DNA of 64,000 nt, taken from positions 1 to 64,000 of the forward strand of contig NZ_JRVC01000019.1 in the NCBI RefSeq assembly GCF_000807925.1, written 5' to 3'. How positions within the stretch are numbered: position 1 is the first letter of the stretch; every line of letters starts with the position of its first letter. A program made the position numbers and the translations under genes. Shown piece after piece: positions 1 to 64,000 of the stretch. The notes under the pieces are model-generated. The model searched no databases and was not told the origin of the DNA. It was given only the letters and a program-made list of their open reading frames with translations. This DNA is from Novosphingobium subterraneum. Its GTDB lineage: Bacteria > Pseudomonadota > Alphaproteobacteria > Sphingomonadales > Sphingomonadaceae.

Positions 1-1
1 G

Positions 2-526
2 GGCGGCGGCGGTCGCGGTGGGCCGGGCGGGTTAAACTCCGACGGCCGGGGGCGATGGAACCTCTCTGTGTTCCACACCGTGCGCTTCCAGCAATCGGTG
101 CAGATCGCGTCGGGTGGAACCGTGCTTAACCTTCTGGATGGCGATGCCATCAGCGGGAGCGTGGCGCGCCATTCGCTCGAGATGGAGGGCGGCGGATTCT
201 ATCGCGGGTTCGGCCTGCGCTTCAGTGGCAATTACACTGGCGGTTCCCGCATCGATGCCAGCGGCCTGCCGGGTTCCACAACTCTCAGGTTCGCGCCGAT
301 CGCGACATTCAACCTGCGCCTTTTCGCTGATTTGGGCAGAAAGGCGAAACTGGTGGAGCAGGTGCCGTTCCTGAAAGGCTCGCGCGTGTCTCTGTCTGTC
401 GACAACGTGTTCAACGCTCAGCAGCGGGTCACTGACGATAGCGGGGCGGTGCCACTGCGCTATCAGCCGGGGTATCAGGATCCGCGCGGCCGGGTGTTCG
501 AGATCGAGTTCCGCAAGCAGTTCTGA
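2..526 (+). CDS. TonB-dependent receptor-like outer membrane protein, C-terminal part
   Basis: The reading frame is open from the window edge and ends at 526, so the N-terminus lies outside. The visible 174 residues alternate polar and hydrophobic residues like a beta-barrel, contain a segment of the type seen before the last strands of TonB-dependent receptors (SLSVDNVFNAQQRVTD), and finish with FEIEFRKQF. A terminal phenylalanine is typical of outer membrane barrels inserted by the BAM machinery. The first residues form a glycine-rich stretch (about GGGGRGGPGG) followed by RWNLSVFHTVRF, which looks like a long extracellular loop next to a strand. The ligand cannot be told. The family call is good; the partial state is certain. 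Confidence 0.75.
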   Translation, partial: GGGGRGGPGGLNSDGRGRWNLSVFHTVRFQQSVQIASGGTVLNLLDGDAISGSVARHSLEMEGGGFYRGFGLRFSGNYTGGSRIDASGLPGSTTLRFAPIATFNLRLFADLGRKAKLVEQVPFLKGSRVSLSVDNVFNAQQRVTDDSGAVPLRYQPGYQDPRGRVFEIEFRKQF

Positions 527-530
527 CGGT

Positions 531-938
531 TCAGACGATCCGGCTCTTGCCTTGAACCCAGGCCCGGGCGCGTTCCTTGTGGCGTTCGCGCTCGGTCTGC
601 TCGAAGTTGTCGGAAAAGTGCCTGAGGGCGATGACTTGCGACAGGGGCAGTTTCTCCTCGAACATCACGCCGCAACGGCCATAACGGGCCCAGCGAATCT
701 GGCCGAAGGCTTCAATATGTTCACATTGCAGGATCGCTGAAGCGCCGACCGGGGGCAGGCCTTCCTCAGGAATAAGGGCGGCTCCGGTAGCCGAGAGATC
801 TTCGAGTATGCAGGACTGCACGCTTGTCAGGAGGATCAGGCGTGCGGGCAGATGCAGGCGAACGCGAGCGTCGCTACGCCGCCCCTGAGGAATGGCGCTT
901 GCGCTCGTTCCAGCCCTGCCAAATGGTTGACCGATCAT
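531..938 (-). CDS. PilZ domain protein
   Basis: This is a 135-residue protein with a PilZ-like core: an RRxxAR box (GRRSDARVRLHLPARL) followed about 25 residues later by a LEDLSATGAAL segment. These correspond to the RxxxR and D/NxSxxG motifs that bind cyclic di-GMP. The C-terminal 40 residues are charged and helical. The frame could extend to a TTG at 974, but neither start has a clear ribosome-binding site, so the ATG at 938 is preferred. The gene is divergent from uvrC and convergent with the receptor end four bases away. A role as a c-di-GMP effector is inferred from the family; the output is unknown. Confidence 0.75.
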   Translation of the reverse strand: MIGQPFGRAGTSASAIPQGRRSDARVRLHLPARLILLTSVQSCILEDLSATGAALIPEEGLPPVGASAILQCEHIEAFGQIRWARYGRCGVMFEEKLPLSQVIALRHFSDNFEQTERERHKERARAWVQGKSRIV

Positions 939-1068
939 GTGAGGCTTGTCGCGCAACGGCGCTAATACTGCCAAAACGGACCATGCGGGAAAACCCTGAT
1001 GACTTTGGGGAAACCGGCCACCTTGCCATTGCGCCGCGCGCTTCAGCGACTATTTGCAGGGGGACGCC

Positions 1069-3006
1069 ATGGCCCGCACGCCCGCCCCTCCACCCGACCG
1101 CGATACCGAGCGCTTCCACGAAGATCGCGCGTCCACCACCGTGCGCGGAGCGGACAAGCCGGACATTGAGCTGGGCGTGTCGGTCATCCGCGATACGGTG
1201 AACACGCTGCGGCCCAAGCCCGGCGTCTACCGCATGCTCGATGCGCGCGGGGACGTGCTCTACGTGGGCAAGGCACGGGCGCTGAAGAACCGCGTTGCGA
1301 ATTACACACAGGTGGATCGCCTGCCCAACCGCCTTCGCCGCATGGTCAGCCAGACGCGCAGCATGACGATTGTCACAACCAATTCCGAAGCCGAGGCGCT
1401 GCTGCTTGAAGCACAGCTGATCAAGCGCTTCCGCCCGCCCTACAACGTGCTGCTGCGCGATGACAAATCGTTCCCGTTCATCCTTTTGCGCGGCGATCAC
1501 GCGTTCCCGCGCATCCAGAAGCACCGGGGAGCGCGCAAGGCCAAGGGCAATTATTATGGCCCCTTTGCCAGCGCTGGCAGCGTCAACACCACGATCAACG
1601 CGTTGCAGAAGCTGTTTCTTCTTCGAAGCTGCAACGACGGCTTCATGGCGCGGCGTGACCGGCCTTGCCTGCTCTACCAGATCCGCCGTTGTTCGGCCCC
1701 TTGCGTCGACCGGATCAGCTCGGAGGACTACGGCGAACTGGTCCGGCAGGCGAAGGATTTCCTCGGCGGCAAATCAAGCGCCGTCCAACGCGAGATCGAG
1801 GCGCAGATGCAGGAGGCGGCAGAGAACCTTGACTTCGAGCGCGCCGCGATGCTGCGCGATCGCCTGCGCGCCGCCACCTTCATCCAGGGCAGCCAGGCGA
1901 TCAATGCCGAAGGGGTCGGCAATGCCGATGTCTTCGCCATGGCGGTCAAGAGCGGGCAGGTTGCGGTGCAGGCCTTCTTCATCCGCGGCGGGCAGAACTG
2001 GGGCCACCGCGCCTTCTTCCCCAGCCACACCGAGGGCCTGTCGGAGGAAGAGGTAATGACCAGCTTCCTCGCGCAGTTCTACGAGGAAGTGCCACCTGCA
2101 CGCCTGATCCTGGTGGACCGCGAACTGCCCGAGGCTGCGCTGCTGGCCGAAGCCCTGTGCGAGGGCGCGGGCGGCAAGGTCGAGATCTCGGTGCCACAGC
2201 GCGGCGACCGGCGCCGGTTGATGGAGCAGGCACAGCGCAACGCGGTGGAATCGCTCGACCGCCGCATGGCCGAAAGCGGCACCAAGGCCAAAGTCATGCG
2301 CGAGCTGGCCGAGTTCCTCGAGCTGCCGGAAGTGCCGCAGCGCATCGAGGTCTACGACAACAGCCACATTCAGGGCACCAATGCCTTGGGTGCGATGATC
2401 GTCGCGGGGCCGGAAGGCTTCTTGAAGGGCCAGTACCGCAAGTGGAACATCAAGACCGCGCAGACCAACGACGACTTCGGCATGATGCGCGAAGTGATGA
2501 CCCGCCGCTTCGGCAAGGTGCAGGAGGAAGATCCTGATCGCGAAAGCGGCATGTGGCCCGACCTCGTTCTGATCGACGGCGGCAAGGGGCAAATGTCGGC
2601 GGTGAAGGAAGCACTGGGCGAGCTTGGTATCGAGGACGTGCCGCTGATCGCGATTGCCAAGGGCCCCCACCACGGGCGCGAAGGGCGCGAGGTGTTCCAC
2701 TTCCCCGACGGGCGCGAGAAGATGCTTCCCGTGAACTCTCCGGTGCTGTTCCACCTCCAGAACATGCGCGACGAGGTCCACCGCTTCGCCATTGGCGCAC
2801 ACCGCGCCAAGCGGAGCCGGGCGATTACTGCAAGTCCGCTGGACGAAATCCCCGGCATCGGCCCGGCGCGCAAGCGCGCGCTGCTGCTGCACTTCGGCAC
2901 GGCGGGCAAGGTGCGCGCCGCCAGCCTTGATGATCTGCAGCGGGCACCGGGCGTCAGCGCGGCAGTGGCGCAAACCGTCTATGACTTCTATCATCCCAAT
3001 GGGTAG
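1069..3006 (+). CDS. uvrC: Excinuclease ABC subunit C
   Basis: UvrC makes both incisions around bulky DNA lesions in the UvrABC nucleotide excision repair pathway in the cytoplasm. The 645-residue product has the expected architecture. An N-terminal GIY-YIG nuclease domain is marked by KPGVYRMLDARGDVLYVGKA. A UVR motif for UvrB contact (QMQEAAENLDFERAAMLRDR) lies near residue 245. The RNase H-like C-terminal nuclease region includes VYDNSHIQGT and LVLIDGGKGQ. A helix-hairpin-helix pair ends the protein (IPGIGPARKRALL and APGVSAAVAQ). The frame also has an in-frame TTG at 1054, but the ATG at 1069 follows an AGGGGGA ribosome-binding site and is chosen. Confidence 0.97.
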   Translation: MARTPAPPPDRDTERFHEDRASTTVRGADKPDIELGVSVIRDTVNTLRPKPGVYRMLDARGDVLYVGKARALKNRVANYTQVDRLPNRLRRMVSQTRSMTIVTTNSEAEALLLEAQLIKRFRPPYNVLLRDDKSFPFILLRGDHAFPRIQKHRGARKAKGNYYGPFASAGSVNTTINALQKLFLLRSCNDGFMARRDRPCLLYQIRRCSAPCVDRISSEDYGELVRQAKDFLGGKSSAVQREIEAQMQEAAENLDFERAAMLRDRLRAATFIQGSQAINAEGVGNADVFAMAVKSGQVAVQAFFIRGGQNWGHRAFFPSHTEGLSEEEVMTSFLAQFYEEVPPARLILVDRELPEAALLAEALCEGAGGKVEISVPQRGDRRRLMEQAQRNAVESLDRRMAESGTKAKVMRELAEFLELPEVPQRIEVYDNSHIQGTNALGAMIVAGPEGFLKGQYRKWNIKTAQTNDDFGMMREVMTRRFGKVQEEDPDRESGMWPDLVLIDGGKGQMSAVKEALGELGIEDVPLIAIAKGPHHGREGREVFHFPDGREKMLPVNSPVLFHLQNMRDEVHRFAIGAHRAKRSRAITASPLDEIPGIGPARKRALLLHFGTAGKVRAASLDDLQRAPGVSAAVAQTVYDFYHPNG

Positions 3007-3021
3007 AGGATGGAGGCAAGG

Positions 3022-4080
3022 ATGGCAGACCAGCGCAGGGCATGGAGCGACGAGGCCGTGCGCCGGATCGAGGCGGACTTCAACCGCTCTGCCGACACCC
3101 ACCTGATCCGCGTCGAACTGCCCAAGTTTCCGGGGATCACGCTTTATCTCAAGGACGAGAGCGTCCACCCGACCGGCAGCCTCAAGCACCGCCTGGCGCG
3201 CTCGCTGATCCTCTATGGCCTGTGCAACAACCGCATCGGGCCCGGCACGTTGCTGGTCGATGCCACCAGCGGTTCGACCGCCGTTTCCGAGGCTTATTTC
3301 GCCAAGCTGATCGGCCTGAAATTCGTGGCTGTCATCCCGCGCAGCACCTCACCTGCGAAGATCGAGGCCATCCGCTTCCATGGCGGCGATGTTCACATGG
3401 TTGACAGCGCGAGCGAGATGTACCCTGCGGCAGAGCGACTTGCCGCCGAAGCGGGCGGACTGTTCCTTGATCAGTTCACTTACGCTGAACGGGCAACGGA
3501 CTGGCGCGGCAACAACAACATCGCGCAGTCGATCTTCCAGCAGATGGCGCGCGAGGACCATCCGGTGCCGGCCTGGATCGTCTGCGGGGCAGGGACGGGC
3601 GGCACTTCGGCCACGCTTGGCCGCTTCATCCGCTATGGCCGATATCCGACGCGGCTTTGCGTGGCCGATCCCGAAGGCTCCGTCTTCCATCGTCACCATG
3701 CCGATCGTAGCGTGACAGCACCGCCGCAGGGTGCGTGCTGCCTGATCGAAGGCATCGGCCGCCCACGCGTCGAACCTTCCTTCGTGCCGGAGGTGATCGA
3801 TCGCATGATCGCCGTGCCGGATGCTGCTTCGATCGGTGCAATGCGTGCCATCGCCACGCGGATCGGCAGGCCAGTGGGCGGCTCGACCGGAACGAATATC
3901 CACGCCTGCCTGCAGCTGGTCGAAGAGATGGCGGCTGCGGGTGAGGTGGGATCGATCGTAACGATTCTGTGTGATTCGGGCTTGCGCTATGCCCAGACCT
4001 ATTACGATGATCAGTGGCTGGAAGCGCAGGGCTTACATTGGCGCGAATTTGGCCAAAAGGCGACACACTTGCTTAATTAA
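3022..4080 (+). CDS. PLP-dependent cysteine synthase/desulfhydrase family protein
   Basis: This 352-residue enzyme belongs to fold type II of pyridoxal-phosphate enzymes. The Schiff-base lysine is in [14 protein letters not shown], and [11 protein letters not shown] is the substrate-carboxylate loop. A glycine-rich phosphate-binding loop follows ([15 protein letters not shown]). The sequence near the C-terminus ([18 protein letters not shown]) resembles the Cds1-type cysteine desulfhydrases and cysteine synthases. It probably makes or breaks down cysteine, but the direction cannot be decided from sequence. It starts 15 bases after uvrC, so co-transcription is likely. The first ATG at 3010 is possible, but the ATG at 3022 has GGAGG at the right distance. 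Confidence 0.85.
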
Positions 4081-4208
4081 AGGAGGATATACGCAAAAAC
4101 ACTATTGACGCATCGGTAACCTATTCTGTTTGGAGCGGTTTCAGGCTGCTGCTGTCTGTTGTCTACAGAAGTTGCATCGAATATGGATGAAGCCGGGGGG
4201 CTAGTGGC

Positions 4209-5138
4209 ATGGCGGGGCTGAATTTGCGCAAGGCAGCGCTTCCGCTGGCAGCGGGCCTGCTGCTGAGCGTTTCTGCTCCTGCGCATGCGCAATCCGCCAA
4301 TGGAGTCGGGTCGCCCTTTGAACTGGCTTTCTGGCAGTCGGTGGCAGGAAGCGACGATCCGGCGGTCTATGATGCCTATCTGCAGCAGTACCCTGCCGGC
4401 ACCTTTGCCGGATTGGCGCGAGCGAAACTTGCCACCTTGCGCAAGGCTCCGATTTCGCCTGCTGCAGTCGCGCCGGTGGCCGCTCCAGCCGTTGCGCCGG
4501 TTGCGGCGCCTGCGGCTCAACTGACGCCGGCCGTGGCGACCGTGGTGTCGCAGCCGGCTCCGCCGTCCGCGCCGCCAACGCCTGTCGCTGCAACTGCGCC
4601 AGCGGCCGCGTCTGTGCCGATGCAGAGCCCCGCGGAACCAAAGCCAGCAGTGGTTGCAGCGCCCAAGGCTGCCATTGCCGAAGCCTCGGACGTGACCAGT
4701 GATGCGAACCTGCTGCTCGAACTCGCGAGGTCGCAGGAAGTTGGCGGCGGCACGGACCGGGTCGCTGCAGCAAATGGCTTTGCGTTGCCCCCGCGGCCAG
4801 TCCTGACCGAAATTGCCGACCTGTCCTTGCCAACCTCGTTCTGCTCGGCCGAACAGCGCAATGCGTTCTACGAGACCCGCTACAAGCCGCACCTCGATCT
4901 TGCCCGCGCCAACAATGATGCGGCCATTGCCCATATGCAGAAGCTGCAGCAGGCCTATGACAGTTTTCAGCTGTCCCGCGATCCTTCGCCGATGAATGCC
5001 CTGGCGGCGGAAGCCAGCTCCTACCAGCAGCAGGTCGCCGCTACCGCCTATGCGCGTCAGGCTGCGGTGGTTCGCCAGTTCGACCAGCTCATGGCCTTGC
5101 CGATAACGGCCTGCCAGATCGCGACGGCGACGAAGTGA
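4209..5138 (+). CDS. Secreted protein of unknown function with Ala/Pro-rich linker
   Basis: I do not recognise the function. The 309-residue product begins with a clear Sec signal peptide (hydrophobic AALPLAAGLLLSVSAPAHAQ, cut after AHA). Next comes a short module, residues about 35-80, with the pattern ELAFWQSVAGSDDPAVYDAYL and ending YPAGTFAGLARAKL. This kind of segment is found as an accessory module in various sphingomonad envelope proteins. A low-complexity linker of Ala, Pro and Val runs to about residue 150. The C-terminal half is predicted mostly helical (EQRNAFYETRYKPHLDLARANN). The stop codon overlaps the GTG of the next gene by four bases, so the two are translationally coupled. 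Confidence 0.7.
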   Translation: MAGLNLRKAALPLAAGLLLSVSAPAHAQSANGVGSPFELAFWQSVAGSDDPAVYDAYLQQYPAGTFAGLARAKLATLRKAPISPAAVAPVAAPAVAPVAAPAAQLTPAVATVVSQPAPPSAPPTPVAATAPAAASVPMQSPAEPKPAVVAAPKAAIAEASDVTSDANLLLELARSQEVGGGTDRVAAANGFALPPRPVLTEIADLSLPTSFCSAEQRNAFYETRYKPHLDLARANNDAAIAHMQKLQQAYDSFQLSRDPSPMNALAAEASSYQQQVAATAYARQAAVVRQFDQLMALPITACQIATATK

Positions 5139-5587
5139 GGCGCGCGGTGGAACTGGGAATGGCTGGCGTGCTGCTTGCAGCAACCCCGGCCCAGGCCGAA
5201 GCGTGCCTTGACCGTGAAACCATCACTGCGGCGCGCGTTCACGAATTCGAGACGATGATGATGGCGGTGACCCTGCGCTGCAAGGCGATCGGCACCGATA
5301 TCGGGCCGGTCATCGAAGCCATGATGGGCACGCACCGCCCGATCTTTGCGGCGGCGGACCGGCGCATGCGCGCGTTCTTCGCGCCGCAGAAGCGGGCGTA
5401 CGAAAGCTATTCCACGCAACTTGGCAACCGCTATGGCGGGGGCGCGACTGACACTGCCAACTGTCACCGTTTCGAGAAAGTCGCCCGGGAACTTGCCGGC
5501 AAACCCGGTGTGACGTCGCTCGGACGGGTGGTCTTCGCAATGATCGACAAGCCCCGCATCGTCGGCGCCGTCTGTGCCAAGCCCTGA
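5135..5587 (+). CDS. Small exported protein of unknown function
   Basis: A 150-residue protein starting at a GTG inside the stop of the preceding gene (GTGA overlap). It has a short signal peptide (VELGMAGVLLAATPAQAEA). The mature part has three cysteines (in ACLDRE, LRCKAIG and TANCHRF) plus one near the end (GAVCAKP), compatible with disulfide bonds in the periplasm. Methionine-rich helices follow (FETMMMAVTLRCK). No enzyme motif is visible. Tight coupling with the upstream secreted protein suggests that the two products act together. The gene ends at 5587 and the convergent tesB ends at 5588, with no base between them. Confidence 0.65.
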   Translation: MRRAVELGMAGVLLAATPAQAEACLDRETITAARVHEFETMMMAVTLRCKAIGTDIGPVIEAMMGTHRPIFAAADRRMRAFFAPQKRAYESYSTQLGNRYGGGATDTANCHRFEKVARELAGKPGVTSLGRVVFAMIDKPRIVGAVCAKP

Positions 5588-6490
5588 TCAGTCGGCAGAC
5601 GTCTTCCGCTCGATCGGTCGAATCAGGCCTTCCTGCGCCACGCTGGCGACAAGACGGCCATCACGCGTGTAGATCCGTCCGCGATTGAAACCGCGCGCGC
5701 GCCCTGCCCAGGGACTGTCGCACGCATAGAGCATCCATTCGTCCGCGCGGAACTCGTCGTGGAACCAGATCGCATGATCGAGGCTCGCCCCCATCAGGTT
5801 GCCTTTCGACCAGCTGATGTCGTGCGGGAGGGTGGACGTGCCAAGCAAGGTCATGTCGCTGGCATAGGCCAGGACCGCACGGTGGATGCGGGGATCATCG
5901 GGCAGGGCGCCAACCGAGCGGAACCAGGTGTGCGCACGCGGTTCTTGCGGTCCATTGTTCATCCAGTGCCGGGCCTCGATGGGGCGCAGCTCTATCGGCC
6001 GCGGCTGCAGCATTTGCTGGCGCTGCTTCTCGGGCATCTTTGCGGCATAACGCAGGCGCAACTCGCTCTCGCTGGCAAGGTCGTCCGGCCCCACGACCTG
6101 GGGCATCGGCTCTGCATGGTGTCGCCCGTCCTCGCGCCGGTGGAACGAAGCGACCATGTTGAGAATCGGCTTGCCCAGCTGGCTGGCGACCACCCTGCGG
6201 TTCGAAAAGCTGCCGCCATCGAGGTCACGCTCGACCTTGAAGTCGATCTCGTGATCCTCGTTTCCGCCGCGCAGGAAATAGGCATGGAGCGAATGGACGG
6301 GGCGGTCGGCGGGGACGGTGCGTTCTGCACTTGCCAAGGCCTGCCCGATCACCTGGCCGCCGAACACGCGGCCGACGCCGCCGATCTTGCGACGACCCTC
6401 GAAGCGGTCGCCGCCGTGGTCCTTCACGTCGAGAAGGTCGAGCAGTCTTTCGACGAGTTCCTGCGGTGTCGGATTTTCAGAGTCGGTCAT
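5588..6490 (-). CDS. tesB: Acyl-CoA thioesterase II
   Basis: TesB hydrolyses medium- and long-chain acyl-CoA to free fatty acid and CoA in the cytoplasm. The 300-residue product has the double hot-dog layout of the family. The first half contains RVFGGQVIGQALASAERTVP and PVHSLHAYFLRGGNEDHEI. The second contains HDISWSKGNLMGASLDHAIWFH and ends with a strand GRLVASVAQEGLIR. The family's catalytic Asp (LDHAIWFH segment) and Gln (VAQEGLIR) are present. It starts with MTDSENPTPQEL at 6490. It sits alone, divergent from nothing close and convergent with the secreted pair. Confidence 0.95.
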   Translation of the reverse strand: MTDSENPTPQELVERLLDLLDVKDHGGDRFEGRRKIGGVGRVFGGQVIGQALASAERTVPADRPVHSLHAYFLRGGNEDHEIDFKVERDLDGGSFSNRRVVASQLGKPILNMVASFHRREDGRHHAEPMPQVVGPDDLASESELRLRYAAKMPEKQRQQMLQPRPIELRPIEARHWMNNGPQEPRAHTWFRSVGALPDDPRIHRAVLAYASDMTLLGTSTLPHDISWSKGNLMGASLDHAIWFHDEFRADEWMLYACDSPWAGRARGFNRGRIYTRDGRLVASVAQEGLIRPIERKTSAD

Positions 6491-6535
6491 GCGAACGCGA
6501 TGGACGTGGCTGCCGTTTACGTCAACGGGATCAAT

Positions 6536-7417
6536 TCAGCGCAAGCCACGCGCCTTGGCATAGACCCGCCAGCACAGCGCCTTGGCGCGATTGCCATTCG
6601 GCCAGCGGCCGGGCGGGCGTGGCTTCATGCCAAACTTGCGCAGCAACCCGTTGAAGGCGCGCGCGTCTGCTTCGGCAAAACTCCATTCTGATCGCCAGGT
6701 GATCGAGAGGGAAACCGAGGGCTGCGGGCCGTTGCGTACAAAATGGGGCGACATCACCGGCACGTAGAGCGCCTCGCCCGGGGACAGCGACCAGTCCTTG
6801 CCGCCGCCGAGCAATTCATCGCGCCAGAACAGGTCTCGCCCGCCGCCGGTGTGATAGGTCTCGTGCGTTTCGTCCGGGGCAAAGCGGGCATCGCCTGCCG
6901 GAAACATCGTCATGACCTTCGACCCCATCACCTGAAGGAGGATGTTGTGTTCGGGGTCGAAGTGATAGGGTGTCACGCCGCCCGGGCTGGTCACGAAGAT
7001 GAAGCCCTGCGGTTTCAGCATTGCGCCCGTGCGCTGTTCGATGACCGGGCGCAATTCGTCGAGCAGGCTGTCGAGAAGCTCCGCATAGGCGGGGATCTGC
7101 TCGATATTCTTGAGAGCCGCCCAGCTGCCGGTGGATGCGATGTTGCGGATCGTCTCGCCGATACCAATGCCGTTGGCGGGAGCTTTTTCCCCGTTGAGCC
7201 CCAATGGCAAGGCCGCACGATTGTATTCGACCGAGCGGTCCGGCAGCGCCTCGCCAAGGATAGCGAGGGCATCGGGATGCATCAGCGGGTGCATGCCCAG
7301 CCGGTGGACCAGCTTGTGCGGCACTTCCGGATAGGAGGCGGCGAAAGCGGCGCGCGAGGTCTCGTCGAAAGCGTCGAGGGGCGCGGCTCCGCCAGCGAAG
7401 GCAATCGGTTTGTTCAT
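6536..7417 (-). CDS. Cupin-like/JmjC domain protein
   Basis: This 293-residue protein has a cupin barrel of the JmjC/cupin_8 type. The putative Fe(II) ligands are the HxD pair in TPYHFDPEHN and a distal histidine in VMSPHFVRNG, the pattern of 2-oxoglutarate-dependent oxygenases. The family hydroxylates proteins or small molecules; the substrate here is unknown. The frame stays open to 7582, but the ATG at 7417 (MNKPIAFAGG) overlaps the stop of the upstream acetyltransferase by four bases (ATGA), which marks a two-gene operon and decides the start. Confidence 0.75.
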   Translation of the reverse strand: MNKPIAFAGGAAPLDAFDETSRAAFAASYPEVPHKLVHRLGMHPLMHPDALAILGEALPDRSVEYNRAALPLGLNGEKAPANGIGIGETIRNIASTGSWAALKNIEQIPAYAELLDSLLDELRPVIEQRTGAMLKPQGFIFVTSPGGVTPYHFDPEHNILLQVMGSKVMTMFPAGDARFAPDETHETYHTGGGRDLFWRDELLGGGKDWSLSPGEALYVPVMSPHFVRNGPQPSVSLSITWRSEWSFAEADARAFNGLLRKFGMKPRPPGRWPNGNRAKALCWRVYAKARGLR

Positions 7418-8583
7418 CGGCTCAGTCCGACAGGGTTGCGCCCCAATTCGAGCGACAGGAGAGTTTCGAAGAACCTGCGCCGGATACTGCCGCCGATGGC
7501 AACCGAAATGCGTCCGATCGGCCGGCGTTCGGTCCAGAGGCTGTCGATCATCGGATGATCGGGTGCGGCGCAGCTGTCGCACCAGCTGATGTCCGGTCGC
7601 GACAGGAGTGCGAGGTTCTCGCGCTGCAACAGGACGCCGGGAGAAAAGCGCGCGAAATCCTCGTCGAAGGCGGTCTTGTAGGAGAAGCTGCCGGGCGGCG
7701 TCAGGAAATTGGCCAGCATTGCGATGTGGCGCCCGTCCAGCGTCAGCGCCAGGCGCTCCAGCCTGCCAATCCCCGCAGCTTCGACAAGCGCCTTGCGAAA
7801 CAGCGATTCCGTCGTGGACGCACAGGCCATTGCGCTGCCACTGGTGCCTTTCCAGCCGCGCCTTTCAAGCAGGAGAAACTGCTCGATCCAGCTTTCGAGA
7901 TCCGTGGCATCCAGCTGTCGTTCGAAGGCCAGCGTGCCCTGTTCGGCCAGGCGCGCGTGCTGGCGACGCAACTCCTTGCGTTTCTTGCCGGTCAGCGCGC
8001 GCTCGAGGTAAAGATCCGGCGAAAGCGGCGAATGCAGCATGGCCCGTCGTTCGCGCATGACGAGCGCAGACTTGCGGCCCTGCAGTTCGGACAGTTCGAA
8101 CAACGCCGCGGTCAATGGCTGTTCCAGAGGCATTGCGGGCAGGTGCAGGAACAGAGCCTGTTCGCGTGTCGCCGCTTCGTCGGCCCAATGCAACAGCGCT
8201 TGCCAGAACACTCTCTCGCAGCCGGCCCGAACCAAGGGCACGCCCAGAAAGGCGTTGGGATGCAGCCAGCTCGCCAAGTGCGGCAGCGGCCAACGCCCAT
8301 AGCGGCGCGGCCTGGTCAGCGGCATCAGCGCGGCCAGTTCGCCACCAATCTCGACGGTCAGCAAGCGCTTGGTCCCCTGGGGATCGAAGGCTTCGAGCGA
8401 GGGTATGAGATACCAGGGTTCAAAGAAGGGATTGGTTGTCGAGGCACTCTCGGCCAGCGCCTGCCACTGCGCCGGTCGTCCGTCGACCGTCCACTCGCGC
8501 CAAGGCCGCACCGTTGCCACCGCCGCGCTCGGCGGACAGAAGGAACTGGGCGTGCTTGCCATGGTGAATGTCGCGACGTTCAA
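7414..8583 (-). CDS. GNAT family acetyltransferase, CelD/BcsL-like
   Basis: A 389-residue protein of the acetyltransferase-6 (CelD/FemAB-like) type. Its core has GKKRKELRRQHARLAEQG, typical of this family, followed by an acceptor region (LERRGWKGTSGSAMAC) and LTLDGRHIAMLANFL. The final part, YKTAFDEDFARFSPGVLLQREN, matches the family's common FDxxFxxxSPGxLL pattern. Members transfer acyl groups during polysaccharide or lipid metabolism; the substrate is not known here. The start is uncertain: a TTG at 8583 has GGAG upstream, and the alternative ATG is at 8562. It is coupled to the downstream JmjC gene. Confidence 0.75.
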   Translation of the reverse strand: MNVATFTMASTPSSFCPPSAAVATVRPWREWTVDGRPAQWQALAESASTTNPFFEPWYLIPSLEAFDPQGTKRLLTVEIGGELAALMPLTRPRRYGRWPLPHLASWLHPNAFLGVPLVRAGCERVFWQALLHWADEAATREQALFLHLPAMPLEQPLTAALFELSELQGRKSALVMRERRAMLHSPLSPDLYLERALTGKKRKELRRQHARLAEQGTLAFERQLDATDLESWIEQFLLLERRGWKGTSGSAMACASTTESLFRKALVEAAGIGRLERLALTLDGRHIAMLANFLTPPGSFSYKTAFDEDFARFSPGVLLQRENLALLSRPDISWCDSCAAPDHPMIDSLWTERRPIGRISVAIGGSIRRRFFETLLSLELGRNPVGLSR

Positions 8584-8651
8584 GTTCTCGGGTCTCCGCC
8601 ACCGGCCTTAGGTGGAATGCCCGAAAACTCGGTTAACAAGCCAGCAAAGAA

Positions 8652-8684
8652 ATACCCCGCCCGGATTGCTCCGGACGGGGCATC
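8652..8684 (-). terminator. Probable intrinsic terminator of hppA
   Basis: Read on the minus strand, a GC-rich hairpin follows the hppA stop: CCCCGTCCGG, a six-base loop, then CCGGGCGGGG with one mispair. A T-rich stretch (ATTTCTTTG) comes next. It lies 27 bases after the hppA stop and before the 5' end of the acetyltransferase gene. Confidence 0.75.
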
Positions 8685-8710
8685 CTCTCCCCAACTTGGG
8701 CGTTGGCTCC

Positions 8711-10834
<2,124 letters not shown>

Positions 10835-10923
10835 GTTGGCATCCCCCTTTATGTCCGGTGCCACGAGTGGCCCGTCCCCGTCGTTGCGGGTGGGGGGAAG
10901 CTATCGTTTTATTTCTGCCCCGC

Positions 10924-10953
10924 AAGCCCTTCCATGACCTTGGCCAAGGGCTT
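10924..10953. other. Hairpin-forming inverted repeat after thiL
   Basis: AAGCCCTT and AAGGGCTT flank a centre that contains the palindrome CCTTGGCCAAGG. It begins two bases after the thiL stop. Read on the plus strand it is followed by TTTTT, but no plus-strand gene precedes it. On the minus strand it would form a stem behind thiL without a T-tract. It could act as a 3' stabilising stem or a weak terminator. Confidence 0.4.
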
Positions 10954-10954
10954 T

Positions 10955-11830
10955 TTAATCGTGCATATAACCCAGATTGCCATGCGGCACTGCACCATCG
11001 ATGATTACAGGTGATGATGTCGCCGCCTGCGCCACCCCGATGCGAAGGGCGGCGACTGGTGCAGGTAACCCCGGGGGGAGCGTGAACAGCAGTTCGTAAT
11101 CGTCGCCCCAGCGCATTGCATCGTCGCGACGGCTGTCGGGCAGGGCGGCAGGGAAGGGCACACTCTCGCTGGCAATGGCGAAGGTCACGCCGCTGGCCTG
11201 TGCCATGCGCGCCGCATCGATCAGCAGGCCGTCAGACACGTCCATCATCGCGGTTGCCAGTGGGGCAAGTGTCCGGCCTTCGGCAAGGCGAGGCAAGGGC
11301 CGCCGGAAAGTGGTGCTATCGCGGCCGGTTCCGTCGCGCAGTGCTTCGAACCCCAGCATCGCCGCACCAACCGGCCCGGTAAGCCAGAGGGTGTCGCCCA
11401 CCTTTGCCCCGCTGCGCGAAGGTACGGGTGAACAGGTCGCTCGTCCCAGCGCGGTCAGTCCAAGGCTGCGGGGCCCGTTGCCGCTGACAGTATCGCCTCC
11501 CAGCAAGGGCACGCCAAACGCCTGCAATGCCTCGCCAAGTCCGGCAACAAAGCGCGTGTCCTCCTCGCCCAGCGTGAAGCCCAGCAGCACACCCACCGGT
11601 TCGGCCCCCTTGGCTGCCAGGTCGGACAAGTTGGTTGCGACGAGTTTCCAGGCCACGTCCGCCATGTCCTGTCCCGGCAGCCAGTGTACGCCTTCGACCA
11701 TCATGTCATGGGTCAGCACCAGCGTCTCGCCGCCGAACGGCAATACCGCGCAGTCATCAGTCAACCCGCGGGCGGCGGGGTGCAGGGCCAGCTTGCGCAT
11801 GGCCGCAATCAGGTCGGATTCCTTGCTCAC
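10955..11830 (-). CDS. thiL: Thiamine-monophosphate kinase
   Basis: ThiL phosphorylates thiamine monophosphate to the active cofactor thiamine pyrophosphate in the cytoplasm. The 291-residue product has the PurM-like fold motifs of ThiL. GLTDDCAVL is the Mg-ATP binding aspartate pair. LTHDMMVEGVHWL, VAWKLVATNLSDLAAKGAEPVGVLLGFTL and the C-terminal MDVSDGLLIDAARMA and WGDDYELLFT motifs are all characteristic. The frame continues to a GTG at 11863, but homologues begin close to the ESDLIAAMRKLALHPAARGL segment, so the GTG at 11830 is preferred. Neither start has a strong ribosome-binding site. Confidence 0.93.
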   Translation of the reverse strand: MSKESDLIAAMRKLALHPAARGLTDDCAVLPFGGETLVLTHDMMVEGVHWLPGQDMADVAWKLVATNLSDLAAKGAEPVGVLLGFTLGEEDTRFVAGLGEALQAFGVPLLGGDTVSGNGPRSLGLTALGRATCSPVPSRSGAKVGDTLWLTGPVGAAMLGFEALRDGTGRDSTTFRRPLPRLAEGRTLAPLATAMMDVSDGLLIDAARMAQASGVTFAIASESVPFPAALPDSRRDDAMRWGDDYELLFTLPPGLPAPVAALRIGVAQAATSSPVIIDGAVPHGNLGYMHD

Positions 11831-11935
11831 GCCCGGTCTATGGGGCGCGCTGGCGAACCGCACAAGTCCGCTTGACCAGCACCATTTCGCCCCTTAATCG
11901 TTCGATTAAAGATGTATCGAGAGGAGTCGGAACAC

Positions 11936-13108
11936 ATGGCAACAGCCTATATCGTCGACGCAGTACGCACGGCTGGAGGACGTCGCGGCGGACGGCTTGC
12001 AGGCGTTCACCCTGTCGATCTCGCCGCGCGCAGCCTGGATGCCATCATCGCTCGGACCGGCATTGACCCGACTGCCGTCGATGATGTGATCATGGGCTGC
12101 GTCACCCAGGCCGGACAGCAGGCGATGCAGGTCGGCCGAAATGCCGTGCTCGCCTCGAAGCTGCTGCCGCAATCGACGCCGGCCGTTACCATCGATCGCC
12201 AGTGCGGTTCTTCGCAGCAGGCGATCCAGTTCGCCGCGCAGGCGGTGATGTCGGGCGTGCAGGACGTGGTGATCGCTTCGGGCGTGGAAAGCATGAGCCG
12301 GGTGCCGATGGGCTCGAACGCCACGTTCCACATGAAGGAGGGCCTTGGCCACTACAAGTCGCCGGGTCTGGACGAGAAGTATCCGGGGATCATGTTCTCG
12401 CAGTTCATGGGCGCGGAAATGATCGTCAAGAAGCACGGGTTCTCCAAGGATGACCTCGATCGTTTTTCGCTGAACAGTCACCAGAAGGCTATCGCCGCGA
12501 CGAACGCGCAGGCTTTCGCTAATGAGATCGTGCCGGTCGAAATCGAGGCACCTGAAGGCCCCGCCATGCACACCGTGGACGAAGGGATCCGCTTCGATGC
12601 CACGCTCGAAGGCATTGCCGGAGTCAAGCTGCTCAGCCCGGAAGGTTCGCTGACCGCCGCCAGCTCCAGCCAGATCTGCGACGGTTCCAGCGCTGTGCTG
12701 GTCGTCTCGGAAGCCGCACTGAAGGCGCACGGGCTCACCCCGTTGGCGCGCATCCACAACCTTACCGTGACTGCGGGCGATCCGGTGATCATGCTCGAAG
12801 AGCCGCTCTTCGCCACCGACCGTGCGCTGCAGCGGGCCGGGATGAAGATCTCGGACATCGACCTTTATGAAGTGAACGAAGCCTTCGCGTCGGTGCCGAT
12901 GGCCTGGCTCAAGCACACCGGGGCAGACCCCGAGAAGCTCAACGTCAATGGCGGCGCCATTGCGCTCGGTCACCCGCTGGGCGCTTCGGGTACGAAGCTC
13001 ATGGCCACGCTCGTCCACGCCCTGCGCGCCCGCGGCGGCAAGTACGGTCTGCAGACGATGTGCGAAGGTGGCGGCGTTGCCAACGTCACCATTATCGAAG
13101 CTCTTTGA
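11936..13108 (+). CDS. Acetyl-CoA C-acyltransferase (thiolase)
   Basis: A 390-residue thiolase that cleaves 3-ketoacyl-CoA with CoA, or condenses acetyl-CoA in reverse. The nucleophilic cysteine is Cys90 in TIDRQCGSSQQA. The other catalytic elements are NGGAIALGHPLGASG and the late cysteine in MCEGGGVANV. The ATG at 11936 follows AGAGGAG by ten bases; the upstream in-frame ATG at 11912 has no such site. With the SDR, enoyl-CoA hydratase and TetR genes that follow, it forms a beta-oxidation-like set, with a 29-base gap to the SDR. The substrate is unknown: fatty acid, branched-chain, aromatic or terpenoid side chain are all possible. Confidence 0.93.
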   Translation: MATAYIVDAVRTAGGRRGGRLAGVHPVDLAARSLDAIIARTGIDPTAVDDVIMGCVTQAGQQAMQVGRNAVLASKLLPQSTPAVTIDRQCGSSQQAIQFAAQAVMSGVQDVVIASGVESMSRVPMGSNATFHMKEGLGHYKSPGLDEKYPGIMFSQFMGAEMIVKKHGFSKDDLDRFSLNSHQKAIAATNAQAFANEIVPVEIEAPEGPAMHTVDEGIRFDATLEGIAGVKLLSPEGSLTAASSSQICDGSSAVLVVSEAALKAHGLTPLARIHNLTVTAGDPVIMLEEPLFATDRALQRAGMKISDIDLYEVNEAFASVPMAWLKHTGADPEKLNVNGGAIALGHPLGASGTKLMATLVHALRARGGKYGLQTMCEGGGVANVTIIEAL

Positions 13109-13137
13109 TTTCAGCCCTTTAGAGAGGATAATTCGCA

Positions 13138-13923
13138 ATGAAGCTCGACAATACCGTTGCCGCCGTGGTCACCGGCGGCGCTTCCGGCCTCGGCGCAGCC
13201 ACCGCCCGGGCGCTTGCCGCCAAGGGCGTGAAGGTCGCCATCTTCGATCTGCAGAAGGAAAAGGGCGAGGCCGTGGCTGCCGAGATCGGCGGCGTGTTCT
13301 GCGAAGTGAACGTGACCAGCGACGAGAGTGTAGACGCCGGCTTTGCCAAGGCGCGCGCGGCGCATGGCCAGGAGCGCATCCTCGTCAACTGCGCCGGCAC
13401 CGGCAATGCCATCAAGACGGCAAGCCGTTCGAAGGAAACAGGCGAGATCAAGCACTTCCCGATGGATGCGTTCAACTGGATCATCCAGATCAACCTCGTC
13501 GGCACGTTCCGCTGCATTGCCAAGTCGGCCGCCGGCATGATGACTCTCGATCCCTGCGACGAGTTCGGTGAGCGCGGCGCTATCGTGAATACCGCTTCGG
13601 TTGCTGCTGAAGATGGCCAGATGGGCCAGGCCGCCTATTCGGCCTCGAAGGGCGGGGTAGTCGGCATGACCCTGCCGATCGCGCGTGACCTGATGAGCGA
13701 GGGCATTCGCGTCAACACCATCCTGCCCGGCATCTTCAACACCCCGCTGCTGCAGGGCGCGCCGCAGAACGTGAAGGACGCGCTCGCGGCGTCAGTCCCG
13801 TTCCCCAAGCGCCTCGGCATGCCCGAGGAGTACGCCAACCTTGCCATGTGCATGATCGAGACCGGCTACTTCAACGGCGAGGACGTCCGCCTCGATGGCG
13901 CCATCCGCATGGCGCCGCGCTGA
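13138..13923 (+). CDS. SDR family 3-hydroxyacyl-CoA dehydrogenase-like protein
   Basis: A 261-residue short-chain dehydrogenase. The NAD(P)-binding glycine motif is VVTGGASGLGAATA, the NAG-like motif appears as NCAGTG, and the active-site Tyr-Lys pair is in YSASKGGV. The length and the sequence DPCDEFGERGAIVNTASVAAEDGQ resemble type-2 3-hydroxyacyl-CoA dehydrogenases (the HSD17B10 group). A role in oxidising 3-hydroxyacyl-CoA to the ketoacyl substrate of the upstream thiolase is inferred from both family and position. AGAGAGG lies nine bases before the ATG. Confidence 0.9.
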   Translation: MKLDNTVAAVVTGGASGLGAATARALAAKGVKVAIFDLQKEKGEAVAAEIGGVFCEVNVTSDESVDAGFAKARAAHGQERILVNCAGTGNAIKTASRSKETGEIKHFPMDAFNWIIQINLVGTFRCIAKSAAGMMTLDPCDEFGERGAIVNTASVAAEDGQMGQAAYSASKGGVVGMTLPIARDLMSEGIRVNTILPGIFNTPLLQGAPQNVKDALAASVPFPKRLGMPEEYANLAMCMIETGYFNGEDVRLDGAIRMAPR

Positions 13924-13939
13924 TCGCCTTAAGGTTGTG

Positions 13940-14016
13940 TCCCCGCGCAGGCGGGGACCTCGGTGGTCTTGCGGGGCGCTTCCGCTAACCGACTGAGGCT
14001 CCCGCCTGCGCGGGAG
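13940..14016. repeat. REP/BIME-like pair of GC-rich palindromes
   Basis: Two near-identical palindromes in opposite orientation: CCCGCGCAGGCGGG at about 13942-13955 and CCCGCCTGCGCGGG at about 14001-14014. Each can fold alone into a short hairpin, and the two can also pair with each other. The pairing may extend inward (CCTCGGT against ACTGAGG, one mismatch). The element fills most of the 119-base gap between the SDR and the enoyl-CoA hydratase gene. Its form fits repeated extragenic palindromes; only one copy is seen in this window. Confidence 0.75.
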
Positions 14017-14042
14017 CGCAACGGCATTCAAGGGAGAGTTTC

Positions 14043-14915
14043 GTGGCCGACTATACGCAGATCAAGCTCGACATCGCCGATGGCATCGCGACGATCACGT
14101 TGCACCGCCCCGAAAAGATGAACGCCTATACCGGCACGATGATGAACGAGATGATCGATGCGTTCGATCGCACCGATGCGGATGACAGCGTGCGCGCGGT
14201 GATCGTTACCGGGGCGGGAGACCGCGCATTCTGTGCCGGCGCAGACCTCACACCCAGTGACGGCAAGCACGTCTTCTCCAGCGGCGATGCGGTGGAAGAC
14301 CTGTCCGATCCTCGCGTGCGCGATGGCGGCGGCATGATCACCTTGCGCATCTATCAGTCCAAGAAGCCGGTGATCGGCGCTATCAACGGTGCGGCGGTCG
14401 GTGTCGGCGTCACCATGCAGTTGCCGATGGACATCCGCCTGGCCTCGACCAAGGCGCGCTTCGGCCTTGTCTTTGCGCGCCGGGGGATCGTGCCCGAAGC
14501 CGCGTCGAGCTGGTTTCTGCCGCGTATCGTGGGGCTGCCCCAAGCGCTCGAATGGTGCATGACCGGCCGTGTTTTCGATGCCGAGGAAGCCCTGCGCGGC
14601 GGCCTTGTTCGCTCGCTGCACGAACCTGAGGACCTCATGCCCGTGGCAATCGCGCTCGCACGCGAAATTGCCGACAACACCAGTGCGGTCTCGGTCGCGA
14701 TGACCCGCGCCATGCTGTGGCATAACCCGTCGTTTTCGCATCCGATGGAGGCGCACCGCGTCGACAGCCGTGCGATCTACACCCTCTCGCGCGGCGGCGA
14801 TGCGGCCGAAGGCATCGCGAGTTTTCTGGAAAAACGCGCTCCCCGCTACCCCGGACGCGTTTCTTCGGATATGCCGTCGTTTTATCCGTGGTGGAACGAG
14901 CCGGGTTGGGAATGA
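14043..14915 (+). CDS. Enoyl-CoA hydratase/isomerase family protein
   Basis: A 290-residue crotonase-fold protein. The oxyanion-hole segments are GAGDRAFCAGADLTP and KPVIGAINGAAVGVGVTMQLPMDIRLAS. The second contains the usual NGxAxGxG loop. FGLVFARRGIVPEAASSWFLPR carries the glutamate position used by hydratases. It starts with GTG at 14043 after GGGAGAG. It probably hydrates an enoyl-CoA intermediate made in the same pathway as the upstream dehydrogenase and thiolase. Its stop overlaps the ATG of the TetR gene. Confidence 0.92.
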   Translation: MADYTQIKLDIADGIATITLHRPEKMNAYTGTMMNEMIDAFDRTDADDSVRAVIVTGAGDRAFCAGADLTPSDGKHVFSSGDAVEDLSDPRVRDGGGMITLRIYQSKKPVIGAINGAAVGVGVTMQLPMDIRLASTKARFGLVFARRGIVPEAASSWFLPRIVGLPQALEWCMTGRVFDAEEALRGGLVRSLHEPEDLMPVAIALAREIADNTSAVSVAMTRAMLWHNPSFSHPMEAHRVDSRAIYTLSRGGDAAEGIASFLEKRAPRYPGRVSSDMPSFYPWWNEPGWE

Positions 14916-15550
14916 GTACGGAAGTGTCAAAGGGGGAAAGCCTGGAAACGCCGGGCGCACGCGAGCAGCTTCTGCAGACCGCGTCGAGCATCATGCGCGA
15001 GGGAGATGTCGTCGACATCTCCCTATCGGAATTGAGCCTGCGGTCCGGCCTGAACTCCGCGTTGGTGAAGTACTACTTCGGCAACAAGGCGGGCATGCTC
15101 AAGGCCTTGCTCGACCGAGACATGGAGAACATCGTCAAGTCGGTCGACGCCCTGCTCGCCAAGGACGACATGAGCCCCGAGGCCAAGCTGCGGCTGCACA
15201 TTTCGAAGTGCATCGATACCTATTTCGAATATCCCTATCTCAACCGCCTGCTGATGCGTCTTGTTCGTGACAGTGACGAGGCTGAAGCGAAGCGAATCGC
15301 CGACCAGTATCTGCTGCCGCTGCATCGCGCCTACAACCGGTTCATCGGCGATGGCGTGAAGGCGGGCGTCTTCCGGCCGATCAACCCGCAGCTGTTCTAC
15401 TTCACGGTTACCGGCGCGGCCGATCGCTTCTTTTCGGCGCGTCTGGTGCTCAAGCACTGCTTCGATCAAGACACCCTCACCGAGGAACTGCGCGACAGCT
15501 ACCGCGAGCACACCGTCGATTTCATCATGGCCGGCATCCTCGCACACTGA
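14912..15550 (+). CDS. TetR family transcriptional regulator
   Basis: A 212-residue one-component regulator. The N-terminal helix-turn-helix reads VVDISLSELSLRSGLNSALVK and is followed by YYFGNKAGMLKALLDRD, the typical TetR recognition helix and its continuation. The C-terminal ligand domain is all-helical. The ATG at 14912 overlaps the stop of the enoyl-CoA hydratase gene (ATGA), so the regulator is co-transcribed with the acyl-CoA genes and probably senses an acyl-CoA to control them. The in-frame upstream start at 14888 would lie inside the hydratase gene and is not favoured. Confidence 0.9.
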   Translation: MSTEVSKGESLETPGAREQLLQTASSIMREGDVVDISLSELSLRSGLNSALVKYYFGNKAGMLKALLDRDMENIVKSVDALLAKDDMSPEAKLRLHISKCIDTYFEYPYLNRLLMRLVRDSDEAEAKRIADQYLLPLHRAYNRFIGDGVKAGVFRPINPQLFYFTVTGAADRFFSARLVLKHCFDQDTLTEELRDSYREHTVDFIMAGILAH

Positions 15551-15571
15551 GCGGGATCGCAGTCTCGAGCA

Positions 15572-15597
15572 GGTGCAGCATGAAACCATGCTGCACC
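15572..15597 (+). terminator. Hairpin after the TetR gene, possible terminator
   Basis: A perfect 11-base stem, GGTGCAGCATG and CATGCTGCACC, with an AAAC loop, lies 22 bases after the TetR stop. It is followed by CCTTTG rather than a long T-run. It could end the thiolase operon. Confidence 0.55.
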
Positions 15598-15686
15598 CCT
15601 TGCGCTGCAATGCGCGCTAAAGCTGGAGGCATGGCGGCATAAAGAAAATGTCGTCTAGCGCCTACGTGCGCATTGATCTAACGCGC

Positions 15687-15751
15687 ATGCCACCGCTTGG
15701 TGGCATAATATTTCGCTCTTGCGCATCAGGCTGGTTTCATGTGATACGAAA
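15687..15751. promoter_or_regulatory. Two inverted repeats upstream of the MarR gene
   Basis: ATGCCACC-gctt-GGTGGCAT (15687-15706) is a perfect 8-base inverted repeat. Close to the start codon, TTTCAT-gtgat-ACGAAA (15735-15751) is an imperfect palindrome that ends two bases before the marR ATG. MarR proteins commonly repress their own genes by binding such palindromes across the promoter or start region, so these are candidate operators. Binding is inferred, not shown. Confidence 0.45.
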
Positions 15752-15753
15752 TC

Positions 15754-16212
15754 ATGCCCGGAACACAAACGCGCCTCACCGACTTCATGCCCTACCGGAT
15801 GGCCATCACCTCGAATGCGGTGAGCGGCCTCATAGCGGGCGAGTATCGCAGCGAATTCGGCCTGAAGATTCCCGAATGGCGGATCATGGCCGTGCTGGGT
15901 GACGCAGGGCCTTTGACCCAACGCGATCTTGTTCGAGCCACGCTGATGGACAAGGTGGCTGTCAATCGTGCTTGCAAGGTGCTTGAGGAGCGTGGCCTGG
16001 TCCAGCGCAGCCCGAACGAGCAGGACGGTCGCTCTCATCATCTGGAACTGACGGCATCGGGATGCGAACTGCACGGCAGGATCTGGCCGCAGGCGTTCGA
16101 GATGTACCAGAAGATATTCTCGGCAATAACCCCGCGTGAACAGGAAAAGCTGCGCGCCATTCTTGAGAAACTGCTCAAGGCTGCCCGGACGCTCGAAGGC
16201 GAAGAGAAGTGA
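15754..16212 (+). CDS. MarR family transcriptional regulator
   Basis: A 152-residue winged-helix regulator. The DNA-binding core shows LTQRDLVRATLMDKVAVNRAC followed by VLEERGLVQRSPNEQDGRSHHLELT. That is the usual MarR helix-turn-helix plus wing with the DxRxxxLxLT-like motif. It starts at the ATG at 15754. The stop overlaps the GTG of the FAH-family gene by four bases, so the regulator probably controls this two-gene unit in response to a substrate or product of the hydrolase. The effector is unknown. Confidence 0.92.
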   Translation: MPGTQTRLTDFMPYRMAITSNAVSGLIAGEYRSEFGLKIPEWRIMAVLGDAGPLTQRDLVRATLMDKVAVNRACKVLEERGLVQRSPNEQDGRSHHLELTASGCELHGRIWPQAFEMYQKIFSAITPREQEKLRAILEKLLKAARTLEGEEK

Positions 16213-17216
16213 AGCTCGCATCATTACCGCAGGGACGCGACGGTCGGCTGATCGTCGTGTCGAACGACCTTGCCTGGTATGCCGACGCCGATCACATCGT
16301 GCCGACCATGCAGGCCTTGCTGGATGACTGGGACCGCTACTTCCCCTTGGTCGAGGCGCTTTCGATCGAGCTTGCCCATGAAGCAATTCCGCGCAAGCGG
16401 TTCCACGAACGTGAAGCCTGCGCCCCGCTCCCACGTGCCTACCAGTGGGCCGATGGCAGCGCCTACGTCAATCACGTTGAACTCGTCCGCAAGGCTCGCG
16501 GGGCGGAACTGCCGGAAAGCTTCTGGACCGATCCTCTGATGTACCAAGGGGGTAGCGACGATTTGCGCGGAGGGCGCGAACCGCTTGCCCTGAGGGACGA
16601 GGCATGGGGTTGCGACTTTGAGGCCGAGATCGTCGTCGTGACCGGTGACGTTCCCCAAGGCGTTGCGCCTGACGAAGCACTCAAGCACATTCGTCTCGTT
16701 GGCCTGGTGAACGACGTTTCGCTGCGCAATCTCATTCCGGGCGAACTTGCCAAAGGGTTCGGCTTTGTCCAGTCGAAGCCTGCCAGCCACTTTTCACCGG
16801 TGTTCGTGACGCCGGCCAGCCTTGGCGAGGCATGGAGCGGTGGCAAGCTGATGCGGACGCTCTCGGTCGACGTCAACGGCCAGCCTTTCGGTCGGGTCGA
16901 GGCGGGCGAGGAATGCACCTTCGATTTTGGGGTGTTGATCGCGCATCTTGCCAGGACCCGCGGTCTGGGGGCGGGGACGATCATCGGCTCCGGCACGGTG
17001 TCCAATCGCGATCCTGATGGTTCGCCCGGGCGTCCGGTGTCGCAAGGCGGCAAGGGGTACGCCTGCATTGCCGAACAGCGCATGGTTGAAACGATTACCT
17101 CGGGCCAGCCTTCGACTCCGTTCCTGAAGTGGGGCGATACGGTGCGCATCGAAGTGCGCGATGCTAAGGGCAAGAGCATCTTCGGGGCAATCGATCAGAC
17201 CGTTACCCGCGCCTGA
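16209..17216 (+). CDS. Fumarylacetoacetate hydrolase family protein
   Basis: A 335-residue protein of the FAH superfamily. Members hydrolyse or decarboxylate beta-diketo acids, often at the end of aromatic degradation. The metal site of the family is visible: an ExE-like pair in CDFEAEIVVVTGDV and the following VNDVSLRNLIPGEL. The late segment includes GAGTIIGSGTVSNRD. The N-terminal 80 residues form the extra domain seen in longer members. The GTG at 16209 overlaps the marR stop. A specific gene name is not justified; the exact substrate is unknown. A strong terminator follows. Confidence 0.88.
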   Translation: MKLASLPQGRDGRLIVVSNDLAWYADADHIVPTMQALLDDWDRYFPLVEALSIELAHEAIPRKRFHEREACAPLPRAYQWADGSAYVNHVELVRKARGAELPESFWTDPLMYQGGSDDLRGGREPLALRDEAWGCDFEAEIVVVTGDVPQGVAPDEALKHIRLVGLVNDVSLRNLIPGELAKGFGFVQSKPASHFSPVFVTPASLGEAWSGGKLMRTLSVDVNGQPFGRVEAGEECTFDFGVLIAHLARTRGLGAGTIIGSGTVSNRDPDGSPGRPVSQGGKGYACIAEQRMVETITSGQPSTPFLKWGDTVRIEVRDAKGKSIFGAIDQTVTRA

Positions 17217-17236
17217 TCGCGTTCTGCCGCAAAATG

Positions 17237-17271
17237 AAAAGCCCCGCCGGCAGGTCCGGCGGGGCTTTTTT
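17237..17271 (+). terminator. Intrinsic terminator after the marR-FAH operon
   Basis: A perfect 10-base GC stem, GCCCCGCCGG and CCGGCGGGGC, with a CAGGT loop. It is followed by TTTTTT on the plus strand and preceded by AAAA on the same strand, so it can work in both directions. It separates the FAH gene from the convergent tadC. Confidence 0.92.
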
Positions 17272-17290
17272 CATGCCTTGGCTGGTCCGA

Positions 17291-18301
17291 TCAGCTACCG
17301 GGCTTCTTGTTGATCAGCGTGTCGCTGATCGAGCAGGCAGCAGGGCCGAGGATCACGACGAACAGCACCGGCAGAATGAACAGGATCAGCGGGATGGTCA
17401 TGATCGCGGGCAGGCGTGCAGCCTTTTCCTCGGCACGCATCATGCGCTCGTTGCGGAATTCGGCAGAGAGGACACGCAGCGCCGAGGCGAGGGGCGTACC
17501 ATAGCGCTCGGTCTGGATCATCGTGGTCACCACGCCTTTGACGGATTCCAGATCGACACGATAGGCGAGGTTTTCGAACGCCTGACGACGATCGGTCAGG
17601 AACGACAGCTCGATGGCGGTCAGCGAGAATTCGTCCCCGAGTTCCGGATAGGCGCGGCCCAGTTCGCGTGCGACGCGGCTGAAGGCCGCATCGACCGTGA
17701 GGCCGGCTTCGGCGCAGATGACCAGCAGGTCGAGCGCATCGGGCAGGCCCTTGCGGATCGCGTGGGTCCGCTTGGAAACCATGTTCTGGATGAAGACGTC
17801 GGGCCCCTTATACCCTGCGATGAGCATGAACATGAAGGCGCCCATCCGCTTCATGGGACCCCAATCCCCAAACGTGTTGGTCCAGTAGAAGAGCACCGCG
17901 CCCAGAAGCCCCAGAGTGATCGGGCCGACCAGGCGTCCGAGGATGACCGCGACGGCCCATTCCTTCTTGCGGATGCCGGCCTGCGCCAGCTTCTGCTGGA
18001 TCACCGCCAGCTGGCTGTCCTGCAGGACCTTGAGCGATTCGAGGAAGCCGCGGATCTGGTCGGTGGTCTGGTTGCGGCGGACGATGCTTTGGCGCTTGCG
18101 GGCATTCGCCGTGACGATGCCGGCCTTGAGCTGTTCGCGCCGTTCGTTCAGGACCTTCACGCGCTTGGCCATGGGGTCGCGCACGGTGACGGCGGCGTAG
18201 ACTGCAAGCATCACGGCCGCTGCGGCAATCCCGATCAGGATTGAACCGACAAGGTAAACGTCGAAGCCGAGCAGCGTTGGTCCTGCGGGGTTGTTGATCA
18301 T
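17291..18301 (-). CDS. tadC: Tad pilus inner-membrane platform protein TadC
   Basis: A 336-residue type II secretion F-family protein that forms part of the inner-membrane platform of Tad/Flp pili. The F domain is in RKGLPDALDLLVICAEAGLTVDAAFSRVA. It is followed by paired membrane helices at the C-terminus (IMTIPLILFILPVLFVVIL), and another helix lies near the N-terminus (VGSILIGIAAAAVMLAVYAAV). The frame is open to 18367, but the ATG at 18301 follows AGGGACC and avoids overlap with tadB, so it is chosen. It is the last gene of the Tad operon. Confidence 0.92.
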   Translation of the reverse strand: MINNPAGPTLLGFDVYLVGSILIGIAAAAVMLAVYAAVTVRDPMAKRVKVLNERREQLKAGIVTANARKRQSIVRRNQTTDQIRGFLESLKVLQDSQLAVIQQKLAQAGIRKKEWAVAVILGRLVGPITLGLLGAVLFYWTNTFGDWGPMKRMGAFMFMLIAGYKGPDVFIQNMVSKRTHAIRKGLPDALDLLVICAEAGLTVDAAFSRVARELGRAYPELGDEFSLTAIELSFLTDRRQAFENLAYRVDLESVKGVVTTMIQTERYGTPLASALRVLSAEFRNERMMRAEEKAARLPAIMTIPLILFILPVLFVVILGPAACSISDTLINKKPGS

Positions 18302-18317
18302 GGCCGGTCCCTCCCGC

Positions 18318-19292
18318 TCAGATTTCGAAGTTGACCATCTTGGCCATGATGAACGAACCGATGCCAAGCCAGGTGAGCCCGCCCAGACCGGCGATGATCA
18401 GGCGCTCGTCCACGAAGAACTTGCTGAGATAGGCCGGGTTGATCGTATAGATCAGCGCAAACACGATGAAGGGCAGCGAGCCGACGATATAGGCTGATGC
18501 CTTCGATTCCGAGCTCATCGCCTTGACCTTGAGCTTCATCTGCGCGCGTTTGCGCAGCACGTCCGAAAGGTTCGAAAGCGTCTCGGCCAGGTTGCCGCCG
18601 GTCTCGCGCTGGATGGCAAGCGTGATACAGAAGAAGTTGAACTCGGGCATGTTGAGGCGATCGGCGGTATCCTGCAGTGCCTCTTCCATGGTGCGTCCGA
18701 CCTTGATGCGATCGGTCACCAGCTTGAACTCTTCACCCACAGGGCCGGGGAGTTCGCTGGCGACCACGCCCAGGGTCTCCGTCACCGGAAGACCGGATCG
18801 AAGCCCGCGTACCAGCAGATCGAGAGCATCGGGCAGGCGCGTGGTGAAGTTTTCGACGCGCTTGCCGATGGCCCGGCCGACGATGAAGTGCGGCAAGCCG
18901 ATGCCGACAAACAGGCCAGCGACCAGCGACAGCAAGGGCGCTCCGGTCTTGAGGAAGACCAGAAGCAAGACCGCCAGGGCAAGACCGCCGCTGACATAGA
19001 GGTACTGGGACAGCGTCCAGCCCTTGCCGGTGCGGTGGAGGCGCAGTTCGAGCGCTTCCATCCGCGATCCCGAGCCGGCGATCTTTCCTGCACGCGGTTT
19101 GCGGGCTGCCACGGTCTTGCGGTATTGCGCTTCGACCTTGTCAACCGCGCTGTCCGAGTGCCGAAAGCGTACCGACTGGAGACGGCGGCCGCTCTCCTTG
19201 GACGCGGACGGGCCGGACAGCGCGGCATAGCCAAGCACCATCGCCGCCATCATGCCGCCGGCCATCAGGATCAGCTGGATCGTATTCCCCAT
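18318..19292 (-). CDS. tadB: Tad pilus inner-membrane platform protein TadB
   Basis: A 324-residue F-family paralogue of TadC. The conserved segment is RLPDALDLLVRGLRSGLPVTETL, followed by FNFFCITLAIQRETGGNLAETL, both characteristic of TadB. Hydrophobic helices lie at the N-terminus, at about 95-140 and at the C-terminus. TadB and TadC together form the platform that the TadA motor ATPase normally drives. In this operon the gene directly upstream is cpaE, with a gap of only 39 bases, where cpaF/tadA usually sits. Confidence 0.93.
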   Translation of the reverse strand: MGNTIQLILMAGGMMAAMVLGYAALSGPSASKESGRRLQSVRFRHSDSAVDKVEAQYRKTVAARKPRAGKIAGSGSRMEALELRLHRTGKGWTLSQYLYVSGGLALAVLLLVFLKTGAPLLSLVAGLFVGIGLPHFIVGRAIGKRVENFTTRLPDALDLLVRGLRSGLPVTETLGVVASELPGPVGEEFKLVTDRIKVGRTMEEALQDTADRLNMPEFNFFCITLAIQRETGGNLAETLSNLSDVLRKRAQMKLKVKAMSSESKASAYIVGSLPFIVFALIYTINPAYLSKFFVDERLIIAGLGGLTWLGIGSFIMAKMVNFEI

Positions 19293-19331
19293 TGCAGGTC
19301 TCTTCCCGTCACCTCAAGCGAATGCGGGCCG

Positions 19332-20597
19332 TCAGGCGGGCACACCGGCCTTGGGCTTGTTTAGCATCTTCTTGAGATCGAACTTGCCGAGCAGCGAGGG
19401 CTTGCGCGCACTGGCTGTGGTGTCCGCCGCTGCATCTTCCTCACCGGTTCCGATGATCGCGAAGGCGATGTCCCGGATCGTGGCTCCGACCTTCGAGGAG
19501 CGATTGGCTGCAACGAACGACTGTCCGAGCTTGGCCGCGTTGGATGCCCCCTTGATGTCGTAGGGCAACATGAAGTTGATCTTGCGCTCGATCGAGGCTT
19601 CGAAATCAGCCTTGCTGATCTCGTTGGCGCCGGCTTGCACCTTGTTGGCAACCACGATCGGACGGGCGTGGGCAGCATTGGTCTTGAGCCACGAAAGCAG
19701 GCGAATGGCATCGCGCGCGCCGGCCAGCGTCAGTTCGGTCGCAACGATCACCACGTTCACGTCACCCAGCAGGTGCGGGAAGTTGATCAGCATGTTGCGC
19801 GGCATGTCGATCACAGTCATCTCGAACGCCTGGCGGAATTCCTCCTCCAGTTGCACGAATGCGCTGCCATCGGTCATGAGCGGCGAACTGATCGGCGCTT
19901 CGGCCGACAGAATGGCCAGATTGTCGTTTGCCCGGATCATTGCGCGTTCGATGAACAAGCCGTCGATGCGGCTTGGATTGTCGATCGCGTCGGTCAGGCC
20001 GCGACCGGGCTCCAGATCGAGCGTCAGTGCGCCGGTGCCGAAATGGACGTCGAGATCCAGCAATGCAGTGGGCAGCTTGTGATCGGTGCTAAACAGCCAG
20101 GCGAGCGATGTCGCCAGCGTCGACGCCCCGACGCCGCCACGCGTGCCGACGATGGCGGTCGAGATGTGGCGCTTCGCCGCACTCGGATCATGGCTCTTGG
20201 GCGCGGTAAAGATGGTCTGCGCCTGGACGAGTGCATCGCGGATCTGCCCCGCATTGAGCGGCTTGAGCAGGTAATCCTGAATGCCCGAGGCAATCAGGTC
20301 GCGATACAGGCGTACGTCGTTGACCTGCCCCACGGCGATGACCACGGTGCCGGGCTCGCAAACTTCGGCAAGAGCGTTGATGTCGTTCAGCGGGTCGCCG
20401 CTTTCCGACAGGTCGACCATGAGGATGTTCGGGCTGGCCGTGATCGAAAGCGACTGGATCGCGTTGCGCAGGCCACCACGGTGGCACTTCTCCGGCGCCC
20501 AGCCCATGTCGACGACGACCGGGCGAAGGACGTCGAGCGCGGTCTCGTCGCACATGAAGGCGGCGAAGGCGTCGCGATTGGCATTCTTCCAGCTCAT
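19332..20597 (-). CDS. cpaE: Tad pilus assembly protein CpaE/TadZ
   Basis: A 421-residue MinD/ParA-like protein that positions Tad pilus assembly at the cell pole. The N-terminal 125 residues resemble an atypical receiver domain (NILMVDLSESGDPL and SGIQDYLLKPLNAGQIRDA). The ATPase part begins at about residue 151 with GTRGGVGASTLATSLAW. This is a deviant Walker A in which the usual lysines are replaced by Arg and Ala, as in many TadZ proteins. DMPRN marks the switch region. The ATG at 20597 has AGGAAAC upstream and starts just after the cpaD stop; the upstream ATG at 20627 lies inside cpaD. Confidence 0.92.
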   Translation of the reverse strand: MSWKNANRDAFAAFMCDETALDVLRPVVVDMGWAPEKCHRGGLRNAIQSLSITASPNILMVDLSESGDPLNDINALAEVCEPGTVVIAVGQVNDVRLYRDLIASGIQDYLLKPLNAGQIRDALVQAQTIFTAPKSHDPSAAKRHISTAIVGTRGGVGASTLATSLAWLFSTDHKLPTALLDLDVHFGTGALTLDLEPGRGLTDAIDNPSRIDGLFIERAMIRANDNLAILSAEAPISSPLMTDGSAFVQLEEEFRQAFEMTVIDMPRNMLINFPHLLGDVNVVIVATELTLAGARDAIRLLSWLKTNAAHARPIVVANKVQAGANEISKADFEASIERKINFMLPYDIKGASNAAKLGQSFVAANRSSKVGATIRDIAFAIIGTGEEDAAADTTASARKPSLLGKFDLKKMLNKPKAGVPA

Positions 20598-20598
20598 G

Positions 20599-21270
20599 TC
20601 AGTTTCCTCCACTGCCGCCAGAGGCATTGGACGTCGAATTGTTCTTCAGGCCATCTTCGCCGGTTGGCTTGGCGGCGCGGAAGCTGTCGATGGCCTTGGT
20701 TCCGCTCATCACCACCGTTTCCCCGGTGCTGTTGGCGCCCTTCACGAGGTGTTCCTTGTCGGCGACCATCGCGGCGAGATTGCTGTTGATGGCGCAGCCG
20801 AAGTTCGACGTCGTCCGGTTGCTCATCGAGAAGTCGGACTTGGCCGTCCAGTCGGGGCAGCCAGGTACCGAGGCAGTGGCGCGGGTCACGACGATGCGCG
20901 CACCGCCAGCCGGAACATAACCGGGGGTAACCGGGGCGGGGCCTTCGACGAACATGCCCCAGCGACCGGCGACCGTATCGACCGACGCGATCGTGGCCTT
21001 CGACTGCAAGGGATCGTCTATCGCGATCTTGTCACCATACTTGAGGCCAAGGCTTTCGAACCACCCGGCGAGCCGCCGCTGTTCCGGGATCGAAATGCCA
21101 CCGCCCGGCAGGGTCTCGACATCGAAGACGTAACGGTCGCGCTCGACAATCGGCTGATGCACCGAGTTGAGCATGCGGTTCTCGGGGGCGTTGACCGAAC
21201 AGGCCGAGAGGGCCGTTGCCAGTGAAAGCAGCAGCGCTGCGGAAGCGCGGCGGGTATGATTGGTGCGCAT
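20599..21270 (-). CDS. cpaD: Tad pilus lipoprotein CpaD
   Basis: A 223-residue lipoprotein, the outer-membrane pilotin-like component of Tad secretins. The signal sequence ends in a lipobox with Cys24 (LATALSACSV). The mature part contains ERDRYVFDVETLPGGG and IVVTRATASVPGCPDW, which are found in CpaD proteins (the latter is the TASVPGCPDW region). The ATG at 21270 follows GAGGGACAGC; the longer frame to 21288 is not needed. It lies 14 bases after cpaC and one base before the cpaE start. Confidence 0.92.
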   Translation of the reverse strand: MRTNHTRRASAALLLSLATALSACSVNAPENRMLNSVHQPIVERDRYVFDVETLPGGGISIPEQRRLAGWFESLGLKYGDKIAIDDPLQSKATIASVDTVAGRWGMFVEGPAPVTPGYVPAGGARIVVTRATASVPGCPDWTAKSDFSMSNRTTSNFGCAINSNLAAMVADKEHLVKGANSTGETVVMSGTKAIDSFRAAKPTGEDGLKNNSTSNASGGSGGN

Positions 21271-21284
21271 GAGCTGTCCCTCGT

Positions 21285-22883
21285 TCACTGGATGCTGAAG
21301 CCGGGTTCGGCGCTGGCGACCTTCTTGTCGCTGCGGCGGTCGGCTGGCTGCGGTGCCTTCGCGGGCTTGTCGAGAGCGCCGACCTTGGGACCGGTCTGAA
21401 CCGTGCCTTCCTTTTCGGTCGGCTTTGGCCGGTCGCCACCGGTGACCCCGTCGTTCTCCATGTTGCCAAGCAGGCGCTGGATGTCGTTCGGGCTCTGGAA
21501 GCCGTCGGTCGGCAGCTTGATGTCGTTGGCGTTTACCGGGTTCACCAGATACGGCGTGACCACGATGACCAGTTCCGTCTCGCCCTTGCGATAGCGGGTC
21601 GAGCGGAACAGCGAGCCAAGGATCGGCACGTCACCCACGCCAGGCATCTTGGTCAGCGCGTTCTGCGCGCCATTCTGCAGCAGGCCTGCGATCATGAAGG
21701 ACTGACCCGAACCGAGTTCGATCGTCGTCTCGGCCCGGCGCACGGTCAGGGCCGGGATTTCGACGCTGTCGAGCTTCAGTGCGCCCGTGCTCGAAAGCTC
21801 GGAGACTTCAGGACGAACGCGGATCGAGATGCGGCCGTTGGCCAGGACCGTTGGCGTATAGGCGAGGCTGACGCCGTAGCGCTTGTACTCGATCGAGGTG
21901 GTGCCAAGGCCCTGCGAAACAGGGATCGGGTATTCGCCACCCGCCAGGAAGTCGGCAGTCTCGCCGGAAAGCGCGGTCAGGTTCGGCTCGGACAGGGTAG
22001 TGACAAGGCCCAGCGTCTCGCCGGCATCGAGCGCCCCGAGCAGATCGAGGCCGAGAAGCTTGCCCATGCCGGCAATGGTGGTGCCGGTAGTGGTGGCCGT
22101 GACCGAACTGCCGGCCTTTTCCACCAGGCCAAGCGGATTGGACTCAGTTACCTTGGTCGGATCGAAGGTAAATCCAGTGGTCGACGAAGTTCCGACACCA
22201 AACGGCAGGTTACGGTCGGTGGTGTAGGTCGATGCTGCGGAACGACCCTGTCCGATGCCGAACTTGAAGCCGCCCGTGCCATCGATGCTGGTCAGGTTCA
22301 CGCCCAGGTCGCGCACCAGCGTGCGGCTGACTTCGGCGAATTTCACGTGGAGGCTGACCTGCAATGGCGTTGCCATCTTCAGGCGGCTGATCACGTTGGT
22401 CTTGTCGCCGACAAAAGCGCGCACGAGGCGCTCTGCCTCGGCCGCGTCCTCGGGCGCGCCGACCGTGCCGGTCAGCAGGACCGTGTTGTTCATCGTTGCG
22501 ACGTTGACGCGAGCCTCGGGCATGGCGAGGTGCAGCATCTGATCGATCGAGTCGATGTTGTTGCCGACGCGAATGTTGGCCGACCAGACGACGTCACCCT
22601 TGGCGTTGCTGGCGTATACGGTTGTCTCGCCGCCCGACTTGCCGAACACGTAGAACTGGTTGGTCGACTTGACCTGGACGTCTGCCACCTTGTCGTCGGC
22701 GACGAACACGTCGGCCATGCGACCGGGGACGGTGACCAGCTCTCCGCGACCGATCGAAATCGTGACGGTGCGGGCGGGGCTCGTCAGGCTTTGTGCGTGG
22801 AGCATGCCGGATGCGGGCATCATCGCCAGCGGGGCAGCGATCAGCGCGGCCGTGAGGAGCTTGGAGGAAAAACGGCGGTTCAT
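21285..22883 (-). CDS. cpaC: Tad pilus secretin CpaC/RcpA
   Basis: A 532-residue secretin that forms the outer-membrane pore for the Tad pilus. A signal peptide (KLLTAALIAAPLAMMPASGMLHAQ) is followed by an N-terminal domain (GRMADVFVADDKVADVQVKS). A BON-like domain (ARVNVATMNNTVLLTGTVGAPEDAAEAERLV, quoted in part) precedes the secretin core, which has GLVTTLSEPNLTALSGETAD, LAGGEYPIPVSQ and the end motif TRYRKGETELVIVVTPYLV. A charged low-complexity tail of about 60 residues follows. A GTG at 22946 overlaps the cpaB stop, but the ATG at 22883 has GAAGGG upstream and places the signal peptide at the start. Confidence 0.93.
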   Translation of the reverse strand: MNRRFSSKLLTAALIAAPLAMMPASGMLHAQSLTSPARTVTISIGRGELVTVPGRMADVFVADDKVADVQVKSTNQFYVFGKSGGETTVYASNAKGDVVWSANIRVGNNIDSIDQMLHLAMPEARVNVATMNNTVLLTGTVGAPEDAAEAERLVRAFVGDKTNVISRLKMATPLQVSLHVKFAEVSRTLVRDLGVNLTSIDGTGGFKFGIGQGRSAASTYTTDRNLPFGVGTSSTTGFTFDPTKVTESNPLGLVEKAGSSVTATTTGTTIAGMGKLLGLDLLGALDAGETLGLVTTLSEPNLTALSGETADFLAGGEYPIPVSQGLGTTSIEYKRYGVSLAYTPTVLANGRISIRVRPEVSELSSTGALKLDSVEIPALTVRRAETTIELGSGQSFMIAGLLQNGAQNALTKMPGVGDVPILGSLFRSTRYRKGETELVIVVTPYLVNPVNANDIKLPTDGFQSPNDIQRLLGNMENDGVTGGDRPKPTEKEGTVQTGPKVGALDKPAKAPQPADRRSDKKVASAEPGFSIQ

Positions 22884-22942
22884 GGTGCTGCCCTTCGAGG
22901 TCGGGATCTGTCGCATGATCTTGGTGTGGAGAGCGCAGCTCA

Positions 22943-23974
22943 TCACTTCGCTCCTATCGAGACATCTTCGGTGTCCTTGCCGCGGGTCACGCGGACCACG
23001 GGGCCGGTAGGCACCGGTCGGCCGTTTGCTGCCATCTGCGGGGCCGGGCTCGCGGCGGGAGCGGAATATCCGCCGCCTGCCGGAGCAGTTGCCACTGGCA
23101 CGGTCGTGCGCTGGAAGCGCGATACATCGCCGCCGGTCACGAAGCTGGCCTTGCTGCTTTCGATAGGGCGAGCCATGGCCTGCTTGATCAGCGCCTCTTC
23201 CTGCTGCTTGGTAGCGCCGGCCGGGATCTTGACGTCGCCCGAGGCAATCGCCTGCTCAAGCTCGGCCGAGTTGTCCGCCAGAGAGCGCAGCGAAAGGCTG
23301 ATCGTGCCGATCGTCTGGGCCACGGCAATCTTCTCCGCGATCTTGGGCGTGACTTCGAGCGTGACGGTGCTGAAGGTGCGCACGCGGGTCTTGCCCTCGA
23401 CCATTTCCTGCTCGGTTGACTGGTCCGTTGCGAGCACGCGCAGGTTCTTGAGGATCGTTTCCGATGCCTTCAGTGCCATGCCGCTGTCGCCGCTGCCCTT
23501 GACGGTCTGGGTCAGCACCAGGTCGATATGGTCGCCCGGGAAGACGAAGCCGGCTACGCCGGTGCGGGCCGAGACAGGGATGGTGACGGCGCGCATGCCT
23601 GGCCCGAGAGCAGCTGCGAGGAAGCCACGGTCGCCGGGCGCAACGAGGTTGCCCTTGGTGACCGGCTCGCCTGCAGTCATCGGGTTGCGCACCACGGTGC
23701 CCAGCAGCTTCTGCATGTCAGCTTCGCCCTCGACGAAGTAGGCGTCCTGGACCATGTCCTTGGGCCATGCCTGGAAGTTGAGGGCGTCGGCGGTAATGAT
23801 GGTGCCGACGGGCAGGGCGCGCTGGGCTACCAGCACCTTCGGGCCCATCGGCATCTTTGCCGCAGCTTCTGCCTGAGGCGTGGACGCGCCAGCGAAAAGG
23901 CTCCTTGCTGCGAAGGCCGTGCCGATCGCAACGATCAGCGCCCCCACCAGCAACATCAGCTTCCTCTTGTCCAT
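22943..23974 (-). CDS. cpaB: Tad pilus assembly protein CpaB/RcpC
   Basis: A 343-residue periplasmic protein with one N-terminal membrane anchor (LMLLVGALIVAIGTAFAARSLFA). A SAF domain follows (VLVAQRALPVGTIITADALNFQAWP). Its later part contains the RcpC-type region AVTIPVSARTGVAGFVFPGDHIDLVLT. The C-terminus is rich in Pro, Ala and Gly. It is thought to interact with the secretin. The ATG is at 23974, 72 bases after cpaA on the minus strand. Confidence 0.92.
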   Translation of the reverse strand: MDKRKLMLLVGALIVAIGTAFAARSLFAGASTPQAEAAAKMPMGPKVLVAQRALPVGTIITADALNFQAWPKDMVQDAYFVEGEADMQKLLGTVVRNPMTAGEPVTKGNLVAPGDRGFLAAALGPGMRAVTIPVSARTGVAGFVFPGDHIDLVLTQTVKGSGDSGMALKASETILKNLRVLATDQSTEQEMVEGKTRVRTFSTVTLEVTPKIAEKIAVAQTIGTISLSLRSLADNSAELEQAIASGDVKIPAGATKQQEEALIKQAMARPIESSKASFVTGGDVSRFQRTTVPVATAPAGGGYSAPAASPAPQMAANGRPVPTGPVVRVTRGKDTEDVSIGAK

Positions 23975-24046
23975 GCTACTTGTCCCGCCCTCTTAACTCA
24001 GGCCCGCATGTCTCGGGCAAAATGGTTAAAAATTGTGATATGATGT

Positions 24047-24547
24047 TCATGCACCTGTAACGGAGCGCCAACCGGCCTCGAGCATCGGGGCCAGGACGAT
24101 CAGTCCGGCGCTTGCGATTGCTACGCCGTAAGGAATCTTTGCATCGCGCCGGCGCGTCACGGTATAGTGCCACGCGGCGACCACGATGGTCAGCGCGCCG
24201 CCCAGCAGCGACATGATCACTAGCAGCTTGACGAAGCTCAACGGCGGCAACCAAAGTGCCAGTGCCGCCAGCAGCTTTACATCTCCGCCGCCCATCAGCT
24301 TGAGGGCAAAAAGTCCCGCCAGGACGACAAAGGCGACGAACGCCACGCCCACCTGCATCGCCGCGCCCGGCCACAGTGACAGCCCTGACGCCCACCAGTA
24401 GGCCGGAGCGGCCAGTGCGATGGCAGCGTTCAGCCAGTTGTCGATCTGGCGGCGGCGGATATCGGTGAAGGCGGCAACCAGCAGCGCGATTGCCAATGCC
24501 CCGACCAGTCCGTAAACGAAGATGTTCCCCTGCATGTCCTGGGGCAT
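24047..24547 (-). CDS. cpaA: Tad prepilin peptidase CpaA/TadV
   Basis: A 166-residue integral membrane aspartyl protease of the A24 family that cuts the leader from Flp-type prepilins. The two catalytic aspartates are visible: TDIRRRQIDNW near residue 25 and the GxGD motif in LMGGGDVKLLAALALW. Five to six hydrophobic segments span the rest. The start is uncertain: ATGs at 24547 and 24535 and a TTG at 24556 are all possible, and none has a clear ribosome-binding site. It is the first gene of the Tad operon; its pilin substrate gene is not next to it. Confidence 0.88.
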   Translation of the reverse strand: MPQDMQGNIFVYGLVGALAIALLVAAFTDIRRRQIDNWLNAAIALAAPAYWWASGLSLWPGAAMQVGVAFVAFVVLAGLFALKLMGGGDVKLLAALALWLPPLSFVKLLVIMSLLGGALTIVVAAWHYTVTRRRDAKIPYGVAIASAGLIVLAPMLEAGWRSVTGA

Positions 24548-24617
24548 ACGGGACAATCACTTACCAAACGGTAACCAAACCTTGGCGCGCAACTGCGCCA
24601 TTGGAGGCGTTTCAGGC
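24548..24617. promoter_or_regulatory. Divergent promoter region of the Tad operon and the hydrolase gene
   Basis: This 70-base intergenic stretch must hold the start signals for both the Tad operon (minus) and the hydrolase (plus). It contains a perfect inverted repeat TTACC-AAAC-GGTAA at 24561-24574, a candidate operator. GGAGGCG at 24602-24608 is the ribosome-binding site of the hydrolase. Confidence 0.45.
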
Positions 24618-25607
24618 ATGGAGTTCGGTACCAGCAGTCGGATCGATCGCAGGGCGATTCCGGCGGATGCGAACGAAGGGTTCTGGACCGCATCAGACGG
24701 CCATGTCATCCGCCGGATCGACTGGCCCGGTCATGGCGCTCCTCAGGGCCAGGACGGTCCGCGCGGTTCGATCCTGTTCTTGCCGGGGCGTGGAGATTTC
24801 TACGAGAAGTATCTGGAATCTCTCGATTACTGGCATGAGGAAGGGTGGCAGGTAACCGCGCTCGACTGGCGCGGGCAGGCAGGTTCAGGACGGCTCTCTG
24901 CCCATCCTGCAATCGGGCACGTCGAAGATTTCTCGATCTGGATCGAGGACCTTTCCGCATTCTGGTCGCAATGGGTCGTCCAGACGCCTGGCCCCCATGT
25001 CGTCATCGGCCATTCGATGGGTGGTCACCTCGTGCTACGTGCTCTTGCGGAAGGGCGCATTAACCCTGTTGCCGTGGTTCTGAGTGCTCCGATGCTGGGC
25101 TTTCTCACTCCGGGACCGAATCGGGCGTTGCACAAGGTGGCCGAGGCGATGTGCCGATTCGGCGATCCTGCCCGCCCCGCCTGGAAGATCAGCGAGAAGC
25201 CCGGGACGACCGCCGCAGCCCGGAACACACTGCTGACGCATGATGCCGAACGGTACGAGGACGAGGCGCAATGGAAGCTGCAGCGCTCCTTTCTCGGAAT
25301 GGGCCCCGGCTCCTGGCGGTGGGTCGAGCGTGCCTATGCCTCGATGCTGGTGCTGGATGCTCCCGGGATTCTGGAAGCGGTCGACGTGCCGGTGCTTCTG
25401 CTTGCCGCGCGTCACGATGGTCTGGTCAGCTGGAAGGCGATCGAGCGTGCCGCCCGCCGCCTGCCACGTGCGCAACTGATGACCTGGGGACGGGAAGCCC
25501 GTCACGAATTGCTGCGAGAGGCTGACCCGGTGAGAGACAAGGTCATGGCTGCGATTGACGATTTCCTAGACCGCATGGCGCCCGTCGCGGAGGCCCCCAT
25601 CGCGTGA
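24618..25607 (+). CDS. Alpha/beta hydrolase, lysophospholipase-like
   Basis: A 329-residue serine hydrolase of the hydrolase-4/S33 type. The nucleophile elbow is VIGHSMGGHLVLRAL, the oxyanion region is ILFLPGRGDFYEKYL, and the acid and base follow the usual order (LLAARHDGLVS, then REARHELLREAD). Monoacylglycerol lipases and lysophospholipases share this pattern. The start at 24618 has GGAGG and the sequence MEFGTSSRIDRR. The stop overlaps the GTG of the FAD oxidoreductase, so the two are coupled. The substrate cannot be named. Confidence 0.88.
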   Translation: MEFGTSSRIDRRAIPADANEGFWTASDGHVIRRIDWPGHGAPQGQDGPRGSILFLPGRGDFYEKYLESLDYWHEEGWQVTALDWRGQAGSGRLSAHPAIGHVEDFSIWIEDLSAFWSQWVVQTPGPHVVIGHSMGGHLVLRALAEGRINPVAVVLSAPMLGFLTPGPNRALHKVAEAMCRFGDPARPAWKISEKPGTTAAARNTLLTHDAERYEDEAQWKLQRSFLGMGPGSWRWVERAYASMLVLDAPGILEAVDVPVLLLAARHDGLVSWKAIERAARRLPRAQLMTWGREARHELLREADPVRDKVMAAIDDFLDRMAPVAEAPIA

Positions 25608-26719
25608 CCAGCTTTGCCGGAGACTTTGATGTCGCCATCATGGGCGCGGGCATGGCAGGTGCCAGTCTCGCCGCCGAATGCGCGCCCCACGCCCGCGTGC
25701 TGCTGGTCGAGGCCGAGGACATCCCCGGCTACCACACCACCGGACGCTCTGCCGCGTTCTGGGAAGAAACCTATGGCGGACCCGGTGTCTTCCCGCTGAC
25801 GATGGCTTCGGGCCGTTACTTGCGGGAAGGCGGGTTCCTGTCCCGGCGTGGCGCGCTGAACATCGGGCAGGCGTCGGACCGCGACAAGGTTGAGGCCTTC
25901 ATCGAGAAGTTCGCTGCCCTGGGTGCCACCCTGCATCTGCAGGACCGGTCGGCGCTTGAATCCCGCGTGCCCGGCCTGAAGCCCGAATGGGTTGTCGGCG
26001 CGTGGGAGCCCGGCTGCGCTGACATCGACGTTGCCGGCTTGCACCAGCACTACCTTGCAACGTCGAAGCGGACCGGCACAGTCATGCGCGTGCGGGCCCG
26101 CGTCGAGCGGCTGGAGCGGGAAGGCGGACAGTGGCGGCTGGCCTGGGCCGGGGGCGAGGCACGCGCTCCTATCATCGCCAATGCTGCCGGAGCATGGGCG
26201 GACTCGCTTGCCAGCCTTGCCGGTGCCTGCCCGCTTGGCATCCAGCCGTTGCGCCGCACGATTGTCCAGTTGCGCACCGATCCTGCCCCGGCAGATTCCC
26301 TGCCGCTGACGCTGGGCATCAACGAGGACTTCTATTTCAAGCCCCAAGCCGGGCGTCTGTGGCTTTCACCGCACGATGAGATCCCCGATGTCGCTGGCGA
26401 TGCCGCGCCCGAGGAACTGGACGTTGCCATTGCCATCGACCGCTTTCAGCACGTGGTGGACTGGAACATTGCCGCCCTCGAGCGCCGCTGGGCAGGCCTT
26501 CGATCCTTCTCGCCGGATCGCCTGCCGGTCTACGGCTTCGATCCGGTTGTGGAGGGCTTGTTCTGGTTCGCCGGGCAAGGCGGCTTCGGCATACAGACGG
26601 CACCTGCCGCGGCGCGGCTGGGCGCTCAGCTACTGCTCGGCTTGCCCCGCGACGAGCTGACCGTGGAAATCGACGCCGACGCATATGCGCCGGCGCGATT
26701 CCTGCCTGATCAATCGTAG
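25604..26719 (+). CDS. FAD-dependent oxidoreductase, DAO family
   Basis: A 371-residue flavoprotein of the D-amino acid oxidase/glycerol-3-phosphate dehydrogenase fold. The dinucleotide-binding motif is VAIMGAGMAGASLAAEC at the N-terminus. The late FAD contact is WFAGQGGFGIQTAPAAARLGA. The middle has YHTTGRSAAFWEETYGGP, common in DadA-like enzymes acting on amines or amino acids. It starts with GTG overlapping the hydrolase stop by four bases and ends ten bases inside the convergent isomerase-like gene. Possible substrates are D-amino acids or related amines; this is inference. Confidence 0.87.
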   Translation: MTSFAGDFDVAIMGAGMAGASLAAECAPHARVLLVEAEDIPGYHTTGRSAAFWEETYGGPGVFPLTMASGRYLREGGFLSRRGALNIGQASDRDKVEAFIEKFAALGATLHLQDRSALESRVPGLKPEWVVGAWEPGCADIDVAGLHQHYLATSKRTGTVMRVRARVERLEREGGQWRLAWAGGEARAPIIANAAGAWADSLASLAGACPLGIQPLRRTIVQLRTDPAPADSLPLTLGINEDFYFKPQAGRLWLSPHDEIPDVAGDAAPEELDVAIAIDRFQHVVDWNIAALERRWAGLRSFSPDRLPVYGFDPVVEGLFWFAGQGGFGIQTAPAAARLGAQLLLGLPRDELTVEIDADAYAPARFLPDQS

Positions 26720-27633
26720 ATCGGGCGCAGTTCGTTATCTAGGTAGTAGCGGGTCATCGCCATCGAGGCGAGGAGGTCGGGCGAGCCGTCGTACTCGATC
26801 GACATCCAGCCCTTGAACCCGTGTTGCTTGAGCGCGTGGTAAAGTCCCTTGAGATCGAGCGTGCCCATCCCCGGTTCCCAGAACCAGCGCGTGCCGTCGT
26901 CTGTGATTTCCGGGTCCTGTGAATAGCGCAGGCTGTCGCGCTGGTTGGACGAGGCGGTGTCCTTGAGGTGGAACGTGCTGATGCGGTCGTGATAGTCGTT
27001 GTAGAAGGTCACCAGATCCTCGCCCATGATCGAGATCTGGGCGGTGTCGATGCAGTAGTGGACCAGCGCGGGATCGGTGGATTCGATCAGTTCGCGATGG
27101 TTTGGCAGGTTGATCGCGCAGAAGAACTCGTTGTGCAGGCCGATCTTGACGCCCTTGTCGGTGGCATAGCGGCCGATCTCGTTCATCACCTTGGCACACT
27201 GCTGCACTTCCTCGCGGGTGAGGGGGCCGCAGCCGAAGTAGTTCTGGGTCGGGCAGGTGTTCATGTAGGTGCCGCCGAAGCGCACGATGGTGTCCACCGC
27301 TTCGCGGCCTGACTGCACGGCTTCATCAAAGTGGCCGACATCGTGCGAGGCGTGGGCACCATGGAACATGCCGATAACCTCGACGCCGCGGTCCTTGGCA
27401 AAGGCGGTGAAGTTTTCGGGCGAGCCGAACAGCGGCAGGATGTCTGCCATGTCCCACGGCGCGATCTCGATGCCGTTGAAGCCCAGCGCCGACTGATATT
27501 TCAGGATGTTGTCCCAGTCGGAATAGTAGGCGCTGTTGGTCTTGTCCTCGTAATAGAAGTCGCGGAAGTTATCGATCTGCTTGAAAGGGATCGACTTCCA
27601 GTGGCTCATGTTGGCGTATTGGATATTGGGCAT
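26710..27633 (-). CDS. TIM-barrel sugar phosphate isomerase/epimerase family protein
   Basis: A 307-residue protein of the xylose isomerase-like AP-endonuclease-2 fold. The four expected metal ligands can be picked out: Glu in KIGLHNEFFCAI, Asp in HYCIDTAQ, His in ISTFHLKDT and Glu in WMSIEYDGS. Such proteins isomerise, epimerise or dehydrate sugars and inositols (IolE/IolI type); the substrate here is unknown. It overlaps the convergent FAD oxidoreductase by ten bases and lies 18 bases after a second member of the same fold, so the two are an operon. Confidence 0.85.
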   Translation of the reverse strand: MPNIQYANMSHWKSIPFKQIDNFRDFYYEDKTNSAYYSDWDNILKYQSALGFNGIEIAPWDMADILPLFGSPENFTAFAKDRGVEVIGMFHGAHASHDVGHFDEAVQSGREAVDTIVRFGGTYMNTCPTQNYFGCGPLTREEVQQCAKVMNEIGRYATDKGVKIGLHNEFFCAINLPNHRELIESTDPALVHYCIDTAQISIMGEDLVTFYNDYHDRISTFHLKDTASSNQRDSLRYSQDPEITDDGTRWFWEPGMGTLDLKGLYHALKQHGFKGWMSIEYDGSPDLLASMAMTRYYLDNELRPIYD

Positions 27634-27651
27634 TTCGGATAACTCCGGAAA

Positions 27652-28602
27652 TCAAAGCTGGTTGAGCATGGCGCGCGTGCGCAGCAGTGCGCGGAACGGA
27701 TCACGCGTCTGGCGGGCGCTGCAGGTCACGGGGCCTGAATAGCCCAGCTTGTCGAGCGTGCTGGCAATCGCGGCGAAATCGACCGAGCCGGTGCCGGGAT
27801 CGCGGAAGACCTGCGTGGCCTGGGGCTGCGGGTGTTCGGGGTTCGGCGTCTTCCATGTGTCGTTGCTGTCAACGAAGCTGGTGTCGGTCAGGTGGACACA
27901 GCCGATGCGGGCGATGTTGGTGGTGATGAACTGCACCGGGTCGATCCCGGCAACGGTGAGGTTGGCGGTGTCAGCGTCAAGGCCGACGCTTTCGGGCAAG
28001 CGCGCAAGCAGCGCGAGCACCCGTTCACCGCCGAACAGGCTCCAGTATTCATTGCGCAGCACCAGCTTTACGCCCAGTTCCTCGGCCTTGGCGGCAAGGC
28101 CGCTCAGCAGTTCGACCGTGCGATCGGTGAACATGGCGATCTGGGCGTCGATATCGGGGTGATACTGCCTGATGCGCCCGTAGTAGGGCGAGGGGCTTAT
28201 GGCGAAATAGTCCGCGCCAAGATCGGCCGCATGGGCGAGGGCCTCGCCGGCGAAATGGCCGGATGCGCCGAAGAAGAAGTGGATGTTGTCGTTGCGCATG
28301 AACAGGTTGGGATCGAAGGTCACGCCTGTGACGCGCGTGATTCCGCTTGCGGCCAGCACTTCGCGGTACTGCGCCGCGCTGCTGTACTTGGTGTTGATGC
28401 AATAGCGGTTCATCGGCACGCCGCTGCGCCCGCCGAACTGCCAAACCGGCTCATAGGGAATTTCGATGGCAGAAAACCCTGCCGTGGCGATCAGGGGGTA
28501 AAGCTCCTCCCAGAAATACTTGCTTTCGAACCGGTTGCGGTTCGGCTCCTGGTAGTGGCGATTGATAAGGTCGAGGCTTATCGCGGTATCTTTGGGGTTC
28601 AT
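27652..28602 (-). CDS. TIM-barrel sugar phosphate isomerase/epimerase family protein, second copy
   Basis: A 316-residue relative of the downstream gene with low overall identity. Ligand-like positions are Glu in LVLRNEYWSLF, Asp in GLDADTANLT and His in GCVHLTDTSF. The last strand reads GPVTCSARQTRDPFRA and has no glutamate where the fold's fourth metal ligand is expected. The ATG at 28602 has AGAAGG upstream (the frame is open to 28641). It may be a distinct subfamily or a non-metal variant that works with its neighbour on the same pathway. Confidence 0.8.
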   Translation of the reverse strand: MNPKDTAISLDLINRHYQEPNRNRFESKYFWEELYPLIATAGFSAIEIPYEPVWQFGGRSGVPMNRYCINTKYSSAAQYREVLAASGITRVTGVTFDPNLFMRNDNIHFFFGASGHFAGEALAHAADLGADYFAISPSPYYGRIRQYHPDIDAQIAMFTDRTVELLSGLAAKAEELGVKLVLRNEYWSLFGGERVLALLARLPESVGLDADTANLTVAGIDPVQFITTNIARIGCVHLTDTSFVDSNDTWKTPNPEHPQPQATQVFRDPGTGSVDFAAIASTLDKLGYSGPVTCSARQTRDPFRALLRTRAMLNQL

Positions 28603-28951
28603 GGTCAACCTTCTGGCGTTCCTGCCCCGGCAAAGGGGCAATTGCGTTCGTGCATGTTGGGGGCATGGTCGCGTGCCGCGCAGGCGCAGTGAACCACGCC
28701 TGCAGATGCGCTGGCGGCATGGCTATTGGCAGGTGATGAGTTTACCGCCGCAGACACAGGATCCATTCCCATTCCACGGCCCCGACGCGCACTGGCGCTC
28801 GTTTGCCTGGCGGGTCAGACGCCCGCTACTTTGTGCTGGCGGACATCCGCCATTTGCAGGCAAAAATCAACCCCGCGCGCGTAATTTGCCTGCTGTGCTG
28901 CGCCTTTTCCGTGATATCTGCGGACCTGGGCTAACGACAGGGAGAGTCATT
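28603..28951. other. 349-base intergenic region without a gene
   Basis: No coding sequence with a credible start is seen here on either strand. It holds the start signals for the minus-strand isomerase pair and the plus-strand YegP-like gene. Small hairpins are visible, for example GCGGG-tcagac-GCCCGC near 28820. GGGAGAG at 28940-28946 is the ribosome-binding site of the YegP-like gene. I see nothing else. Confidence 0.5.
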
Positions 28952-29134
28952 ATGGCGCACCGTTTCGAGATCCGCAGAAACAAGGCAGGCGAGTTTGTCG
29001 CCTACTTCTGCCACAACAGCGAAACCATCTTCTGGACCGAAGGCTACGCTAGCAAGGCCGGCGCCCGGAATGCCATTGAATCGATCCTCAAGAACGGTCC
29101 CGAGGCGGCAGTGGTGGATACGACCACCGATTGA
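28952..29134 (+). CDS. YegP/DUF1508 family small protein
   Basis: A 60-residue protein, MAHRFEIRRNKAGEFVAYFC at the start, then GYASKAGARNAIESILKN. This is one copy of the DUF1508 (YegP) fold, a small beta-beta-beta-alpha unit with a typical FxxYxxxxGxFRF-like strand pair and SKxxAxNGIxSV-like helix. GGGAGAG precedes the ATG. The molecular role of this family is not known. The gene is easy to miss because a longer open frame runs through from upstream. Confidence 0.85.
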   Translation: MAHRFEIRRNKAGEFVAYFCHNSETIFWTEGYASKAGARNAIESILKNGPEAAVVDTTTD

Positions 29135-29157
29135 GAGCTGGGGATGATTGGCCGGTT

Positions 29158-30867
29158 TCAGAACAGGCCATCGTCCTCGTCGTCATCAGGGGCCAACGTC
29201 ACATCCGGCGCGATGGCGATCCCATTCAGGCCAGGAACAAGCGCCTGGTTGTGGATGAGGCGCTCGTCTGCCATCGTGTAGCTTCGCGCCAGATCGTCGA
29301 GCATAGTCTGCAATAGAACCGCCTTGTCACCGTCGACCGGCTGGCAATCCGAACCGGCGCCTTGCAGGACGGACGACAGGTTTCGCATGGGCACTTCCAG
29401 CATCCCTGCTTCCTCCAGTGCATCGATTGCCAGTGCCAGGCTTGATCCCAACTGGTCTGACTCGGCCTCAACCACGGCCATCGCCTGTCGGCCTCTTTCG
29501 TTGCAATCGCCAATCGTGGTGAGGAAGCGGGCGAGGAGTTCCCCCGATGCACCACCGTTCTCGTGCGACTGGCTCTGCAGGCGGTGGCAGGGCGCCGACA
29601 GGTTCGTTTGCGTTCGCTGGATGGCATCGGCGATTGCATCAAGGCGTTCGGAATATGTCCTGATCTCGTTGGCGATGACCATCACCGGTCGTCCGATGGA
29701 TTGCGCAGTGCGGCAGCTCAGACCGATATTGATCGCCATGTGCTGCACATCCAGCCGCAGCCGGGTGATGGCTTCTGCCCGTTCCGTAACTTCGTCGACC
29801 GTCTGCAGGATCAGGTCGAGTGTTGCCATGCCCTCGCTGTTCGCGCGGTCCAGCTGGCGCAGCATCAGGTGCGCCTCGGCAACACTTGCCTCGATGCGCT
29901 CCAGCATGTCACTGTCGCCCTCGCTGGCCTGGTCGTCGTCAAGACCCTGGAGATTTCTGCACTGGCTTTGCAGTCGCGAAAGAGAAGCCGCGAGTTCGGC
30001 CCTGTCGCGCCCATAGTCGGAGACTGCCGCTTCGAACAATGCAGCGAGAACGCGAAGCAACGGTGCGCCAGCAGAGCTGGCCATGCTGCCGTCCTGGCGT
30101 CGCGTTTCAAGCGTGCGCAGGCTCGCCAGCACGTGCTCGAGTCGCTGGCGCACGCTGTCGCCGATCTGCATTGCCTGGATGGCGGCGTGGAGCTCGGTCT
30201 GAATCGCCAGAGCAAGGCCGGCAATGGTCTTGGCCAGGTTGCCAAGACGCATTTGGTGCTGCTGCAGGTTGCCCGCTTCGCGCATCAGCGCATCGGGTAC
30301 CTGCGGGAAGACCTTCGCACATTCGCGATCGAGCAGCCTGTCGTTCTCGCCCATCTCGCGGAGACTTTCGAGAAGCCCTCCGAGCATATGGTCGAGGCCG
30401 CGCAGTTCCCGGTCACCCTGATCGAGCTTGCCGCGCATGGCATCTGCAAATTCCATGAACTGCGGATGGCCCGATGCGGTGATCTTCACGTTCATGCCGT
30501 AAATGTCGAGGACCTGCAGGCAGCGCATGACCTCGCCAGCGCTGGCCCGCAAAGACCGGGCGGCCTCGTGCATGGTCGCGATCTCGTGAGACCTGCCCTG
30601 TACCAGACTGCGCACGTTGCGCAGGGATTCGGCGGCCATCCGCAATCCATTGACCGCTTCGACGCCGACGCCGCCATCGAACATGCCGGTCACTTCGGTC
30701 AGGGCCGAGGTGATCGTCTGGATGCGCGTAACCGACTGGCACAGGTGCGTGCTGGCCATGTCGAAGCTTTCGTCCAGACGCTTGAGCAGCGAGACCAGGT
30801 CCTCGATCAGCGCTGCGTGACCGATGTCCTTGGCGGGAGTGGGGACGACAAGTTTGAGAGCCGCCAT
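29158..30867 (-). CDS. Soluble helical chemosensory companion with degenerate MCP-like tip
   Basis: A 569-residue protein with no signal peptide or membrane segment, almost entirely helical. I do not recognise an established family. It is the last gene of the chemosensory operon, three bases after cheB. Residues 236-246 read GDSVRQRLEHV, similar to a motif in CheZ-like and MCP-like helical proteins. Residues 377-415 (MAINIGLSCRTAQSIGRPVM, then VIANEIRTYSERLDAIADAI) align without gaps to the signalling tip of the two MCPs in the same operon. The framework residues are kept, but the conserved EAARAGE core is lost. It may be a CheA/CheW-array component or adaptor; that is inference from position and sequence. 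Confidence 0.7.
   Translation of the reverse strand: MAALKLVVPTPAKDIGHAALIEDLVSLLKRLDESFDMASTHLCQSVTRIQTITSALTEVTGMFDGGVGVEAVNGLRMAAESLRNVRSLVQGRSHEIATMHEAARSLRASAGEVMRCLQVLDIYGMNVKITASGHPQFMEFADAMRGKLDQGDRELRGLDHMLGGLLESLREMGENDRLLDRECAKVFPQVPDALMREAGNLQQHQMRLGNLAKTIAGLALAIQTELHAAIQAMQIGDSVRQRLEHVLASLRTLETRRQDGSMASSAGAPLLRVLAALFEAAVSDYGRDRAELAASLSRLQSQCRNLQGLDDDQASEGDSDMLERIEASVAEAHLMLRQLDRANSEGMATLDLILQTVDEVTERAEAITRLRLDVQHMAINIGLSCRTAQSIGRPVMVIANEIRTYSERLDAIADAIQRTQTNLSAPCHRLQSQSHENGGASGELLARFLTTIGDCNERGRQAMAVVEAESDQLGSSLALAIDALEEAGMLEVPMRNLSSVLQGAGSDCQPVDGDKAVLLQTMLDDLARSYTMADERLIHNQALVPGLNGIAIAPDVTLAPDDDEDDGLF
29623..29739 (-). other. Degenerate MCP signalling-tip segment
   Basis: This is the part of the 569-residue protein that lines up with the MCP hairpin tip. 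MAIN pairs with LALN, VIANEIR pairs with VVASEVR, and SERL pairs with AERS. The spacing equals that in the two MCPs of the operon. The central receptor residues that contact CheA and CheW in canonical MCPs are replaced. Confidence 0.6.
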
Positions 30868-30870
30868 CGC

Positions 30871-31956
30871 TCAGCGCGCCGTAGCCCGGAGGATTTCCCC
30901 GGCAATGCTATCGAGTCCCAGCACGCGGTCAGCCGCACCGCGCGCGATTGCTTCCTTCGGCATTCCGAACACGACCGAGCTTGCCTCGTCCTGTGCGAAA
31001 GTGCGTGCACCCGCCTCCTTCATCTCGAGCAGTCCGCGCGCTCCGTCATCGCCCATGCCGGTCATGATCACGCCCACCGCATTCGAACCGGCGCACCGCG
31101 CGGCTGATCGGAACAGCACGTCGACTGATGGCTTGTGCCGGGAAACCAGCGGTCCATCGCGGACCGAGACGAGATAGCGCGCGCCCTGTCGCTCCAGCAG
31201 GGTATGCTTGCCACCGGGCGCGATGAGCACATGCCCGCGCATGACGGTGTCACCCTGCTCGGCCTCTTTCACTGAAACTTCGCACAGGGAATTGAGACGG
31301 CTGGCGAACGCTCGCGTAAAGCGCTCTGGCATGTGCTGGACCACGACGATGCCCGGGGAGTTCGCGGGCAGAGCTTCGAGGACCTCGCGCAGGGCTTCGG
31401 TCCCGCCTGTCGACGCGCCGATGCAGACCACCATTTCGGTGGTGCGGCTCATCGCGCGGCCGCTGGGCGGCGGCAGCACGGCATCTGCTGTCAGCTTCTG
31501 CTCCGGCCTCATGCGCGGCGGCACGGGCTTGCGCGCCGTAACGCGGGCCCGGGCAGCGCCCTTCACGACCTCGCAAATGGTTGCGCGGGCTTCACTGAGG
31601 TGGTCGGCCACGCCAAGCCGGGGTTTCAGGATCACATCGACGGCCCCGGCCTCGAGAGCCTGGAGCAGCGTTTCCGAACCCTGCTCTGTCAAGGACGAGC
31701 ACATGACCACGGGCACCGGGCACTGGCTCATCAGCTTGCGCAGGAAAGTGATGCCGTCCATCCTCGGCATTTCGACATCCAGGGTGATCACGTCCGGCAC
31801 TTCGGTCTGGATGATGCGGGCTGCCGCAAATGGATCGGCGGCAGTGCCGATGACTTCCAGTTCGGGGTCTTCCTCCAGGATCGCCTTCATGGTCTGGCGC
31901 ACGCTTGCACTGTCGTCGACCACCAGAACGCGGGTACGTGCGGGGCGCTTGTTCAT
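30871..31956 (-). CDS. cheB: Chemotaxis protein-glutamate methylesterase CheB
   Basis: CheB removes methyl groups from receptor glutamates and can deamidate glutamines. The 361-residue product has an N-terminal receiver domain with phospho-acceptor Asp60 ([15 protein letters not shown]). The C-terminal esterase domain has the triad in order: Ser in [12 protein letters not shown], His in [13 protein letters not shown] and Asp in [15 protein letters not shown]. The linker is rich in Pro and Arg. Its ATG overlaps the cheR stop by four bases, and the 569-residue companion follows three bases later. Confidence 0.97.
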
Positions 31957-32819
31957 GATGACCTCCGAAATACCGTGCCGGCAACCTGAGTGAGGTCATG
32001 CTTGAAGCCGGTGATCGACTCCGAGTGGCCGAGGAAGAGATAGCCCCCGGGCAAAAGCTGCTCGCACAGACGTTGCACGACCTGCCCCTGCGTCTGCTTG
32101 TCGAAATAGATCAGGACGTTGCGGCAGAAGATGAGATGCACCGGCTGATCGAGTGCATAGGAATCATCGATCAGGTTCAGCCTGCCGAACCCCACGCGAC
32201 GCCGAATTTCGGGAGCAATGCGGATCTCTTGCCGTTGCGGGTCCTTGGATTCGAGAATGTAGCGTCGGCGCAGTGGGGCCGGGACGGGCTCAACCTGTTC
32301 GCGAGGGTAGATCCCCTTCATCGCCGTTGCCAGAACCTCGGTATCGATGTCTGTGGCGATAAGCCGATAGTCGATGCCGCGGTGTTTCGAGGTGAAGTCA
32401 TCCAGCAGCATGGCGATCGTGTACGGTTCGGCGCCCGTCGAACATGCCGCACTCCAGCAGCGGATCTGGCGACACCCTTCCTCTGCATACAGAGGAAGGA
32501 CCGTGCCCGTGAGGTAATCAAAGTGCCCGGGCTCGCGAAAGAAATCGGTCTTGTTGGTGGTGACCGCGTTGATCAGGTGCTCGAGTTCGTCAGGATCGAC
32601 TTGCCCGCCGATAACCAGGTCGCAATACGCGCCCACCGTATCGACGCCGAGCGCCCGGGCGCGCCGCCGCAGCCGCCCCTCCAGCATGGTCTTCTTGCTG
32701 GACTTGATGTTGATGCCGGTTTCAAGCTGGATCAGTTCGGCGAGCGCCTTGAACTGCCTTGCGGAAATGCAATCGCTATCCGGTGCCAGACCAAAGGAGA
32801 GGGGGCTGAGATCGTTCAA
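31953..32819 (-). CDS. cheR: Chemotaxis protein methyltransferase CheR
   Basis: CheR methylates receptor glutamates with S-adenosylmethionine. The 288-residue product has an N-terminal helical domain ([17 protein letters not shown] and [17 protein letters not shown]). The SAM-binding domain shows [33 protein letters not shown] and [13 protein letters not shown]. The end [12 protein letters not shown] is also typical. It overlaps cheB. It lies 41 bases after the first-listed MCP gene in transcription order, so receptor and modification enzymes are co-expressed. Confidence 0.97.
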
Positions 32820-32860
32820 GTGCGCACCATTTTCATGAGGGTTCTAGGGGCGGTCTTCAA

Positions 32861-34786
32861 TCAGGCCGCCCGGCCGAAGTCGCTGTCCTCTTGGTCTGCC
32901 CCACCACTGGTCAGGTCGAGTGCGAAGCCGTTGAGCCGCTCCTTCTGGTGGGCGACCGAGTTCGGCTTGACGGGCCGAGCCTTCGTGGGAGCCTGAGGCG
33001 CCGACTTTGGCTTCGGCTTGGCGCTGCGCTGCGTGCGCGGTGCCGCTGGCGAGAACGTGCGCTGCTCTTCCAGCTGGAAGAACGCGGTCGTTTGCTGCAA
33101 TTCTTCGGCCCGCGCCGCAAGAGAGTCCGACGTCGAGGAAATCTGTTCCGAAGCGCTGGCGTTTTGCTGGGTCACCTTGTCGAGCTGCTGGATCGCCTCG
33201 TTGATTTGCGAAGCTCCGATGTCTTGTTCGCGGCATGCGGCGCTGATTTCCGACACGAGTTCTGCCGTGCGGCGGATATCCGGTACCAGCTTGCTGAGCA
33301 TTTCGCCCGCTTCGCTCGCTGCCTTCACCGTCTCGGCCGACACCGAAACGATTTCCGCTGCAGCACTCTGGCTGCGTTCGGCCAGCTTGCGCACTTCCGA
33401 CGCAACAACGGCAAAGCCCTTGCCATGCTCTCCTGCGCGCGCGGCTTCGACCGCGGCATTCAGGGCCAGGAGATCGGTCTGGCGCGCGATCTCCTGAACA
33501 ATGCCGATCTTGTCCGCGATCGTGCGCATGGCAATGACGGCCTTGTCGACTGCCGTTCCCGAAAGCTCTGCATCCTTTGAGGACTGGCGCGCGATCTTCT
33601 CGGTCTGCGCCGCATTGTCGGCGTTCTGTTTGATGTTCGCGGCCATCTGCTCCATCGAGGCCGAAGCCTCTTCTGCCGACGCGGCCTGTTCGGTCGCACC
33701 CTGCGATAGCTGCTGCGAGCTGGTTGCCATCTGTGAACTGCCTTCGGCCACCTCGTTGGCGGCAAGGCTCACGTTGCTGGCAAAGGCACGCAGGTTGTCG
33801 ACCAGCACGTTGATCGAATCCCGCATCTTCTGGTGATCGCCCTGGCAATCGATCTCGACCCGCTCACCAAGATCGCCGGCGCTGAGCTTGCTCAGCACGC
33901 GATTGCCTTCTTCGATCGGCAGGATCGTCGCATCGAGCATACCGTTGATGCCACTGATCAGGCTGGCAAAATCCCCCACGAAGCGACGATCGTCGCCACG
34001 CTCGCCGAGGCGACCGGCCGTGGCAGCGCCGATCAGCATCTGGATCTCCGAGGTTATCGCGCGCAGGTTCTGGCGCAGGTTCTCGATGGTGTCGTTGATG
34101 AAGGCCTTCTTGCCCGGCAACTGTTCCATCGGGGCGTTGAAATCACCTTCGCCGAAGGCCTTGATGCATGCCATGGCCTTCTTTTTCACGGCAATGTGGC
34201 TGGCGACCATGTCGTTGATGCCGCGTGCCACGACACCGAAATCCCCGGGAAACCTGGCATGATCGATGACCACGTCGATATCGCCGCGCTCATGCTCGCT
34301 CGCCATGTGGTTCATCTCGGCGATCAATCCGGTCAGACTGCGACGCAACGTCTCGATGGTGTCGTTGATGAACGCCTTCTTGCCCGGCAGCGGATCGAGC
34401 CTGGCGTCGAAGTTGCCGAGGCTGAACTCGTGGACGATGCTCATCGCAAGCTTCTTTACCGCGATGTGCGCGTTTACCAGATGGTTGATGTCAGCGGCAA
34501 TCTCAGCGATTTCCAGCGGAAGATTGTCCGAGGCGATGACCACGTCGATATCGCCCCGCTCATGCTCCGCCGTCATGTGCTTTATCGCGCTGCCAAGCTC
34601 GCGGACCGGAGCCTGCGACTGGTCGAGCAGGCCATTGATCGCGTCGATCAAAGCGCTGGTGCGGGCATTGCAGCCTGAAGCGTGCAGGCGAGCGCCCAGA
34701 TCGCCGTTCGAGATGGCGGCCTCTACGCGGGCAATCTCTTGCTGAACCTGGGCAGAAGACACTGCCGTGAATGGATTGATGACCAT
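32861..34786 (-). CDS. Soluble methyl-accepting chemotaxis protein with two 90-residue repeats
   Basis: A 641-residue receptor without membrane helices, so it senses a cytoplasmic cue. The N-terminal half carries two 90-residue HAMP-like repeats, each ending [16 protein letters not shown] or similar. A further HAMP-like section follows ([19 protein letters not shown]). The signalling domain has the hairpin tip [20 protein letters not shown] followed by [21 protein letters not shown]. The C-terminus ends [20 protein letters not shown] and FGRAA, matching the tail of the other MCP. The ATG at 34786 has AAGGACGG upstream. No PAS, GAF or other ligand domain is obvious. Confidence 0.93.
34081..34620 (-). 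repeat. Two tandem 270-bp repeats inside the first MCP gene
   Basis: The sequence TCTCGATGGTGTCGTTGATG recurs at 34081 and 34351, exactly 270 bases apart, in phase with a 90-residue protein repeat. The first protein copy is more divergent ([20 protein letters not shown]). The second matches the repeats in the other MCP closely ([20 protein letters not shown]). Boundaries are taken at the IETLR end of each unit. Confidence 0.85.
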
Positions 34787-34857
34787 GGTTGTTCCCGTCC
34801 TTCTTGTTCCGTTCACCTTGATCGCGGCAGCGCGTTCCGTTCGCTGTCGCGGGTGTT

Positions 34858-35346
34858 TCAGGCGTTGACCAATTGACCTTCGCTGCCGATCCCGATGGCA
34901 TCTTCGGTCGTGAAAATCCGGGCCGCGTCGACGATGACCACGAAGCCCGTGTCCCGGCGCACCACGCCGGTTATGTATTCGGAGTTCCAGCTGATCCCGA
35001 TATCCGGGGCAGGTTCTATGTCCGCCTTCTCGAAACTCGTGACGCTCAACACCCGGTCGATGACAACGCCCAGCGTAAGCAGGCGGTCGGTCAACCGCAC
35101 ATCGAGGATCAGGATGCGCGTGGCCAGCGTGGGGTCGGCAGACGGCAGGCCGAGACGCCGGCGGAAGTCGACCGTGGGCACGCCTTGGCCGCGAAGATCC
35201 GTCAGGCCGATGAAATGCGCAGGCCCATTCGGCAGGTAGGAGGGTGGCGCATAATCGAGGATTTCGCGCACTAGAGCGACGGGTATGGCAAAAACCTCGT
35301 TGCCCAGGCCGAATTCCACGACCTGAAGTTCACCCGCGCTGCTCAT
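34858..35346 (-). CDS. cheW: Chemotaxis coupling protein CheW
   Basis: CheW couples receptors to the kinase CheA in the signalling array. The 162-residue product has the SH3-like CheW core: [43 protein letters not shown] and [21 protein letters not shown]. It lies between the two MCP genes. Its start overlaps the stop of the longer MCP by four bases, and 71 bases separate its stop from the shorter MCP. A second cheW precedes the longer MCP, so each receptor has its own adaptor gene upstream. Confidence 0.95.
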
Positions 35347-37655
35347 GCTGCGCGTCCGAAGTCTGCATCGTCGGCGTCGGCGCCACCGTCGGTAAGGTTG
35401 AGGGCAAAGCCGGCCAGTCGCTCCTTCTGTTCGGCTACGCTGTTGCGCTTTACCGGCTTGGTGGCCACGCGCGGCGTCACGCCGGTCTTGCGCGGCGGAC
35501 TTGCCTGGCGGCGGCTTTGCGTACTTTGACGCGGCTCGGCATAGCTATTGCCGGTCCGGAAGAAGGAAATGGCGCTCTGCAATTCCTCGGCCTGCGATGC
35601 AAGTTCCTCGGACGTGGACGAAATCTGGTCCGACGCGCTGGCATTGATCTGCGTGACCTTGTCGAGCTGCTGGATGGCTTCGTTGATCTGCGACGCGCCG
35701 ATGTCCTGCTCGCGGCAGGCTGCGCTGATCTCCGTCACGAGTTCGGCTGTGCGGCGAATGTCCGGAACCAGTCGCGCCAGCATTTCGCCCGCGTCGGTCG
35801 CCACCTTGACCGTCTCTGACGAAACCGAGACGATTTCGGCTGCCGCGCTCTGGCTGCGCTCGGCCAGCTTGCGCACTTCCGAGGCGACAACTGCAAAGCC
35901 CTTGCCGTGTTCGCCTGCGCGCGCGGCCTCGACCGCAGCGTTCAGGGCAAGCAGGTCGGTCTGCCGCGCGATTTCCTGGACGATGCTGATCTTCTCGGCG
36001 ATCGTGCGCATGGCGTTGACTGCCTTCTCGACTGCCTGGCCCGAAACTTCAGCGTCCTTGGAAGATTGGCGGGCGATCTTCTCTGTCTGCGCCGCGTTGT
36101 CGGCGTTCTGTTTGATGTTCGCCGCCATCTGCTCCATCGACGCAGACGCTTCCTCGGCCGAGGCGGCTTGCTCGGTCGCGCCCTGGGAGACCTGCTCGGA
36201 GCTTGCTGCCAGCTGGCGGCTCCCGGCCGAGACGTTGTCAACCGCAGCCGAGGTCGTGCCGACGACAGTCCGCAGCTTGTCGATCATCGTGATCAGCGCG
36301 CTGCCGAGTTGGTCCTCATCCGACAGCGCCCGGTATTCGACCGTGAGATCGCCATCGGCGATGCGGTCGGCCACGCCGGCGGTCTTTTTCAGGTTTGATA
36401 CCAGGGAATTGATGGCGTCACGCATCCGCTGATGATCGCCGTGGCATTCGATATTGACGGTTTCCTGCAGGTTGCCGATGCTGACCAGCCGCAGAACGCG
36501 GTTGCCTTCTTCGATGGGCAGGATGATGGCATCGAGCATGCCGTTGATGCCGCTCACGAGGCGGGCGAAGTCACCGACAAAGCGCGAGGCAATGCCTCGC
36601 TCCGACAGGCGCCCTTCGGTCGCTGCCACGATCAGCCGCTGGATCTCTGCGGTGATCTCGCGCAGGTTCGTGCGCAAGGTTTCGATCGTGTCGTTGATGA
36701 AGGCTTTCTTGCCCGGGAACTGCTCGAGCGGGGCGTCGAAATTGCCCTCGCCGAACGCCTTCACGCAGGCCATGGCCTTCTTCTTCACCGCGATGTGGCC
36801 CGCGACCATTTCGTTGATGCCGCGCGCAACCAGTCCGAAATCGCCCTCGAACCTGGCATCGTCGATCGTCACGTCGATATCGCCGCGATCATGTTCGGCC
36901 GCCATGTGCTTCATCTCGGCGATCAGGCCCGTCAGGTTGCCGCGCAGGGTTTCGATCGTATCGTTGATGAAGGCCTTCTTGCCCGGGAACTGTTCGAGCG
37001 GTGCCTTGAAGTTGCCTTCGCCGAACTCCTTGACGCAGGCCATGGCCTTTTTCTTCACCGCGATGTGCCCGGCAACCATGTCGTTGATGCCGCGTGCCAC
37101 GATGCCGAAATCGCCCGGGAACTTCGCATGGTCGATGACCACGTCGATATCGCCGCGATCATGCTCGCTCGACATGTGGTTCATTTCCGAGATCAGCCCG
37201 ACAAGATTGCCGCGCAAGGTCTCGATCGTGTCGTTGATGAACGCCTTCTTGCCGGGCAGCTGTTCCATCGGCGCGTCGAAATTGCCTTGGCTGAATTCGC
37301 GCACGCAGGCCATCGCCTGTTTCTTGACGTTGATGTGTGCTGCAACGAGCTCGTTGATCTGTGTCGCCATGATGCCAAGCTTGCCGGGCAGGGCATTGGC
37401 GTCGATCACGACATCGATATCGCCGGCTGCATGTTCGTCGGTCATCCGGGCGATCTGCGTGGACAGGTCCTGAACCGGATTGGTGACGGCATCCAGCAGC
37501 CGATTGAACGCCGCCATCACCGCCCGGGTCGGGGCATTTCCGGAGGTTTCATCAAGCCGAAGCAGAAGATTACCCGTAGCAAGCGCCTGCTCGACCCGGC
37601 TTACCTCATCGAGAACCTGCTGTTCGGAAACTCTCGAAAAAACATTGCGCATCAT
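35343..37655 (-). CDS. Soluble methyl-accepting chemotaxis protein with three 90-residue repeats
   Basis: A 770-residue cytoplasmic receptor, paralogue of the shorter MCP. Three 90-residue HAMP-like repeats occupy roughly residues 55-325. HAMP-like segments follow ([20 protein letters not shown] and [20 protein letters not shown]). The signalling domain (residues about 470-720) is nearly identical to that of the shorter MCP. The tail ends [20 protein letters not shown] plus one alanine. An open frame extends upstream to 38069, but the ATG at 37655 has GGAGG before it and overlaps the cheW stop (ATGA). No membrane segment is seen. Confidence 0.93.
36681..37490 (-). repeat. Three tandem 270-bp repeats inside the second MCP gene
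   Basis: TTCGATCGTGTCGTTGATGA-like sequences recur at 36681, 36951 and 37221, exactly 270 bases apart. At the protein level the two repeats nearest the signalling domain are almost identical ([44 protein letters not shown]). The N-terminal one is more divergent ([20 protein letters not shown]). The unit most resembles a double HAMP domain, which in poly-HAMP sensors also repeats at about 90 residues. Confidence 0.88.
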
Positions 37656-38143
37656 GCGGCCTCCGCGAGGGACGTGAAGATTGTGGGCAAATCGGGAATG
37701 ACGATGACCGACCCCGGCTGGCGCACCAGTTCGCGCGCGAATTCGCGCTTCCAGCGCATGCCCAGCACGGGCGGCTCGCTGCTGTGCGCCTTGTCGAGGA
37801 TCGTCACTTCGTGGACCTTGTCCGAGCGCAGCCCGATCTGGAGCGGCTCTCCGTCGATCTCGGTCTCGATCACGACGATGCGGTGATCGGCACTGGCCTC
37901 CTCGCCGGGATTGCGCGGCATGCCGAAGGCCACCCGCAGATCGGCGATCGGGATGATCTTGCCGCGAAAGTTGACGACACTGGCCACCAGATCCGGTGCG
38001 CCCGGAACGGGCGTTTCGGGCAGCAGGTCGAGTATCTCGCGGATGCTGACGGCCTCGATCGCCAGGCATTCATCGCCTACGTCGAATGTCAGCACTTCCA
38101 GTTGGCCGTTGTCATCCCATGGCGTTGTGCTGGTCGTGGTCAT
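37652..38143 (-). CDS. cheW: Chemotaxis coupling protein CheW, second copy
   Basis: A 163-residue CheW with the core motifs [40 protein letters not shown] and [18 protein letters not shown]. The frame is open to 38236, but the ATG at 38143 ([11 protein letters not shown]) starts right after the cheA stop at 38148 and is preferred. The stop overlaps the ATG of the longer MCP, suggesting coupled synthesis of adaptor and receptor. Confidence 0.94.
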
Positions 38144-38147
38144 GGCG

Positions 38148-40208
38148 TCACCCTGCGGCACGGAGCCGCTCCTCATGGCTCTGGCCCAGCGCAACGAGCT
38201 GGACGACATCGAGAATGAGCGCGACCCCACCATCACCGAGGATGGTCGCGCCAGAGAAACTCGGGATCGAACGGTGCAGGCTCGACATGGATTTGATCAC
38301 GGTCTGGTGGCTGCCGATGATCTGATCGACGACAAGTCCGACCCGCTCGCCTCCGGTTGCGATCACCACGATCTTCTGGAAGGGGTCGGGCCGGGTGCCC
38401 GTCGCGAAAAGCTCGCGCAGGCGCAGGAAGGGCACCAGGCGTTCGCGCAACTGGATCATGCTCCTCCCGCGCGAACGGATGTCTTCCTCCAGGCTAAGCT
38501 CCAGGCACTCTTCGACCGCCGCCAGCGGGATCACGTAGTTGTTATCCCCGACCCTCACGAGCAGCCCGTCGATGATCGCCAAAGTCAGCGGAATGCGCAG
38601 GGTTATGACCGAGCCCTTGCCGGGTTCGCTGGTCATGTCGATGTGTCCCCGCAGGCCTTCGATCGTGCGCTTGACCACGTCCATGCCGACGCCACGGCCT
38701 GACAGATTGGTGATCTGGGCGGCGGTGGAAAAGCCGGGCTGGAAGATCAGCTGCAGCAGCTCGCTGTCGCTCAGCACCTGGCCTGGCTGGATCAGGCCAT
38801 TGGCCTCGGCCTTGGCGCGGACCCGTTCGCGGCTGATGCCGCGGCCATCGTCCTCGATTGTGATGAGCACTTCCCCCCCGGCCTGCTGGGCCGAAAGCCG
38901 GATGCGACCGGTCGCGGCCTTGCCCGCGGCAAGCCGCTCTTCCTCGGTCTCAAGTCCATGATCGCAAGCGTTACGGATCAGGTGGACAATCGGATCGGCG
39001 AGCCTTTCGGAGACGGTCTTGTCGATCTCGGTGCTTTCGCCATCGGTCACAAGCTCGATCGACTTGCCGGTCTCGCGGGCCAGGTCGTGGACCAGGCGGC
39101 GGAACCGTCCGAACAACGCGGCAATCGGCACCATGCGCAAGACCATCATCGTGTCGCGCAGTTCATTGGCAAGTCGTTCGACTTCCTCCGAGATCGAGCG
39201 CAGCGCGAGTTCGCCCGCAGGGCCGGAAATGCCATTGCCCGCAAGCTGGGCGAGGCGGCTCTGCACGATCACGAGTTCGCCCACCCGGTCCATCAAGAGA
39301 TCGAGGCGTTCAGCCGGGACGCGCACACTTTCGCTGGGGCCGCGCGCGGCTTTCGCGCTGGCAGGTTCTGCGCTGGCGACTTCCGCGATGGCCAGCGCCG
39401 CATGCTCCGACGGCGCGGGCGAGACTGCCACAGCAGCAGTGTCTGGCGGACCGCCTTCAGCCAAGGCAGCGGCTTCGTCATCCGCGATCGGCGTGATGGA
39501 CAGTTCCATGTCGTCAAGCACGAACAGGAAGACATCTTCGATGACATCGCGCGTCGCGCTGGCGGGCAGGTTCAACGACCAGCCCATCAGGCACTGCGTG
39601 GGATCGAGCTCGTCAAGTGGAGGAACAGCGTCAAAATCCGCGACCACATCGGTGGCGCCCAGTTCCCGCAACTCGTCGAGCAGAAGGAGCGGGTTTGTTC
39701 CGGTGGCAAGTGCATTGGCGGGCAGGCGGAAGTTCAGGTGCCATCCCTGACCTGGCCCGGCGGTGATCGTGGTGGCCGTTGTCGTGTCGTGACCGGCATC
39801 TTCGCCGCAGTCCACGGCTGCAGGGGCGCCTGCTCCGTCCAGCAGGGCCTGAAGCCTCGCAAGCAGATCGGCGCTTTCACTGTCCACGCCATCGCTGTTC
39901 GGCTGGTCGATGAGGGTGCGCATGTGGTCCATGGCAGAAAGCGTCAGCGCAACCAGCTCTGGCGAAGCGCGGGCCTGCCCCTTGCGGACCTTGTCGAAGG
40001 CTGTTTCGCAGTGATGGGTAAATGCGGCCAGAGCATCGAAGCCGAACATCGCGCCCGAGCCCTTGAGCGTGTGCATCCCGCGAAAGACGGTGTCGATGAG
40101 CTCCCGGCTGGTCAGGTCGTGGCTGAGATCGAGCAAGGCCTGCTCGGTCGCTTCGAGTAGCTCCCCGGCTTCGATCCGGAAGGCTTCGATCGGGTCCTGC
40201 CCGGTCAT
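38148..40208 (-). CDS. cheA: Chemotaxis histidine kinase CheA
   Basis: CheA autophosphorylates and passes phosphate to CheY and CheB. The 686-residue product has the full P1-P5 layout. The Hpt domain carries phospho-His46 in RGMHTLKGSGAMFGF. A P2-like region contains LLLLDELRELGA. The dimerisation domain has VRVPAERLDLLMDRVGELVI. The ATPase domain has the N box (HLIRNACDHGLE), G1 (EDDGRGISRERV) and G2 (GRGVGMDVVKRTIEGLRG). The CheW-like P5 domain follows from VGDNNYVIPLAAVEECLEL. It overlaps cheY by four bases. Confidence 0.97.
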   Translation of the reverse strand: MTGQDPIEAFRIEAGELLEATEQALLDLSHDLTSRELIDTVFRGMHTLKGSGAMFGFDALAAFTHHCETAFDKVRKGQARASPELVALTLSAMDHMRTLIDQPNSDGVDSESADLLARLQALLDGAGAPAAVDCGEDAGHDTTTATTITAGPGQGWHLNFRLPANALATGTNPLLLLDELRELGATDVVADFDAVPPLDELDPTQCLMGWSLNLPASATRDVIEDVFLFVLDDMELSITPIADDEAAALAEGGPPDTAAVAVSPAPSEHAALAIAEVASAEPASAKAARGPSESVRVPAERLDLLMDRVGELVIVQSRLAQLAGNGISGPAGELALRSISEEVERLANELRDTMMVLRMVPIAALFGRFRRLVHDLARETGKSIELVTDGESTEIDKTVSERLADPIVHLIRNACDHGLETEEERLAAGKAATGRIRLSAQQAGGEVLITIEDDGRGISRERVRAKAEANGLIQPGQVLSDSELLQLIFQPGFSTAAQITNLSGRGVGMDVVKRTIEGLRGHIDMTSEPGKGSVITLRIPLTLAIIDGLLVRVGDNNYVIPLAAVEECLELSLEEDIRSRGRSMIQLRERLVPFLRLRELFATGTRPDPFQKIVVIATGGERVGLVVDQIIGSHQTVIKSMSSLHRSIPSFSGATILGDGGVALILDVVQLVALGQSHEERLRAAG

Positions 40209-40570
40209 TGCCCCAGCACCTTGCGGGTTACCTTCAGCAGATTTTCGGCAACGAACGGCTTGACCAGCCAGCCGGTCGCGCCTGCGGCCTTGGCTTGCTG
40301 CTTCATGCCCTCATCAGATTCCGTCGTGAGGAATATGATCGGCGTACCGGCCTGAAGCGGCAGCTTGCGGATTTCCCGGATCATCTCCAGACCATTCATA
40401 TTCGGCATGTTGAGATCGGTGATGATCATGTCGAACTTCGATGACCTGGCCTGTTCGAGCCCTTCCTTGCCATCGGCTGCCTCCGCGACCTGATGTCCGG
40501 CTCCCGACAGCGCAATCCGGATTGCCATCCGGACGCTCATGGAATCATCGACGGTGAGTATGGTGGTCAT
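40205..40570 (-). CDS. cheY: Response regulator CheY
   Basis: A 121-residue single-domain receiver. The acidic pocket is Asp8-Asp9 (LTVDDS), the phospho-acceptor is Asp52 (ITDLNMPNMNG), the switch Thr is in IIFLTTESDEG and Lys104 is in WLVKPF. With no output domain, it must act by binding a target. No flagellar motor gene is present in the window, so that target may be a pilus motor or another protein. It overlaps both the STAS gene upstream and cheA downstream by four bases. Confidence 0.96.
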   Translation of the reverse strand: MTTILTVDDSMSVRMAIRIALSGAGHQVAEAADGKEGLEQARSSKFDMIITDLNMPNMNGLEMIREIRKLPLQAGTPIIFLTTESDEGMKQQAKAAGATGWLVKPFVAENLLKVTRKVLGQ

Positions 40571-40872
40571 TGCTCGGTGGCTCCGGTCGCACAGAGATTT
40601 TCACAGATCGCAGAGATCGGCCCGGCAAGGCCCGCGCGCTCGATCAGGCCGGCAACGGCAGGATCGGCAGCGGGCACGATCGAGATGCTCTTGCTTTCCC
40701 GCTGGGCAAACTTGCGCGCCGCCGCGAGGATCTGAAGGAAGGTGAGGTCGGCTTCGACCACGCTCGAGCAATCGATCTCGATCGAGGAATGGATCTTCAG
40801 CTCGTCGAGGATCGCCTCGCGGATGTCCGGGGCGGTGCTCAGGTTTGCAATAGTGCCAATCGGGATAGTCAT
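40567..40872 (-). CDS. STAS domain protein, first gene of the chemosensory operon
   Basis: A 101-residue single STAS-like domain. The core helix-strand pattern is SSIEIDCSSVVEADLTFLQILAAARKFA (quoted in part), where a Ser or Thr is phosphorylated in anti-anti-sigma factors. Here the DCSSVVEAD segment sits at that place. The ATG at 40872 follows GGAGGGA; longer frames upstream are not supported. STAS genes lead several chemosensory operons in which they may carry a partner-switch or docking role. The real partner is unknown. The stop overlaps cheY by four bases. Confidence 0.85.
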   Translation of the reverse strand: MTIPIGTIANLSTAPDIREAILDELKIHSSIEIDCSSVVEADLTFLQILAAARKFAQRESKSISIVPAADPAVAGLIERAGLAGPISAICENLCATGATEQ

Positions 40873-41280
40873 GTTCCCTCCGCCCGTTCCGGCCGACGAC
40901 ATGACTGATGGCTTGCGATCTGCTCTTTTTACGTTTTCCGCGATATAGTTGTTGTTACTAGGCAGAAGCTTCCGTTCAGGTAGCCATTGCCGAAGAAACT
41001 TCGTTAACCACGTGTGGTCATGAGCGGTTCGCGACGGCACTTCTAAAATGCGGTCCAGTCGCTTGTCGGCCCCCGCCATGACATGGCTGCCGTCGCGTTC
41101 CAAAGCCTGCAGCACAGCTGGTTGTGAGCGTTCGGACGGGCAAAAAAGTTTTCACGACAACACTTGAGAACAGACTTTGATCCGGCCCGAAATACCGTGT
41201 TGCGGAGCGCTACGATGAGTGTTTTACTTTGCCGCCGTGTGGTCCAATCATGCTGCTACACGGAATAAGGGTGGATGCAT
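40873..41280. other. Divergent intergenic region of the chemosensory operon and cytochrome c gene
   Basis: About 408 bases with no credible gene. It must contain the promoter of the chemosensory operon (minus) and of the cytochrome c gene (plus). An inverted repeat lies at 41235-41263. I do not see a convincing sigma-70 promoter or a TGT-N12-ACA site for PpsR. Confidence 0.5.
41235..41263. promoter_or_regulatory. Inverted repeat just upstream of the cytochrome c gene
   Basis: CCGTGT, 17 bases, then ACACGG: a perfect 6-base inverted repeat directly before the AAGGGTGG ribosome-binding site. It could be an operator or a stem in the mRNA leader. Its half-sites TGT and ACA resemble PpsR half-sites, but the spacing is 17 instead of 12 between the hexamers. 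Confidence 0.35.
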
Positions 41281-41799
41281 ATGAGGCAAGTTTTTCAATA
41301 CCTTGCGCTGTCAACTGCGACCCTGCTCCTCGCATCTTGCGGCGGTGGCGGCAGCTCTGACAAGACCGCAGCCGACTCGGCGGCAAAGCCTGCTGAAACA
41401 ACCACTGCCGCAGCCCCTGCAGCAGCAACCAGCGCGGCTGCGCCGACAGCAGATTCGACAGACACGCTCGATGGCGCGACGCTCGCTTCGCTGACCGGCG
41501 ATGCCGCGCATGGCAAGACCGTTTTTGCTCAGTGCCAGGCCTGTCACTCGCTCGAAGCGGGCAAGAACATGATCGGTCCGTCGCTCGCCGGTGTCGTAGG
41601 GCGCAAGGCGGGTTCAGAGGCGGGCTACAGCTATTCGGCCGCCAACAAGAACAGCGGCATCACCTGGTCTGCGGAAAAGCTGTTCCAGTATCTGGAAAAG
41701 CCCGCGCGCGTCGTGCCGGGTACCAAGATGTCATTTGCCGGCCTACCCAAGGCGCAGGACCGTGCCGACGTCATTGCCTATCTCAAGGCTCCGAATTGA
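41281..41799 (+). CDS. Membrane-anchored class I cytochrome c
   Basis: A 172-residue lipoprotein cytochrome. The signal peptide ends in a lipobox with Cys20 (TLLLASCGGGG), so the protein should be lipid-anchored and face the periplasm. A flexible linker rich in Ala, Thr and Pro extends to about residue 62. The heme domain has Cys85-x-x-Cys88-His89 (CQACHS) and a probable axial Met150 (GTKMSFAG), as in mitochondrial-like c2 cytochromes. It starts at the ATG at 41281 at proper distance from AAGGGTGG; ATG 41275 is too close. Its place at the edge of the photosynthesis cluster suggests that it carries electrons to the reaction centre or to an oxidase. Confidence 0.9.
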   Translation: MRQVFQYLALSTATLLLASCGGGGSSDKTAADSAAKPAETTTAAAPAAATSAAAPTADSTDTLDGATLASLTGDAAHGKTVFAQCQACHSLEAGKNMIGPSLAGVVGRKAGSEAGYSYSAANKNSGITWSAEKLFQYLEKPARVVPGTKMSFAGLPKAQDRADVIAYLKAPN

Positions 41800-41822
41800 C
41801 CTCGGTCCCTTCGGGTCGCAAG

Positions 41823-41855
41823 AAGGGGTGCGGACCATCATGGTCCGCACCCCTT
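41823..41855. terminator. Bidirectional terminator between cytochrome c and hemA
   Basis: A perfect 15-base stem, AAGGGGTGCGGACCA and TGGTCCGCACCCCTT, with a three-base loop. The A and T ends make it a terminator for the plus-strand cytochrome gene. Read on the minus strand, it lies 17 bases past the hemA stop and so can also end the long photosynthesis operon. Confidence 0.85.
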
Positions 41856-41871
41856 TAACGTAGCAGCAGTA

Positions 41872-43092
41872 TCAGGCGGCAGCCGAACGCCGCGCCAATT
41901 CGCACTGCGACCAGATGTCGCTCAGCGCATGGATCAGCTTGTCCACGTCACCGTCGCTGTGCACCGGCGAGGGTGTGATGCGAAGGCGCTCGGTCCCGCG
42001 CGGCACGGTCGGGTAGTTGATCGGCTGGACGTAGATGCCGTGGTTGTCCATCAGCCAGTCGCTGATGCGCTTGCACTTGTGCGGGTCGCCCACCATCACC
42101 GGAATGATGTGGCTGGGGTTGGGCAGGTGCGGAATCCCGATCGCGTCGAGGCGGCGGCGGACGGTCGCCACACGCTCCTTGTGCCGGGCCCGCTCCATCT
42201 CGCTCGTCTTGAGATGACGGATGCTGGCAGCGGCACCGGCGGCAAGGGCAGGGGGCAGCGCAGTCGTGAAGATGAACCCGCTGGCGAAAGTGCGGATGAA
42301 GTCGCACAGCGCCTCTGACGCCGCGATATATCCGCCCATCACGCCGAACGCTTTGCCCAGCGTCCCCTCGATCACGGTGATCCGGTCCATCAGGCCTTCG
42401 CGCTCTGCGACACCACCGCCGCGCGGGCCATAGAGCCCCACCGCGTGAACTTCGTCGATGTAACTCATCGCGCCGTGCTTCTCGCAGACGTCGAGGATCT
42501 CGGCGATCGGACCGATGTCGCCGTCCATCGAATAGACGCTTTCAAACGCGACCAACTTGGGCACGTCCGGCCCGTATTCCGAAAGCAGCTCATCGAGATG
42601 CGCCACATCGTTATGGCGCCACACCCGGCAGGTCGCGCGCGAATGGCGGATGCCTTCGATCATCGAGGCATGGTTGAGCGCGTCCGAGAACACCACGCAG
42701 CCGGGGATCTTCGCCGCCAGCGTGCCAAGACCCGCCCAGTTCGAGACATAACCCGAGGTGAAGAGCAGCGCCGCTTCCTTCCCGTGGAGGTCGGCCAGTT
42801 CCTGTTCCAGCAGCACGTGATGGTGGTTCGTGCCCGAGATGTTCCGCGTACCGCCAGCGCCCGCGCCGCATTCGTCGAGCGTGTTGTGCATGGCTTCAAG
42901 AACTGCGGGGTGCTGCCCCATGCCAAGGTAGTCGTTCGAGCACCACACCGTGACCTGCTCGGTCCGGTCATCGACATAGCGCGTGGCGTGCGGGAAATTG
43001 CCGCACTTGCGCTCGATCTCCGTAAAGATCCGATAGCGCCCTTCACCCCGGACCGCGTCCAGTTCCCCCTTGAAGTAGCCCTCGTAGTCCAT
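41872..43092 (-). CDS. hemA: 5-aminolevulinate synthase
   Basis: HemA condenses glycine and succinyl-CoA to 5-aminolevulinate, the first step of heme and bacteriochlorophyll synthesis (the C4 route of alphaproteobacteria). The 406-residue PLP enzyme has [35 protein letters not shown] (quoted in part), [29 protein letters not shown], and the PLP lysine in [15 protein letters not shown]. The open frame runs upstream to 43998, but the ATG at 43092 follows GAGGAC and starts the standard protein [11 protein letters not shown]. It is the last gene of the photosynthesis operon, so tetrapyrrole input rises with pigment synthesis. Confidence 0.97.
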
Positions 43093-43127
43093 GGTCGTCG
43101 GTCCTCTTCGTGAATTCTTCTTTGCGG

Positions 43128-43907
43128 TCAGTTGGCAGGGCGGCGGCTGGGCAAGGCCCAACCCCACAGCGCCCCGTCGCGGATCGGCAGGGCCAGAAAC
43201 AGGTGTTCGAGTGCGCCAAGGGCGGCCAGCGCGAAGAGCAGGCTCGCGCCCGATGCACTGGCACTGCCCTCCGGCGCATTGATCGCGATCAAACCGAGCC
43301 ACACCGCAAGAGCGGAAGTCCCTGCAATCGCGAGAAAAAGTTCCGCTCCCAAGCGCCGCGGCCCGAAATAGGTCTTGAGGTAGGCGAGGTGCGGCGGAAA
43401 GATCTCGGTGCTCATGTTCGGCACGCCGAAGAAGATCATCAGCTTGGTCGAAAGCCGCATCGCCAGCAGCAGCGTGAACGTCATCGCGCCGATCTGGTTT
43501 GCCGCGTTCCAGCTCAATGAGATCAACCCGATGGCGCTCAGCGCCAGCGCGATCTCGTGCCAGGCCACCGCACTCACGGCGTGGAAGAACCGCTCCAGCC
43601 CGCGCGCTTCGGCGGGGCAAGCCTCGCGCCTCGGACCGGTCACCGCTCCCGTCAGGAAGCTGATCTCGTGCCACGACCAGAGGAGGATCGCTCCGGCAAA
43701 CGCGGCATAGACCCCGATCAGCGTCGGCTTGTTCATCGACCAGGCCACCACTGCCAGCCCGCCGACGCCCGCGATTCCCGCCAGCTTCAGGCTGCGCGGG
43801 AAAGTGCGGCGCTCGCGGTTGTCCGCCCAAGCGATCAGGCCGGTCGCAAGGAACCAGACCACGATCGTGGCGATCACCGGCAGGACGTGGCCGGTCCAGC
43901 TTACCAC
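43128..43907 (-). CDS. puhE: Photosynthetic complex assembly protein PuhE
   Basis: A 259-residue integral membrane protein with about seven hydrophobic segments (for example [18 protein letters not shown] and [17 protein letters not shown]). The segment [20 protein letters not shown] and the position between acsF and hemA identify PuhE (DUF3623), an accessory factor for RC-LH1 assembly that is found only in phototrophic Proteobacteria. It starts with GTG at 43907 and overlaps the acsF stop by seven bases. Confidence 0.93.
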
Positions 43908-44989
43908 GCGGGCTGCATCCGCACCGTGGTAGGCAGTTCGTTGCGGCGAGGGCGCAACAGGTACATCCGCGCGAAGTTCGCGCCGGCCCCCAAAGCACCC
44001 GAAGCCCGCATCAGCGCGCCCGAAAGCCCGCCGCGCTTCTTGCCCTCTTCGATCTTCCTGCTCGCCACCAGCAGCCGCTTCATCGCCCGGCGGAAGCGAG
44101 GATCATCTGTGTCGAGTTCGACCGGGAACACCTGACGGCTGATTGCGGTGCAGATCTCGAACACGCGGTAGTCATAGGTCTCGGGATCGAGGCCCAGCGC
44201 CTTGTGGAACACCGGCCGCGCATGATCACGCACGTACATCGTCGAATAGACCGCGAGCAGGAAGAACCGCACCCACAGCTTGTTCATGCCCGTCAGCAGC
44301 TTCGGGTCGGCGCGCAGCAGCAGGGCAAAGGCCTCGCCATGACGGAACTCGTCGTTGCACCAGCTCTCGAACCAGTTGAAGATCGGATGGAAGCGCAGTT
44401 CGGGGTGCGCGGCCAGCTGGCGATAGATTGCGATGTAGCGCGCATAGCCGATCTTCTCGGACAGGTAGACCGAATAGAAGATGAATTTCGGCTTGAAATA
44501 ATGGTATTTCTTGGCCTTCGTCAGAAAGCCGAGGTCAATGCCGATCCCGGCATCCTTCAGCGATTCATTGATGAACCCGGCATGGCGGCTTTCATCGCGT
44601 GCCAGCAGCTTGAACAGCAGCTTCATGTCGGGGTTCTTCGTCCGCCGCGCCATTTCGGCATAGAGGATGCAGCCCGAAAACTCCGAGGTCAGCGAGCTGA
44701 CCAGAAAGTCGATGAACTCGGCCCGCAGCTCCGGTTCCAGCCCCTCGATCACCCCGGCAAAGCTTTCCTGGCGCTTGAAGTGCTTCTTGTTGGGATCGCT
44801 CACCATCTCGGCCATCAGCTCGTCCCATTCCTGGCGCACCAGCGAGACGTCGATGGAATCGAGCGCGGCAAAGTCGGTGGTGTAGAAGCGCGGGCTCAGC
44901 ACTGTTTCATGCTGCACCATCTTGTGCACATCGGGCTTGGGCGCACGTTCGGGCGCTGCCACAGGACGTTCGAGTGTGATCGCGTTCAT
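43901..44989 (-). CDS. acsF: Aerobic Mg-protoporphyrin IX monomethyl ester cyclase
   Basis: AcsF is the diiron, oxygen-dependent cyclase that builds ring E of bacteriochlorophyll. The 362-residue product has the diiron motifs: Glu in [26 protein letters not shown] (ExxH near residue 133) and the second set in [26 protein letters not shown] near residue 66 is also characteristic. The open frame continues upstream to 45352, but the ATG at 44989 overlaps the stop of the small upstream gene (ATGA). No anaerobic bchE is in the window. Using oxygen as substrate fits an aerobic phototroph. Confidence 0.97.
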
Positions 44990-45276
44990 CTCAGGCTCCC
45001 AGGATTGAAGCTGACCTCGTACAGTTCGGTCAGGCCAAGGTAGGCGACAATCCGCATCCACCCCCGCAGCAGGGGGCCTGCGCGGACGACGGTAGCCGTC
45101 CGCTCGAACACGGCACTTTCGCCGAAGGCCACGCGGATTGGTTCGCCATGAACGCGAACCTTGTCGCCGGGCTCGACAGACAGATTGCCCGCCAGCTCGA
45201 CATGCGCGTGGAAATGCGCCTCGCTCTGCTCCACCGCTATGCGACAGGGCACTTCGAAGGCGCGGGCGCGAATCAT
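44986..45276 (-). CDS. Small conserved-position protein of the photosynthesis operon, unknown function
   Basis: A 96-residue protein, [20 protein letters not shown] at the start and [17 protein letters not shown] in the middle. It is soluble-looking with short strands and a C-terminal helix [17 protein letters not shown]. It overlaps puhC and acsF by four bases each, so its stoichiometric expression with both is enforced by coupling. I do not recognise a named family. The position suggests a role in RC assembly or support of the cyclase, but no motif shows it. A longer frame to 45408 would run deep into puhC and is rejected. Confidence 0.8.
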
Positions 45277-45785
45277 GCCTGATTGCCCTTTGCTTTGGCT
45301 CCACTGAGGAATTTGGCAAAGGCGGCCCGGTTGGTCGCGCCGAACGAGCCAAGCTCGATCGAACGCCCCGTCGCCGGGTCGCGCAGCGAGAGCGATCCGT
45401 TCTCCCACTGCGTCAGTTCGAAGGGTGCCGCTGGGCCGATCCCCTTCATCTTCCTTTCGCGAGCCATGCCGCGCATCACGCCGCGCACGAACCCGCCGCC
45501 ATCGTTCTCGCCGATCATCGCGGCGAGTGTCGACCCTGTATCGGCATCCTTGACCATGACGGCTCCATCCGCCCGGTCCTCGAATGCCAGATGCCGCACC
45601 TCCAGCGCCGCCACGTTATCCCGCGCGCGTGCCACGGCCGGCACCGCCTCCCGCTCGAGCACCCCGACGCGCACCAGCGCGGTCAGCGCCAGCGTTGTCG
45701 CCACCAGCGCCCCTGCCAGGATCAGCGCCGGGCGGGGGACGGTGTTCTCGTGGTCATGGACCAAGCTGCCATGGTGGGAGCTCAT
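45273..45785 (-). CDS. puhC: Photosynthetic complex assembly protein PuhC
   Basis: A 170-residue protein with a single membrane helix at the N-terminus ([20 protein letters not shown]) and a periplasmic domain. [39 protein letters not shown] and [20 protein letters not shown] are typical of PuhC. It supports assembly of the RC-LH1 core. It overlaps puhB and the small gene downstream by four bases each. Confidence 0.94.
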
Positions 45786-46405
45786 GCCGCCGCTCCCTGC
45801 AGGCCATGGTCACGCACCGGCACAGCTTTGGACCGCAACGCTGCTGCTTCGTTCGGCACCACTGCCGAGCAGGCCTTGGCGAGAACCTTGGCGACGGCTG
45901 CCGCGTCGGGGAGGGCGCGCAACATCGGGCTGGGCTGGCCAAGCCGCCACGGCCGCGCGTGCGGCCACAGCATGGCGAAGCCAAGCCGGTGCCGTCCGGT
46001 CAGTGTCAGCGCAATGTCACCATGCCCGCCGCCCTGCGGCCGTAGATCCGCCGAGCCGATCATCGCCAGCGGCAGGTTCACGCACTTGTTGAGCGCCACG
46101 CCGATGCGCAGCACCACGCGGCGGTTGGTGATCGTGTAGACCGTCGTCTTCGCCACGGCGATCGCGAACACTGCCAGCAAGCCTTGCGTGATTGCCCCGC
46201 CGACCACGGCCGCGCCCGCGCCAAACAGCTTGCCGCTGGCGAGGCCGAAAAGGGCCAGCACTGCGAAATAGCCGCTGACCCAGCGGGTGTGCAGAGCGCT
46301 GCGGGCAAAGGTTCGCCAATCGGGCGAGCCCTGCCACAGGATACTCTCGCCGGCGGGCAGATCGCCCGGCAGCCCGCGGATCGGCTCGTGGTCGTACTCG
46401 CTCAT
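45782..46405 (-). CDS. puhB: Photosynthetic complex assembly protein PuhB
   Basis: A 207-residue membrane protein with the PH-like domain of PuhB: GLPGDLPAGESILWQGSPDW near the N-terminus, VYTITNRRVVLRIGVALNK in the middle, and two or three hydrophobic segments between them. It is needed for efficient assembly of the reaction centre. It overlaps puhA (upstream) and puhC (downstream) by four bases each. Confidence 0.95.
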   Translation of the reverse strand: MSEYDHEPIRGLPGDLPAGESILWQGSPDWRTFARSALHTRWVSGYFAVLALFGLASGKLFGAGAAVVGGAITQGLLAVFAIAVAKTTVYTITNRRVVLRIGVALNKCVNLPLAMIGSADLRPQGGGHGDIALTLTGRHRLGFAMLWPHARPWRLGQPSPMLRALPDAAAVAKVLAKACSAVVPNEAAALRSKAVPVRDHGLQGAAA

Positions 46406-47166
46406 ATCAGCGGTTCCAGCCGGTTTTCGTTTGCATAGAGGTAGCCGGTGCCGAAGTAGGCCACCGTGCGCTCTTCCTCATACCGGGTGATCTCGCCCGG
46501 ATTGGCGGGGAAGGGGGCCCCGGCAAAGTCGGCCGCGTTGATAGCGTCGATGATCACAGCGTTCTTCTTCACCACTGCCATCGGCATCGGAGCGAGGACC
46601 GTCTTGCCGCCGGTATCGACCGCCAGATAGCGCACCAAGTGCTCGGCCCGGTCGACCCACATGTCGGTGACGACGCCAGCCTTGAGGCCATCTGCGCCAT
46701 AGACGGGAAGCCCGCGCGGATCGGTGCTGGCCGTGGCAACGCTGATTTCCGGCACCAGGCCCATCGGCACGAGGCGCGGATTGCCGTGGGCATCGATATC
46801 TGCCCACTTGGCACGGTCGGCATAGGAGCCCGGGCCGACGCCCGCGGCAAACACGTCACCCACCGGGCTCAGCGGTGCGCCACCGAAGTTCTCGCGACGC
46901 TTGGCGTTCACTTCGAACGGATCGCGCTCGCCGGTGGGCACGGATTTCGTGCCCTTGCCGAATGGCAGGATGAAGGTCTTGGGCGCGGCGGCCGAAAGCG
47001 GCCCGCCTTCGCTGAGCAGGCGCCCGGTCAGCGCATCCTCCAGCGGATAGCCTTCGCGCCGGTCTTCGCGCCGGAGCCAGAAGACAAGAGCGATGAAGAA
47101 CCCGATGAAGGTTATCATCGCGATCTGAGCGGCATCGATCGTGCCGACGATATTGCCGTAGTTCAT
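46402..47166 (-). CDS. puhA: Photosynthetic reaction centre subunit H
   Basis: The H subunit caps the cytoplasmic face of the L-M core. The 254-residue product has one membrane helix near the N-terminus (AQIAMITFIGFFIALVFWLR) and a large cytoplasmic domain. That domain carries the usual PRC-barrel-like segment (GLPVYGADGLKAGVVTDMWV and EHLVRYLAVDTGG). EGYPLEDALTGR just after the helix is typical. The ATG at 47166 lies 37 bases after lhaA. L and M (pufLM) are not in the window. Confidence 0.97.
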   Translation of the reverse strand: MNYGNIVGTIDAAQIAMITFIGFFIALVFWLRREDRREGYPLEDALTGRLLSEGGPLSAAAPKTFILPFGKGTKSVPTGERDPFEVNAKRRENFGGAPLSPVGDVFAAGVGPGSYADRAKWADIDAHGNPRLVPMGLVPEISVATASTDPRGLPVYGADGLKAGVVTDMWVDRAEHLVRYLAVDTGGKTVLAPMPMAVVKKNAVIIDAINAADFAGAPFPANPGEITRYEEERTVAYFGTGYLYANENRLEPLI

Positions 47167-47203
47167 GTGCGTGTCCTCTTCGCGTTCCCTGTGCCCCTGC
47201 TGC

Positions 47204-48627
47204 TCATGTGGGGAATTCCGTCAGTCCAAAGCTTCGTCCCTCCCGCCGGATAGCCGCCGGGGTCTGGCCCACGAGCGGGCCCAGCACGACGAGCGTGGCC
47301 AGCAGCAGGCAGATCTCGATGATGTAGATCGTGGCATATCCCGTGGCGCGATTGGCCAGCGTCAGGCCCAGCTCGTCCGAGACGGCAAGGCTTGAGACCA
47401 TATCGCGCAGCACCCCGCCCATGGCGATGGCAAGCCCGGCAAACGTCGTCTGCACCGCGCCCCAGGCGCCCAGGGCAAGGCCCGACGTCTTGTCGGTTGC
47501 CAAGGTCATCGCCGTGGTCAGCGTGCCGACAAGGAACAGCCCGGCGCCCGCACCGATCGCGGTCGCACCGGCAAGCAGGGCGACGGGGCTGGCGAGCGGT
47601 GCGGCGAAGATCACCAGCATGAATGCTGCGATCCCCACGACCGCGCCGAACCCGGAAATCCGCAGCGCGTCCATCCCGCGCGAGAGCCACCGGGCCGAAA
47701 GCGTGAATCCGGCCAGTGCGCCCAAGGCCCAGCCACCGGTCAGGAACGTGGTCGCGCCCACCGAAAGGCCAAGGATTTCGCCGCCATAAGGCTCGAGCAG
47801 CGCATCCTGCATCGAGAATGCCGTGGCCCCAAGCCCGACCGCGACCAGCAGCCGCATCGTGATCGGCTCGGCCACGAAGCTCTGCCAAACGTCGGTAAAG
47901 GCGGGGCGCGGCGTCTGAGCCGAAGCGATTGTCGCACTGCGTGCCTCCTGCTTCCACAGTGCAATGACGTTGAGGAAGAAGGTCAGGATCGCCGAACCCT
48001 GGATCACCTGCACCAGACGGGTGGGCGTGAAGTGCGCCAGCAGTCCGCCGATCACCAGTGCAGCAATCATCATGCCCGCCAGCAGCGCCAGATAGAGCAG
48101 GGCGACCGCACGGGGGCGGCGCTCGTCATCGACAAGGTCGCCGGTCAGGGCAAGGCCAGCCGTCTGCGTCGTGTGCATGCCGAAGCCTGCCAGAAGGAAC
48201 GCCAGCGCGCTCGCCGCAGTGCCAATTGCGAAAAGCTCGGGCCGCGCCATAAGCAGCAGCGCGAACGGCATGATCGCAAGGCCGCCGAACTGCATCAGTG
48301 TGCCGAACCAGATGAATGGCACCCGTCGCCAGCCCAGAACCGAACGATGCACGTCCGATTTGTGCCCGATCAGCGCGCGGAATGGCGCGGCGAGCAGCGG
48401 AATGGCGATCATCAGCGAGACCAGCCATGCCGGAATGCCCAGTTCCACGATCATCACGCGGTTGAGCGTACCGTTGAGCAGCACGGTCATCATGCCCACG
48501 CTCACCTGGAACAGTGAAAGACGCAGCAGGCGTGACAGCGGGATCTCGGCGCTGGCCGCATCGGCGAAGGGCAGCCAGGTGAGCGCCACCTTGCTCCATT
48601 TCGCAGAAAGGGCCTGCCGCTGCGCCA

Positions 48628-48628
<1 letters not shown>
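47204..48628 (-). CDS. lhaA: LH1 assembly protein LhaA, BCD-family MFS protein
   Basis: A 474-residue polytopic protein of the PucC/LhaA group. Members help insert light-harvesting 1 polypeptides or pigments into the membrane. Key segments are LSLFQVSVGMMTVLLNGTLNRVMIVELGIPAWLV (quoted in part) and FRALIGHKSDVHRSVLGWRR, both signatures of this family, plus AFSMQDALLEPYGGEILGL. The ATG at 48628 shares one base with the bchM stop; the upstream in-frame extension to 48703 is not supported. A second family member lies at 60.7 kb. Confidence 0.95.
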
Positions 48629-50237
<1,609 letters not shown>

Positions 50238-53200
50238 CTATTCCGCCGCAATTGCGGAAGTGATGGTGGAAGGGGCAGCCCCCACGAACACGCCTTCCAG
50301 CCTGTCCTCAAGCTCGTCGCTGGCCATGCGCAGCGCTTCGAGCGTATCGTCGTCGGGTTCCCACAGGCGCCGTTCGCAGGCTTCGAGCAGGCGGTTCGCC
50401 ACCCGCGCCGAACTGGTCGGGTTGAGCTGCGAAAGGCGCTCGCGCATCGCCGGGTCGAGCACGAAAGTCTCGCTGATCTGCTGGTACACCCACGGCGCTA
50501 CCTGGCCCGTGGTGGCTGACCAGCCCACGGTGTTGGTCACGTGCTGCTCGATGTTGCGCACCCCTTCGAAGCCATGCTTGAGCATCCCTTCGAACCATTT
50601 GGGATTGAGCGTGCGCGTGCGTGTTTCCAGATCGATCTGTTCGGCCAGCGTGCGCACCTTGGCTTCGCCCACCGTGGCGTCGACGATATAGACCGGCGCT
50701 TCTGCCCCCTTGGCCCGCGCGATCGACCGGCTCACCCCACCCAGGCTGTCGACGTACTGGTCAAGATCGGTAATCCCGACCTCGACGCTTTCGAGGTTCT
50801 GGTAGACGAAATCCACGTCCTTCAGCGCGCTGCGCAGAAGGTCGCGCTGCGCCACCGGCGTGCCCTTGACGCCATAGGCATAGCCCTTGCGCGTCTCGAA
50901 GGCGTTGGCCAGCTCGTCGGGATCGGCCCATACGCCGCCTTCGATCAGCTGGTTGACGTTCGCGCCATAGGCACCCTCGGCATTGGAGAACACGCGCAGT
51001 GCGGCGGTTTCCATGTCGCAGTGATGTTCGGCCTGATGGGCAAGGCTGTGCTTGCGCACGAAGTTCATGGTCAGCGGCTCGTCTGCATTCGCAGCAAGCA
51101 GTGCGGCTTCGGCCAGCATCCGCGTCTGCAGCGGCAGCAGGTCGCGGAAGATGCCCGAAAGCGTCACCACCACGTCGATGCGCGGGCGGCCCAGTTCCTC
51201 CAGCGGGATCAGTTCGGCCCCGGCAAGGCGGCCATAGCTGTCCATCCGCGGCCGCGCGCCCATCAGCGAGAGTACCTGCGCGATCTGCGCGCCTTCGCTC
51301 TTCATGTTGTCCGTGCCCCACAGCACCATGGCGAGGCTTTCCGGAGCGGCCTCTCCGTTCGCGGCGTGGCGCGCCAGCAACCAGTTCGCCTGCAGCTTGC
51401 CCTGTTCGCAGGCAAAGCGCGTGGGCAGGCGGAACGGGTCGAAGCCGTGGAGATTGCGCCCGGTCGGCAGCACTTCGGGATTGGCCAGCAGATCGCCGCC
51501 GGGGGCAGGGCGGACGTATCCGCCATCCAGCGCGTGCATCAGCGCGCCAAGTTCGTCGCAGGAATCCAGCGCCGCCTCGATCGCTTCGGCCGAACTCTCG
51601 CCCGCTTCCATCAGTGCTTCAACAAGTTCCGCGCGCTCCGAACCGGCAGGGGCCTTGCCCAGAACATGCAGCCCATGCGGGATCAGCGTGCGCTCCAGTT
51701 CATAGAGATTGGCGCTCAGTTCCGGCACGCTCTCAGCCGTCACGTCGAGCGCGTCGCACTCGTCCCAGATCAGCTCTTCTAGCGCCCGGCGCTCCGCCTC
51801 GTCCGTTGTCATGCGCCAGCGCTCGATGCTCGCCTTGAGATCGGCAAAGCCGCGATAGAGCCCGGCCCGCGCCAGCGGCGGTGTCAGGTAGCTCAGCATG
51901 GTCGCGCCCGAACGCCGCTTGGCCAGCACGCCCTCGGAAGGATTGTTGGCGGCAAAGAGGTAGAAGTTGGGCAGATCGCCCAAGAGACGCTCCGGCCAGC
52001 ACTTGCCGGTCAGGCCCACCTGCTTGCCCGGCATGTATTCCAGCGCGCCATGCGTGCCGAAATGCACCACGGCATCGGCGCCGAAGTCCTCCCGGATCCA
52101 GCGGTAATAGGCCGAAAACGCGTGCGTCGGGGCAAAGTCGCCGTCGAACAGCAGGCGCATCGGATCGCCCTCGTAGCCGAACCCCGGCTGTACGCCCACG
52201 AACACGTTGCCGAACCGCGCGCCGAGGACGTGGACGTGCGAGCCATCGCTCTGGATCTTGCCCGGTGCCGGGCCCCACTGTGCCTCGATCTCGGCCAGGT
52301 AGGGCTCGCGCCGCACGTGCTCGTCGGCATCGATGCGGGTGTAGACGTTGGCGTCGGCGCCGAACCGCTCGGCATTGCCCTTCAGGATTGCATCGCGCAG
52401 CGCGTCGACGCTTTCGGGCACTTCGACCTGATAGCCCTCGCGCGCCATCCGCTTCAGCGTCTCATGCAGCGATTCAAACACCGCAAGGAATGCTGCAGAC
52501 CCGGTCGCCCCGGAATTGGGGGGGAAGTTGAAGATGGTGATCGCCACCTTGCGCCGTGCTCGCTCAGCCTTGCGCAGCGCCACGATCTTCACGACCTTCG
52601 CCGCCAGCGCTTCGACCCGCTCGGGGCAGGCACGCATAGCGTTGACCGGCCCGGTGCTCTCGAAAACGCAGGCCCTGGCGCATCCTGCGCAAGCCTTGCC
52701 CACACCGTCCGAACGCCCGCCGAACACCGTCGGCATCGTTGCGCCGTCGAGTTCCGGGATCGCCACCATGATGGTCGATTCCAGCGCCAGCAGCCCCTGC
52801 CGCGATGCGCCCCACTGCTCCAGCGTCTGGAACTCCAGCGGATGCGCCGCGATGTAGGGCACGTTCAGGCGGCCGAGGATCTCTTCCGCCGCCTTTGCGT
52901 CGTTGTAGGCGGGCCCGCCGACCAGCGAGAATCCGGTCAGCGAGATCACCGCATCGACCACCGGCTCGCCGTCCTTGAGAAAGAACTTCTCGATCACCGG
53001 GCGCGAATCCAGCCCGTTGGCAAAGCCGGGTATGACGCGCAGGCCGGCCGCTTCCAGTGCAGCGATCATGCCGTCGTAATGCCCGGCGTCCTTCGAAATC
53101 AGGTAGGAGCGCAGCAGCAGCAGGCCGACCGTGCCATTCGCGCCCTGCCGGGTTGGCAACAAGCGCAGGCTGTCCGAAAACTTCTGTTCGGTGCGCGGGT

Positions 53201-53858
53201 GATAGACGCCAACTTCGGGATAGTCGCGCGGCGCTTCGGCCCCGGTCATGCCCCGCCGGGTCAGACGCTCGCCCGCGGCATAACGGTCGATCAGCGCACG
53301 GACCATCGACACCACGTTGTCGTCCGATCCGGCCAGCCAGTATTGCAACGTCAGGAAATAGGCGCGCACGTCCTGCGCGGTGCCGGGAATGAACCGCAGG
53401 ATCTTGGGCAGGCGGCGCAGCATGCGCATCTGGCCCGCGCCGGAATTCGCGCCCGGTTTGCCCGATCCACGCAGCTTCTTCAGCATGGCGAGCGGCCCCT
53501 TGGCAGGTGCGTCCATACGGTAACCGCCCATCCGCGTCAGCCGCACCACGTCGCCCGAAGACATCAGGCAGACCATCGCGTCGCAATCTTCACGCCGCGC
53601 TTCCAGCGTCGGCAGAATCGCGCGGATGTGATCGTCGAGGAACAGCATCGTCACGATGACGATATCGGCCTGCGCAATTGCCGCTTTGGTCGCCTCCAGC
53701 GCCTTGCTGCCGGGCCGGTCCCAATCGGTCGCCGCATGCAGCGTGACGCTGACATTGTCCTGCCGCAGTCGCGCATCGGCGCGTTCGACGCCAGCCTTGA
53801 GGTGGTTGTCCAGCGTGACGATCGCGACACGGACCTGAGGGGCGCGGCTACCGGGCAT
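50238..53858 (-). CDS. bchH: Magnesium chelatase subunit H
   Basis: BchH binds protoporphyrin IX and receives Mg2+ with the aid of BchI and BchD. The 1206-residue product shows family segments along its length: [15 protein letters not shown] at the start, GVYHPR near 280, [40 protein letters not shown] and [18 protein letters not shown]. The open frame starts far upstream, inside bchB, but the ATG at 53858 has GAAGG before it and starts the standard protein. It overlaps the end of bchB by 11 bases. bchI and bchD are not here. Confidence 0.97.
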
Positions 53859-55416
53859 AGTGGGCCTTCGCATCATAGAGCGTGGCCAGATCGACCGCGC
53901 CGCGCCCTTGCGAAAGCGCAAAGGCCTCGGTGTTGCGGCGAACCTTTCCGCGCACGAAGAACGGGACTTTCTTGAGTTCCTGCTCGGCCTCGGCGGTCCA
54001 CGCGATGGTGGTCGCGGTCGGCAATTCGGCCAGTTCGCCCCGGGTTGAGGGCATCGCTGGTTCCGCCTGTTGCCGTGCCACTGGAGCCGCCCCATGCAAG
54101 TGCGATGGCCCTGCCTCGTCCGAGAACTCGAAGTCGTCGCGGAACATCGTCAGCAGGTGTTCCTCCAGCCCCATCACCAGCGGATGGACCCAAGTATCGA
54201 AGATCACGTTGGCGCCTTCGAAGCCCATCTGCGGGCTGTGGCGCGCAGGGAAGTCCTGCACATGCACCGGCGAGGAGATTACCGCACAGGGAATGCCGAA
54301 GCGCTTGGCGATATGGCGCTCCATCTGCGTGCCCAAGACCAGTTCGGGCGAGGCATTGAGGATCGCGTCCTCCACTTCGAGATGGTCGTCGGTGATCAGC
54401 GGCTCGACGCCATAATGCGCTGCCGCAGCGCGCATTTCGCGCGCAAATTCGCGGTTGTAGCAGCCCAGGCCGCAGATCTCGAAGCCCAGTTCCTCATGCG
54501 CGATCCGCGCCGCGGCAATGGCGTGCGTGGCATCGCCGAAGATGAAGACGCGCTTGCCGGTCAGGTACGTCGAGTCGACCGAACGGCTCCACCACGGCAT
54601 GCGCGATTGCGGGTCGGCCAAGGCCTCCGTTGCGTCGACGCCGGCCAGCGCAGCGACTTCCGCAATGAAATCCCGGGTCGCGCCCACCCCGATCGGCACG
54701 GTGCGGATCGCCGGCTGGTGCAGCGCCTGATCCAGCCAACGCGCCGCTTCCCCGCCAACTTCGGGATACATCACGATGTTGAAATCGGCCCGGCCCAGCG
54801 TCCGAATGTCGTCCGGTGCAGCATCCAGCGGGGCGACGCAATTGACGTCGACCCCGAGATTCCACAACAACTTGCGCACTTCGAGCACATCGTCACGATG
54901 GCGGAAGCCCAGTGCACAAGGGCCGAGCAGATTGACCAGCGGACGCCGACCTTCGCGCGGGGAGGGACGCACGTCCCGATCCACCAGCTGCCGCACGACG
55001 CGGTAGAATGTCTCGGCCGCGCCCCAGTTCTCCTTGCGCTGATAGCTCGGCAGCTCAAGCGGGATCACCGGGCAGGGCAGCTCCAGCGCTTCGGCAAGGC
55101 CCGCAGGGTCGTCCTGGATCAGTTCGGCGGTGCACGATGCACCCACCAGCAGCGCCTTGGGCGCAAACCGTTCGTAGGCATCGCGTGCGGCGTTCTGGAA
55201 GATGCTCGCCGTGTCCTTGCCCAGATCGCGCGCCTGGAAGGTGGTATAGGTCACCGGCGGGCGCTTGCCGCGCCGTTCGATCATCGTGAACAGCAGGTCG
55301 GCGTAAGTGTCGCCCTGCGGGGCATGCAGCACGTAATGCAGATCCTGCATCGCAGTTGCGACACGCATCGCCCCCACGTGTGGCGGACCCTCGTATGTCC
55401 AGACCGCCAGCTGCAT
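53848..55416 (-). CDS. bchB: Light-independent protochlorophyllide reductase subunit B
   Basis: A 522-residue subunit of the NifDK-like catalytic component that reduces ring D of protochlorophyllide. [20 protein letters not shown] at the start and [18 protein letters not shown] include the aspartate that serves as the unusual fourth ligand of the NB cluster. [15 protein letters not shown] and [17 protein letters not shown] follow. The C-terminal domain ([20 protein letters not shown] and [13 protein letters not shown]) binds substrate. Three bases separate it from bchN. Confidence 0.97.
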
Positions 55417-55419
55417 CGT

Positions 55420-57224
<1,805 letters not shown>

Positions 57225-57268
57225 CCGGCCCCTTTCGCGGGCTGAGGCACAAGGCCTTCGAGAACCGG

Positions 57269-57298
57269 AGACTACGCCTCGCCTTGTCCAAGTGTCAA
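57269..57298 (-). promoter_or_regulatory. Promoter of the bchF operon
   Basis: On the minus strand a perfect -35 hexamer TTGACA (57298-57293), an 18-base spacer and TAGTCT (57274-57269) as -10. The predicted transcript start lies near 57262, about 38 bases before the bchF ATG. The -35 hexamer is one arm of the PpsR palindrome at 57293-57310, so the repressor would cover it. Confidence 0.65.
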
Positions 57299-57310
57299 TC
57301 TATCTTGACG
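57293..57310. promoter_or_regulatory. PpsR/CrtJ-type palindrome, bchF side
   Basis: TGTCAATCTATCTTGACG: TGT, 12 bases, then ACG (consensus TGT-N12-ACA), with symmetric arms TGTCAA and TTGACG. The same arms occur at the bchG promoter (59798-59815). PpsR is encoded 1.1 kb away, and known PpsR sites have this form. Confidence 0.75.
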
Positions 57311-57335
57311 ACAAATAAAAATGACATATCCGGGT

Positions 57336-57364
57336 TTGTCAGCAACACTTTACAGGCGTAGAGT
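57336..57364 (+). promoter_or_regulatory. ppaA promoter with exact TGT-N12-ACA PpsR site
   Basis: TGT at 57337-57339 and ACA at 57352-57354 are exactly 12 bases apart, the PpsR consensus. The site coincides with a promoter: TTGTCA (57336-57341), a 17-base spacer and TAGAGT (57359-57364). The predicted start is near 57371, giving a leader of about 73 bases before the ppaA ATG. Confidence 0.65.
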
Positions 57365-57443
57365 GTTGGCTCCGGTCAGAGTCGAACTATCGATCCGACA
57401 GTCCGGCGGGCGTATCATCGCCCACAGGCCGGAGGGGTCTGCC

Positions 57444-58361
57444 ATGGCGACTGTTTACGGGACTGAGGCCAACGCCAATGCAGCAAGGCGGACACGTCGC
57501 AGGCGTGCTCCGGGCCTGCGACCAGGTTCGACCCACACGGATGGGCACAGTTCCTCGCCGGCCAGAGGCCCGGCGTCGGTCAACAGCCTGATCGAGGAGC
57601 AGATCATTCCCCGTCTCCTGCTTGCTCATTCTTCCGGCGTGCAACGTGGGCGCGTGACCGGCACGCTTTCGGTCGATCCGGCCGACGCCGCCAGCTTCGC
57701 CTCGCTGCCGCTTGATCTTGATGCGGAGGAGTTGCTCGAGGTCGTCGAAGGCTTCATCGCGCGGGGCATCGCGATTGAATCGATCTTCGTCGATCTGCTC
57801 GCCCCTTCCGCGCGTCGGCTTGGCCAGCATTGGGAAGAGGACGAGTGCGATTTTCTCGATGTGACGATGGGCTTGTGGCGGCTGCAGGAAGTCATGCGAC
57901 AGGTCGCCTTGCGTTTTCCGGCCGACGACTCCGATGGGGATCGCGCCCGCAGCGCACTCTTCTCCCCGATGCCCGGTGACAGGCATGCACTCGGGACATT
58001 GATGATCGAGGAAGTCTTCGCCCGGGCCGGCTGGCAAACCGAGGCGCTGATCGAACCCAAGCGTAAGGAATTGCTGCAGATTATCGCCGAAAGACACTTT
58101 GATGTCATAGGGTTGACCGTCAGTTGCGATTGCACTAACGCGAATCTCAGTGACCTAATTTGTTCCATTCGCAGCGTCTCGCGGACGCCCGGGGTTCAGG
58201 TCTTTATTGGTGGACGAATGGTCAATGCCAATCCGGGTATCGTCGATGAAGTGGGCGCCGATGGCACCGCTCCCGATGCACGATCGGCTCTTGTCCTCGC
58301 TGAAAAGCTGGTTGCCAGGAAACGCGCCGGATCAGTCCGCACCGAATTTCCCCTCGGATAG
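57444..58361 (+). CDS. ppaA: PpaA/AerR-type cobalamin-binding antirepressor
   Basis: A 305-residue regulator that in related bacteria binds cobalamin and counters the repressor PpsR. The N-terminal 45 residues are basic and disordered. A helical domain precedes the B12-binding fold. The classical motif DxHxxG is present as Asp179-Arg-His181-Ala-Leu-Gly184. The typical continuation is IIAERHFDVIGLTVSCDC and VQVFIGGRMVN. The ATG at 57444 has GGAGGGG upstream; the frame extends to 57321 but not convincingly. It lies 12 bases before ppsR, so antirepressor and repressor are made together. Confidence 0.92.
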   Translation: MATVYGTEANANAARRTRRRRAPGLRPGSTHTDGHSSSPARGPASVNSLIEEQIIPRLLLAHSSGVQRGRVTGTLSVDPADAASFASLPLDLDAEELLEVVEGFIARGIAIESIFVDLLAPSARRLGQHWEEDECDFLDVTMGLWRLQEVMRQVALRFPADDSDGDRARSALFSPMPGDRHALGTLMIEEVFARAGWQTEALIEPKRKELLQIIAERHFDVIGLTVSCDCTNANLSDLICSIRSVSRTPGVQVFIGGRMVNANPGIVDEVGADGTAPDARSALVLAEKLVARKRAGSVRTEFPLG

Positions 58362-58373
58362 CCGGCTCGACTG

Positions 58374-59795
58374 ATGCCTTCCCGCAATAACTCCATCGAA
58401 GGGAAGCTGCCCTTCGCCAGTGCCCGCACCCATTTCGAGGTGCTCGGGCCGGACGCTGCAGCTACCCTGGCGATGGTGGCGGGCGACCTTGCCTTGGTCC
58501 TCGATGAAGCTGGGCGGATCGTCGACGTGACGGCAAACCCGCGCGAATTTCCGGATGCGCAGCAGTGGATCGGCCGCGAATGGCTCGATACGGTGTCGGT
58601 GGAAAGCCGTGCCAAGGTCATGGAAATGCTGGCCAATGCGCGCAAGGGCGTGACCCAGCACTGGCGCCAGGTCAACCATATCACGAATGAAGGCGAAGTG
58701 CCGCTGCGTTTCGTGGTGGTTCGCCTCGGTGAAAGCACGAACGCCATCGCCATCGGTCGGGACATGCGCGATGCCGCGGCCTTGCAGCAGCGTGTCCTCC
58801 AGGCGCAGCAATCGCTTGAGCGCGATTATCTGCGCCTGCGCCAGCTCGAAGCGCGCTACCGCATGTTGTTCGACCAGTCGGCCGACCCGGTGCTGATCGT
58901 CGATGCCGAAGCCTTCCGCATTCGCGAGGCCAACCGCGCCGCGCACCAGCTGTTCCAGGCCCGCAACGGCACGCTGCAGGGAGCCAAGCTTACCGCGCTG
59001 TTCTCCCGCCCCGCGCGCGAGCATCTGATCGCTTTCCTCGGGTCGACACTCGTTTCCCCGGGCGTCCTCCCGATCGAGGTGCAGCCCAATAACAGCGCCG
59101 ATGCCGTAATGCTTTCGGCCAGCGGCTTTCGCGAACGCGGCGGGCAGTTCCTGCTCATCCGCCTGTCGGGTGCTGCCAGCGCCGCCGAACACGCGTCGGG
59201 CGAGGTGATGCGCGTGATCGAGGCCATGCCGGATGCCTTCGTGCTGACAGACGCCCGCATGCTCATCCAGGCCGCCAATCCGGCCTTTGTCGAACTTGTC
59301 TCTGCCGCCACCGTCGATCAGCTGCGCGGGCGACCGCTGGCGGATTTCGTCGGGCGCCCAGGCATCGATCTCGATCTGATCGACGGCCAGCTTGCCAAGC
59401 ACGACATTGCCCGCAATGTCAGCACGGTGGTCGGTGCACGCGATGGCTTCGATGGCGAGCCGGTCGAACTCTCCGCCGTCAAGACCGGCGACGACCAGAC
59501 TCACTACGGTTTCGTGATTCGCCCGATCGGGCGGCGCCTGCGCGATCTTCCCGTTACCGCAGACGCCCCGCGTTCGGTCGAACAACTTACCGATCTCGTC
59601 GGGCGCATGTCGCTGCGCGATATCGTGCGCGAATCCACCGACCTGATCGAGCGTCTCTGCATAGAGGCAGCGCTCGAATACACGTCGAACAACCGCGCAT
59701 CGGCCGCGGAAATCCTCGGCCTCAGCCGGCAGAGCCTCTATTCGAAGCTTCATCGCTATGGCCTTGGCAATCTGGTAGATTCACTTGACGAATAG
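58374..59795 (+). CDS. ppsR: Photosynthesis gene repressor PpsR/CrtJ
   Basis: A 473-residue transcription factor that represses bch, crt and light-harvesting genes under oxygen or light. It has three PAS-like domains: one near residues 28-120, one from ARYRMLFDQSADPVLIVDAE and one from VIEAMPDAFVLTDARMLIQA. A linker helix (ALQQRVLQAQQSLERDYLRL) lies between the first two. The C-terminal Fis-type helix-turn-helix is NNRASAAEILGLSRQSLYSK plus LHRYGL. Only one cysteine occurs, Cys429 (IERLCIEAAL), just before the helix-turn-helix; the second redox cysteine of the well-studied PpsR/CrtJ proteins is absent. Confidence 0.95.
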   Translation: MPSRNNSIEGKLPFASARTHFEVLGPDAAATLAMVAGDLALVLDEAGRIVDVTANPREFPDAQQWIGREWLDTVSVESRAKVMEMLANARKGVTQHWRQVNHITNEGEVPLRFVVVRLGESTNAIAIGRDMRDAAALQQRVLQAQQSLERDYLRLRQLEARYRMLFDQSADPVLIVDAEAFRIREANRAAHQLFQARNGTLQGAKLTALFSRPAREHLIAFLGSTLVSPGVLPIEVQPNNSADAVMLSASGFRERGGQFLLIRLSGAASAAEHASGEVMRVIEAMPDAFVLTDARMLIQAANPAFVELVSAATVDQLRGRPLADFVGRPGIDLDLIDGQLAKHDIARNVSTVVGARDGFDGEPVELSAVKTGDDQTHYGFVIRPIGRRLRDLPVTADAPRSVEQLTDLVGRMSLRDIVRESTDLIERLCIEAALEYTSNNRASAAEILGLSRQSLYSKLHRYGLGNLVDSLDE

Positions 59796-59797
59796 AG

Positions 59798-59838
59798 TGT
59801 CAATTTGATTTGACGCTTGGGGTGCATGGGCATAGTCT
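59798..59838 (+). promoter_or_regulatory. bchG promoter with PpsR-type palindrome
   Basis: TGTCAATTTGATTTGACG (59798-59815) has the same arms as the bchF-side site. Its right arm gives a -35 TTGACG (59810-59815), followed by a 17-base spacer and -10 TAGTCT (59833-59838). The ATG of bchG starts at 59845, only six bases after the -10, so the transcript may start at the ATG itself. Confidence 0.65.
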
Positions 59839-59844
59839 TTGCCC

Positions 59845-60747
59845 ATGGCGCAATCTGCAGTCTCTACTGGATTGACGCCGCCTCCGGCGGCTCGTGACGT
59901 CTTGGAACTCCTCAAGCCGATCACCTGGTTCCCGCCGATGTGGGCCCTGATGTGCGGCGTGGTTTCTTCGGGCGTCTCCCCCCTCAGCCGCTGGACCTTC
60001 CTCATCGCCGGCATCCTTCTGGCCGGCCCACTGGTCTGCGGCACCAGCCAGGCCGTGAACGACTGGTTCGATCGCCACGTTGACGCGATTAACGAGCCTG
60101 ATAGGCCAATCCCCTCGGGCCGCATCGGCGGGCGCTGGGGCCTTTATATCGCCATCGGCTGGACGGTCCTGTCGCTGGCGGTCGCTGCCTTCACCGGCCC
60201 CTGGGTCCTGATCGCCACCGTGTTCGGCCTCGCCTGCGCCTGGGGCTACAGCGCGCCGCCCCTCCGCTTGAAGACCAGCGGCTGGATCGGCCCGGCCGTC
60301 GTCGGCCTCACGTACGAAGGCTTGAGCTGGTTTACCGGCGCCGCCGTGATGGCTGGATCATTGCCACCGATGCACGTTCTCGTGATCCTTGTGCTTTACA
60401 GCATCGGTGCCCACGGCATCATGACACTCAACGATTTCAAGGCCGTGGAGGGTGACCGGGCGACCGGCCTGCGCTCGCTTCCGGTGGTGCTCGGCGAAAG
60501 GCCAGCCGCCTTGCTGGCCAGCGCCGTCATGGCCATCCCGCAAGCGATCGTCGTTGCGCTGATGGTCATGTGGGGACACCACATCTCCGCAGGGGTGGTC
60601 GCAGTCCTGCTCGCCGCGCAGCTCGCGCTCATGCCAAGGCTGGTGTCGGCGCCTGCGCGCCATGCCCCCTGGTACAATGCCACCGGCGTTTCACTCTACG
60701 TGCTTGGCATGCTCGCCTCGGCACTCGGCCTTGGAGGGTATGTCTGA
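59845..60747 (+). CDS. bchG: Bacteriochlorophyll synthase
   Basis: BchG attaches the geranylgeranyl or phytyl chain to bacteriochlorophyllide a. The 300-residue UbiA-type prenyltransferase has two aspartate-rich sites: NDWFDRHVDAINEPDRPIPS in the first half, and LNDFKAVEGDRATGLRSLPV in the second. LKPITWFPPMWALMCGVVSS starts the membrane part. About eight or nine hydrophobic segments are seen. No ribosome-binding site precedes the ATG at 59845, fitting a leaderless message. The stop overlaps the next gene by one base. Confidence 0.96.
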   Translation: MAQSAVSTGLTPPPAARDVLELLKPITWFPPMWALMCGVVSSGVSPLSRWTFLIAGILLAGPLVCGTSQAVNDWFDRHVDAINEPDRPIPSGRIGGRWGLYIAIGWTVLSLAVAAFTGPWVLIATVFGLACAWGYSAPPLRLKTSGWIGPAVVGLTYEGLSWFTGAAVMAGSLPPMHVLVILVLYSIGAHGIMTLNDFKAVEGDRATGLRSLPVVLGERPAALLASAVMAIPQAIVVALMVMWGHHISAGVVAVLLAAQLALMPRLVSAPARHAPWYNATGVSLYVLGMLASALGLGGYV

Positions 60748-62060
60748 TGAACCGCAGTTTCGGCTGGTTTTCGATTGTCCGGCTGGGGTCCGTGCAGGCC
60801 TCGATCGGGGCGATGGTGATGATCGCCACTTCCCTGCTCAATCGCCTGATGGTGCTGGAATACCGCCTGGCGGCAGGCGTGCCTGCAGGTCTCGTGGCAT
60901 GGCATTACATGGTGCAGCTATCGCGCCCGCTATGGGGCCACGGCTCCGATCTCGGCCGCCGGCGCACGCCTTGGGTCATCGGCGGCATGGCAGTTCTCGG
61001 AACAGGTGCGCTGCTCGCGGTACAGGCGACCACGATGCTTGATGATGCGCGGATGCTTGGGATTGGCCTCGCCACGGTCGCCTTCACCTTGATCGGTGCC
61101 GGTGTTGGCGCAGCGGGAACCTCGATGCTTGCCATTCTCGCCAGCGGTGTCGCTCCCGAACGCCGTGCCGCCGCCGCTGCCACGACCTGGATCATGATGG
61201 TCTTCGGCATCGTCATTTCCGCCGGCACTGCCGGAGCCTTGCTTGATCCGTTCACCGAACAGCGCCTGTTCATGGTCGCAGGGTGCGTCGTAGCTGCGGC
61301 GATCACGCTCACCTGCATCGCGATGGTCGGGCTAGAGGCCAAGGCCACCGGCGCCCTTTCAGCGGAAAGCCGTCAGCCCCCTGCGTCCTTGCGTGAAGCC
61401 ATTGCCGAAATCCTCGGCGATCCGCAGTCGCGTCGCTTCACCATGTTCATCTTCGTCTCGATGCTCGCCTATTCGATGCAGGACCTGATCCTCGAACCCT
61501 TTGCCGGGCTCGTGTTCCAGATGTCGCCGGGACAGTCGACCAGCCTTTCCGGCCTCCAGCACGGCGGCGTGCTCGTCGGCATGATCGTGACGGGCCTTGG
61601 CGGCAGTGCCTTTGCCGGGCGCATGCCCATCGAACTGCGCATCTGGACCATGCTTGGCTGTGTCGGCTCGGCTGTTGCGCTGGCAGGGCTTGCCATGGCG
61701 GCCCAAGCGGGTCCGGTCTGGCCACTGGCGGCGAACATTGCCGCGCTTGGCTTCTTCAACGGTGCCTTCGCCGTCTCCGCCATCGGCTCGATGATGGGAC
61801 TGGCCGGGGCGGGCAAGCGCACCCGCGAAGGCGTTCGCATGGGCGTATGGGGCACGGCGCAGGCCACCGCATTCGGCCTCGGCGGATTGACCGGCGCTCT
61901 GGGCGTCGATCTCGTGCGCGGCGCGACGGGGCAGGTGGCCGAGTCTTTCCAGCTCATCTTCGCATTCGAGGCGAGCTTGTTCCTCGTCTCGGCAATCCTC
62001 GCGATGCGGGTGACTCATCGGCGGGACATCCCCGCCCAACTAGGGGCGGCAGGGGCATGA
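60747..62060 (+). CDS. BCD-family MFS protein (PucC/bch2-like), second copy
   Basis: A 437-residue polytopic protein related to LhaA. It has the family segment MVLEYRLAAGVPAGLVAWHY, then LSRPLWGHGSDLGRRRTPWV and YSMQDLILEPFAGLVFQMSP. Genes of this kind between bchG and bchP are a stable feature of proteobacterial photosynthesis clusters and are thought to move or insert pigment during light-harvesting assembly. GGAGGG lies eight bases before the ATG. The ATG shares one base with the bchG stop, and the stop overlaps the bchP ATG by four bases. The exact role is not known. Confidence 0.9.
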   Translation: MNRSFGWFSIVRLGSVQASIGAMVMIATSLLNRLMVLEYRLAAGVPAGLVAWHYMVQLSRPLWGHGSDLGRRRTPWVIGGMAVLGTGALLAVQATTMLDDARMLGIGLATVAFTLIGAGVGAAGTSMLAILASGVAPERRAAAAATTWIMMVFGIVISAGTAGALLDPFTEQRLFMVAGCVVAAAITLTCIAMVGLEAKATGALSAESRQPPASLREAIAEILGDPQSRRFTMFIFVSMLAYSMQDLILEPFAGLVFQMSPGQSTSLSGLQHGGVLVGMIVTGLGGSAFAGRMPIELRIWTMLGCVGSAVALAGLAMAAQAGPVWPLAANIAALGFFNGAFAVSAIGSMMGLAGAGKRTREGVRMGVWGTAQATAFGLGGLTGALGVDLVRGATGQVAESFQLIFAFEASLFLVSAILAMRVTHRRDIPAQLGAAGA

Positions 62061-63256
62061 CCGACAGGCTTGAATACGATGTCGTCGTGATTGGCGGTGG
62101 ACCTTCGGGCGCCACGGCCGCTTGGGATCTGGCACGCTTGGGCCGGAAGGTCCTGCTTCTTGACCGGGCAGGGCGGATCAAGCCCTGCGGCGGCGCAGTG
62201 CCGCCGCGTCTGCTCGAGGAATTCGAAGTGCCGCAATCGCTGCTCGTGGCTCGCGCCCGATCGGCGCGGATGGTCGCGCCGTCGAACCGGGCGGTGGACA
62301 TGCCGGTGGGCGAGATCGGCTATGTCGGCATGGTCGATCGCGATCACTTTGACGAATGGCTGCGGGCCCGTGCCGCCAGGGCCGGAGCTGACCGCCGCGT
62401 CGGCACCTACGAACGGATCGAGCGTGACGGCAAGCCCGGCGCGATCGTGTGCTATCATGAAGCGCGCGGCGGCGAAGTCCGGAAAGTCCGCACCCGCCTC
62501 GTCATCGGTGCTGACGGCGCGCGCTCGGGCGTAGCGCGCGAAAACATTCCTGGTGCGACACGTAACCCGTGCGTCTTCGCCTATCACGAAGTCGTCCGTT
62601 CGCCGCAAAGCACGGAACAAGGGTTTGATGCCTCGCGTTGCGACGTGCTCTATCAGGGCAAGCTCTCGCCCGATTTCTATGCATGGGTTTTCCCTCATGG
62701 CGAAACGTCGAGCATCGGCGTCGGCAGCGCCAACAAGGGCTTTTCCCTGCGCGGTTCGGTCAAGCAGATGCGCGATGAACTCGGCCTTGAAGGTTGCGAG
62801 ACGATCCGCCGCGAAGGCGCCCCGATCCCGCTCAAGCCGTTGAAGCGCTGGGACAATGGCCGCGACGTGCTGGTCGCAGGGGACGCTGCCGGCGTCGTCG
62901 CCCCTGCCTCGGGCGAGGGCATCTATTATGCCATGGTCTGCGGGCGGATCGCCGCGCAAACTGGGGACGCTTTCCTTGCCAGCGGCAATCCTTCGCTGCT
63001 GAAGCGGGCGCGCAAGGCGTTCCTGCGCGAACATGGCCGCGTGTTCTGGATACTCGGGATCATGCAGTACTTCTGGTACTCCAGCGACAGGCGGCGCGAA
63101 CGCTTCGTCGAAATGTGCGCGGACAAGGACGTGCAGCAACTGACCTGGCAGGCCTACATGAACAAGAAGCTCGTGCGCGCCAAACCGATGGCGCACGTGC
63201 GGATATTCCTCAAGGATTGCGCGCACTTGCTCGGGTTGAGGCCTGCAGTCGGATGA
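62057..63256 (+). CDS. bchP: Geranylgeranyl diphosphate/bacteriochlorophyll reductase
   Basis: BchP reduces the geranylgeranyl tail of bacteriochlorophyll to phytyl. The 399-residue flavoprotein starts with the FAD-binding VVVIGGGPSGATAAWDLARLG (quoted in part). The next motif is AGRIKPCGGAVPPRLLEEF, typical of this family. DRDHFDEWLRARAARAGA, VIGADGARSGVARENIP and GDAAGVVAPASGEGIYYAM complete the set. It overlaps the genes on both sides by four bases. Confidence 0.96.
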   Translation: MTDRLEYDVVVIGGGPSGATAAWDLARLGRKVLLLDRAGRIKPCGGAVPPRLLEEFEVPQSLLVARARSARMVAPSNRAVDMPVGEIGYVGMVDRDHFDEWLRARAARAGADRRVGTYERIERDGKPGAIVCYHEARGGEVRKVRTRLVIGADGARSGVARENIPGATRNPCVFAYHEVVRSPQSTEQGFDASRCDVLYQGKLSPDFYAWVFPHGETSSIGVGSANKGFSLRGSVKQMRDELGLEGCETIRREGAPIPLKPLKRWDNGRDVLVAGDAAGVVAPASGEGIYYAMVCGRIAAQTGDAFLASGNPSLLKRARKAFLREHGRVFWILGIMQYFWYSSDRRRERFVEMCADKDVQQLTWQAYMNKKLVRAKPMAHVRIFLKDCAHLLGLRPAVG

Positions 63257-63747
63257 AGCCCGCCTCGCTCATGCCTGCCGGCATTCCCATCGGCATCGCC
63301 TCGCTGGCCGCCTTCGCCACGGCATTGGTCGGCGGGACGATCACCGATCTCGGGCCCTGGTATGACTCGCTGATCAAACCCGGTTTCACTCCGCCACGCC
63401 CGGTCTTTCCGATCGCATGGACCACGATCTTCGCCCTGTGCGCCATCGCCGGAGTCGCAGCCTGGCGCGCAGCACGCAGCTCACGCACGTCGGACACGGT
63501 GATCGGCCTGTTCGCCCTGAACGGCTTCCTCAATATCTTGTGGAGCCTGCTCTTTTTCCGGATGCAGCGGCCCGACTGGGCATTCTGGGAACTCTGCCTG
63601 CTGTGGCTCTCGATTGCCACGCTGATCGTGTATTGCGGCCGCATCTCGCGCCTATCGGCGGTGCTGCTGTTACCCTACATCGCCTGGGTCACCGTTGCCG
63701 GCGCACTCAACTGGGAAATCGTCCGCCTCAACGCGCCGTTCGGTTAA
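63253..63747 (+). CDS. tspO: TspO/MBR family protein
   Basis: A 164-residue membrane protein with five hydrophobic segments. The family signature is WYDSLIKPGFTPPRPVFPIAWT, and NGFLNILWSLLFFRMQRPDWA and LLPYIAWVTVAGALNWEI follow. In Rhodobacter, TspO binds tetrapyrroles and modulates photosynthesis gene expression in response to oxygen. Position in the bchG-bchP operon agrees with this. The ATG overlaps the bchP stop. Confidence 0.95.
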   Translation: MKPASLMPAGIPIGIASLAAFATALVGGTITDLGPWYDSLIKPGFTPPRPVFPIAWTTIFALCAIAGVAAWRAARSSRTSDTVIGLFALNGFLNILWSLLFFRMQRPDWAFWELCLLWLSIATLIVYCGRISRLSAVLLLPYIAWVTVAGALNWEIVRLNAPFG

Positions 63748-63769
63748 GGGAAGGGCCTCGCCCGGCACC

Positions 63770-64000
63770 ATGGAAGCGCTCTTCGCCTCGGGCCACGCCG
63801 CCGACATTGTCCTCGCCGCACTCCTGCTCGAAGCGCTCTGGCTGCGTTGGCGCGGTTGGAGCGTTGGGGATCTCCTCACCATGCTGCTTCCCGCAGCGCT
63901 GATCGTTGTTGGACTTCGCGCCGCATTGGTCGGAGCGGACTGGCCGTGGATTTCGGCCCCGATCGCGCTGTCCTTCCCGGTGCACATAGTCGACGTCATG
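63770..64000 (+). CDS. Small membrane protein after tspO, 3' end outside the window
   Basis: From an ATG 22 bases after the tspO stop the frame stays open to the window edge (77 codons). Three hydrophobic helices are visible: DIVLAALLLEALWLRWRG, DLLTMLLPAALIVVGLRAAL and WPWISAPIALSFPVHIVDVM. The start has GAAGGG upstream, though at a long distance. I do not recognise a named family. Given the spacing it likely continues the bchG-tspO operon. Confidence 0.7.
   Translation, partial: MEALFASGHAADIVLAALLLEALWLRWRGWSVGDLLTMLLPAALIVVGLRAALVGADWPWISAPIALSFPVHIVDVM

Follow-up and report, generated by a model that had tools for sequence, protein, structure and literature searches.

Tandem 270-bp units, read as double HAMP domains, in two paralogous poly-HAMP chemoreceptors of Novosphingobium subterraneum

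The window, that is, the whole 64,000-nucleotide stretch of Novosphingobium subterraneum DNA analysed here, carries on its minus strand a chemotaxis operon in which two receptor genes share a repeat of 270-bp period, the long receptor (MCP-L) having one unit more than its short paralogue (MCP-S). This raised the questions of what a unit encodes, how and when the long receptor came to have its additional unit, and what a change in unit number would do to such a receptor. The operon runs in the order STAS-domain gene, cheY, cheA, cheW, MCP-L, cheW, MCP-S, cheR, cheB and a gene for a 569-aa protein. The ATG of MCP-L overlaps the stop codon of the upstream cheW; MCP-S was counted from a GTG, and the ATG at 34786 may be an alternative start. 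The features referred to below are the following.

40567..41115, minus strand, STAS-domain protein (PF13466)
40205..40570, minus strand, cheY-like receiver
38148..40208, minus strand, cheA
37652..38185, minus strand, cheW upstream of MCP-L (PF01584)
35343..37655, minus strand, MCP-L, the long MCP, 770 aa, with three di-HAMP units
37149..37418, minus strand, unit L1, entry unit of the array
36951..37220, minus strand, putative duplicated segment, copy 1, spanning the back of L1 and the front of L2, in the phase of the first-pass annotation
36879..37148, minus strand, unit L2, the extra middle unit, with an L3-like front and an L1-like back
36681..36950, minus strand, putative duplicated segment, copy 2, spanning the back of L2 and the front of L3
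36609..36878, minus strand, unit L3, exit unit of the array
36261..36407, minus strand, predicted extra single HAMP of MCP-L ahead of the signalling hairpin (about residues 417-465, boundaries approximate)
35346..35435, minus strand, conserved C-terminal tail of MCP-L, ending DFGRAA
34858..35346, minus strand, cheW between MCP-L and MCP-S (PF01584)
32861..34816, minus strand, MCP-S, the short MCP, 651 aa counted from the GTG, with two di-HAMP units
34280..34549, minus strand, unit S1
34010..34279, minus strand, unit S2, exit unit
32864..32950, minus strand, conserved C-terminal tail of MCP-S, ending DFGRAA
31953..32819, minus strand, cheR
30871..31956, minus strand, cheB

A repeat search returned a family of five copies with spacings of 270, 2329, 270 and 270, and Tandem Repeats Finder reported a period of 270 with 2.4 copies at 36672-37325. 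At the coordinates of the first-pass annotation, identity at a lag of 270 was 0.64, 0.65 and 0.84, compared with a mean of 0.287 and a maximum of 0.389 in the rest of the window (5897 positions). These measures bear out the exact 270-base spacing described in that annotation, and its count of three units in MCP-L versus two in MCP-S stands as well; the period stays in frame, each unit amounting to 90 residues. Its boundaries fared less evenly: the MCP-S coordinates, 34081 and 34351, are correctly spaced but enter the motif one base sooner than 36681 does, and the third MCP-L unit as drawn (37221-37490) is merely 64-65% like the other two, which we read as overrunning the array into the entry HAMP. 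Nor are the inner units 'almost identical', as had been stated. In the frame starting IDVV, DNA identity within genes was 73% for L1/L2, 76% for L2/L3, 61% for L1/L3 and 60% for S1/S2, and between genes 80% for L3/S2, 75% for L2/S2 and 71% for L1/S1. The best pair, in the phase of the first-pass annotation, was 36681-36950 versus 36951-37220, with 84.1% identity overall and 70% at third codon positions, and this phase may be that of the duplication. The front half of L2 is 84% identical in nucleotides to L3 and 66% to L1, and its back half 80% to L1 and 67% to L3 (Fisher p 1.3e-7, optimistic like the other mosaic p values because break points were picked for fit). Constraints on the end units, as entry and exit of the array, would also produce part of such a mosaic.

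As to what a unit encodes, Pfam HAMP_N3 covered three stretches in MCP-L and two in MCP-S, McpB_HAMP_2 gave three and two matches, respectively, and HAMP_2, HAMP and MCPsignal were matched in addition; the MCP signalling domain (PF00015) was present in both receptors (E 1.7e-30 and 3.4e-31). Residues 244-335 of MCP-L matched residues 71-162 of the Aer2 HAMP structure 3lnr (phmmer, E 9.7e-20). AlphaFold models, both computed as monomers, of MCP-L residues 1-478 (41 relatives, pLDDT 89.3) and of MCP-S (28 relatives, pLDDT 87.1) contained ten interhelix connectors, of 14, 14, 12, 15, 12, 15, 12, 15, 13 and 15 residues, and seven, of 14, 13, 12, 13, 12, 15 and 14 residues; ten HAMPs are thereby predicted for MCP-L and seven for MCP-S. 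A Foldseek search with the MCP-L model returned three PDB entries at E <0.001, all of Aer2 poly-HAMP. The earlier suggestion that each unit is a double HAMP domain is supported by the Pfam matches, the phmmer match to 3lnr, both models and the Foldseek result. The surplus of MCP-L over MCP-S consists of the two HAMPs of the extra unit and one beside the hairpin, which corresponds to connector 434-448 in the MCP-L model and has no counterpart connector in that of MCP-S. The paralogues also differ in that the predicted number of HAMPs is even in MCP-L (10) and odd in MCP-S (7). Pfam gave no sensor domain, PAS included, in either receptor (PAS up to E 1), and by hydropathy alone no membrane span is evident, the highest 19-residue window being 1.43 in MCP-L and 1.37 in MCP-S. 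With directly concatenated HAMPs, an MCP domain and an apparently soluble chain, both are poly-HAMP chemoreceptors.

Comparable proteins are on record. Aer2/McpB of Pseudomonas aeruginosa is likewise a soluble MCP with concatenated HAMPs (PMC3570549, PMC7184735), and the 90-residue unit resembles its HAMP2-HAMP3 in sequence and fold. Poly-HAMP chains have been described in Aer2, with the proposal that alternating conformations carry opposite signals (PMC3570549). As portrayed in these sources, Aer2 differs by its haem PAS sensor, its 3+2 HAMPs and its 36H hairpin. MCP-L and MCP-S, with 10 and 7 HAMPs, were rejected as Aer2 orthologues: PAS was not matched up to E 1, their hairpin arms are 7 residues shorter than those of E. 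coli MCP I, and the NCBIfam Vibrio Aer2 equivalog scored 237.1 and 273.9 bits versus a cut-off of 1200. Moreover, both tails end DFGRAA instead of the CheR tether motif x-[HFYW]-x2-[HFYW], which was reported in 96 of 130 Aer2-like receptors (PMC7184735). Nine HAMPs, arranged as four 92-residue pairs and a single one, occur in CaNik1 (PMC3848655), one of the fungal group III histidine kinases, which are also described as having no transmembrane regions (PMC7643160); the output of CaNik1 is, however, that of a hybrid histidine kinase and not an MCP hairpin, and its pair measures 92 residues, not 90. A poly-HAMP array that expanded or contracted between two Myxococcus species is that of MXAN_6735/AskB, again a hybrid histidine kinase (PMC4603909, PMC7643160), a unit-level analysis being absent from the available text of both papers. 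FrzCD of Myxococcus xanthus is a cytoplasmic MCP with a di-HAMP ahead of the signalling domain, but a helical linker connects its two HAMPs, as in Aer2 HAMP1-2, whereas Aer2 HAMP2-3 are concatenated, and its N-terminus binds DNA (PMC12077210). In the portions of the open-access literature consulted, no study dealt with unit copy number in the present receptors, except that PMC4603909 reports one length change, in a kinase. The components and the type of change are thus already known from poly-HAMP proteins, and the present receptors add detail, namely an exact step, middle units that are hybrids, and a pair of 10- and 7-HAMP receptors without a recognised sensor.

Across the wider family, receptors carry 1 to 4 units each. 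The named-genome set consisted of the best 80 matches (79 loci) obtained with a query that has three units in its first row, which over-represents three-unit arrays; of its 161 unit-to-unit steps, 160 measured 90 residues. In a set overlapping this one the step was exactly 90 in all 64 adjacent pairs. Unit matches of 50 bits or less were dropped in earlier counts, and those of 40 bits or less from the 161-step count on; the named-genome set and the set of genomes labelled G share contigs, and their counts must not be summed. A search with the whole of MCP-L was left out of the counts, its matches being mostly ordinary MCPs picked up by their signalling domain. The sole exception among the 161 steps, of 132 residues, belongs to L157 of Sphingomonas aurantiaca (at about 6496-6621); no other array was out of step, and this one has roughly one extra HAMP, as if a single HAMP had been added by crossover between unlike positions. 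On a tree of 93 signalling domains, built without receptors cut by contig ends or with fewer than 250 residues after the array, unit number changed at least 26 times, although its long branches, and counts of 1 that may miss very divergent units, bear on this figure; with shuffled labels the average was 39.5, and unit number is thus less scattered on the tree than the shuffled labels are.

Traces of such changes were found within individual genes. Pseudoduganella rivuli has 4 units and P. namucuonensis 3, the remaining units being 92, 91 and 94% identical, and in G216 and G196 two of the units are 99% and 97% alike, respectively, over 90 core bases. A within-gene pair at least 95% identical over 120 nt was present in 33 of 89 named-genome receptors and in 4 of 46 of the G-labelled set, and in the control, first versus last units between named-genome receptors, 1 of 3916 comparisons reached this level. 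In G231/G232, which belong to the MCP-L clade, the middle unit agrees with L3 at all 27 informative sites before a switch near base 95-98, and with L1 at 52 of 53 or 53 of 54 beyond it; L148 and L193 present a comparable hybrid pattern with few exceptions. Within-gene unit similarity per 30-base bin (78 pairs) rises to 83-84% in the core and is 44% in the last bin, so the core offers most homology and is where crossing over would most readily find a partner. The core motif PGKKAFIN was invariant or almost so in every unit of 42 sequences (41 of the 48 three-unit stretches listed, plus the window); a second set comprised all 28 stretches listed, plus the window. Gain and loss of units by recombination, as the first-pass annotation had envisaged, is therefore supported in the wider family and in G231/G232; for the window, a recent change of this kind is not supported.

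Taking the sequences and the structural models together, we regard it as very probable that these are poly-HAMP chemoreceptors whose di-HAMP unit was duplicated in tandem by recombination between unit cores. The 270-bp unit would be a module of two alternating HAMP kinds, one with a 12-residue and the other with a 13- to 15-residue connector, on continuous helices, and the stacked chain would feed the MCP signalling hairpin. To judge by the mosaic, recombination would have joined the conserved cores of adjoining units; a crossover located there yields a copied segment made of the back of one unit and the front of the next, and such core-to-core duplication would preserve reading frame and helix register. 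HAMPs function as dimers (PMC12077210); the dimer, the relay and the array proposed for MCP-L and MCP-S are putative. Each HAMP would hand helix movement to the next, with conformations alternating along the chain, so that steps of whole pairs should leave the signal's sign and the order of kinds as they were and alter the length of the relay and perhaps its gain. Both receptors, together with CheA, CheW and CheY of the operon, would form one cytosolic array. A strict parity rule was considered and set aside, being weakened by L157 and by the extra single HAMP of MCP-L: the paralogues differ by this HAMP besides the pair, and the whole-pair sign rule in its strict form consequently fails between them. 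The family provides a natural series in which output is of one kind while the number of di-HAMP units runs from 1 to 4, including 10 and 7 HAMPs in one operon; such a series would let the model of a HAMP relay with alternating conformers be tested by length and parity. The family also illustrates how a coiled-coil relay may grow and shrink with its register kept.

The first-pass annotation had read the extra unit of MCP-L as a recent duplication and receptor length as setting which receptors share an array, a combination that now appears highly improbable. A recent origin would suit the inner segments, the most alike pair of the array (84%), and relatives do change copy number. However, in a comparison sample of one genome per species, the MCP-L clade of the signalling-domain tree comprises 14 receptors, 13 of them complete, and three units are present in 11 of these 13. 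This first tree kept 50 of 52 receptors and included rows cut by contig ends (G159 and G187, two of the three one-unit rows, and the two-unit G455), so that the change count there is slightly high. A constant number of units older than speciation, which the annotation had named as contradicting its proposal, is largely what the clade presents, the exceptions being its two two-unit members, the second receptor of G341 and that of G209. The same copy in the window and in G227, the closest relative found, is 94-95% identical in nucleotides and 87-89% (0.87-0.89) at third positions, more than the 70% (0.70) between the copies in the window; the last common form of the copies is therefore older than the split, and by these sequence comparisons the tandem duplication pre-dates the separation from G227. 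The unit tree, with only 90 columns, gathers the last units in a group of 49 rows and places L2 units from nine genomes together in a second one (SH-aLRT 94, not starred); this agrees with orthologue counts and third codon positions in speaking against a recent duplication in MCP-L. The same L2 group tells against a further reading, in which units of the L lineage have turned over, by loss and regain or by conversion, with selection holding their number near three instead of one old duplication. We consider this possible, though somewhat short of an even chance. It would account for the almost clean L3-L1 hybrid of G231/G232, whose L1 and L2 group together and not by position (97*), and for the two-unit receptors of G209 and G341. 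Similarity within receptors, 78-84% in the nine other L-clade receptors compared (93% in G231/G232), is moreover about as high as that of the same copy between species, which in the first-pass phase averaged 79.4%, with 78.0% for other copies. These near-equal values fit some homogenisation, which may hide the true age within the L clade. As to length, array sharing generally depends on hairpin class, not on chain length. The hairpins of MCP-L and MCP-S align without length difference; of the nine further MCPs encoded in the genome, eight have arms longer by 7 residues (one heptad), and the ninth has a different gap pattern in the alignment; E. coli MCP I, whose arms are longer by the same amount, we take to be of class 36H, and MCP-L and MCP-S presumably of class 34H. 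Equal hairpins, one operon with cheA and the lack of an evident membrane anchor, which would make total length the matching dimension, leave the length claim unsupported. Cytoplasmic sandwich arrays, as in R. sphaeroides and V. cholerae, have their receptors between two layers of CheA/CheW; for membrane-free arrays the distance between these layers is given as about 30-35 nm (PMC3964821), and length could matter there.

Two other readings concern the function of the array. It might be a passive spacer or scaffold of neutral unit number, the signalling hairpin alone mattering, which we consider unlikely. A family range of 1 to 4 units, the lack of a recognised sensor domain to position, and the operon of G284, with a 2-unit gene and none between its two cheW genes (a dispensable partner or an assembly gap), would accord with a spacer; the strong conservation of PGKKAFIN in the unit core would not, nor would gene order, since the 3-unit gene lies on the cheA side in all nine related che clusters holding a 3-unit and a 2-unit gene, as it does in the window. 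At the other extreme, the di-HAMP array itself could be the sensor and its length a quantised dial, with the long and short pair of the operon (10/7, opposite parity) selected and with recombination between unit cores supplying exact two-HAMP steps that change gain, not sign; this we offer as a long shot, one still less probable than a spacer. Besides tandem duplication between unit cores, which remains our preferred reading, the tails deserve mention. Both receptors share the motif GFALxL...D..D.DFGRAA. Among 50 full tails of the G-labelled set, window included, the AA end was found in 44 and D..D..F in all 50, and among 23 of 92 named-genome tails, seven of the eight that are neither rhizobial nor sphingomonad end aromatic-x2-aromatic, like a CheR tether. 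The DFGRAA tail may thus be a changed CheR tether or a putative degradation signal.

Of 195 genomes of the genus, 28 carried HAMP_N3; the family sample gave 15 among 397 (9 above the cut-off), and in the class sample of 385 genomes (277 genera) the domain was matched only in that of the window itself. A narrow distribution was nevertheless dismissed as a sampling effect, relatives among the best 80 matches of the named-genome scan being rhizobial, beta- and gammaproteobacterial, and others. Locus context varies: G399 and G501 have che clusters with two 2-unit genes, several clusters have just one receptor gene, of one, two or three units, and receptors located away from any che cluster occur too. 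The che cluster of G284 (L105) differs from those of relatives in that its two cheW matches do not flank a receptor gene, and the long partner there is either dispensable or absent from the assembly. At the head of the operon, the STAS-domain protein has matches in relatives that are merely 29-84% identical. At its other end, the 569-aa protein after cheB (29158-30867) had no significant match in Pfam or NCBIfam; a relative of it, 26-88% identical, was found in all 25 of the retrieved related loci with a cheB match.
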